A stretch of 35,162 bases of DNA from an uncultured Methanobrevibacter sp. (lineage in GTDB: Archaea > Methanobacteriota > Methanobacteria > Methanobacteriales > Methanobacteriaceae): assembly GCA_900314635.1 (NCBI GenBank), contig OMVY01000026.1:1-35162 (forward strand), written 5' to 3'. The translations under genes were made by a program, and so were the position numbers. Below are positions 1-35,162 of this stretch, piece after piece. A model generated the notes under the pieces. It ran no database searches. It had not been told where the DNA came from and saw only the letters and a program-made list of their open reading frames with translations. Within the stretch, counting starts at the first letter, position 1; the number at the start of each line of letters is the position of its first letter.

Positions 1-105
1 TCGCCAGCAACAGAGACAGTGTAAACACCATCAACACTAGCATTCACAACAGCAACCGCATGATCAGGATAAGTAACATCATCCACAGTCACATTAGCAT
101 GAACA
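1..105 (-). pseudogene. Truncated adhesin-like Ig-repeat fragment
   Basis: Read on the minus strand, this stretch encodes an Ig-like repeat segment containing NVTVDDVTYPDHAVAVVNAS and then GVYTVSVAG, the style of repeat found in Methanobrevibacter adhesin-like proteins. The frame runs off the left edge. Upstream (higher coordinates) the repeat sequence stops abruptly at about position 105 and gives way to AT-rich DNA. The same frame stays open there but has no ATG, signal peptide or Shine-Dalgarno site. The nearby ATG codons are in another frame that stops at once. I read it as the 5'-truncated remnant of an adhesin gene, or a silent repeat cassette; how much coding sequence lies to the left is unknown. 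Confidence 0.45.
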
Positions 106-280
106 TAAAAAATAAATTTAAGTATTATTTGATTTAAATCAAATAATTTTAATTGAAAAATTTTAATAAAAAACAAAAATTCTATACCACATAAAAAATT
201 GCCATATATTGTGAATTAAAAAATGGATTTTTAAAGAAAAAGCTGCTGAAAAATAAGGAATGTTTTAAAAAAATATGGGA
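106..280. other. AT-rich intergenic region
   Basis: This stretch lies between the adhesin remnant and the end of the minus-strand methyltransferase gene. It is very AT-rich. T-rich runs on the minus strand could end transcription of the methyltransferase gene. No RNA gene or small ORF with a ribosome-binding site was seen. Confidence 0.4.
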
Positions 281-1084
281 TTACCTCTTTTTAAATCGGG
301 CAATCCTATTGTTTCTAGGTTTTAAAAATGGAGACACTAGTGTTAAGAATAATGGAGAGTATCTTTTCATACCTTCAGTCAAATTCATATCCTCTATCAA
401 CTTATAATCGGGAATAGAAGATTCAAAATCCCTGCTTTCTTTGACTCCCCATTTAAATACGGCGCCAGTGGACCTGACAGTATCATGCACCTTTTGATTT
501 TTAACCATCCATTCAGCCATCAATTCAAGAACCAGTTCGACATTGCCAAATTCCTCAGAAATTTTTGAAAACAATTGAGAAACATCATCTTTTTCAAGAT
601 ACATCAATACTCCCTCGGCTATAACCAAAAGGTTTTCCTTGTTTGCAACACGCTCCATCCAGGAATAATCAAATACTGAAACTGAAATATTCACAATACG
701 GTCGTTTTTCTCGATAAGCTTATTTCTCAGCTCCATCACTTCAGGAAGATCTATATTATACCATACAAGTCGACCGTTGTCAACTCTTGAAAATCGATCA
801 TCAAGGCCGCATCCAATATTTACAACAGAGCAGTCCGGATTCTTTTGGATAAAATCCTTTGCAAAGTCATCAATAATCACAGTTCTCGCGCAGCATCCCC
901 AGAAGTTCATCTTGTTTGTTGAATCCTTGAATTTCTTTTTAAAATCATAATCCAAACTGTCCATCACCTTGACGGCAGTTTCATCTATGAATTGGGGATT
1001 CTTTCTCTCGGCTTCCAAAGCTCTTGAGCATAACGGAACGAGCATGGTTTCAGTTACTCCACTTAAATCTACTTTTTCTTTCAT
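281..1084 (-). CDS. SAM-dependent methyltransferase, LCM/Ppm-like family
   Basis: A 267-residue class I SAM-dependent methyltransferase of the leucine carboxyl methyltransferase-like O-methyltransferase group. The SAM-binding glycine motif is VVNIGCGLDDRFSRV (about residues 87-101), followed by an acidic stretch (YNIDLPEV) and VIAEGVLMYLEKDDV (about 154-168), which is typical of the family. The start is supported by GGTGA four bases before the ATG. It is divergent from the membrane methyltransferase gene at 1285. A perfect TTTAGG-N4-CCTAAA palindrome covers its predicted transcription start, with a minus-strand TATA-like TTTAAATA at 1167-1174. Family members methylate small molecules or carboxyl groups; the substrate here is unknown. 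Metal-dependent control is an inference from the palindrome. Confidence 0.8.
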   Translation of the reverse strand: MKEKVDLSGVTETMLVPLCSRALEAERKNPQFIDETAVKVMDSLDYDFKKKFKDSTNKMNFWGCCARTVIIDDFAKDFIQKNPDCSVVNIGCGLDDRFSRVDNGRLVWYNIDLPEVMELRNKLIEKNDRIVNISVSVFDYSWMERVANKENLLVIAEGVLMYLEKDDVSQLFSKISEEFGNVELVLELMAEWMVKNQKVHDTVRSTGAVFKWGVKESRDFESSIPDYKLIEDMNLTEGMKRYSPLFLTLVSPFLKPRNNRIARFKKR

Positions 1085-1136
1085 GTTTTCACCAATGTGT
1101 TTACAATAATTCTTTGCTTTTAAAAAAATTCTAAAA

Positions 1137-1152
1137 TTTAGGCATACCTAAA
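1137..1152. promoter_or_regulatory. DtxR-like palindromic operator, copy 1
   Basis: The sequence is TTTAGGCATACCTAAA: perfect 6-bp arms around a 4-bp spacer. It sits 53 bp upstream of the minus-strand methyltransferase start and overlaps the transcription start expected from the TATA-like element at 1167-1174. The arms resemble operators of DtxR/IdeR/MntR metal-dependent repressors (TTAGG...CCTAA). A near-identical copy at 1278-1293 faces the divergent gene. The regulator itself is not in the window. Confidence 0.6.
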
Positions 1153-1277
1153 TATCTTTCTCATAGTATTTAAATCTTGTTCTGATATGTTTAAATTCGT
1201 CAAATTTTATTTTAATATTTTACAAAAAGACGAAAAATATAAATCAACATCAAAAATTTTCATCAGAAAAGTAAAAA

Positions 1278-1293
1278 TTTAAGTATGCCTAAA
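1278..1293. promoter_or_regulatory. DtxR-like palindromic operator, copy 2
   Basis: The sequence is TTTAAGTATGCCTAAA, which is the reverse complement of copy 1 (1137-1152) with one mismatch. It overlaps the first ATG of the gene starting at 1285 and lies about 40 bp downstream of a TATA-like AAATATAAAT (1235-1244). A bound repressor would therefore sit just after the start of transcription. Because the site covers the first ATG, the true start could be the in-frame ATG at 1309. Confidence 0.55.
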
Positions 1294-1788
1294 TTTTATA
1301 ATTATAACATGAAAGAAAATGAACTTCCATACTACGGCGTTGGACCATACTACTGCGGTTCAATAATTATAGTCACAATAGCTTCAATAGTGCTGAGCTA
1401 TTTGAACATCATACCAAAATATTCAATTTCAGGACTTGGATTTATTTTTAATATGCTTGGAATAGCCATGATAATCACAGCAATAGCTCTTTGGATATGG
1501 GGAGCCTTGAAATCAGATATTCATGATAATATTGACAATGACCAGTTAATTACAAGCGGAGCGTATGCATATGTTAGAAATCCTATTTATTCAGCTTTTT
1601 TATTTCTAGCAACAGGCATGATTGTATTCTATGGCAACATCATTCTGTTTGTGCTGCCTATTCTTTACTGGGCCTTATTGACAGAGCTCATGAAAAGAAC
1701 CGAAGAGAAATGGCTGGAGGAGAAATTCGGCGACGAATACAGAAAATACTGTAAAGAAGTAAACAGATGCATCCCCTGGTTTAAATAG
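1285..1788 (+). CDS. Isoprenylcysteine carboxyl methyltransferase-like membrane protein
   Basis: A 167-residue integral membrane methyltransferase-like protein of the ICMT/PEMT superfamily. It has four or five hydrophobic segments (about 22-42, 50-74, 102-118, 118-135). The family SAM-binding signature is GAYAYVRNPIYSAF (about 92-105), and the charged tail EEKWLEEKFGDEYRKYCKEV then IPWF (about 140-166) is typical. Prenylated-cysteine substrates are not established for such prokaryotic proteins, so the substrate is unknown. No clear Shine-Dalgarno site precedes either the ATG at 1285 or the in-frame ATG at 1309. The first ATG lies inside a DtxR-like operator, so the later start is possible. 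It is divergent from, and probably co-regulated with, the soluble methyltransferase at 281-1084. Confidence 0.78.
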   Translation: MPKFYNYNMKENELPYYGVGPYYCGSIIIVTIASIVLSYLNIIPKYSISGLGFIFNMLGIAMIITAIALWIWGALKSDIHDNIDNDQLITSGAYAYVRNPIYSAFLFLATGMIVFYGNIILFVLPILYWALLTELMKRTEEKWLEEKFGDEYRKYCKEVNRCIPWFK

Positions 1789-1940
1789 GTAAAATCTAAC
1801 ACCCTACTGAAAAAAGATTTAAATTTATTTTTCAATAATCACCCACATCACCCCTAATGATTAATTGAATTTTTACATTTTGAACAAATCCCTAAAATTT
1901 GATATAAAATTTTAAATGTGTAAATATCAAATTATTAATT

Positions 1941-2663
1941 ATGAAATTGGGATTTACAACTCTAGCTGTTTTTATGAATGAAAACAATGAAATCATTGAC
2001 CTGGCTCAAAAACATGATTTTGAAATAATTGAAATACTTGGAGAGGATATGATTCTTGAAAAGGACAATCACGAATTCCGGGACTGCGGCCTTGATATCA
2101 GAATCCATTCTCCAACAGTCGACATAAACATAGCCAGTTTGAACAAGGGTATTAGAAAGGAAAGCATCAGACAGATTATAAACTGCGCCCATATTGCAGA
2201 AGACCTTAATGCAAGTGCAATCACAGTTCATCCAGGAATAATTGGAAGAAACGAGCCTCATTTGAGAGAACAGGCCATGCTATATTCAATAGAAAGCATT
2301 GGTGAAATAATAGACAATTCGAATGTGACAATTTCAGTTGAAAACATGCCTGTTCGAGGAAAATTCCTTGGAAACACTGTTGAAGAGATTGAAAGGATTC
2401 AAGAGGAAACCGGATGTTATCTGACAATCGATACCGGCCATGGAAACACCTGTGGAAATCTTGAAGAGATGCTGAACCTTAAAAAGATCAGCTACTGCCA
2501 CTTGAATGACAATGATGGAAAAAAGGACCAGCACATCGCCTTGGGCGACGGAACAATGGACTTAAATCTTCTTAAGAAAATAGACACTGCGATAATAGAG
2601 CTTAACAACTTTGACAACATACTGAAAAGTCAGGAAGTCATTAGAAAACTTGGATTGATTTAA
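1941..2663 (+). CDS. Xylose isomerase-like TIM-barrel / AP endonuclease family 2 protein
   Basis: A 240-residue single-domain protein of the sugar phosphate isomerase/epimerase and endonuclease IV-like superfamily. The barrel metal-site positions are visible: H97 in TVHPGI, E134 in SVENMP, D164 and H167 in TIDTGHG, H187 in YCHLND, and H198 with the LGDG motif at 201-204. This suggests a divalent-metal isomerase, epimerase or endonuclease; sequence alone cannot decide which. No Shine-Dalgarno site is seen. A TATA-like GATATAAAA at 1901-1909 would place the transcript start only about 10 bases before the ATG, so the mRNA is probably nearly leaderless. It appears monocistronic. Confidence 0.75.
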   Translation: MKLGFTTLAVFMNENNEIIDLAQKHDFEIIEILGEDMILEKDNHEFRDCGLDIRIHSPTVDINIASLNKGIRKESIRQIINCAHIAEDLNASAITVHPGIIGRNEPHLREQAMLYSIESIGEIIDNSNVTISVENMPVRGKFLGNTVEEIERIQEETGCYLTIDTGHGNTCGNLEEMLNLKKISYCHLNDNDGKKDQHIALGDGTMDLNLLKKIDTAIIELNNFDNILKSQEVIRKLGLI

Positions 2664-2844
2664 GAATAGCTAATTAAAGAAATTTAAAAAGTAAATTAAT
2701 AAAAAAAATAACGAATTAAAAAATATAAAAAGTAAATTTTAAAAAAATAGCTAAATTAAAAAATAATAAAAATTAATTAAAAAAAAAACTAAAAAAATAA
2801 TAAAAAGGATTTAAATAATTAAATCAATGCACATCATGCATAAA
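2664..2844. terminator. Convergent AT-rich terminator region
   Basis: This lies between two convergent genes. It consists almost entirely of A-runs broken by TAATAAAAA, TTAAAAA and similar repeats. On the minus strand these are consecutive T-tracts, the usual archaeal termination signal, serving the CPBP protease gene. No stem-loop of note and no ORF is seen. Confidence 0.45.
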
Positions 2845-3525
2845 TCAACAAATAAATAAAAACATTGTAGCCATTAATGGAATAAAATCAACAATGATGT
2901 GTGATGCATAAGGAATCAATACATTCTTTGATTGAATATATGCCAGCATCAGAACCATGTTTCCCATTCCCAAAATCATTAACGGCTGGATAATGCTGCT
3001 GTAAGCAAATATGTGAGCCGCCGCAAATAGCAATGAAGTGATTATGACTGAAATTGCTATAATATAATTATCGATTTTTGAAGCATGCCTGTACAACAGG
3101 GACAGTGCGGCAAAGAACATGCTCAGCTTAAAGAGCTCCTCTCCAAATATCTGGATAAAAAACAGGATCCAGAATACCGCATCCTTATTGACGCTTAAAA
3201 TAGCATTCGGCTTGAGTGAAACCCCGAGATAATACAACATGACTCCGGCTCCTAATGCAAAAATGTAATAAAGAATCACATAGAGCACAATAAAGCCCAA
3301 ATCAAATTTATGAAATCTTTTAACAATCAGATTCAATTTTCCACGGCAGACATAAAGAAGTCCGCAGAATGGAATCAGAAATATTAAAACGCTTTTTAAA
3401 TCACCTGAAATAGCAGACCTCAATAATATCACTGCAAAGACCATCAAGCAACTCAATACTAAAACAGCAATATCCTTATTGTCCATAGTGTTGTAAAGTG
3501 GAAGATCTGAATTAATCCTGCTCAT
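2845..3525 (-). CDS. CPBP-family intramembrane metalloprotease (CAAX protease-like)
   Basis: A 226-residue polytopic membrane protein with about six to eight hydrophobic segments. The family's intramembrane active-site motifs are visible: EE at 129-130 in FGEELFKL (motif 1), H171 in AAAHIF (motif 2), and H209/D213 in SHIIVDF (motif 3). The usual motif-1 arginine is a lysine here. Such proteins are CPBP/Abi glutamic-type intramembrane proteases; the substrate is unknown. GTGATATT just before the ATG supports the start. It begins 9 bases after the stop of the upstream flavoprotein gene, so the two form one transcription unit. Confidence 0.78.
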   Translation of the reverse strand: MSRINSDLPLYNTMDNKDIAVLVLSCLMVFAVILLRSAISGDLKSVLIFLIPFCGLLYVCRGKLNLIVKRFHKFDLGFIVLYVILYYIFALGAGVMLYYLGVSLKPNAILSVNKDAVFWILFFIQIFGEELFKLSMFFAALSLLYRHASKIDNYIIAISVIITSLLFAAAHIFAYSSIIQPLMILGMGNMVLMLAYIQSKNVLIPYASHIIVDFIPLMATMFLFIC

Positions 3526-3534
3526 AATATCACT

Positions 3535-4149
3535 CTATATTTTTTTACTGCTTAATCTACCAGCAGTATAAAAAACTTTTTCCAAGTCCAATTCCAGCTG
3601 CTTCTCTTTTTTCCTGATTTCCTCTTCAGACTTGTTTGCATACATGTTTTTTGAAATATTGGAAAAAGTATCTATCACCACTTCTCCATTCAGCATTTCA
3701 AACAAGTCTTCGGAAGCTTTAAGATGAGGCTTTATTGATTTTTCAAAATATCCCCTCGGATGATTTATGGTATAGAAAAGACCGACATTGACTTTGCCTT
3801 TGAATTTATTGCCGATTTGATATGAAACAAGGGAATAAATCAGCCTTTCAAGCAATGCCATGTAGTGGCTTGAAGGCTGGGAGAAAAATATAGGCACTCC
3901 AATCAAAAGACAGTCACAGCTGAAGATATCCTCAATCAATGGAGAAAGCTCATCCCTCCAATAGCACTTGCAGACACTATCATCGTTCTTGCATATCAGG
4001 CAAACCCTGCAGCCTGATATCTTCATCTTGTACAAGTCAACATATTGTGTCTCAGCTCCAACTGATTCCGCACCTTTTAGAGCGGATTTCATAAGCTGTG
4101 CATTAATTCCTTTTCTTTTTGGATCAGCATTGATGACAATGGTTTTCAT
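3535..4149 (-). CDS. Flavodoxin-like NADPH-dependent FMN reductase / iron-sulfur flavoprotein-like
   Basis: A roughly 204-residue flavodoxin-fold oxidoreductase of the NADPH-dependent FMN reductase / iron-sulfur flavoprotein group. It begins MKTIVINADPKRKG, where the FMN phosphate loop lies, and has a Cys-rich insert CRVCLICKNDDSVCKC at about residues 47-62. GVPIFFSQPSSHYMALLERL (about 84-103) is the typical flavin-contacting segment. The cysteines could ligate a cluster as in Isf, though the spacing is not exactly canonical. I chose ATG 4149 over the in-frame GTG at 4158 because that GTG is part of a GTGAT Shine-Dalgarno site four bases before the ATG. First gene of an operon with the CPBP protease. 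Confidence 0.78.
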   Translation of the reverse strand: MKTIVINADPKRKGINAQLMKSALKGAESVGAETQYVDLYKMKISGCRVCLICKNDDSVCKCYWRDELSPLIEDIFSCDCLLIGVPIFFSQPSSHYMALLERLIYSLVSYQIGNKFKGKVNVGLFYTINHPRGYFEKSIKPHLKASEDLFEMLNGEVVIDTFSNISKNMYANKSEEEIRKKEKQLELDLEKVFYTAGRLSSKKI

Positions 4150-4311
4150 CTTAATCACTCAATATCTAAATCTTTTTTTAAGTATTTTCGCTAAAATAAT
4201 CCTTAAATAGATTTTTAAACTTATTTTGTCTTTAATTGATTAAATATTTATAGTTTTACTTAATTGATGAAAAATAAGAAATTATTAATTTGTAAAAAAG
4301 CCAAGTATAAG

Positions 4312-4331
4312 TATAAATATAACAATTGTTA
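4312..4331 (+). promoter_or_regulatory. fdhD operon promoter: TATA box plus TAACAATTGTTA palindrome
   Basis: A TATA box (TATAAATA, 4312-4319) is directly followed by the perfect 12-bp palindrome TAACAATTGTTA (4320-4331), 24 bp before the fdhD start. The same palindrome, extended to 14 bp, lies downstream of the TATA box of the gene at 6798. Its position between TATA box and transcript start suggests a repressor operator. The binding protein is not in the window. Confidence 0.6.
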
Positions 4332-4355
4332 ATATTATAATTAGGAGTTGTTAAA

Positions 4356-5186
4356 ATGAAAGCAATACGGAAATTTGAAGCCATCCAATGGAAAGCAGGA
4401 CAACAAAGAACCATCGAAGAAAGAACTGTCGATGATGAGTATACCTACTTGTTTATAGATTTCCTGCCTCCTCGAAAATTTACAACCTATCCTATAGACC
4501 TAGAGGATTTCGCCATAGGATACTGCCTTGGAGAAGGCCTGATTAAAGATTATTCCGATATCGAATCAATCAAAGTCGATGGCACAAACGTGCTTATTTC
4601 AACAAGGCTCTCACATGTTCCTGAAGAGGACTTGGAACAGGAAGGAATTGTCCAGGAGAGAAAAGGCAACTGCGAGCATGCTTGTGTCTGCAGACTGCTT
4701 GAATATAATGGCGTCTTATCAGACAATGCTGGAGGAATCAGATCAGAGCTCAAGACAATAGAGAAGAACACATCAGATTTGACCATTGATGCAAGAGACA
4801 TAATCGAAGATATGGAATACTTGAAGGAACATGCCTTGATATGGTCCAAGACAGCCAGCGTCCATGTCGCACAGCTTGTTTATCAGGATAAGAGAATTAT
4901 CCGCGAAGATGTGAGCAGACATGTTGCAGTAGACAAGGTAATAGGGGCGGCTGCAAGAGAAGGATATGATTTCAGCCAATGCTACATCACATACAGCGGC
5001 AGAATGCCTGCAGACATGCTCATCAAGGTGATAAGAGTTGGAATTCCTATAATTATTTCAAATGCTGCACCAGCTGGATCAGGCATTGATGTGGCCCTTG
5101 CAGGAAACATTACAATGATTGGATTCGTGAGAGGGGACAGATTCACAATATACACCGCTCCAGAGAGAGTGAACATGGAGGAATGA
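4356..5186 (+). CDS. fdhD: Formate dehydrogenase accessory sulfurtransferase FdhD
   Basis: A 276-residue FdhD-family protein, which passes sulfur from a cysteine desulfurase to the Mo/W-pterin cofactor of formate dehydrogenase. Recognisable family blocks are PIDLEDFAIGYCLGEGLI (46-63), REDVSRHVAVDKVIGAA (183-199), SGRMPADMLIKVIRVGIPII (214-233) and MIGFVRGDRFTIYT (254-267). The cysteine loop reads CEHACVC (C106, C110, C112) rather than the common CxxC, so which cysteines carry sulfur is uncertain. AGGAG precedes the ATG by eight bases. It is the first gene of a cofactor operon; the next gene begins one base after its stop codon. The formate dehydrogenase itself is not in the window. Confidence 0.9.
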   Translation: MKAIRKFEAIQWKAGQQRTIEERTVDDEYTYLFIDFLPPRKFTTYPIDLEDFAIGYCLGEGLIKDYSDIESIKVDGTNVLISTRLSHVPEEDLEQEGIVQERKGNCEHACVCRLLEYNGVLSDNAGGIRSELKTIEKNTSDLTIDARDIIEDMEYLKEHALIWSKTASVHVAQLVYQDKRIIREDVSRHVAVDKVIGAAAREGYDFSQCYITYSGRMPADMLIKVIRVGIPIIISNAAPAGSGIDVALAGNITMIGFVRGDRFTIYTAPERVNMEE

Positions 5187-5187
5187 A

Positions 5188-5391
5188 ATGACTTTTCGAC
5201 TGATATTCAAGGAACTAAATGAATTAAGGGAACTTCCAGAAGGAAAGTACACAATCAATGATTTGCTGGATGATCTGGAATTGCCTGGCGAGACAATTGT
5301 GGCAAAGAAAAACGATGAGATAGTAATAGAAGAAACAGAGATAAATGAAAATGATGAAATAAAGCTTATTCAAATAATATACGGCGGATAA
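5188..5391 (+). CDS. MoaD/ThiS-type sulfur-carrier protein
   Basis: A 67-residue beta-grasp protein ending in IIYGG. The C-terminal Gly-Gly is the thiocarboxylation site of MoaD, ThiS and archaeal SAMP proteins. The DEIVIEETEINENDEIKLIQ stretch (about 43-62) is typical of the MoaD/ThiS fold. It follows fdhD with one base between (GGAGG at its start) and precedes moaE by 51 bases. The context indicates the small subunit of molybdopterin synthase, carrying sulfur to the pterin. A role in thiamine or tRNA thiolation cannot be excluded. Confidence 0.85.
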   Translation: MTFRLIFKELNELRELPEGKYTINDLLDDLELPGETIVAKKNDEIVIEETEINENDEIKLIQIIYGG

Positions 5392-5442
5392 AGCAATTAA
5401 AAAAATTCCTGAAAACTTTAAAATGATATTGGAGATAATAAA

Positions 5443-5880
5443 ATGACTGTAAGAATTATTGAAGCAAAGGAAGACAAGATAAGCACTTCAGATTTGGTTG
5501 ATGATTTGAAAAAGAGCAGAAAAATCGACTATTCAGGTGCGATTTACACATTTGAAGGTTTTGTACGTGGAAAAGAAGAGAATATGGATCTTGAAAAACT
5601 GGTTTTAACACTTCCGGATAAGGAAAAGGCAATAGCTGAAATCGAATCAATCATTGAAACCGTTAAAATCAAGTACAATGTTTTTGAAATTTCAGTCGTC
5701 CATTACATCGGCGAGTTCTACACCGGAGACAGCCTGTTCTTAGTCGCTGTACTTGGAGCTCACAGGAATGAAAGCCTCAAGGCACTTACTGAAATAATCG
5801 AGAAAGTGAAATACGATGTCGAATTCAAAAAGGAAGAGATTTCCAAACAGGGAAAGAGAACTATTTTAGCAGGTGGATAA
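5443..5880 (+). CDS. moaE: Molybdopterin synthase catalytic subunit MoaE
   Basis: A 145-residue MoaE, the large subunit of molybdopterin synthase, which inserts dithiolene sulfurs into cyclic pyranopterin monophosphate. Family motifs are GAIYTFEGFVRG (about 32-43), VVHYIGEFYTGDSLFLVAVL (about 86-105), GAHRNES (106-112) and the catalytic-lysine region KYDVEFKKEEI (about 126-136). A more usual reading of that last motif is VPIWKKE, so this is a divergent form. The protein ends in LAGG, an unusual glycine pair for MoaE. GGAGAT precedes the ATG. The downstream adenylyltransferase starts one base after its stop codon and uses the end of moaE as its Shine-Dalgarno site. Confidence 0.88.
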   Translation: MTVRIIEAKEDKISTSDLVDDLKKSRKIDYSGAIYTFEGFVRGKEENMDLEKLVLTLPDKEKAIAEIESIIETVKIKYNVFEISVVHYIGEFYTGDSLFLVAVLGAHRNESLKALTEIIEKVKYDVEFKKEEISKQGKRTILAGG

Positions 5881-5881
5881 A

Positions 5882-6637
5882 ATGCCGACAAGATTCATAG
5901 GCGACGGATACTGGGAGATAATTTCCCGTCAGATGAGCATTGTAACAAAAAGCGAGCAGCAGCGATTTAAAGATGGAAAGGCAACAGTTATTGGCTGCGG
6001 AGGAATCGGAGGAGAGACTATTGAAATGCTGGCAAGAATGGGTATCGGCGAGCTTACATTGGTGGACAAGGATGCATTCGACCTGTCCAATCTCAACAGA
6101 CAGACATTAGCCAATATCTCAGATTTAGGACTCGACAAGTCATCTGTTGCAAAGGAGAAGGTAAGATTGATCAATCCTTATGTCAAGGTGAGCACATTCA
6201 GCGAGCATGTGGACGAATCAAACATCGACAAGGTAATAGGAGATTCTGATATCGTCATCGATGCCCTGGATAATGTTCTGACAAGAGTCATCGTCTCAAG
6301 AGCGGCAAAGAGAAAGGGCATTTATTATATTCACGGCGCGATTCATGGAACCATGGGTCAGGTGACAGTATTCGACCCTGATGGTGATTCAAGCTACGAG
6401 AAAATGTTCAACCTTCCATCACTCGGCAGGGAATTGGATGATGAAACTTTAAGCGACCTTAAAAAAGTAACATCAGGCGTGCCTCCTGTAATCGGACCTA
6501 CTCCAAACATCATCGGCTGTCTTGAAGCAATTGAATCCTTCAAGATTCTCACTGGAGTCGGAGAGGTCACATTAGCACCGAGAATACTGACTTTCGACTT
6601 ATTGGATTTCGCCTCATTCTCTCTAGACGAAATATGA
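5882..6637 (+). CDS. MoeB/HesA/ThiF-type sulfur-carrier adenylyltransferase
   Basis: A 251-residue E1-like enzyme that adenylates the C-terminal glycine of a MoaD/ThiS carrier before sulfur transfer. It has the nucleotide loop GCGGIGGETIEML, the acidic LVDKDAFDLSNLNRQ segment with the catalytic asparagine/arginine, and DALDNVLTR. GPTPNIIGCLEAIESFKILT near the C-terminus is also typical. The paired zinc-binding cysteines of bacterial MoeB are absent. I chose ATG 5882 over the in-frame GTG at 5873: AGGTG at 5871-5875 is a Shine-Dalgarno site six bases before it. Last gene of the fdhD-moaD-moaE operon, so molybdenum/tungsten cofactor synthesis is the likely role. Confidence 0.85.
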   Translation: MPTRFIGDGYWEIISRQMSIVTKSEQQRFKDGKATVIGCGGIGGETIEMLARMGIGELTLVDKDAFDLSNLNRQTLANISDLGLDKSSVAKEKVRLINPYVKVSTFSEHVDESNIDKVIGDSDIVIDALDNVLTRVIVSRAAKRKGIYYIHGAIHGTMGQVTVFDPDGDSSYEKMFNLPSLGRELDDETLSDLKKVTSGVPPVIGPTPNIIGCLEAIESFKILTGVGEVTLAPRILTFDLLDFASFSLDEI

Positions 6638-6739
6638 ATCAGCATTATTAACAAATGAAATGATTTTAATTTCCATTAAAGCATGAAATTCAGTTTGCAA
6701 TATTTTCGATGATGCCCCGTCCAAATAATATAATAAAAG

Positions 6740-6772
6740 TTTATATAGAATAAAGAATATAACAATTGTTAT
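6740..6772 (+). promoter_or_regulatory. Promoter of the GATase operon: TATA box plus ATAACAATTGTTAT palindrome
   Basis: A TATA-like TTTATATA at 6740-6747 is followed at 6759-6772 by the perfect 14-bp palindrome ATAACAATTGTTAT. The 12-bp core is identical to the one before fdhD (4320-4331). In both promoters it lies between TATA box and start codon (25 bp before the ATG here, 24 bp at fdhD). This is a probable shared operator; the regulator is unknown. Confidence 0.6.
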
Positions 6773-6797
6773 AAAAAAAATAAGATGGAGGAATTTC

Positions 6798-7586
6798 ATG
6801 TGCGAGATATTCTGTTATAATTCTCTAAAACCAAAGGATGTCACACCATATCTGGAAAAGTTTTTTGCCGGCAGCAAATATCATCCCCATGGATGGGGAC
6901 TGGCAAATCTTTCTCCAGACTATTATGAAATAGCAAAAGAAGCTAAAAAAGCATCTGACAGCGAAATATTGGATGAGATATTATCAGATAATGTTTGTGG
7001 AAAAAATATCTTCGCGCATATCCGCTTGGCTACTATGGGAGAAATGAAGCCTTCAAACTGCCACCCCTTTTCAAAAAAAGACAATAACGGACGTACATGG
7101 GTGCTTGTTCACAATGGAACCATATTTGAGAGTCCAATCCTGAAAGAATACGAAGACTGCTCAATTGGAGAAACAGATTCTGAAAAAATACTCCATTATA
7201 TTGTAAATGAAGTGAATGAATTTGAAAAAGACTCAAAATCCACATATCATGAAAGGTTTGCCCTATTGAAGGAAATCATTTATGACTTGTCCAGGCATAA
7301 CAAGTTGAATCTTCTGATTTATGATGGAGAAGTGGCTTATGTCCATTCAAACATGCAAGGAACATTATATTATATAATAAAGGATGAGGAGCTCATGGTA
7401 TCCTCACATCCTGTAAGCGATGAAGACTGGCTGGATGTAGAGATAAATAAATTATTCTGCATAAATAATGGAAAAATCTATTATGAAGGATATGAACATG
7501 AAAATGAATTCATTGCCACTCCCGAACAGGAGGAATTCATGAAAAGCATATTGGATCGATTAAGCGATGGAGATGATGAGGATTGA
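6798..7586 (+). CDS. Class II glutamine amidotransferase-like protein (YafJ/EgtC-like)
   Basis: A 262-residue Ntn-hydrolase of the class II glutamine amidotransferase family. Cys2 directly after the initiator Met (MCEIFCYN) would be the N-terminal nucleophile after Met removal. Other family motifs are HGWGLA (about 32-37), HIRLATMG (about 75-82), NCHPF (about 88-92) and VHNGTI (about 104-109). Family members are EgtC-type gamma-glutamyl amidohydrolases or stand-alone amidotransferases with no synthase domain. GGAGG precedes the ATG. The next gene, 91 bases on, encodes a glutamate-cysteine ligase-like enzyme, so a gamma-glutamyl compound is a plausible substrate; this is an inference from context. 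Confidence 0.82.
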   Translation: MCEIFCYNSLKPKDVTPYLEKFFAGSKYHPHGWGLANLSPDYYEIAKEAKKASDSEILDEILSDNVCGKNIFAHIRLATMGEMKPSNCHPFSKKDNNGRTWVLVHNGTIFESPILKEYEDCSIGETDSEKILHYIVNEVNEFEKDSKSTYHERFALLKEIIYDLSRHNKLNLLIYDGEVAYVHSNMQGTLYYIIKDEELMVSSHPVSDEDWLDVEINKLFCINNGKIYYEGYEHENEFIATPEQEEFMKSILDRLSDGDDED

Positions 7587-7677
7587 TATCACAGCCGCAT
7601 AAAATTAGATATCAATCAAATAGTTAGGTGTCAAAAAGATATCCAAAAAACGATATCAATAAAAGTCAGGTGTGCAT

Positions 7678-9069
7678 ATGATTAGCGAAAGGGACATTAG
7701 AGACAGAATTTTTAAGGAATTCATAGCTCCAACAAAGGTGAAAAAGGATTACATCGGCATAGAAATAGAAATGCCAATCATAAACCTTAATAAGAAAGCC
7801 GTTGATTTCAATGTAGTCCACAAGGTAACAAACAGCTTTAAAAATGAATTCGGAGATTTCAAGGAAAACGGAATCGATTATGATGGAAACATATTCTCAT
7901 TGAGAAACGATTGCAATGACGACATTGTCTGCTACGACTGCTCATACAACAATATTGAATTTGCTATGGGAAAAGAAAAAGACCTGTTCACCATCAGCGA
8001 ACGTTTTGAAACATATTATAAATTTTTTAAGGATGAATTCGAAGAATGCAACCATACCCTGACAGGAATGGGAATCAACCCTTATAGAAAATACAATAAG
8101 GAGATTCCAATACCTAACGAGCGTTATCTGATGCTTTATCATTATTTAAAATCATATGACAATTACAGAAACCAACCGATTTATTTCCACAATTATCCTG
8201 GCTTTGGAATGTTTTCAAGCTCCTCACAGGTTCAGCTTGATGTCCATTACGATGATTTGATAAAAACAATCAACACTTTCTCACACCTAGAACCAATCAA
8301 GGGACTTCTCTTTTCAAACTCAGTATTCCTCGATGAGAACAAGGGAGTGACCTGCTTCAGAGATGCTCTATGGGAATACAGCACTCATGGAGTAAACCAG
8401 CACAACATCGGAGCATACGATATTGATTTTGAAAGCATGTCCGAACTTGAAAACTACCTGCAGACATTGAATATTTACTGTGTCGAGAGGAACGGCTCAT
8501 ATATTGACTTTCCAACCATGAATCTCCTTGATTACTTCAAGGAGGATAAGATAAGTGGAGAGAAATACACTCCTGAAGGATATGAGAAAATCGATGTGAT
8601 TCCTCAGCTTGATGACATAAAGTATTTGCGAGCATTCAAATTCATCAACCTGACATTCAGAGGAACTTTGGAATACCGAAGCGTCTGCACGCAGCCTATA
8701 AAGGATTCAATGTCCGTTGCTGCATTCCATGTCGGACTCAATAACAGAATCGACGAACTGGATGATATTCTTAAAAACGACCACAGCCTGACATACAAGG
8801 GATATAACTATGACGAGCTGAGAAAGCTTTTAATTCAGGACGAACTGCCTTCTTTCATAGACAGGGATGCTTTATGCTCACTGACAAAGCAGATACTTGA
8901 CTTGTCAAGGGACGGCCTTGAAGAGAGAGGAATAGGAGAAGAAAAATTCATTGACTGCCTCTATGACCGTGTTAAAAACAGAACAAACCCTGGAAAGGAA
9001 CTGATTAAATCCTTGAAAAACAATGTTCCAATTGAAGATATGATAAGGAAGTATGGCGAGCTATATTGA
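7678..9069 (+). CDS. Glutamate-cysteine ligase-like carboxylate-amine ligase (GCS2-like)
   Basis: A 463-residue ligase of the glutamate-cysteine ligase superfamily. The N-terminal GIEIEMP motif holds the metal/ATP-site acidic residues. SSSQVQLDVHYDD (about 181-193) matches the substrate-binding strand of the family. FRDALWEYSTHGVNQHNIG and LEYRSVCTQP are further conserved segments. The expected reaction is ATP-dependent gamma-linkage of glutamate to an amine; cysteine is not proven as the acceptor. I chose ATG 7678 over the in-frame GTG at 7672 because AGGTG (7668-7672) is the Shine-Dalgarno site five bases upstream. It lies in the same unit as the class II amidotransferase, recalling the EgtA/EgtC pair of ergothioneine synthesis. 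Confidence 0.78.
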   Translation: MISERDIRDRIFKEFIAPTKVKKDYIGIEIEMPIINLNKKAVDFNVVHKVTNSFKNEFGDFKENGIDYDGNIFSLRNDCNDDIVCYDCSYNNIEFAMGKEKDLFTISERFETYYKFFKDEFEECNHTLTGMGINPYRKYNKEIPIPNERYLMLYHYLKSYDNYRNQPIYFHNYPGFGMFSSSSQVQLDVHYDDLIKTINTFSHLEPIKGLLFSNSVFLDENKGVTCFRDALWEYSTHGVNQHNIGAYDIDFESMSELENYLQTLNIYCVERNGSYIDFPTMNLLDYFKEDKISGEKYTPEGYEKIDVIPQLDDIKYLRAFKFINLTFRGTLEYRSVCTQPIKDSMSVAAFHVGLNNRIDELDDILKNDHSLTYKGYNYDELRKLLIQDELPSFIDRDALCSLTKQILDLSRDGLEERGIGEEKFIDCLYDRVKNRTNPGKELIKSLKNNVPIEDMIRKYGELY

Positions 9070-9306
9070 TTTTCAACTCTTTATTATTTTTATCTATTTT
9101 TACTTAACCTCTTTTTTATTTGCAAACTTTTTTTCTTGTATTCCTATCAAGTATATTATCAACATGGAATATATCAAATTGAATAAAATCAATTTTAGAA
9201 GATTATATTTAAAAATTTAAATAGCATATAGAATAATTATTATATAATGATTAAAGTTTATTAATGAATTTTAAACATTTAAATTATAATTAAAGAGTGT
9301 GTTATC
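9070..9306 (+). other. T-rich terminator followed by DUF169 promoter region
   Basis: From about 9073 to 9140 the plus strand has repeated T-runs (TTATTTTTATCTATTTTTAC, then two longer runs), fitting archaeal termination of the ligase gene. From about 9205 to 9260 it is AT-rich with TATA-like TTATATAATG (9240-9249), a plausible promoter for the gene at 9307. No RNA gene is seen. Confidence 0.4.
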
Positions 9307-10137
9307 ATGGATTCAAAAGTAAATAATCTGCTCGAGTCCAATTTCAAGCCCATAGTTTTAATTAAAACTGATGAAAAGCCTGAAAATGCAATCGGTCCAA
9401 AATCAAATAGAGGCCATGGATGCGTAATGACTTTCATTGGCAGAACCATCAAGGACAGGATACCATCTGTATTTGAAAAGGATACAATTTCATGTTTCGG
9501 AGCTATTGTAGGTTTGGGATTTGGAAATGGGTATAAAGAAAGCGACATGGGACTTGAATGTTTTGCCTCATTTTTATCAACAGGCTTGAAGGATGCAGAA
9601 GACAAGGAGAGATATGGAAAAATTATTAATATGAGACCTCCTCAAGGACGCAAGATGTTTGAAGAAGGAGAAAGAATATACAGCTCTTATGAGAGGGCTA
9701 AGAACTTCATGCAAAACAAGGTTCCCTACTACGAAAACAGCGAAAAATATGTTGTGTTCAAGCCTTTGGAAGATGTGGATGAAAATGACGATGTGGAAGC
9801 GGTCATATTTACAGTGAATGCACTTGAATTGTCTGTCCTTATCAGTTTTGACACATCACTCAGAGATGAATTCGGATATGTCATGACTCCTCCTTCTGCA
9901 GCATGCCAGGCTATTGGCAACTATGTATTTTTTGAGGCTGAAAAAGAGGACCCTCATGGAATATTAGGCCTTATCGACCTTGCAGGCAGAAATGCAATGA
10001 GACCTCCTCTTAAAACCGATTACTTCACATTTGCAGTGCCTTGGAAGCTGTTTAAAAAGTATGAAGAGAATGCAGAGTACTCATATCTTGACGGTGCTGT
10101 ATGGGAGAATATGAAAAACAATTTGAAGGAAAATTAA
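9307..10137 (+). CDS. DUF169-family protein
   Basis: A 276-residue soluble protein resembling the DUF169 (COG2043) family, which is common in methanogens and has no assigned function. Family-like segments are KPIVLIKTDEKPENA near the N-terminus, MTPPSAACQAIGNY with a conserved cysteine (about 197-210), GLIDLAGRNAMRPPL (about 221-235) and TFAVPWKLFKKYEENAE near the C-terminus. Cys36 lies in GHGCVMTF. No signal peptide or membrane segment is visible. Monocistronic by context, with weak purine-rich GAGTGTG before the start. Confidence 0.8.
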   Translation: MDSKVNNLLESNFKPIVLIKTDEKPENAIGPKSNRGHGCVMTFIGRTIKDRIPSVFEKDTISCFGAIVGLGFGNGYKESDMGLECFASFLSTGLKDAEDKERYGKIINMRPPQGRKMFEEGERIYSSYERAKNFMQNKVPYYENSEKYVVFKPLEDVDENDDVEAVIFTVNALELSVLISFDTSLRDEFGYVMTPPSAACQAIGNYVFFEAEKEDPHGILGLIDLAGRNAMRPPLKTDYFTFAVPWKLFKKYEENAEYSYLDGAVWENMKNNLKEN

Positions 10138-10198
10138 ATTTTAAAAAAATGAAAAAACATAAAGATTTTTCTAATTTTAAAAAAAACAATAAAATAAT

Positions 10199-10241
10199 GC
10201 ATTTCTAAAATTTAAAAAAATGCATTTCTAAAATTTAAAAA
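10199..10241. repeat. Two-copy AT-rich direct repeat
   Basis: ATGCATTTCTAAAATTTAAA and the A-run after it occur twice in tandem with a period of about 22 bp, between the convergent DUF169 and FabG-like genes. It probably belongs to the terminator region. Confidence 0.5.
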
Positions 10242-10246
10242 AAAAG

Positions 10247-10272
10247 TAGTTAGTTAATAAATTAACTAACTA
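10247..10272 (-). terminator. Hairpin terminator for the FabG-like gene
   Basis: A perfect 12-bp inverted repeat (TAGTTAGTTAAT / ATTAACTAACTA) with a 2-base loop lies 18 bases after the stop of the minus-strand reductase gene. On the minus strand it is followed by about nine T residues. This is the form of a hairpin plus T-tract terminator, unusually clear for an archaeon. Confidence 0.65.
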
Positions 10273-10290
10273 TCAACTATTTTTATCAAT

Positions 10291-11037
10291 CTATTGCAAT
10301 ACGAATCCGCCGTTAGGGGATATTGTCTGTCCAGTCAGATAGGTAGCATCCAAGATGTAGTCTAAAGCTCCTGCAATGTCTGATACATCACCAATGCGTC
10401 CAAGAGGAATGGTAGCTGCAAGTGCGTTTAATTCATCCTGGTTTACACCGCGAAGCATGTCGGTCATGATCATACCCGGTGCGATAGCATTTACACGTAC
10501 TTGGCGAGGTGCAAATTCAAGTGCTAAAGCTCTGACAAGACCAATTACACCAGTTTTTGCAGCACAGTAGTCACCTTGGTTGATAACACCAGTCATACCT
10601 CCGACAGATGCAGTGCATGTAATGGAAGCATCACCATTATCCACCATATAAGGAAGGCACAAGTGGGACATGTGCATCATGCTGACAAGGTTGGTGTTGA
10701 TTACAGCTTCATAAGCATCAGGCTGGAGGTCAATGAAATTGGAGTTGTTTGTAATTCCTGCATTGTTTACAAGAGCATCAACCTTTTCTTCACCGAAGAA
10801 TTCAACAGCTTCCTTGACCAGTTTTTCACAGTCTTCGAATTTACTTACATCCGCTTGTACAGCGAGAGCATCTACACCAAATTCTGATTTGATTTCATCA
10901 ATTACTTCTTCAGTCAAAGCCTTGGATGAGTTACTGCGGTAGTTGATAACAACATTGTAACCTTTTTCACCAAGTTTTAAAGCCATAGCTTTACCGATTC
11001 CACGGGAACCGCCAGTAATAATTGCATTTTTTGCCAT
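10291..11037 (-). CDS. fabG: Short-chain dehydrogenase/reductase, FabG-like
   Basis: A 248-residue classical SDR. The cofactor loop is TGGSRGIGKAMA (8-19), the structural NNAG motif is at about 91-94, and the catalytic Ser-Tyr-Lys set is in TASVGG and GDYCAAKTG. IAPGMIMTDM and the C-terminal GGFVLQ are typical of FabG-type 3-oxoacyl-ACP reductases. Methanogens lack bacterial-type fatty acid synthesis, so the name marks similarity and the true oxo substrate is open. AAGGA precedes the ATG by seven bases. Monocistronic, with a clear hairpin terminator. Confidence 0.85.
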   Translation of the reverse strand: MAKNAIITGGSRGIGKAMALKLGEKGYNVVINYRSNSSKALTEEVIDEIKSEFGVDALAVQADVSKFEDCEKLVKEAVEFFGEEKVDALVNNAGITNNSNFIDLQPDAYEAVINTNLVSMMHMSHLCLPYMVDNGDASITCTASVGGMTGVINQGDYCAAKTGVIGLVRALALEFAPRQVRVNAIAPGMIMTDMLRGVNQDELNALAATIPLGRIGDVSDIAGALDYILDATYLTGQTISPNGGFVLQ

Positions 11038-11308
11038 AATAATTCCTTCATTTTTTTATAAAAATAGAGTCAAATCTTAAGTCTAAGAAATAATCTAGAA
11101 ATATCATTCAAAGTCTGAAAGAAAAATCATCTATTTTTATTAATTGTATTTTTATGTTATCAAAATTATAAAATTATCGAAAATGTTATGGATTTTCCAG
11201 TGAAATTTATAAAAAATAATGAAAAAAACATATCATAATATTGTGATATGATAATATTTATATATGAGAATTTAAATAATACAAACTAGATAATTTAATG
11301 TGATAAAA
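11038..11308. other. Divergent intergenic region before the metal-sensor gene
   Basis: A 271-bp AT-rich region between the minus-strand reductase and the plus-strand CadC-like gene. It contains a likely ArsR-family operator at 11229-11250 and a TATA-like TATTTATATA at about 11255-11264. The reductase promoter must also be here but is not distinct. No ORF or RNA gene seen. Confidence 0.45.
11229..11250 (+). promoter_or_regulatory. Candidate ArsR/CadC operator
   Basis: An inverted repeat, CATATCA-N8-TGATATG, lies just before the TATA-like element of the metal-sensor/ATPase operon. The segment ATATCATAATAT (11230-11241) also recurs as ATATGATAATAT (11246-11257), a 16-bp-period direct repeat. 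Self-repression by the sensor encoded next is the usual arrangement in this family. Confidence 0.5.
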
Positions 11309-11686
11309 ATGGCAAATGAAAAAAATCTTGAAAATATTGGCGATGACGTCTGTGAGGAATTATGCCTCCATGAAGACGTTGTCGAAAGAGCAAAGACTCA
11401 TATGATTGAAGAAGACCAGTATTCCGATCTGGCTGAGTTTTTAAAAATATTTGGAAATCCTACAAGATTAAAAATAATATCCTTGTTATGTTTTGAAGAT
11501 TTATGCGTTTGTGACATTTGTGAAGCATTAGATTTAAACCAGACCACTGTATCAAATCAATTGAGAATTTTACGTGCAAACAACATTGTGAAATATGTAA
11601 AAGAAGGAAAGATGGCAAGATACTCCCTTACTGACCTCCACATTGAAATGATATACAAAATCGGCCTGGAACATATTTTAGAATAA
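11309..11686 (+). CDS. CadC-type ArsR-family metal-sensing repressor
   Basis: A 125-residue winged-helix ArsR/SmtB regulator. The N-terminal CEELC pair together with the DLCVCDICEAL helix reproduces the four-cysteine alpha3N site of CadC, which binds Cd, Pb or Bi. The C-terminal DLHIEMIYKIGLEHILE keeps the Asp/His/His/Glu pattern of the alpha5 zinc site. The DNA-recognition helix is NQTTVSNQLRIL. I chose ATG 11309 over the in-frame GTG at 11300 because GTGAT is the Shine-Dalgarno site. It directly precedes, and presumably controls, the heavy-metal ATPase. Confidence 0.87.
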   Translation: MANEKNLENIGDDVCEELCLHEDVVERAKTHMIEEDQYSDLAEFLKIFGNPTRLKIISLLCFEDLCVCDICEALDLNQTTVSNQLRILRANNIVKYVKEGKMARYSLTDLHIEMIYKIGLEHILE

Positions 11687-11705
11687 AAATTTCAAGGTGT
11701 TTAAA

Positions 11706-12329
11706 TTGAATGCAAATAGATGTTATGACCCAGATTGCCCAGAGGAAATCTGTTTCAATCCAAAACATTATAACTATATTTGTTTTAATCCAGATTGTGA
11801 TGATATTCATTGTACAGATGAAAAGCATTATGATAAGCAATTATTAGTAGATTATCAAAAAAGTACTGACTTAAGCGTATTCAATCATAGGGAAGAAATC
11901 GATTATGAAGAAGATGTTGACATAAGCATCTGCGGCTGTCCTGACTGTGCAGACGACCATGACCATGATCATCATGACCACGACCACAGCCACGGCCATG
12001 AACACAACCATGACCATCAGGACCATGAAGCAAAAGCTGACACATGTTCAGACCCAGACTGCGACTGCCACGACCACGACCATGAGCATGACCACAGTCA
12101 CGAACATGGCCATGACCACGAGCATGAACATGAACATCACAAACATGAAGCAAAAACAGATACCTGCTCAGACCCAGACTGCGACTGCCATGACCATGAC
12201 CATGATCACGAACATGAACATGAACATCACAAACATGAAGCAAAAACAGATACCTGCTCAGACCCAGACTGCGACTGCCATGACCATGATCACAGATACC
12301 TGCTCAGACCCAGACTGCGACTGCCATGA
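11706..12329 (+). CDS. P1B heavy-metal ATPase, N-terminal His/Cys-rich part (frameshifted)
   Basis: The first 207 codons of the metal ATPase gene. The reading frame is correct until about 12297, then ends in the nonsense tail RYLLRPRLRLP and a TGA. The coding part has CYDPDC, CFNPKH and CFNPDC motifs, then SICGCPDCADD, then repeats of long HDHDH/HEHEH runs separated by DTCSDPDCDC. These are probable cytoplasmic metal-binding segments for zinc-class ions. The start is read as TTG 11706: AGGTG at 11695-11699 lies six bases upstream, and the in-frame GTG 11697 is part of it. Compared with the next repeat unit, 38 bp are missing at about 12293, so the frame is lost; the ATPase continues in the +1 frame (12280-14583). 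Real lesion, phase variation and assembly error are all possible. Confidence 0.72.
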   Translation: MNANRCYDPDCPEEICFNPKHYNYICFNPDCDDIHCTDEKHYDKQLLVDYQKSTDLSVFNHREEIDYEEDVDISICGCPDCADDHDHDHHDHDHSHGHEHNHDHQDHEAKADTCSDPDCDCHDHDHEHDHSHEHGHDHEHEHEHHKHEAKTDTCSDPDCDCHDHDHDHEHEHEHHKHEAKTDTCSDPDCDCHDHDHRYLLRPRLRLP

Positions 12330-12545
12330 CCATGATCACGAACATGAACATGAACATCACAAACATGAAGCAAAAGCAGATACCTGCTCAGACCCAGACT
12401 GCGACTGCCATGACCATGACCATGAACATCATGACCACAACCACAGCCACGGCCATGAACACAAACACGAACATCATGACCATGATCATCACGAACATGA
12501 AGCAAAAGCAGATACCTGCTCAGACCCAGAATGTGGATGTCATGA
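12035..12545 (+). repeat. His/Cys-rich coding repeats (CSDPDCDC units)
   Basis: Six copies of the CSDPDCDC-type motif occur, the last as CSDPECGC. Each is followed by His/Asp or His/Glu runs and EAKADT or EAKTDT. Spacings between copies are about 120, 90, 46, 84 and 132 bp. All except 46 are multiples of three, and 46 equals the next unit minus 38 bp, which marks the deletion. The SICGCPDCADD module brackets the array on both sides (about 11923 and 12573). Confidence 0.8.
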
Positions 12546-14583
12546 CCATGACCATGACGATGATGATATTGAAATCAGCATCTGCGGCTGTCCTGACTGT
12601 GCAGACGATGATGACCACGACCACGGCCATGACCACGGCGATGGTGATGAAGAACTGCTTGCAGAAGGAAAACCATTAATCGCAAACAGACCTATTCAAA
12701 TTATCGTTTCAAGTGGAGTAATGTTTGCATTAGGCCATATTTTGGAATTTGCAGGAATAAATCCTCTCTTTGCTACAATCGGAAGCTTCCAGCTGAATCT
12801 TGTAACAATCATATTCATGTGTACTGCACTCATTGCAGGATATGAAATAGCTAAGATGGCTTACAGATCATTAGTCAGAAGACACACTGTAGGTCCTGCA
12901 ATGCTCATGTGCATTGCTTGTGTGGCTGCATTCATCATAGGACACCCTGAAGAAGGTGCAGCTGTAACATTCCTCTACTTCATTGCAGAGTTCCTGGAAG
13001 ACTATGCAGAGCACCGTGCAAAACGTTCAATCAAATCCCTTGTTGAAATCGCACCTGAAACCGCTCGCGTGAAAGTTGGTGATGGGGAAGAGATGAGAAA
13101 AGTCGATGATGTGAATATCGGCGAGATTGTAATCGTAAAACCTGGAGACAAGATTCCTCTTGACGGAAAGGTTGTTACAGGCTCATCATCAGTAAACCAG
13201 GCATCAATTACAGGAGAAAGCGTTCCTGTGCTAAAAGAGATTGGAAACGAAGTATTCTCAGGTACTGTAAACGAAGACGGATATCTTGAAGTTGTTGTAA
13301 CTAAAAAAGCAAAGGATTCAGTTATTTCAAAAATCGTAACACTGGTTAAAAGGTCACAGCTCAACAGATCCGAAACCGAAACCCTTGTCGAGAAGATATC
13401 CAAATACTACACTCCGATAATGATGATTGGAGCTGCCTGTGTGGCATTCATACCTCCACTTGCATTTGGACAGGACTTGGCGAGCTGGGTTTACAGGGCT
13501 CTTTCACTTTTAGTAATCTCATGTCCTTGCGCATTCCTTATTTCAACTCCTGTAGGTATGGTATCAGCCATTACATCAGCAACAAAAAATGGTGTTTTAA
13601 TTAAGGGAAGCACCTATGTCGAAGAGATGAGAAATGTCAAAGCCGTTATTTTCGATAAAACAGGAACATTAACTGAAGGAAAATTAGTTCTAAGCGATAT
13701 AGATGTCCTGGATGATCACTTCACACAAGATGAGATTGTGAAAATTGCAGCATCCCTTGAAAGCCAGTCAAGCCACCCTATTGCACAGGCTATTGTCAAC
13801 TATGCGGATTATGAAGAATTGGAATTCTATGAAACATCCGATTTCAAGAACATTCCAGGAAAAGGAATTTCAGGTACAATCAAAGGCAATAAATACTATG
13901 CAGCAAATGAATCATTAATCGAAGAATCCGAATTCAATGTTTCACGTGAAGAAATAAACAGATATTCAGCAGATGGAAAGACTGTAGTGTGCATTGGAAA
14001 TGAAGAGCATGTCATAGGCATAATCGCTGTAAGCGACAAGCTACGTGACAATGCTGCAGAAGTAATCCGCGACTTGAAGGAAAGCGGAGTGCAAACAATA
14101 ATGCTTACTGGAGACAACAAAATCGCTGCAAGAAATGTTGCAGACAAGATTGGAATTGATTATGTATACTCCAATCTGCTTCCAGAAGACAAATTGAACA
14201 TCCTGGATACAATCAGAAACAAGTTCGGTGATGTTGCCATGGTTGGTGATGGAATCAACGACGCTCCAGCTCTTGCTAGATCAAATATCGGAATTGCAAT
14301 GGGCGCTGCAGGTTCAGATGTTGCAATCGAAACAGCTGATGTTGCCCTTATGCAGGACGACATTTCAAAACTGCCTTATCTGTTTAAATTAAGCCATAAG
14401 ACAATGGGCATCATTACACAAAACATTACTGTAGCTATTGCAGTCAAGTTGATTTGTGTTGTACTGGCTATTTTAGGAATAATCACTCTGATGATGTCTG
14501 TTGGTTTTGGAGATTTAGGATTGACATTGCTTGTTATCTTAAACTCCTTTAGAATCGCTAGAGTTAAAGACCCTCTATTCTAG
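12280..14583 (+). CDS. P1B-type Zn/Cd/Pb-transporting ATPase, main part
   Basis: Continuation of the frameshifted ATPase, open from the ATG at 12280 (768 codons). After the remaining His/Cys-rich repeats and a second SICGCPDCADD module come paired membrane segments, then TGESVPV (actuator TGE), the metal-binding SCPCAFL in the membrane, and the phosphorylation motif DKTGTLTEG. SSHPIAQAI (nucleotide domain), MLTGDN and VGDGINDAPALA (hinge) follow. The last segment GDLGLTLLVILNSFRIAR keeps the aspartate typical of ZntA/CadA P1B-2 pumps. It exports Zn, Cd or Pb at the cell membrane, driven by ATP. Whether translation restarts at 12280 or needs a frameshift is unknown; no good ribosome-binding site precedes it. 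Confidence 0.85.
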   Translation: MTMITDTCSDPDCDCHDHDHEHEHEHHKHEAKADTCSDPDCDCHDHDHEHHDHNHSHGHEHKHEHHDHDHHEHEAKADTCSDPECGCHDHDHDDDDIEISICGCPDCADDDDHDHGHDHGDGDEELLAEGKPLIANRPIQIIVSSGVMFALGHILEFAGINPLFATIGSFQLNLVTIIFMCTALIAGYEIAKMAYRSLVRRHTVGPAMLMCIACVAAFIIGHPEEGAAVTFLYFIAEFLEDYAEHRAKRSIKSLVEIAPETARVKVGDGEEMRKVDDVNIGEIVIVKPGDKIPLDGKVVTGSSSVNQASITGESVPVLKEIGNEVFSGTVNEDGYLEVVVTKKAKDSVISKIVTLVKRSQLNRSETETLVEKISKYYTPIMMIGAACVAFIPPLAFGQDLASWVYRALSLLVISCPCAFLISTPVGMVSAITSATKNGVLIKGSTYVEEMRNVKAVIFDKTGTLTEGKLVLSDIDVLDDHFTQDEIVKIAASLESQSSHPIAQAIVNYADYEELEFYETSDFKNIPGKGISGTIKGNKYYAANESLIEESEFNVSREEINRYSADGKTVVCIGNEEHVIGIIAVSDKLRDNAAEVIRDLKESGVQTIMLTGDNKIAARNVADKIGIDYVYSNLLPEDKLNILDTIRNKFGDVAMVGDGINDAPALARSNIGIAMGAAGSDVAIETADVALMQDDISKLPYLFKLSHKTMGIITQNITVAIAVKLICVVLAILGIITLMMSVGFGDLGLTLLVILNSFRIARVKDPLF

Positions 14584-14851
14584 GTCTTTAACTATTTTTT
14601 TATTTTTTCTATTTTTATTTTATTGATTACTTATTTAATGAGTTTTATTTTTCTATCTTATTTTTCCTATTGATTAGTTATTTAATGAGTTTTATTTTTC
14701 TATCTTATTTTTCCTATTGATTAGTTATTTAATCTGTTTATTTTTTCTATTTTTTCTATTGATTACTTATATCAACATATTAGAATTTCAACTTGTTTTA
14801 AAATATTAAAAATAGCTCATTTAATTCATATTTACTGAGAATTATTCAATA
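14584..14851 (+). terminator. T-rich terminator region with 47-bp tandem repeat
   Basis: Follows the ATPase stop codon. After T-runs at 14595-14622, a 47-bp unit starting TTATTTAATGAGTTTTATTT is present twice without change (14631-14677 and 14678-14724). A degenerate third copy follows (about 14725-14766). Each unit carries several T-tracts, so the block acts plausibly as a serial archaeal terminator. The end of the convergent zinc-ribbon gene follows; no gene is seen. Confidence 0.6.
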
Positions 14852-15613
14852 TCACATATTATAATACATTTCCATGTATTCCTCATAAGACAAACCTTCG
14901 CGGTCCCACTCATGTGTTCCCTTATGAACAGATAAAGGCCTGTCTTGTAAAATAACATTGATTCTCAAACTCTTTACCTTATCATCAATCCACTTGACGG
15001 TTTCATCAGAGACTTTGAAAATTTGATTGCCGCAGTGGGGACAATATTTCTGCTCCTGTTCTACACTTTTTCCGCAGCTGATGCATTTCTCACTGCTGTA
15101 CATGTGCCACTCAATCAATAATTTGTAATAAATCTTTTTCTTATTCCAGTACAATGAATGCAGGCGTTTTCCATAAGATTCCATGGACTCCCCCTCTTCA
15201 ATGTCAAAATTTGTCTCGTTTCTAGCCTTGACCTTGTCCAAAATGGTTGGCTTGGAGGAATCTTGATTTTTGATACTTGAAGCCGGCTCTGCCCTTAATT
15301 TGGAAATCCTTTCATCCACTGCAGAATCCATTGACCTGTCCATCCCGCACCATGGACAATATTTCAAATCCCCTTCCAATTGCCTGCCGCATTCAATACA
15401 GTAGTTGCTGAAATAAATCTTCCATCTTGCAAATATTTCAATAAAATCTCCATTGAGCTGTTTATATAATTTCATGGCATATTCTTCTCTCCATCGCCTA
15501 TTAGGTTTTGGATGGATGGAAAGCCAGTATTCAGCAAGAGAGTTGAAGAAATTCTTCATGTCCTCGTCCCATTGGCTAGGATCATTGATTATTTTAAAAT
15601 TATGAGTAAGCAT
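14852..15613 (-). CDS. Protein with two zinc ribbons, function unknown
   Basis: A roughly 253-residue protein with two CxxC...CxxC zinc ribbons: CIECGRQLEGDLKYCPWCG (about 71-89) and CISCGKSVEQEQKYCPHCG (about 173-191). Each ribbon follows a Trp/Tyr-rich helical stretch of the same kind (IFARWKIYFSNY before one, YYKLLIEWHMYSSE before the other), so the protein looks like an internal duplication of a helix-ribbon module. No catalytic motif or membrane segment. ATG 15613 is preferred: GGGGAT lies five bases upstream, whereas ATG 15631 and GTG 15634 lack a site. Not recognised as a named family. DUF2070 lies upstream on the same strand 259 bp away. Confidence 0.65.
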   Translation of the reverse strand: MLTHNFKIINDPSQWDEDMKNFFNSLAEYWLSIHPKPNRRWREEYAMKLYKQLNGDFIEIFARWKIYFSNYCIECGRQLEGDLKYCPWCGMDRSMDSAVDERISKLRAEPASSIKNQDSSKPTILDKVKARNETNFDIEEGESMESYGKRLHSLYWNKKKIYYKLLIEWHMYSSEKCISCGKSVEQEQKYCPHCGNQIFKVSDETVKWIDDKVKSLRINVILQDRPLSVHKGTHEWDREGLSYEEYMEMYYNM

Positions 15614-15872
15614 TTTATCCCCTTTTATCATCACTAATAAAATATTAAGTCTACAATAATAATTAACGTTCCTATATTAAAAATCTTATTGTTTTAATGT
15701 CCTAATGTGTTATGTATACATGAAATAAAAAGAATAATGAGTTGAAATTGATAAAAAATATAAAAAAGGATTTAGTAAAAATTGAAAATGAATTTGAAAA
15801 ATAAAAATTGAATTTAAATAGAAAATTGGAAATTAAAAAAAGAATGAAAAAAATGATTTAAACTTAAACAGC
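15614..15872. other. AT-rich intergenic region
   Basis: Separates the end of the DUF2070 gene from the zinc-ribbon gene. On the minus strand the 15730-15850 part is T-rich (DUF2070 terminator) and the 15630-15720 part would hold the zinc-ribbon promoter. No ORF or RNA gene recognised. Confidence 0.35.
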
Positions 15873-17690
15873 TTAAATCATGAATAACCAAATGAATACA
15901 AAGATAATAGCCACCACAAAGATAAATGGAGCAGTGAATTTAGAAACTGATATGATTGAACTCATTGTGGAAATCAATTCAGTGGAATTGTTCGGACCGA
16001 ATGTTTTCAAATCATAAATTCTTTCAATATTTGTACCCGCCTCTACAGGTTCCAGATCTTCTATGGCCTCATTTATTGAGAGTTTTATATACTCGATTAT
16101 CTTTTCCTTCTCAACCAGCCCAACAGGATTATATCCATTGGACAATGTATTTACAGTGTGGGTGTCTGTTGTCATGACTTCAATCTCATCAATGTCTAAG
16201 TCCTTGACAGCATTGAATATGGTTTCCCGGTACCCAATCTCCATATTGTTTGAATCGAAGAGGACGTAAGCGGTCCTTTGATTGTTGACCTCAACCACCA
16301 TGGTTTTCATTCCGCTGTATCCGATTCCCTGATGCTTGTCCATTCCACCCATAGAACTATGACAGCATCCAACCTTGATATCATATTTACATTCTGTATT
16401 TTCTATCATCTTGATTGTGTCAATCAATTGGAACATTTCAGGGTTTCCCGGAAGAATTCCTCCAGTTTCAGGATTGAATGAATTGTGACAGTCCACGATA
16501 ATCGGATTTTCAATTCCCAGTTCCTTCTGGCATTCAATCATGGTTGCAAGCCCTACGGCAAACTCGATATCATCGCTTCCAGATGGCGCAAGTGTTGAAA
16601 GCATTAGGCTTCCGTTTTTAAAGAACTGCACTCCAACATTCGCCTTCTTGTGGGAATATCTTCTAAACTCGCTTGCTTTAGATGAGTATTCCATATTATC
16701 AAGGGCCTGCCTTACACTGTTTTCTATTTTTACGATTTCCTTATGTGAGACAGGGTTGAAATCGTGAGTGGACGGGCCATGGGCTACCATTGTGAAATTG
16801 TCAAAGGAATCTGCAAGGATTGTAGGCATGTTGGATCCTCCGATATCCCCTAAAGGTCCAGGATGAACGCAAGGTGAGATGAACAATGATTTTATGCTTC
16901 CATCAAAGCGCCTGAAGCTACATACTCCGACTAAAGTGTCAATAGCTTCTCCGGAACTGTCGAACAGGGATTCGATTGAATCGGAACCCTCGTTCATATG
17001 GTATATGAAAAAGCTTAGAATATCAATCACGCCATATCCAAGATTCTTTTTCATAGGAGATTCTATAATAGTCATGAATGAATAAATGGCAAGCAGGAAG
17101 ATAATACTTGCAATTGAAACCTTTAATATGGTTCCAATCAAGCCTAGCCGAAAAATATTTTCAACATTGCTTAAAAAGCTTAGGATAATTAGCATTCCAA
17201 TAATGAGTAGAGGTTGGACAATGGCAATTAAAGTCGCTTTGAAAAATCGTATGCGAGTTGTAGTCCACAAAACCAGAATATTGAATGCAAATGCCAAAGC
17301 TGCTCCGAACAATATTGAATTAATGAAATAATCTTGATGGATCAAATGTCCGAAAAGGATTCCCAATATGCTGACAAGTGATGCAATAGTCATTGAAATA
17401 AGACTTAGGAAAAGGGAATGCCTCATTTTCAGATTGATTCCCTTCATTGAATTCACCCAGAACTGGTCTGTTGAACCTGAAATTATAGTTGGAATCCCAA
17501 ATACGGCAAACCCGAATGCGCCTCCATAAAATATGTTTTCAAGGGTGCTGCCAATGCTTACAGGAGTGATAAGAAATATGATTGATCCAAAAACGAAACT
17601 TAATAAGACTATAATCAATGCAGTCATTTTAGCACTTGGCAAAGTTCGTATATACTTGCTCAAACCAGCCACACTACTCATACTTGACAT
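15873..17690 (-). CDS. DUF2070-family membrane protein
   Basis: A roughly 605-residue protein matching the archaeal DUF2070 family. About six or seven membrane helices occupy residues 20-235, followed by a large soluble domain (about 240-570) and a final membrane helix at the C-terminus. The soluble part has strongly conserved-looking His/Asp motifs: CVHPGPLGDIGGSNMP, AHGPSTHDFNPVSH, VDCHNSFNPETGGILPGNPE and VGCCHSSMGGMD. They look like a metal or phosphate site, but no activity has been assigned as far as I know. ATG 17690 has GGGG seven bases upstream and is preferred to TTG 17696. The gene is confined to archaea to my knowledge. Confidence 0.85.
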   Translation of the reverse strand: MSSMSSVAGLSKYIRTLPSAKMTALIIVLLSFVFGSIIFLITPVSIGSTLENIFYGGAFGFAVFGIPTIISGSTDQFWVNSMKGINLKMRHSLFLSLISMTIASLVSILGILFGHLIHQDYFINSILFGAALAFAFNILVLWTTTRIRFFKATLIAIVQPLLIIGMLIILSFLSNVENIFRLGLIGTILKVSIASIIFLLAIYSFMTIIESPMKKNLGYGVIDILSFFIYHMNEGSDSIESLFDSSGEAIDTLVGVCSFRRFDGSIKSLFISPCVHPGPLGDIGGSNMPTILADSFDNFTMVAHGPSTHDFNPVSHKEIVKIENSVRQALDNMEYSSKASEFRRYSHKKANVGVQFFKNGSLMLSTLAPSGSDDIEFAVGLATMIECQKELGIENPIIVDCHNSFNPETGGILPGNPEMFQLIDTIKMIENTECKYDIKVGCCHSSMGGMDKHQGIGYSGMKTMVVEVNNQRTAYVLFDSNNMEIGYRETIFNAVKDLDIDEIEVMTTDTHTVNTLSNGYNPVGLVEKEKIIEYIKLSINEAIEDLEPVEAGTNIERIYDLKTFGPNNSTELISTMSSIISVSKFTAPFIFVVAIIFVFIWLFMI

Positions 17691-18057
17691 CAACAAACCC
17701 CATAATAAAAATAAATTTAACTAAAAAATCACTTTGAATTTGAAAAATAAATTAGCTAATTTATAACTAATATTATATTTAATTAATTCATAGTATATAT
17801 ATTTGATTTATTAAGAGATTTTATAGAAAAATGATAAAAAGGAGACCAAAACTAAAAAATATTTAAAAAATAAGAAGAATACTAAAAAACTAATAAAAAA
17901 AATGAAAAAATACTAAAAAATAACTAAAAAATAAGAAAAATACTAAAAAACTAATAAAAATTAAAAATAGCTAAAAAATAAGAAAAATGTTAAAAAACTA
18001 ATAAAAAAAATTAAAAAAAATAGCTAAAAACTAAACTAAAAAGCAAGTAAAATATAA
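17691..18057. repeat. AT-rich spacer with degenerate tandem repeats
   Basis: A 367-bp gap between two minus-strand genes. From about 17850 to 18035 a degenerate unit of about 70 bp built from ACTAAAAAACTAATAAAAA and AATAAGAAAAATACTAAAAA recurs about three times. On the minus strand each unit is a series of T-tracts, a likely multi-copy terminator for the gene ending at 18058. The lower-coordinate part (17700-17840) should hold the DUF2070 promoter. No coding sequence. Confidence 0.5.
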
Positions 18058-18330
18058 TTACAAGTAATTAAACAAAATAGTCCAAAGTATGAACCAGCAA
18101 AAAGCAAATGGAAGTATTCCATCCCATAACCATGCACTGAACCCCTTGATCTCCTCACCAAATAGATTCTGGCAGACCTGGCCTATAACATAAAGAATTA
18201 TTAAACCTGCAACGAATGCTAAAGCTTCATTTTTAAATCCTAACCATCCGAGACTGAATGAAACTGAAATGAGAGCAGCTACTATTGCTGCAACCAAATG
18301 TATTGAAACAACTTTTACAGTAGTATCCAT
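18058..18330 (-). CDS. Small membrane protein, possibly EMC6-like archaeal family
   Basis: A 90-residue hydrophobic protein with three membrane helices (about 5-28, 34-52, 65-88) and a short polar loop FGEEIKGFSAWLW between the second and third. A strong GGAGG lies six bases before the ATG, so the gene is real. The size, three helices and the hairpin-like N-terminal pair resemble archaeal EMC6-like or DUF5379 proteins, but I cannot confirm the family from sequence alone. Confidence 0.65.
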   Translation of the reverse strand: MDTTVKVVSIHLVAAIVAALISVSFSLGWLGFKNEALAFVAGLIILYVIGQVCQNLFGEEIKGFSAWLWDGILPFAFCWFILWTILFNYL

Positions 18331-18689
18331 TATTTTCCTCCGAGTAAAAAAGTATGATAATAAATTAATTTTAAATTTAATCGATTAAGCAACTTAATAA
18401 TTTATACATAAGAATATTACTTTAATATAATATATAAAAATTTTGTTGAATAAGAAAAAAAATAGGCAAGGATAATCAATAATTTTTGCACAATTCAAAT
18501 GCTTTTTTATCAAAACAATATATAAAATTAAATAAAACTTAAAACAAAAATATTCAAGAATAATAAATAAATAATCAAAAAATATTTTAAAATCACCACT
18601 GCCCAACATAATAGAATTATAAATTTTAGAATTTTAAAAAAATTCAAGTGATTTTAAATAAATAATAATCAGAATCATCAAGTGATAAT
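18331..18689. other. Divergent AT-rich intergenic region
   Basis: A 359-bp region between the small membrane protein gene and rqcH. TATA-like ATTTTAAATA at 18651-18660 suits the rqcH promoter (start codon 30 bases on). A 71-codon minus-strand open frame here (18394-18609) lacks a ribosome-binding site and has only AT-driven residues, so it is not called. No RNA gene recognised. Confidence 0.4.
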
Positions 18690-20699
18690 ATGAAATCAAT
18701 GTCTAATGTGGACATATACACAATATGTCAGGAATTAAAGGATTTGCTCACAGGCGCAAGAGTGGACAAGTCATACCAGCCTACCAAGGACACCATAGTC
18801 ATCAGATTCCACAAGGCAGGAATCGGAAGGCTGGACCTTGTCATGCAGGCTGGAAAAAGAATTCATTTAAGCGTTTACCCTCTTTCAAATCCACAGCAGC
18901 CTCCCCATTTTCCAATGCTGCTTAGGAATCGTGTAAGAGGTGCCAATGTAGTGAGTGTGGAACAACACAACTTCGACAGGGTCGTCATAATAAAGATGAA
19001 AAAGGACATAACATACACCCTCATTGTTGAATTGTTCTCCCAGGGAAACATCATACTCCTTGACGAGGAAAACAACATCATTGCGCCTCTTAAGAGAAAG
19101 CAATGGTCAGACAGGGACATAAGTGCAAAAAGGGAATATATCTTCCCTCCTGAAAACGGAATCAATCCACTGACAATAACCGAAGACGAATTCAACGAGC
19201 TTGTGAAATCCAACGATGATGAAATCGTCAGGGTTCTTGCTAAAAGCGGATTGGGAAGCTTGTATGCAGAGGAAATCCTGTTGAATACATCTATCAACAA
19301 GAAGACCAACTGCAGAGCATTAAGCTCAAATGAAATCGAAGAGGTCTTTAAATCCTTGAAAAACATCTTCTCCAAGCTTGAAAACAAAGAATTCACTCCA
19401 ATGATTGTAAACAATGAAAAGGAAGTTGAAAGGCTCAAAGCGGAAAATCCGGACAAGAAATTCAAAGTCAGGGAAGATGTTGTTCCAATATCTCTTGAAA
19501 CCTACAAGGACTTTGAAGCAAAAGAATACGATTCTTTCAATGAAGCCTGCGACGAGTTCTTCTCAAGCAAGGTTGCAAGTGAAATAAGCAATGTCCAGGA
19601 ATCCGCATGGAACAAGAAGGTTGATAAGTTTTCAAACCGTCTTAAAAAACAGCAGGAAACCCTTGAAGGTTTTGAAAAGACCATTGACGATTCAAATCGA
19701 AAGGGCGAGACAATCTTTACAAATTATGTCCAGATAGAAAATGTCTTGAATGTCATTCTAGATGCAAGAGAGAAGGACTATGGCTGGAAGGAAATTGGAA
19801 AGACCTTGAAGGATGCGAAGAAATCCGGAATGAAGGAGGCTCAGATATTCGAATCACTTGATCCGCTTGGAAACATTGTTTTGAATATTGACGGAGAAAG
19901 TATTGCAATGGACTGCAAGAAGTCAATTCCAGACAATGCAGAAGTTTATTATGAAAAGGCTAAAAAGGCTAAGCGCAAAATCAAGGGAGCGACAATAGCT
20001 ATTGAAAACACTAAAAAACAGCTGGCTGAAGTGGAATCTAAAAAAGAGAAGGCTCTTGAAAACATCATGGTTCCTAAAAAAAGGGTTAAGAAGAACCTCA
20101 AATGGTATGAAAAGCTCAGATGGTTCCTCTCTTCCAATGGTACCCTTGTTGTCTGCGGTAGGGACGCCGGTACAAACGAGATGGTTGTGAAGAAATATCT
20201 CGAATCAAATGATATTTATATGCATGCGGATATACATGGTGCTCCTTCAACTGTTGTAAAACTTGGTGGCGATGAAGCAGATGACCAGCTGCTTAAAGAA
20301 TCTGCTATCTTTGCAGCATCCTTTTCATCTGCTTGGCCGAATAACTTCGGAATACAGGACGTATATTGGGTGCATCCGGAGCAGGTTTCAAAAACACCTC
20401 AGTCAGGGGAGTTCGTTCCAAAGGGAGCTTTCATTGTAAGAGGCCGTAGAAACTATGTGAGGTCTGCAAAGCTTGAGATAGCCATAGGCATTGTTGAATA
20501 CGATGGTGCAAAACGAATCATGGCCGGCCCTATCGATGCCATGAAAGCACACAGTGAAAAATATGTTGCAATCAAGCCGGGATATACCAAAAAGGAAAAA
20601 ATAGCCAAGGAGATTTTAAATAGAATCAATGAAGATGATTTGCTTACTCTAGAAGATGTTGTGAGAGTCCTTCCTAGTGGAAAATGTGATTTTATTTAA
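18690..20699 (+). CDS. rqcH: Archaeal RqcH (NEMF/Rqc2 homologue)
   Basis: A 669-residue ribosome-associated quality control factor. In bacteria RqcH binds stalled 50S subunits and recruits tRNA-Ala to add C-terminal alanine tails; the archaeal orthologue is thought to act similarly. The NFACT-N domain covers about 1-200 and includes the Asp-Arg pair at 96-97 (HNFDRVVII) needed for tailing in the bacterial protein. A helical and coiled-coil region spans about 290-460. The NFACT-R domain begins near 473 with WYEKLRWFLSSNGTLVVCGR and includes YMHADIHGAPSTVVKL. GTGAT lies before the ATG at 18690. Monocistronic. Confidence 0.9.
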   Translation: MKSMSNVDIYTICQELKDLLTGARVDKSYQPTKDTIVIRFHKAGIGRLDLVMQAGKRIHLSVYPLSNPQQPPHFPMLLRNRVRGANVVSVEQHNFDRVVIIKMKKDITYTLIVELFSQGNIILLDEENNIIAPLKRKQWSDRDISAKREYIFPPENGINPLTITEDEFNELVKSNDDEIVRVLAKSGLGSLYAEEILLNTSINKKTNCRALSSNEIEEVFKSLKNIFSKLENKEFTPMIVNNEKEVERLKAENPDKKFKVREDVVPISLETYKDFEAKEYDSFNEACDEFFSSKVASEISNVQESAWNKKVDKFSNRLKKQQETLEGFEKTIDDSNRKGETIFTNYVQIENVLNVILDAREKDYGWKEIGKTLKDAKKSGMKEAQIFESLDPLGNIVLNIDGESIAMDCKKSIPDNAEVYYEKAKKAKRKIKGATIAIENTKKQLAEVESKKEKALENIMVPKKRVKKNLKWYEKLRWFLSSNGTLVVCGRDAGTNEMVVKKYLESNDIYMHADIHGAPSTVVKLGGDEADDQLLKESAIFAASFSSAWPNNFGIQDVYWVHPEQVSKTPQSGEFVPKGAFIVRGRRNYVRSAKLEIAIGIVEYDGAKRIMAGPIDAMKAHSEKYVAIKPGYTKKEKIAKEILNRINEDDLLTLEDVVRVLPSGKCDFI

Positions 20700-20794
20700 A
20701 ATTATTTTTTAAAAACGGTTATTTAAAAAAAATAAAATAATAACTTAAAAAACGCTTTATTTAAAAAAAAAATAAAATTATAAAAAAGACATGA
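20700..20794. terminator. Convergent terminator region
   Basis: Short AT-rich gap between the convergent rqcH and nicotianamine synthase-like genes. A-runs at 20727-20736 and 20764-20776 give T-tracts on the minus strand for the synthase gene. TTATTTTTTAA just after the rqcH stop may serve the plus strand. Confidence 0.45.
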
Positions 20795-21616
20795 TTAACT
20801 AATTTTTCTAATCAGAACGGAAGTATTGTTTGTCTTTCCTCTTGGAAGGAGCATTACTTCCTGATGGAATCCCCGGGTATCCTTGTTAGTAACTGGAGAA
20901 TATAAAATAGCTCTCATACCTGTGTAAGTCCTGTAGAGAACTGGGGTCTTCTCATCAACAATCTCCCACACATTTGCGAAAACCCTGTCCTTTGGTTCTG
21001 CAAAGGCAGCAATCATAAGGATGTCATAGTCCAGATCTGAAATGGTCTTTTCATCACCTGTGACTATTTCTATGTCATCATCAAGTCCCAAACGCTTTAA
21101 AACTTTTCTTGACAATTCTGCAACATCCTCAAACTGTTCTATTCCTATGCATTTGCATCCAGTCACCATGTTGAACATTATCAAAGTTAAAGGAAGAGGA
21201 CCGCTGCCCAGGAATACGAATGTCTTTTTTTCATTGAATTTGGCTAATTGCCTTTCATTATCAATAAGGCCTATGTATCTGTCATAGAAATGGAATGAAT
21301 CCAGAACCGCCTTTGGATCATCGGCTTCCAATATCTTCATTGCATTCTCTTTTTCAAGCCTTGCACCTATGTACACATAGAACTTTCTTATCAGCTGCAG
21401 AGCCTTGTTCATCTTCTCATCATCAAGGATGTGCTTTGCAGAGTCGAAATCTATCTCCTTGTCATGTGCGATGACCTCAATTTCATCAAGAATCATTGTA
21501 ATTTCATCAATATCAGTGCCGTCAAGTGCTGAAAGGCCTTCATTGTCCAAGTCTCCATAGCTTGAAAGCTTGTCTGCAATTTCTTCGATTTTTCCCCAGT
21601 ATTTGTAACAGCTCAT
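20795..21616 (-). CDS. Archaeal nicotianamine synthase-family protein (thermonicotianamine synthase-like)
   Basis: A roughly 273-residue archaeal member of the nicotianamine synthase family, closely resembling Methanothermobacter MTH675. That enzyme joins aminopropyl groups from S-adenosylmethionine to each other and to glutamate, giving thermonicotianamine, a metal-chelating molecule. The SAM-fold signature is FVFLGSGPLPLTLIMF (about 132-147), where nicotianamine synthases keep GSGPLPLT. DILMIAAFAEPKDRVF (about 195-210) and YRTYTGMRAILYSPV (about 224-238) are also highly characteristic, and FHFYDRY holds the substrate-site tyrosine region. ATG 21616 (protein starts MSCYKYW, as in the homologue) is chosen over TTG 21628; GTGAT lies upstream. 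It follows the GNAT gene on the same strand. Confidence 0.88.
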   Translation of the reverse strand: MSCYKYWGKIEEIADKLSSYGDLDNEGLSALDGTDIDEITMILDEIEVIAHDKEIDFDSAKHILDDEKMNKALQLIRKFYVYIGARLEKENAMKILEADDPKAVLDSFHFYDRYIGLIDNERQLAKFNEKKTFVFLGSGPLPLTLIMFNMVTGCKCIGIEQFEDVAELSRKVLKRLGLDDDIEIVTGDEKTISDLDYDILMIAAFAEPKDRVFANVWEIVDEKTPVLYRTYTGMRAILYSPVTNKDTRGFHQEVMLLPRGKTNNTSVLIRKIS

Positions 21617-21797
21617 CTTATCACGCAAAAGTTTGTTAAAAAATTAATTTTGTAAATTAATTTTAAGAAATTAAATATTAAAAAATAAATCTTAAATTAA
21701 TTTTTAGAAATCAAATAAGAATTTTTTAAAATAATTTATATTTGAATATTAATTAAATTAATTTTAATTCTCACATATAAATTTTTTCTTCATTTGA
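21617..21797. other. AT-rich gap between GNAT and nicotianamine synthase-like genes
   Basis: This 181-bp gap holds a minus-strand TATA-like element near 21737 and no repeat of the GTAATA array. The synthase gene may be read through from the GNAT promoter or have its own promoter here; the sequence does not decide. Confidence 0.35.
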
Positions 21798-22316
21798 TTA
21801 TTTGCCGCATAAGTTTTTTACCATGTGAACAGTCTTAAGCTCATTGTTAGTATCCAAAGTAACCTGGAACCCCACTTTTTTCCAAAAATTGAAACCCGCA
21901 ACAAGATTCTTCTGGGTATGCAGATAAATCTCATTGAAGTCATTTTCATAGCAGAATTCCTCGACAACATCAAATAAATGTGTAGCCAGTCCACAGCGCC
22001 TGTAAGGCTTTTCGACGAAAGATCTCCATATGCTGGCAGTGGTCTCTCTAGAGTAAATGTCTCGAAATTCTGGAAAGTCCTTGTCATATTGTCTAATTGC
22101 CATGCTGGCTATGATTCTCCCATCATCATTATTCTCAACAAAGAACAGATTGTTCTTCCTGCAGTCGATATAATACTTGTTCAAGTCCACTATGTCCTTG
22201 TGCCAGGAAGGAATGTATCCATAGCCATATTCAGATCTTATCTGGGAGAACAGGAAGTTTCTAACTCTGATTTTGGTATCGCAGTCATCAGACAGTTTCT
22301 TAATGGTAAAATTCAT
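21798..22316 (-). CDS. GNAT-family N-acetyltransferase
   Basis: A 172-residue acetyl-CoA-dependent N-acetyltransferase fold. The CoA-binding turn is EKPYRRCGLATHLF (about 97-110), a variant of the R/QxxGxG/A motif, and the C-terminal half has FNEIYLHTQKNLVAGFNFWKKVGF, the typical last strand and helix. The acceptor is unknown. GTGATTG precedes the ATG. Its promoter region carries the same half-site array as the metal/peptide importer operon, and the nicotianamine synthase-like gene follows. Acetylation of the metallophore or a self-protection role is possible but speculative. Confidence 0.8.
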   Translation of the reverse strand: MNFTIKKLSDDCDTKIRVRNFLFSQIRSEYGYGYIPSWHKDIVDLNKYYIDCRKNNLFFVENNDDGRIIASMAIRQYDKDFPEFRDIYSRETTASIWRSFVEKPYRRCGLATHLFDVVEEFCYENDFNEIYLHTQKNLVAGFNFWKKVGFQVTLDTNNELKTVHMVKNLCGK

Positions 22317-22344
22317 TCAATCACTTTAAATCATTTGATTATTA

Positions 22345-22560
22345 ATATAAACCAAAAGTGAAAAAAAATAAAAAGTAATACTTATGATGAAAAAAATATT
22401 ATATTAATACTTTATATATAATAATTATTATGTGACATATAAAAATATTTCTATAAAAAGTAATAAAAATTGATTATTTTTGGCTAAAAAGTATTAATTA
22501 TTACTAAAAAATAATTTATTTAAATATTAAGTATTATTTTTAAAATTAAAAAATTAATAC
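22345..22560 (-). promoter_or_regulatory. GTAATA/GTATTA half-site array and promoter of the GNAT gene (copy A)
   Basis: The minus-strand TATA box is GTTTATAT (22345-22352). Upstream of it lie half-sites at 22375 (GTAATA), 22405 (TAATAC), 22460 (GTAATA), a palindrome-like pair GTATTA-N2-TATTAC at 22491-22504, and GTATTA-N18-TAATAC at 22531-22560 with 7-bp arms. The segment ATATAAAAATATTTCTA (22437-22453) and GGCTAAAAA (22482-22490) are unchanged in copy B. The same order and near-identical spacing occur at 28101-28315 before the importer operon. Confidence 0.65.
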
Positions 22561-22712
22561 TGATTATTTATAGTAATAAAGAAAAAAATAATCCAATCAA
22601 CAACTAAAAAAATAAGAAAAAAATCCACAAAAATAAATAAGAAAAAACCTGCAAACAAAATAAAAAAAAATAAAAAATAAAAGATATTAAATATGATAAA
22701 AAATATCAATAA
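22561..22712 (-). terminator. T-rich termination region of the importer operon
   Basis: On the minus strand the DNA after the last importer gene (stop at 22713) is a series of T-tracts, including TTATTTTTTATTTTTTTTTA around 22655-22680. No coding sequence is seen. The half-site array of the GNAT gene starts directly beyond it. Confidence 0.45.
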
Positions 22713-23324
22713 TCAAACATGATTTATGTCGTCAAGATATATCACTTCATCGCAAATAATATCCATCAAGTCCTTGTCATGGCTTACAACCAATAAGCCC
22801 ATGCCCCTTTTCCTAACAATCCTCAAAACCGACTCGAATATCTGGACTTGAGTAATCGCATCAAGCATTGTAGTCATTTCATCAGCAATCAGGAATTTGG
22901 TATTTGGGTTTAAAGCCCTTAAGACTGAGAATCTCTGCAATTCACCACCTGAAAGTTCAGCAGGCCATCTGTTAAGCCAGGATTTTTGAATTCCAAAATC
23001 ATCCAGGAGGTCATCGGGAACATCCCATGATTCTCCCAGAACTTCATGCATCTTCCATTTAGGATTCATTACCTTTTCAGGGTGCTGGTAAATAAGTTGA
23101 ACAGGATTGAAGCCTTTTGGAATCTCTGCACCATCCAGCCTCACCTCACCTTCGTATTTTTTAATATGGCCTGCAAGAATCTTGCATAAACTGGATTTTC
23201 CACTTCCGCTGTCTCCAAACAATCCTAAAACCTTTTTATTATCGATAGTGATATCAACATCCTTTAAGATCTGCCTGGAAGCGGAACTGTATTTGAAAGA
23301 GATATTGCGACCAGTTAATTCCAT
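22713..23324 (-). CDS. ABC importer ATPase 2 (NikE/DppF-like)
   Basis: A 203-residue ATPase subunit. It has the Walker A loop GDSGSGKSSLC (36-46), the ABC signature LSGGELQRF (about 124-132) and Walker B LIADEMT (about 144-150) followed by a D-loop. At 203 residues it is shorter than the usual 250-330 because it lacks the C-terminal oligopeptide-transporter extension present on its partner. GGGGAA precedes the ATG. It follows the first ATPase gene by 46 bases and completes a five-gene importer. It would power uptake of a nickel, metal-chelate or peptide substrate. Confidence 0.82.
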   Translation of the reverse strand: MELTGRNISFKYSSASRQILKDVDITIDNKKVLGLFGDSGSGKSSLCKILAGHIKKYEGEVRLDGAEIPKGFNPVQLIYQHPEKVMNPKWKMHEVLGESWDVPDDLLDDFGIQKSWLNRWPAELSGGELQRFSVLRALNPNTKFLIADEMTTMLDAITQVQIFESVLRIVRKRGMGLLVVSHDKDLMDIICDEVIYLDDINHV

Positions 23325-23370
23325 GATATTCCCCCATTGATTTCAAATAAATAAAAATCATTCATAATAT

Positions 23371-24342
23371 CTACTCCTCGTATTTGAAACATCTGACCCT
23401 CTTATTATCATCGATAGGAATCAAATCAGGCCTGATCTTGTCACATTTCTCCAATTTATGGGCGCATCTGTCATAATAAGGACATCCGACAGGAATCTCT
23501 CCATGCAATGGCTGATGTCCCTTTGTCAATACAAAGCCGTTGTGAGGCAAAGCCTTGTAAAGGGATTTGGTATATGGATGAAGCAGATTCTCTCCCTCAC
23601 CGCTGAAATCATCAGCATTTGCTATTTCAATCACATATCCTGAATAGAATATGGCAATTCTGTTTGCAACCTTCAAAGCAGCATCAATGTCGTGGGTAAT
23701 CAACAGAACACCAACATTCTCCGCAGACATCTGTCTAAGATGGTTCAGAGTTTCCTCGACAGACTTTTCATCCAGCCCAGGAGTAGGCTCGTCTGCAATT
23801 ACAAGCTTTGGGTTTGAAAGAAGGGCTGTTGATACAAGAACTCTTCTTGCCATACCTCCAGACAATTGGAAAGGATACATGTCATCAACTTCTTCAGACA
23901 AGTTGTACTTTTCAAAAATTGCCCTCTGCTTGGCTCTTTTTTCCATTTCTTCTGCTTCATCAGTGCATTCACCAATAACCTGGTCTGATACTTTCATCAA
24001 TGGATCCAGGAAATTCACTGATTGTGGAATCAATGCAATTTCATCTCCACGCAGTTTCTGCTTCAATTCTTCAGTTAGAACTTCGCCCTTGTACATCATG
24101 GTTCCTGAGAGGTTTGCATTAGAGGGAAGAATGCCGAGTATTGCATGTGCAAGAAGGCTTTTTCCAGACCCGCTTGAACCTAGAACCGCTACAATCTCCC
24201 CTTCCTTGATATCCAAAGTCAAATCAGTTATAACCTTCAATTCCCTCTGATTCAAGCCTTTTACATATTGGGTGAAAGAAATGGAGATATTTGAAACATT
24301 AATCAATTCACTAACATCATTTGAAAAATTAACATCACTCAT
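23371..24342 (-). CDS. ABC importer ATPase 1 (NikD/DppD-like)
   Basis: A 323-residue ATPase subunit of a nickel/peptide (PepT family) importer. Walker A is GSSGSGKSLLA, the Q-loop lies in LIPQSVNFLDPL, the signature is LSGGMARRV, and Walker B is LVIADEPTPGLD. The C-terminal oligopeptide-transporter domain with its cysteines (CPYYDRCAHKLEKC, about 287-300) is present. GGTGATATT precedes the ATG, which lies eight bases after the stop of the permease gene. It acts at the inner face of the membrane with the second ATPase. Confidence 0.85.
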   Translation of the reverse strand: MSDVNFSNDVSELINVSNISISFTQYVKGLNQRELKVITDLTLDIKEGEIVAVLGSSGSGKSLLAHAILGILPSNANLSGTMMYKGEVLTEELKQKLRGDEIALIPQSVNFLDPLMKVSDQVIGECTDEAEEMEKRAKQRAIFEKYNLSEEVDDMYPFQLSGGMARRVLVSTALLSNPKLVIADEPTPGLDEKSVEETLNHLRQMSAENVGVLLITHDIDAALKVANRIAIFYSGYVIEIANADDFSGEGENLLHPYTKSLYKALPHNGFVLTKGHQPLHGEIPVGCPYYDRCAHKLEKCDKIRPDLIPIDDNKRVRCFKYEE

Positions 24343-24350
24343 AATATCAC

Positions 24351-25211
24351 CTACTCATTTGCGCTTGTTGGATCCAGCATCTTCTTGATATTCTCTCCAG
24401 CAATATCAAACAGCAATACAAGAATCAATAATGCCAGACCTGGGAACAATGCAAGCCACCAGTTTCCTGTTGCAAGATATTTCATGGATTCAGATAAGAT
24501 AATACCAATAGCAGGCTCATGAGGAGAGAGACCGAATCCTAAAAATGTCACACTTGCTTCGTGCATGATTGCATGAGGGAAGATTAAAATTGTACCTACA
24601 ATTACCTGTGTGACAACCAGCGGAAGAATCTGTTTTCTTGCAATCCATAACTTGGATTTTCCAAGCTTTTCAGAAATTGTTACAAATTCGGAAGTTTTGA
24701 TTCTCTTGATTTCTGCCCTGAGCACTCTTGCAAGAGATGTCCAGTGGGTGAAAGCCACACCAACCAATACTCCAAAAGCGCCTCCACCTAAAGCAATGGA
24801 AATAAGAATGATGAGCAGAATATGCGGAATGGATAGGAACACATCGATAAGCCATGATACAAAACTGTCCAGATACTTGTTGAAACTAGACAGAAAAGCC
24901 AGGGCAACAGCAATGATGCTGCTTAAAACTGAAGCGAAGAATCCTATCTGAACACTTAATCCCAGACCCTTGAGAGTACGGATGAACATATCCCTTCCCA
25001 GCCAGTCGGTACCGAAGATATGCTCAAAGGAAGGCGGCTGGTTCATCATTGACCAATTGGTAGTGATGCTTTTAGGATCAATGGTGAAGCTGATGATTAC
25101 TACTAGAATCAGTATGAAAGCAGACAGCCCTATTGCAAGCAATGTCTTGGTTCTCAGATTCATGCTGCCTAAAATATCAAACTTACTCATCTTATTGACT
25201 GATTCATCCAT
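24351..25211 (-). CDS. ABC importer permease 2 (NikC/DppC-like)
   Basis: A roughly 286-residue permease with about six membrane helices. GTDWLGRDMFIRTLKGLGLS (about 66-85) is the hallmark N-terminal motif of DppC/NikC proteins, and the EAA-type coupling loop lies near FVTISEKLGKSKLWI. ATG 25211 is chosen over GTG 25220, which is part of the AGGTGAGG ribosome-binding region. The start overlaps the stop of the first permease gene, indicating translational coupling. It forms the channel with that permease. Confidence 0.85.
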   Translation of the reverse strand: MDESVNKMSKFDILGSMNLRTKTLLAIGLSAFILILVVIISFTIDPKSITTNWSMMNQPPSFEHIFGTDWLGRDMFIRTLKGLGLSVQIGFFASVLSSIIAVALAFLSSFNKYLDSFVSWLIDVFLSIPHILLIILISIALGGGAFGVLVGVAFTHWTSLARVLRAEIKRIKTSEFVTISEKLGKSKLWIARKQILPLVVTQVIVGTILIFPHAIMHEASVTFLGFGLSPHEPAIGIILSESMKYLATGNWWLALFPGLALLILVLLFDIAGENIKKMLDPTSANE

Positions 25212-26196
25212 TTTCCTCACCTTCCTTGATTCTAGGATCTACAAAGTTGTATAAAATATCCGCAATCAGATTTCCGCAGTATACGAAAATCGCACTGAAA
25301 ATCACAATTCCAAGCAATAATGGAACATCGCTTCTCAAACCTGCGGAAACTGCAGCCTGACCTATGCCGGGATACATGAAAACCTGTTCAACAAGAACTG
25401 TACCTCCAAACAATTCACTGAAAGATAAGAACTGCAAAGTTATGGCAGGAAGAAGAATATTCCTTATGCCGTGTCTTTTTATCAAAGTCCATCCATCTTC
25501 TCCTCTTGCCTTTGCAAAAAGGAAATAATCAGTTGACATAACTTCTATGAGCTTGTCACGGGTGTATAATGCGATTGATGCAACACCAAGAATGCTCAAT
25601 GTAAATGCAGGCAGAATCAAATGCCTCAGCCAGTCCCAGAATGATACATCCTGGCTCAATGCTCCGATAGGAACTCCTCCACTTACAGGGAACAGTCCAA
25701 GATAGACGCTGAATACCATTACAACAAGCAGTGCAATCCAGAATGTAGGTGCTGACTGCAGTATGTAACAGTATGTCTTGACAGCCTTGTCAACCCATGT
25801 GTCTCTTTTAAATCCTGCAAGAACGCCTAAAGCAAATCCAAGTATTCCTGAAATCGCCCATGATGTCAGCATCAATATGAGGGATGCTGTGAATTTTTCA
25901 GAGATGACATGCAGAACCGGAGCCCTGTAAATCAGTGAAGTACCGAAGTCACCGGTGAGGATATTTCCAAGCCAGTTCAGCATCTTCTCTGTAATAGGCT
26001 GGTTCACTCCCCAGTATGCTTCCAGCTGTGCAATCTTTTCAGGACTAACAACCATGTTGGAAATATAAGCATTTACCGGATTTATAGGAGACATGTCAAT
26101 CAGTATGAAACTTAATAATATTACTACAATCAATAATATGGCAAAGCGAACAAGCTTATAGCCTAAAAATTTAAGTATTTTCTGTTTGTCTAACAA
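25204..26196 (-). CDS. ABC importer permease 1 (NikB/DppB-like)
   Basis: A 330-residue permease with about six membrane helices. The N-terminal KLVRFAILLIVVILLSFILI and the NPVNAYISNMVVSPEKIAQL segment are typical of DppB/NikB, as is GLFPVSGGVP before the inner loop and the EAA-like loop near DYFLFAKARGEDGWTLIKRH. The open frame extends to 26313, but GGAGG at 26204-26208 lies seven bases before an in-frame TTG at 26196. That TTG is taken as the start, because the upstream extension is AT-rich and has no site. It follows the binding-protein gene. Confidence 0.83.
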   Translation of the reverse strand: MLDKQKILKFLGYKLVRFAILLIVVILLSFILIDMSPINPVNAYISNMVVSPEKIAQLEAYWGVNQPITEKMLNWLGNILTGDFGTSLIYRAPVLHVISEKFTASLILMLTSWAISGILGFALGVLAGFKRDTWVDKAVKTYCYILQSAPTFWIALLVVMVFSVYLGLFPVSGGVPIGALSQDVSFWDWLRHLILPAFTLSILGVASIALYTRDKLIEVMSTDYFLFAKARGEDGWTLIKRHGIRNILLPAITLQFLSFSELFGGTVLVEQVFMYPGIGQAAVSAGLRSDVPLLLGIVIFSAIFVYCGNLIADILYNFVDPRIKEGEENG

Positions 26197-26430
26197 GAAA
26201 CAACCTCCATATTTAAAATCACATATAATGAATAATAAGATTGAAAATGCATTAAATTGGAATAAAATCATAAACAAAAAGATTTGAAAAAACTTCAAAC
26301 AAAAATATTCCAATTCATACCCCTACACAATGCATTAAAAAGATACAATATTTTATAAAAGTGAAAATTAGAAAATTTTTTTAAAAAAAAAGTGGAAAAA
26401 GCCATTGGCTTTTCCCGACTTCATGATTTT

Positions 26431-28044
26431 TTAACTTTCTGAAGTTGCGTTGGTCATGGTCCAGTCGTATATGTTACTGAACAAGTCTCCGCCGTGAGGC
26501 TGCAAGAGAGCGGTGTCATTGGAAATGTCCACCCTGTCATTTACAAAGTAACCATATTTGATTTCACCTAACCATAACCAGTTAGCATCACCTTTAGGAG
26601 AAATACCTGTGGAACCGTCCCATGATACAGCAGACCAGTCTTTGTAGGAAGCTTCACGGGATTCCGCAAATGCTGCATCCATATGAGCATCTACTGCGCT
26701 GTTGTTGACACTTGCAGGGTTGAAGTCAGAGGAACTGTAGTATTCTCCGTACATATCTGAAGGATCAGTGGAACCGTATCCCCAGAGAACTCCTTGTGAA
26801 TATTCATTTGGATAGATCTCATCCCATTCAGCACCTATAGGCTCAACTTCAATACCGAATTCCTTGGCTTGTTCAGCAAGTCCTAAAGCCAATGCCTGTC
26901 TTTCAGGAGCATTTGCAGAGTAGTATACTTCAAATGAAGCCTTTGTGCCGTTCTTTTCTCTTATACCGTCACCGTCAGAGTCAACCCAGCCCGCTTCTTC
27001 CAAGGTTTTGTTTGCATATGCAACATCACCGTCTTCAATAGCGGCTTCAGGATTAGCCCATGGCAGTTGATGAGCAATACCGTCGTAGCAAGGTACACCT
27101 AATCCGTTTAATGCGCCTTCAGCTAAAGCAGTTCTGTTGATACCATAGTTCAATGCTTTTCTTACAGCAATGTCTGAAGTTACATTGTTACCGATTGTGT
27201 AGTTGTCCCCTTCAGATACTTCACCAGTATCTGGAACACTAGGCAGTGAGATACCACGAACATCGATGGTGTCCATGAGGTACATTGTGTAGCCGTCCAC
27301 ACTTTCCTTACCATATTCAAGAGGTACTGCCACTACATCAGCCTCTCCATTCTTAGCGAGGTTGAATGCTGCTTCGTTTTGAGCGAAGAGAATGGTAATC
27401 TTTTCTACTTCAGGCATTTTTCCATAGTAATCAGGGTTTTTCTCCAAGATTACTTGCTGGCCTTTGTCCCATTGTACGAATTTGTATGGTCCGGAACCTA
27501 CAGGGTTTTCACCATAGGTTTCGTTGTCATATGAATCGGAAGGAACAATACCGATGTAAGCAAGCTTGTCGAGGAAAGTGGAATCTGATTTGTTCAAATC
27601 AAACTCGACAGTGTAGTCATCCACAGCTTTTGCTTCTTTTAAAGCAGTCAAGTCAAGGCTTGCACCGCTGTCTCTTGCTGCATTGAAAGTGAATGCAACA
27701 TCTTCAGCAGTAAGCGGTGTACCGTCGGTAAAGTTGACATCGTCTCTGATATTTACAGTGTATTTCTTGAAATCACTGGAAATCTCATAGTCTGTAGCCA
27801 GATCGTTTGAATAAGTACCGTTGGTATTCATTTTAAGCAGGGTACTTTGAATCAATGGCTCTGCATAATAGTTCCAGCCTGCAATAGGGTCGAAACCTGC
27901 TTCAGGTTCTCCTCCGTGACTGTAAGCTGCAACTACGATTTCTCCCGGTCCTCTTTCGGTAGTGCCCCCTCCCATAAGAAGAGCACCGCCGATAAGCACA
28001 ACAATAATAGCGACTATCGCACCAATTATATATTTTGTATTCAT
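26431..28044 (-). CDS. Substrate-binding protein of nickel/peptide ABC importer (NikA/OppA-like, family 5)
   Basis: A 537-residue family-5 extracellular binding protein. An N-terminal membrane anchor (KYIIGAIVAIIVVLIGGALL, about 4-23) is followed by a Gly/Thr linker, without a lipobox cysteine, so it is held by an uncleaved helix. Family segments are NFTDGTPLTAEDVAFTFNAA (about 105-124), GSGPYKFVQWDKGQQVILEK (about 181-200) and the C-terminal fold. The cargo cannot be read from sequence: free nickel, a metal chelate and peptides are all known for the family. AAGGAG precedes the ATG. It is the first gene of the importer operon and has the half-site array in its promoter. Confidence 0.85.
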   Translation of the reverse strand: MNTKYIIGAIVAIIVVLIGGALLMGGGTTERGPGEIVVAAYSHGGEPEAGFDPIAGWNYYAEPLIQSTLLKMNTNGTYSNDLATDYEISSDFKKYTVNIRDDVNFTDGTPLTAEDVAFTFNAARDSGASLDLTALKEAKAVDDYTVEFDLNKSDSTFLDKLAYIGIVPSDSYDNETYGENPVGSGPYKFVQWDKGQQVILEKNPDYYGKMPEVEKITILFAQNEAAFNLAKNGEADVVAVPLEYGKESVDGYTMYLMDTIDVRGISLPSVPDTGEVSEGDNYTIGNNVTSDIAVRKALNYGINRTALAEGALNGLGVPCYDGIAHQLPWANPEAAIEDGDVAYANKTLEEAGWVDSDGDGIREKNGTKASFEVYYSANAPERQALALGLAEQAKEFGIEVEPIGAEWDEIYPNEYSQGVLWGYGSTDPSDMYGEYYSSSDFNPASVNNSAVDAHMDAAFAESREASYKDWSAVSWDGSTGISPKGDANWLWLGEIKYGYFVNDRVDISNDTALLQPHGGDLFSNIYDWTMTNATSES

Positions 28045-28602
28045 AATAAGACTCCTTGAGTTAAAGATAAAATATTAAGCAACAATCTTAATGGAAAAGT
28101 ATATAAACTTAATTTAAAATGAAATTAGTAATACAAATATTAAAATTGTTATGAAATTAATACTTTACATTTAATTATTAATACATATTCATATAAAAAT
28201 ATTTCTAAATAAAGTAATATTAAATGGCTTATTTTGGCTAAAAAAGTAATAATTATTACTCAAATTTATTTTATTTAAATATAAAGTAATAATTTATAAT
28301 TTTAAAAGATATTACTCACCAGTATTAAAAAATAAGCGAAAATTAGTAAAAAAAGTAATACTTAAATAAATTAAGTTTAATGAAAAAATAATTTAAATAA
28401 AAATAGGATATTTAAAATAAAGAATAAAAACCATAATATATAAATGAAAAAATTTTCAGTAAAAAGCAAAATTTACAAACTATAGACAATTAAAAAGTAT
28501 AAAAAAAGAAAAATTAAAAATTTAATAAAAAAATATAATGAAAAATAAAAATTTAACAGATTCAAATGAAAAAATTATGGAAGAATTTTAAAATTCTTCA
28601 TT
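28045..28602. other. Long AT-rich intergenic region before the importer operon
   Basis: A 558-bp region between the adhesin gene's end and the binding-protein gene, both on the minus strand. The lower-coordinate part (28101-28315) is the importer promoter array. A further GTAATAC half-site lies at about 28356. The part from about 28420 to 28600 is T-rich on the minus strand and probably ends adhesin transcription. No coding sequence or RNA gene is recognised. Confidence 0.45.
28101..28315 (-). promoter_or_regulatory. GTAATA half-site array and promoter of the importer operon (copy B)
   Basis: The minus-strand TATA box is GTTTATAT (28101-28108). Half-sites follow upstream at 28128 (GTAATA), 28158 (TAATAC), 28214 (GTAATA), the perfect 16-bp palindrome AGTAATAATTATTACT at 28245-28260, and GTAATA-N18-TATTAC at 28286-28315. 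ATATAAAAATATTTCTA (28191-28207) and GGCTAAAAA (28236-28244) are identical to copy A. Order and spacing match copy A within a few bases over nearly 190 bp. I see an ancestral duplication kept by selection; the regulator is unknown, with a nickel or other metal sensor as the natural guess. Confidence 0.65.
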
Positions 28603-30450
28603 TTACTCATCATCATCCCTTTTTCGTCCAAGCGGCAACAAGCCAAGGAAAGAAAGCACCAATATTAACACCATTACCGGATTGCCTGTATAAATGCTAG
28701 CTAAATCAATGCCATCCTCATGGGCTTTATTATGAGAACCATTATGATTATCATCAACAACCTCTATGTATCCATCTGCTTGAGATGATTCATATTTTTC
28801 ATCACCTTCATAGTAGGCTTTGATGTGATGTATGCCGACGTTTAATCCAGGCACATTGAATACTGCCTTGCCGTCCTTAATAAGAGCTGTGTACTTTTTA
28901 CCTGCAACTTCAATGGTAATTTTTCCAGTAGCATCCTTAGGAACAGTAACAGTAACAGTTCCATCATCACCAACTTTGATTGTCGCAGCAGAAATGCCCA
29001 TATCAGGTTTTACTTTGGAAACAGTGAATGTGCCATTGACATCCAGAGAATCATACTTGTCATCCCCATTATACCTTGCATCAACAGCATAATTGCCTGC
29101 TTTTAATCCAGGCACATTGAATACTGCCTTGCCGTCTTTTACAGGAGCAGTATAAGTCTTGCCTGCAACTGTAATGGTTACATTTCCAGTAGCATCCTTA
29201 GGGACGGTTACGGTAATTGTTTCCATATCTCCAACATTAATGTCTTGAGAATCTATGGAAACCTCAGGAGTATTCCTAGTAACTTTGAAGGTAGTTGAGT
29301 TTGAACTGTTGGTATAGTTTTGACTGCCCGGATACTTTGCAACAACATCGTGTTCGCCCGCTTTAAATCCTGGGACGGCCAATTGACCTTTACCATTCGT
29401 AAGTTCAACATTGTAATCCCTTCCATCAATAGTCACAGTAATATTTCCAGGAGCAGCTTCAGGTGAAAGCTCGACCTTGATTATTGCATCCTCGCCAACC
29501 TTGATGTCATCAACATAAACGCTTACTGTAGTATTCTGAGGAATTACATGGAATGTGTCATCATCATCCGCCTCGTTATGGTTCTTGTCCCCGTTATAAT
29601 GAACGCTTGCAGGATATGTTCCCGCAGCAAGGTTTTCAAGATCCAATCTAGCATTTCCACTGTATGCGGCTGCAAGGGATGCAAATAGGCGATGTTCATA
29701 TCCATCATCAAGACTGAGAGTCACATTGATGCCATTTACATATACTGTTACATTTCCAGGCGCATTGCAGGTTACAGTAAGTTCTTCAATATCACCATAA
29801 ATAATGTCATAAACATGGATTTCAACAATGGCATCAGCTTTGGCCACTTCAAACTTGCCGTCTTTGGTGTCTGGAGCATAATTGTCATCTCCAGAATAGA
29901 CAATCTGAACTGTGTAGTTTCCTGCATCTAAATCTGAAATGACTTTTTCAGCAGCACCATTTTCAAGAGGAACATCATTATATGTTCTTGTGTTTCCATC
30001 CTCATCTGTTACAGTAATATTGACAGTGCCTGTAGGAACTGAGCCCCCCTCAACAGGAGAGACAGTCACAGCAATGGTCTCATCATCACCATAAGTAATG
30101 CCATCTGTGCCGACTTTCATTTCAGGAGTTGCTTTGTCAACCTTAAAGGCAGATTCTCCAATTGCTTGAGTATAATTCTCATTACCATTATAGGTAATTG
30201 CCACATTATACTCACCAGCATTGAAAGTAGCAACAACAGCACCAGAACTATCAGTAACAACAACAGTAACATTACCCGTAGGAACAGCACCATCACCAAC
30301 ACCAGAAACAGAGACACCAATAGTCTCATCATCACCATAAGTGATATTAACGGTGTCTGCTTTTACAACAGGAGTTGCTTTGTCAACCTTAAAGGCAGAT
30401 TCTCCAATTGCTTGAGTATAATTATCATCACCATTATAAATAACGGTCAC
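28603..30450 (-). CDS. Adhesin-like protein, C-terminal part (after in-frame TAG)
   Basis: Continuation, in the same frame, of the giant adhesin gene after the TAG at 30457-30459. It holds six Ig-like repeats, among them NITYGDDETIGVSVSG, DGITYGDDETIAVTVSP and DINVGDMETITVTVPKDA. The C-terminal anchor follows: a membrane helix NPVMVLILVLSFLGLLPLG, then RKRDDDE. The first reading GTG has no ribosome-binding site, so this part is probably not translated on its own. It is fully intact after the stop, which points to a recent break, readthrough or an assembly problem. The last two repeats are nearly identical to each other (VPKDATG...DGKAVFNVPGL). Confidence 0.75.
   Translation of the reverse strand: MTVIYNGDDNYTQAIGESAFKVDKATPVVKADTVNITYGDDETIGVSVSGVGDGAVPTGNVTVVVTDSSGAVVATFNAGEYNVAITYNGNENYTQAIGESAFKVDKATPEMKVGTDGITYGDDETIAVTVSPVEGGSVPTGTVNITVTDEDGNTRTYNDVPLENGAAEKVISDLDAGNYTVQIVYSGDDNYAPDTKDGKFEVAKADAIVEIHVYDIIYGDIEELTVTCNAPGNVTVYVNGINVTLSLDDGYEHRLFASLAAAYSGNARLDLENLAAGTYPASVHYNGDKNHNEADDDDTFHVIPQNTTVSVYVDDIKVGEDAIIKVELSPEAAPGNITVTIDGRDYNVELTNGKGQLAVPGFKAGEHDVVAKYPGSQNYTNSSNSTTFKVTRNTPEVSIDSQDINVGDMETITVTVPKDATGNVTITVAGKTYTAPVKDGKAVFNVPGLKAGNYAVDARYNGDDKYDSLDVNGTFTVSKVKPDMGISAATIKVGDDGTVTVTVPKDATGKITIEVAGKKYTALIKDGKAVFNVPGLNVGIHHIKAYYEGDEKYESSQADGYIEVVDDNHNGSHNKAHEDGIDLASIYTGNPVMVLILVLSFLGLLPLGRKRDDDE
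30124..30423 (-). repeat. 82-codon Ig-repeat copies with identical DNA block
   Basis: A 54-bp block encoding the NYTQAIGESAFKVDKATP segment is identical at 30124-30177 and 30370-30423. The two copies are 246 bp (82 codons) apart, one Ig-repeat unit. Such sequence-identical units favour recombination and also make assembly difficult here; the second copy lies just downstream, in transcription order, of the in-frame TAG. Confidence 0.7.
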
Positions 30451-30456
30451 ATTATA

Positions 30457-33400
30457 CTAAGTGACATCAACGTAATACTCGCCTACAGCCAAATCAGGGA
30501 GATTGAAACTGAAAGTTCCATCAGTCAAAGCTTCTTCAGTGAAAGTAGCAACAACATCGCCAGAACTGTTAGTAACAACAACAGTAACATTACCTGTTGG
30601 ATTAGCTCCTCCTTCAACAGCCTCAACAGTCACAACAACTGTCTCGTTTTCACCATAAGTTATGTTTGCAGTGCTGATGTTTACATCAGGAGTGACCTGA
30701 ACCACTTCAAATGAACCTGAAATATCAGAAGAAACATAATTCAAATCGCCGTTGTAGGTAGCGTTCACATCATATTCGCCGACAGCCAATCCAGTGACAT
30801 TTATCTCAACGCTGCCATCAGTCAAAGCCTCTTCAGTGAAAGTAGCAACAACATTGCCTTCGCTGTCAGTAATGACAACAGTAACATTGCCGGTTGGAAC
30901 AATGCCTCCTACAACAGGAATAACTTTAACAACAAGAGTTTCATTATCTCCATAGCTAACAGGAGTGATTGTCTTAAGATCCATTGAAGGCTTTGTCTGA
31001 TTTACATGGAAAACAGCGGTTTCATTGTCAGGAAGGTAATTTTCATCTCCATTATATCTTGCATGAATATAATATTCGCTTGCATTCAATTTGGAGAAAT
31101 CCAGTTTTGCCTTGCCTGAACTCAGTTGAATGGTGTCATTATATATTATAACACCATTTGTATCATTGATGACCACTGTGATATTTCCAGTAGGAGTCAT
31201 GCCATCGATTCCGGAAACCTCGAATGTGATGTTCTCATCTTCAGGATATGTTATGTTCTGACAGCTTATGTTTAAAACTGAGGAATACTTATGAAGAGTG
31301 TATTCGGCATAGGTATAATAATTGTCTTCAGGGTGGGAGATCCTATAGGAATAGCTTTGAGCATCACTGCTTAAATCCACCTCGAAGTTATAATTGCCGC
31401 TTGCATCAGTATACTTCTTGATGCTTTCCACGAGATTGTTGTTCTCATCGAAGATTTCCAAAATGACTATCTGGTGAACTTCATTGAATGATTTTGCTGA
31501 AGTCACAACAGTAGTATTTGTAGTTCCTTCATCCACTCCACCACCGTTTACACCGCAGTAGACAACATTCGAAAAAGTGCCGCTTCCTGCATTGATGGCA
31601 TTCAAGTAGTTGTCCCTGCCTACAAAAGTACCGTTGATAGATACATGATTCTCTGTAAATGAATGCCTTTGATTATTCCACTTATCGAATAATGCCTGGT
31701 TTTCAAGCAATTCTGTATTTTCTATGTTGACAGTGTTTGCTCTTATGGCAGAGCCAGTCGGAGCCTTGTTGTACTTGAAAGATGACTCGTTAACAAACAA
31801 ATTGCCATTGCCATTATTGGAGGAAATTGCTCCTCCATTGGTGCCGGCAGTATTGTTTTCAAAAGTTGAGCCGGAAATATTCAACTTGCCATTGGCAAAT
31901 ATGGCTCCTCCTGCGCCGTTACAGGAATTATCAATAAATCTTGAGTCAACTACTGCAGCATCTCCAGAGAATCTTACAGCACCGGCATTTCCAGAAGCAT
32001 CGGTAGCCTTGTTTGATATGAATTCATTGTTTGCAAAAGAACTGAAAGTTGTTCTAGCATCAGCATATAAAGCACCTGCATTTGGAGCGGAGTTGTTGGT
32101 AAATGAGTTGTTTTCAAAAACAATGTTCTTACCATTGTTGCTTATATATACCGCACCTGCGGTTCCAGTATTGGAACATCCATCAAAAGTACAGTTTGCA
32201 ATGGTGATGTTCTCACCTTGGTCCTGGACTCTTAATGCTCCTCCACCGCCGATACCGGTACAGTTGTAGAATTCACACAGAAGAATCTGGGTATTGTTAC
32301 CCTTTTCAATCTGAAGGGCCTGTCTGCCTCCATACTGTGTGGTTGCAGAAGAATTGCTTCCACAATTGATGAAGGTATTGTTTATAATCAGACCACCTAC
32401 TGAATTCCAGTTTACAGCACCTCTTGTACCTGATGTGCAGTTGATGAATGTGCTGTTGGATAATATGGTTCCCTTTGGAATGATATTACTATTAGCACCT
32501 GCGTAAATAGCTCCGCCGTTTTTAGTGCCGTCAACATGACATTCGACGAATGTGCAGTTGTCGACTTGTCCGTTGGTTCCAGGATACCAGTGAATGGCAC
32601 CTCCATGGCCTGAAGATGTGAGATTGTAGAAATAACAGTCCTTGATGAGACCATCCACTGAATTTTCAAGCCATTCCACTCCTCCACCATAGCCGGAATT
32701 TCCGCCATTTGCATAGGCATTTGTAATATTGCATCCAATTATATGGCTGGATACGCTTCCTTTATCCAAGTAGATATTGGCACCTGCTTTTGCAGAGTTG
32801 TGGTCGATATTTGAATCCTGTAATGTGAATCGGCTTCCTTTGTAGTAGACTCCTCCACCGTTAGTGGATGCGGTATTGTCTGAAATATTACAGCCTGTGA
32901 TGGTTGTGTCGCTTCCCAAAACTTCGATTGCTCCTGCGATTGCGGAAGCATTGTTATTTGTGAAGTTGGAATTGGAAACATTGGTCCCATCACCAGTAAT
33001 TTTCAATGCACCTGCATTCTTAGCGGAACTGCTGTCAACAACACATCTGTCGATTGAAGTATTGCTCCCTGAAATCAGGATAGTTCCATCGCCGCTTGAA
33101 GATTTGGAATTACTGATTGAGACCTTTTCCAGATCGCCGTTGTTACCAAATACATAAACAGCTGAACCATCGTTTCTAGAGGATGCATTGGAAATTTCCA
33201 CATTGATTATGCGGGACTTGTTTCCTAAAATGTATAATGCTCCTCCAGATGCTTCAACCTTGGAATGGTCTGCAAAACAGTTTTCAAACCTGGAATTTGT
33301 GATGTTGCACTCGTTTCCGGTTAAAAAGATCGCTCCACCTTGAATAGTGTTGGTGCCAGTATAGGTCGGACCATTGACATGGCTGTTTGTAATATTAAGC

Positions 33401-34749
33401 ATGTCCATGACTATCCTGTCACCAGTAGCTATGATGGTACCTCCCTTGGAACTACCATGAGCACTATCCCCATGGTTTTCATCAGCAGTCAGGTTGTAGA
33501 TCATACCATTGTCACCATCCCACTCGATGGCACCGCCATCGTTATGAGCGATATTTCCCGTGAAAACTGTTTTGTTCAAGGTACAGTCATTACCATTTAT
33601 GAAAACAGCACCACCATCTTCAGTAGCGGAGTTATTGATAAATTCAGCACAGATAATATTAGTGAAATTACCAATTATGTATAATGCTCCTCCTGAAGCA
33701 TCATCCCCATCGAAGTCAACGGTACAATTCTCAAATACAGCATTAGTGATGTTGCAGTAATTACCAGTCAGGAAGATAGCTCCACCTTGAATTCCATTAT
33801 GTCCTGAATCCGCTTTAGCAATACTGTTTGTAATGTCAAGCTTGTCCATGCTCATATAGGAACCTGTGATGATTATGGTACCTCCTTTTGAATTGGAAGT
33901 ACCATAGCTGATAGCGCTGTTGCCGGAAGCAGTTAGATTAGAGATTTCTCCATAATCCCCCTCCCAGTCGATAGCTCCACCGTCATCACCTGCAGTATTG
34001 TCAGTGAAAATTGAATCAGATAATGTGAAATAATCTGATTTGACATACAACGCTCCTCCATCACCTGTTGAATAACAGTTGATGAATGTTGAATTGCTGA
34101 TTCCTGAATGCTCTTCAGCGCCTCCTGCAGTTTCAACATAAACTGCTCCGCCTGCGACACCATGACTATTGGAATTACTTGCATTTGCATTTTTGAAGAC
34201 AATGTCCTTCAAGAACACATTATTGGAAGAGATTGTGAAAATTCTTGCCATATTTTTTGCATTTATAGTATGGGAGCCTCCGATTATGGTAATAGGGGAG
34301 TTGATGACTATGCCGTCAGTCAGGGAATCATCTTCGCCGGATGTGAATTCAAAGTCACGATCCAGTGCCACGCTGTCATCGCCATTTGCAATAGCATTTT
34401 CTATAATGCTTTTCAAATCGCTGAATGTGTTTCCACTGCCGTCAGCGGCCAGTATGCTTGCACCGAAATTTTTATTATTTTCATTATAATTTTTATTAAT
34501 ATCTCCACCAGGACCATCTGCAATTTCTTCAGAATCTGAGATGGAAGCTACAGAATCATCTGAAACATTCTCATCTGCAATATCAAAACCATCAACATCA
34601 GCAGATGCTAACTGATAGATATCTGATTCGATTGCGAAATTGTCATCTAATGAAGAGGAGTCAGCTGAATTTTCTGCAGCTGATGCCATAGGCATGGTAA
34701 ATAAAAGACAAAAAATTAAGCCAATGATTATAAATGTCTTTTTATTCAT
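30457..34749 (-). CDS. Adhesin-like secreted protein, N-terminal part (ends in TAG)
   Basis: A 1430-residue cell-surface protein. It has a clear signal peptide (FIIIGLIFCLLFTMPMASAA, about 5-24), an acidic Ser-rich linker (about 25-115), then a very long right-handed beta-helix region (about 130-1060) built of repeats such as NNTASTNGGGVYY and GGAIF. Three complete Ig-like repeats follow, with SYGDNETLVVKV and ITYGENETVVVTV strands. GGAGGT precedes the ATG. Such adhesin-like proteins of gut methanogens are thought to bind other cells or surfaces. The frame ends at TAG 30457-30459 inside an Ig repeat; without readthrough the product would lack the C-terminal membrane anchor encoded beyond it. 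Confidence 0.85.
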   Translation of the reverse strand: MNKKTFIIIGLIFCLLFTMPMASAAENSADSSSLDDNFAIESDIYQLASADVDGFDIADENVSDDSVASISDSEEIADGPGGDINKNYNENNKNFGASILAADGSGNTFSDLKSIIENAIANGDDSVALDRDFEFTSGEDDSLTDGIVINSPITIIGGSHTINAKNMARIFTISSNNVFLKDIVFKNANASNSNSHGVAGGAVYVETAGGAEEHSGISNSTFINCYSTGDGGALYVKSDYFTLSDSIFTDNTAGDDGGAIDWEGDYGEISNLTASGNSAISYGTSNSKGGTIIITGSYMSMDKLDITNSIAKADSGHNGIQGGAIFLTGNYCNITNAVFENCTVDFDGDDASGGALYIIGNFTNIICAEFINNSATEDGGAVFINGNDCTLNKTVFTGNIAHNDGGAIEWDGDNGMIYNLTADENHGDSAHGSSKGGTIIATGDRIVMDMLNITNSHVNGPTYTGTNTIQGGAIFLTGNECNITNSRFENCFADHSKVEASGGALYILGNKSRIINVEISNASSRNDGSAVYVFGNNGDLEKVSISNSKSSSGDGTILISGSNTSIDRCVVDSSSAKNAGALKITGDGTNVSNSNFTNNNASAIAGAIEVLGSDTTITGCNISDNTASTNGGGVYYKGSRFTLQDSNIDHNSAKAGANIYLDKGSVSSHIIGCNITNAYANGGNSGYGGGVEWLENSVDGLIKDCYFYNLTSSGHGGAIHWYPGTNGQVDNCTFVECHVDGTKNGGAIYAGANSNIIPKGTILSNSTFINCTSGTRGAVNWNSVGGLIINNTFINCGSNSSATTQYGGRQALQIEKGNNTQILLCEFYNCTGIGGGGALRVQDQGENITIANCTFDGCSNTGTAGAVYISNNGKNIVFENNSFTNNSAPNAGALYADARTTFSSFANNEFISNKATDASGNAGAVRFSGDAAVVDSRFIDNSCNGAGGAIFANGKLNISGSTFENNTAGTNGGAISSNNGNGNLFVNESSFKYNKAPTGSAIRANTVNIENTELLENQALFDKWNNQRHSFTENHVSINGTFVGRDNYLNAINAGSGTFSNVVYCGVNGGGVDEGTTNTTVVTSAKSFNEVHQIVILEIFDENNNLVESIKKYTDASGNYNFEVDLSSDAQSYSYRISHPEDNYYTYAEYTLHKYSSVLNISCQNITYPEDENITFEVSGIDGMTPTGNITVVINDTNGVIIYNDTIQLSSGKAKLDFSKLNASEYYIHARYNGDENYLPDNETAVFHVNQTKPSMDLKTITPVSYGDNETLVVKVIPVVGGIVPTGNVTVVITDSEGNVVATFTEEALTDGSVEINVTGLAVGEYDVNATYNGDLNYVSSDISGSFEVVQVTPDVNISTANITYGENETVVVTVEAVEGGANPTGNVTVVVTNSSGDVVATFTEEALTDGTFSFNLPDLAVGEYYVDVT

Positions 34750-35064
34750 TTACAACCTCCATTAATAAAAATCTAATCAAATAATTCGTTCAACCAATAA
34801 TAATCCCCATATCTATTAAGCATTTCAACAATCACATTTAATCGCGATTGAAAAACGCACAATAAAATGAGATTATTATTTTATCTAAATACTAAATTTT
34901 GAAAATAGCTTGTCTTAAGATTTTAAACTATTTCATTCCATATCAACAATATCTTAAAATTAAAATACATTTACATATGAATTATAAATATATAATATTG
35001 ATTGTCAATACTAATATAAATTATATAATACTAACTATTTATAGTTTAATAAAACAATAATTAA
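34750..35064. other. Adhesin upstream region
   Basis: A roughly 315-bp AT-rich region between the adhesin start and the putative insertion-sequence end. It has several TATA-like stretches (ATAAATATATAAT near 34985, AAATTATATAAT near 35017) but no single clear promoter. No ORF or RNA gene is recognised. Confidence 0.4.
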
Positions 35065-35162
35065 GGGACTGTCACAAATTTGGGTGATTTTTCAACAAAT
35101 CAGTTTTCTATCCCAAAATCTTAATTTAAGACCAAATCGTGTCAATACTCCCTCAAAAGTTC
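35065..35162 (-). mobile_element. Probable insertion-sequence end, partial at the window edge
   Basis: The sequence changes at 35065 to GGGACTGTCACAAATTTGGG, resembling a terminal inverted repeat of an insertion sequence. Reading on the minus strand from the edge, an open frame (TFEGVLTRFGLKLRFWDRKL then IC and stop at 35092-35094) ends 28 bases before this terminus. That is where the C-terminus of a transposase would be. GC content is higher than in the flank. The rest lies outside the window, so the family is not identified. Confidence 0.4.
35092..35160 (-). CDS. Possible transposase C-terminus (partial)
   Basis: Twenty-two codons plus a TGA stop, with the 5' part beyond the window. The basic, aromatic residues (RFGLKLRFWDRKL) fit a transposase tail, and the stop lies just inside the putative inverted repeat. 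Too short to assign a family. Confidence 0.3.
   Translation of the reverse strand, partial: TFEGVLTRFGLKLRFWDRKLIC

Follow-up and report, generated by a model that had tools for sequence, protein, structure and literature searches.

GTAWTAC palindrome arrays as candidate operators of a nickel-starvation regulon in Methanobacteriales

Two promoter regions of an uncultured Methanobrevibacter carry arrays of a short palindrome, GTAWTAC, which to judge from comparative sequence evidence probably serve as operators for a repressor that responds to nickel; the most likely candidate is the single NikR of the genome. The arrays very likely belong to a shared nickel/cobalt regulon, and it is only slightly less likely that nickel is its signal. 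With more reserve, we favor an archaeal nickel-starvation regulon spanning the order Methanobacteriales, in which arrays of the 9-bp palindrome AGTAWTACT, placed across three helical turns and read by NikR or another sensor, would form a new operator architecture and couple the change from [NiFe]-hydrogenases to Hmd and Elp with a nicotianamine-type nickel chelator. Methanogens are nickel-limited in nature, and Hmd and Elp are their response. This response is known as proteins, with regulator and operator unnamed in the literature searched, and the GTAWTAC arrays represent a concrete, testable DNA code for it. They also add a nicotianamine synthase (NAS) family protein and its paired importer to the nickel response, which points to a metallophore that carries nickel in rumen methane producers, and their spacing would be new for a NikR-type operator.

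Two related arrays and the genes behind them

The window, i.e., the whole 35,162-nucleotide stretch analyzed, constitutes contig G000:C9 in a genome of 2.29 Mb. The named relatives found in a search with the NAS protein were Methanobrevibacter and other Methanobacteriaceae, many of them from rumen and gut. The array-associated features are listed in Table 1.

Table 1. Array-associated features of the window.
Feature	Position	Strand	Evidence or detail
NAS family protein	20795..21628	-	PF03059, E 2.1e-20
GNAT acetyltransferase paired with NAS	21798..22316	-	PF00583
Array A, in front of GNAT/NAS	22375..22578	-	GTAWTAC-type sites 22375-22381, 22405-22410, 22460-22465, 22491-22496, 22499-22504, 22531-22536, 22555-22560, 22573-22578
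Core promoter (BRE/TATA, TAGAAATATTTTTATAT) of GNAT/NAS unit, predicted	22437..22453	-	conserved in orthologous promoters
Nik/Opp-type ABC importer, whole operon	22713-28044	-	
Importer ATPases (two)	22713..24342	-	22713-23324 and 23371-24342; profile matches
Importer permeases (two)	24351..26313	-	24351-25220 and 25204-26313; profile matches
Importer solute-binding protein	26431..28044	-	PF00496, E 3.7e-74, and NCBIfam
Array B, in front of importer operon	28128..28361	-	GTAWTAC-type sites 28128-28134, 28158-28163, 28179-28184, 28214-28219, 28246-28251, 28254-28259, 28286-28291, 28310-28315, 28322-28327, 28355-28361
Core promoter (BRE/TATA) of importer operon, predicted	28191..28207	-	conserved in orthologous promoters

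The NAS protein scores 73.7 bits with its Pfam profile against a cut-off of 27.1, which places it in the family, and its adjacency to the GNAT gene is preserved throughout the order. The NCBIfam models closest to the solute-binding protein are NikA and CntA, both under cut-off. Equivalog scores fell below the NCBIfam cut-offs for NikA, NikB and NikD (149.6 vs 393, 201.9 vs 447 and 157.8 vs 318.7 bits) and likewise for CntL and CntA (42.7 vs 350 and 131.2 vs 800 bits), and the importer shares only its superfamily with the E. coli-type NikABCDE. Neither the window nor five target loci gave an Rfam match to a Ni/Co or cobalamin riboswitch at gathering score. Elsewhere in the window, His/Asp/Cys-rich repeats open a P-type ATPase gene located behind an ArsR gene (11697-14583); its frame is divided over two overlapping ORFs inside the repeats, perhaps by a frameshift or by variation in repeat length.

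A sequence-only reading of this DNA had claimed that the two arrays match in order and spacing. This holds, as the alignment of 22345-22578 with 28101-28361 gives a local score of 106, compared with a mean of 42.6 (SD 5.0, maximum 62) in 500 dinucleotide shuffles. The arrays are real but were drawn too short, since they run to 22578 (A) and 28361 (B). Array A holds eight GTAWTA/TAWTAC sites and array B ten, where 1.0 and 1.2 are expected from Markov simulations of these sequences; the observed numbers were reached in 0 of 5,000 simulations. Nor are such half-sites equally dense in other AT-rich intergenic DNA of the window: the arrays hold 18 in 498 bp, the remaining intergenic DNA 5 in 4,708 bp.

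The same reading had listed an identical 17-bp block as an element of the arrays and placed a minus-strand TATA box at 22345. The identity between both promoters is confirmed, but the block, which reads TAGAAATATTTTTATAT in the gene direction, is best interpreted as an archaeal BRE/TATA-like core promoter and not as an operator, and it is conserved in most orthologous promoters. It is also a better promoter candidate than the box at 22345. Measured from this TATA, sites lie at about -160, -128, -115, -92, -59, -52, -20, (+16), +36 and +65, and these positions are nearly the same in eight promoters from seven genomes, of which individual promoters may miss some sites. An inverted repeat with an 18-bp gap had further been proposed to be kept symmetrical. 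Its distance is indeed kept in most orthologues, whereas the symmetry of the arms is lost in G012 (which we take to be M. ruminantium M1; the gene order matches), G008 and G004.

Across the genus, the GNAT/NAS arrays and the solute-binding-protein arrays form separate groups (support 0.987), and the duplication that produced arrays A and B therefore predates the genus. In G031, from another genus, NAS and the importer genes are divergent, with a single array between them.

A short palindrome with a three-turn spacing

The repeated unit is the palindrome GTAWTAC, preferentially flanked by A and T, i.e., AGTAWTACT (78% and 74% of 427 distinct sites). Within the genus (19 genomes), exact pairs with centers 31-33 bp apart, corresponding to three helical turns, number 111, against 12 for a reversed-word control. 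They extend to 18 other genomes of the family (52 pairs) and 12 others of the order (6), while 12 more distant archaea hold one. The corresponding counts at 25-27 bp are 4, 8, 2 and 1, and pairs at 20-22 bp in the genus number 11 vs 1 for the reversed control. Over all loci analyzed, 61 distinct pairs are spaced by 32 bp, 17 by 31 bp and 12 by 33 bp, with few at neighboring distances; some of these loci were retrieved by patterns permitting 17-42 bp, which carry no bias to 32 inside that range. Of 36 further NAS loci that were held out and located through the protein alone, 11 carry a 31-33 bp pair in the 700 bp upstream of NAS; there are 14 pairs at 31-33 bp and none at either 25-27 or 36-38 bp. 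The peak thus recurs, though many of these loci lack such a pair; an array is not always followed directly by NAS.

The middle letter W combines freely across the 31-33 bp pairs (TA 27, AA 25, TT 24, AT 12). Together with the asymmetric arms of the orthologues, this leads us to reject the compensating change that had been suggested for the arms of the 18-bp-gap repeat. No enrichment was seen for the loose pattern GTAWTA-N{0,30}-TAWTAC (65 vs 149 for its reversed control), so the signal is carried only by the word plus its spacing.

Counts in the own genome are based on pattern searches and stretches of sequence. Two additional exact N16-20 matches were found there, at C19:96103 and C23:28789. 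The latter lies between convergent genes and was judged to be a chance occurrence. The former, to which a pair in G016 corresponds, lies between tbp (TATA-binding protein) and a CYTH gene; such intergenic pairs, about 22 bp apart, occur in two genomes (L093:4105-4133, L169:4498-4526).

Members and proposed working of the regulon

There is strong support for the idea of a shared metal regulon, which is larger than first proposed, with nickel and cobalt targets in the own genome and in relatives. Arrays precede NAS with GNAT, two Nik/Opp importers, two CbiM-type transporters and CfbA, and also nikR, elpABC, and the nickel-free hydrogenase gene hmd with hcgG. Targets recognized by family match are NAS, CfbA, HypA (in a relative), the two CbiM, Hmd, HcgG, the ElpA/FrhB/MvhD operon and the second Nik/Opp operon, while ElpABC was identified by operon order and a short FdhA-like subunit. 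In the own genome, four tandem pairs (contig C5) lie where cbi cobalamin genes diverge from a heavy-metal P-type ATPase and CbiMNQO. Further arrays stand at CfbA, the F430 nickelochelatase (C8), at a second CbiMN-type transporter (C19) and at an elpABC-like operon (C11), and there are sites at nikR (C18); hmd is absent from this genome. In relatives, one divergent array serves both hmd and hcgG, and elpABC has GTATTAC directly behind its TATA. Arrays there also accompany a second Nik/Opp operon that has a GNAT of its own, a P-type ATPase adjoining NAS, and DUF3344 surface proteins. In a group of rumen methanogens, the word is found at most of the known nickel-starvation genes and is therefore probably the operator of their nickel repressor. 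The NAS product may be a nickel carrier, a role suggested by its partners only.

The arrangement extends to Methanothermobacter-type genomes, where a 32-bp pair between NAS and GNAT is kept in all genomes examined; the spacing is constant while the DNA between the sites varies, and in the one genome inspected in full GNAT is divergent from NAS. The hmd gene of this type carries GTACTAC-N14-GTATTAC.

Some further occurrences of the word were observed. Large secreted FmdE-domain proteins (966 and 949 aa) encoded near NAS are preceded by 32-bp pairs (L054:176-3191, from a Methanothermobacter-type genome, and L051:6445-9407) and are possibly surface metal-binding members of the same response. A 32-bp pair lies inside a phage-like gene cluster (L151:3482-3520, G012 427,481), with a closely similar pair at G004 C11:54041, so a mobile element may use the operator word of its host.

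Under ample nickel, NikR dimers would bind the 7-bp palindromes and join neighboring sites at a distance of two helical turns (21 bp) or three (31-33 bp). They would thereby cover the TATA region, with sites at -20, +36 and +65, and presumably shut the promoter. When nickel drops, the repressor would leave, and the cell would make a nicotianamine-like chelator from NAS, perhaps modified by GNAT, together with Nik/Opp and CbiM-type importers and the F430 nickelochelatase. Where present, the nickel-sparing electron routes Hmd and ElpABC would be derepressed as well.

Published expression data support co-induction of part of the array gene set. These RNA-seq data from M. ruminantium M1 concern lauric acid (fatty-acid) treatment and not nickel limitation (PMC5816558). 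Increases were reported for hmd (+1.41), the adjoining bioB2 (+1.24), cbiM1/cbiN1 (+1.2), nikB1, nikA2B2C2D2 and the GNAT gene mru_1707 (+1.1 to +1.5), and mru_1613, which we call NAS by gene order and not by annotation (+1.58) (PMC5816558). Many other genes rise too (PMC5816558), and the data are therefore supporting but not decisive.

The candidate binder and known systems

The own genome encodes one NikR, with a single PF08753 match (E 2.8e-31), scores above the NCBIfam NikR-family cut-offs and an alignment to NikR structure 2bj1; the hydrogenase maturation protease HycI is encoded close downstream. In nearly all of the genus, the nikR promoter has two GTAATA sites 21 bp apart flanking a TATA-like box; in Methanothermobacter the sites are weak or unclear, which is a point against NikR. 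Ribbon-helix-helix dimers recognize short palindromes in the major groove, and GTAWTAC would therefore suit one NikR dimer, and a regulator binding cooperatively as dimer or tetramer would fit the rigid spacing. The arrays had been described as NikR-like in geometry but not in consensus. The reverse is nearer, as the word resembles by eye the NikR half-sites GTGTTAC and GTATGA, while a spacing of about 20-22 bp is found at nikR, hmd and a minority of pairs and most are 31-33 bp apart. This three-turn spacing, unexplained by known NikR operators, is the weakest link of the NikR reading and the reason why the binder is only a proposed one; still, NikR is a fairly probable binder.

The same regulon could instead be read by another dimeric metal sensor, e.g., a winged-helix protein, with nikR merely a target. 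We regard this as unlikely, though it is the alternative to be taken most seriously. The predominant spacing is unusual for NikR, a TrmB-like small protein is encoded near nikR, and two fairly complete genomes with pairs, G014 and G035, gave no NikR match in assemblies that are fragmented or contaminated. However, one NikR with 21-bp-spaced sites at its own promoter recurs throughout the genus, the word is near the published NikR half-site, and the gene set is tied to no other candidate. Since cobalt genes are included, the sensed metal could also be cobalt or both. Also counted against NikR is a dense array in a gene-poor convergent region of three genomes (L084:5043-5349 in own contig C10, L154:3227-3478, L170:3535-3788). 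Its sites follow in steps of 21, 23 and 11 bp, next to a basic ORF (about 95 aa) that is conserved. It has no Rfam match and could act as a decoy for the repressor or belong to an RNA that is not annotated.

It is improbable that the arrays mark a general stress or redox regulon in which metal genes are included by chance. Co-induction under lauric acid, where many other genes change, and arrays before surface proteins or within a prophage region would fit it, but the targets are mostly nickel/cobalt uptake and insertion genes and nickel-free substitutes, nikR included. It is harder still to believe in AT-rich low-complexity DNA or a recent duplication lacking a regulatory role. The AT content of the arrays (88%) and the paralogy of A and B (66% identity) would fit, but this explanation is already contradicted by the genus-wide separation of the two array groups and by unrelated promoters that share word and spacing.

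The proposed regulon can be compared with known systems. In Methanothermobacter marburgensis, Hmd, Elp, NikR1, CobN1 and transporters increase under nickel limitation, and homologues of Hmd, Elp, NikR1 and the transporters carry sites here; that response is described as proteins, and the text searched assigns no operator or regulator and does not mention NAS (PMC12350162). The staphylopine (cnt) system of Staphylococcus similarly combines a NAS-like enzyme with a Nik/Opp-type importer, whereas here the CntL and CntA models stay below cut-off, GNAT adjoins NAS and the regulation is archaeal. The E. coli NikR operator, GTATGA-N16-TCATAC, likewise has paired short half-sites before a nickel importer (PMC7055735), but it is one pair about 22 bp apart with another half-site, compared with palindromic words in long arrays here. 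The delta-proteobacterial NikR regulon has the consensus GTGTTAC-[N13/14]-GTAACAC and predicted control of nickel transporters and a nickel-free hydrogenase (PMC545781). Its half-site is about one letter off, and its spacing of about 21 bp recurs at nikR and hmd here. In contrast, the methanogen regulon has an archaeal promoter, extended arrays mostly spaced by 31-33 bp, NAS and Elp among its targets, and a predicted binder.
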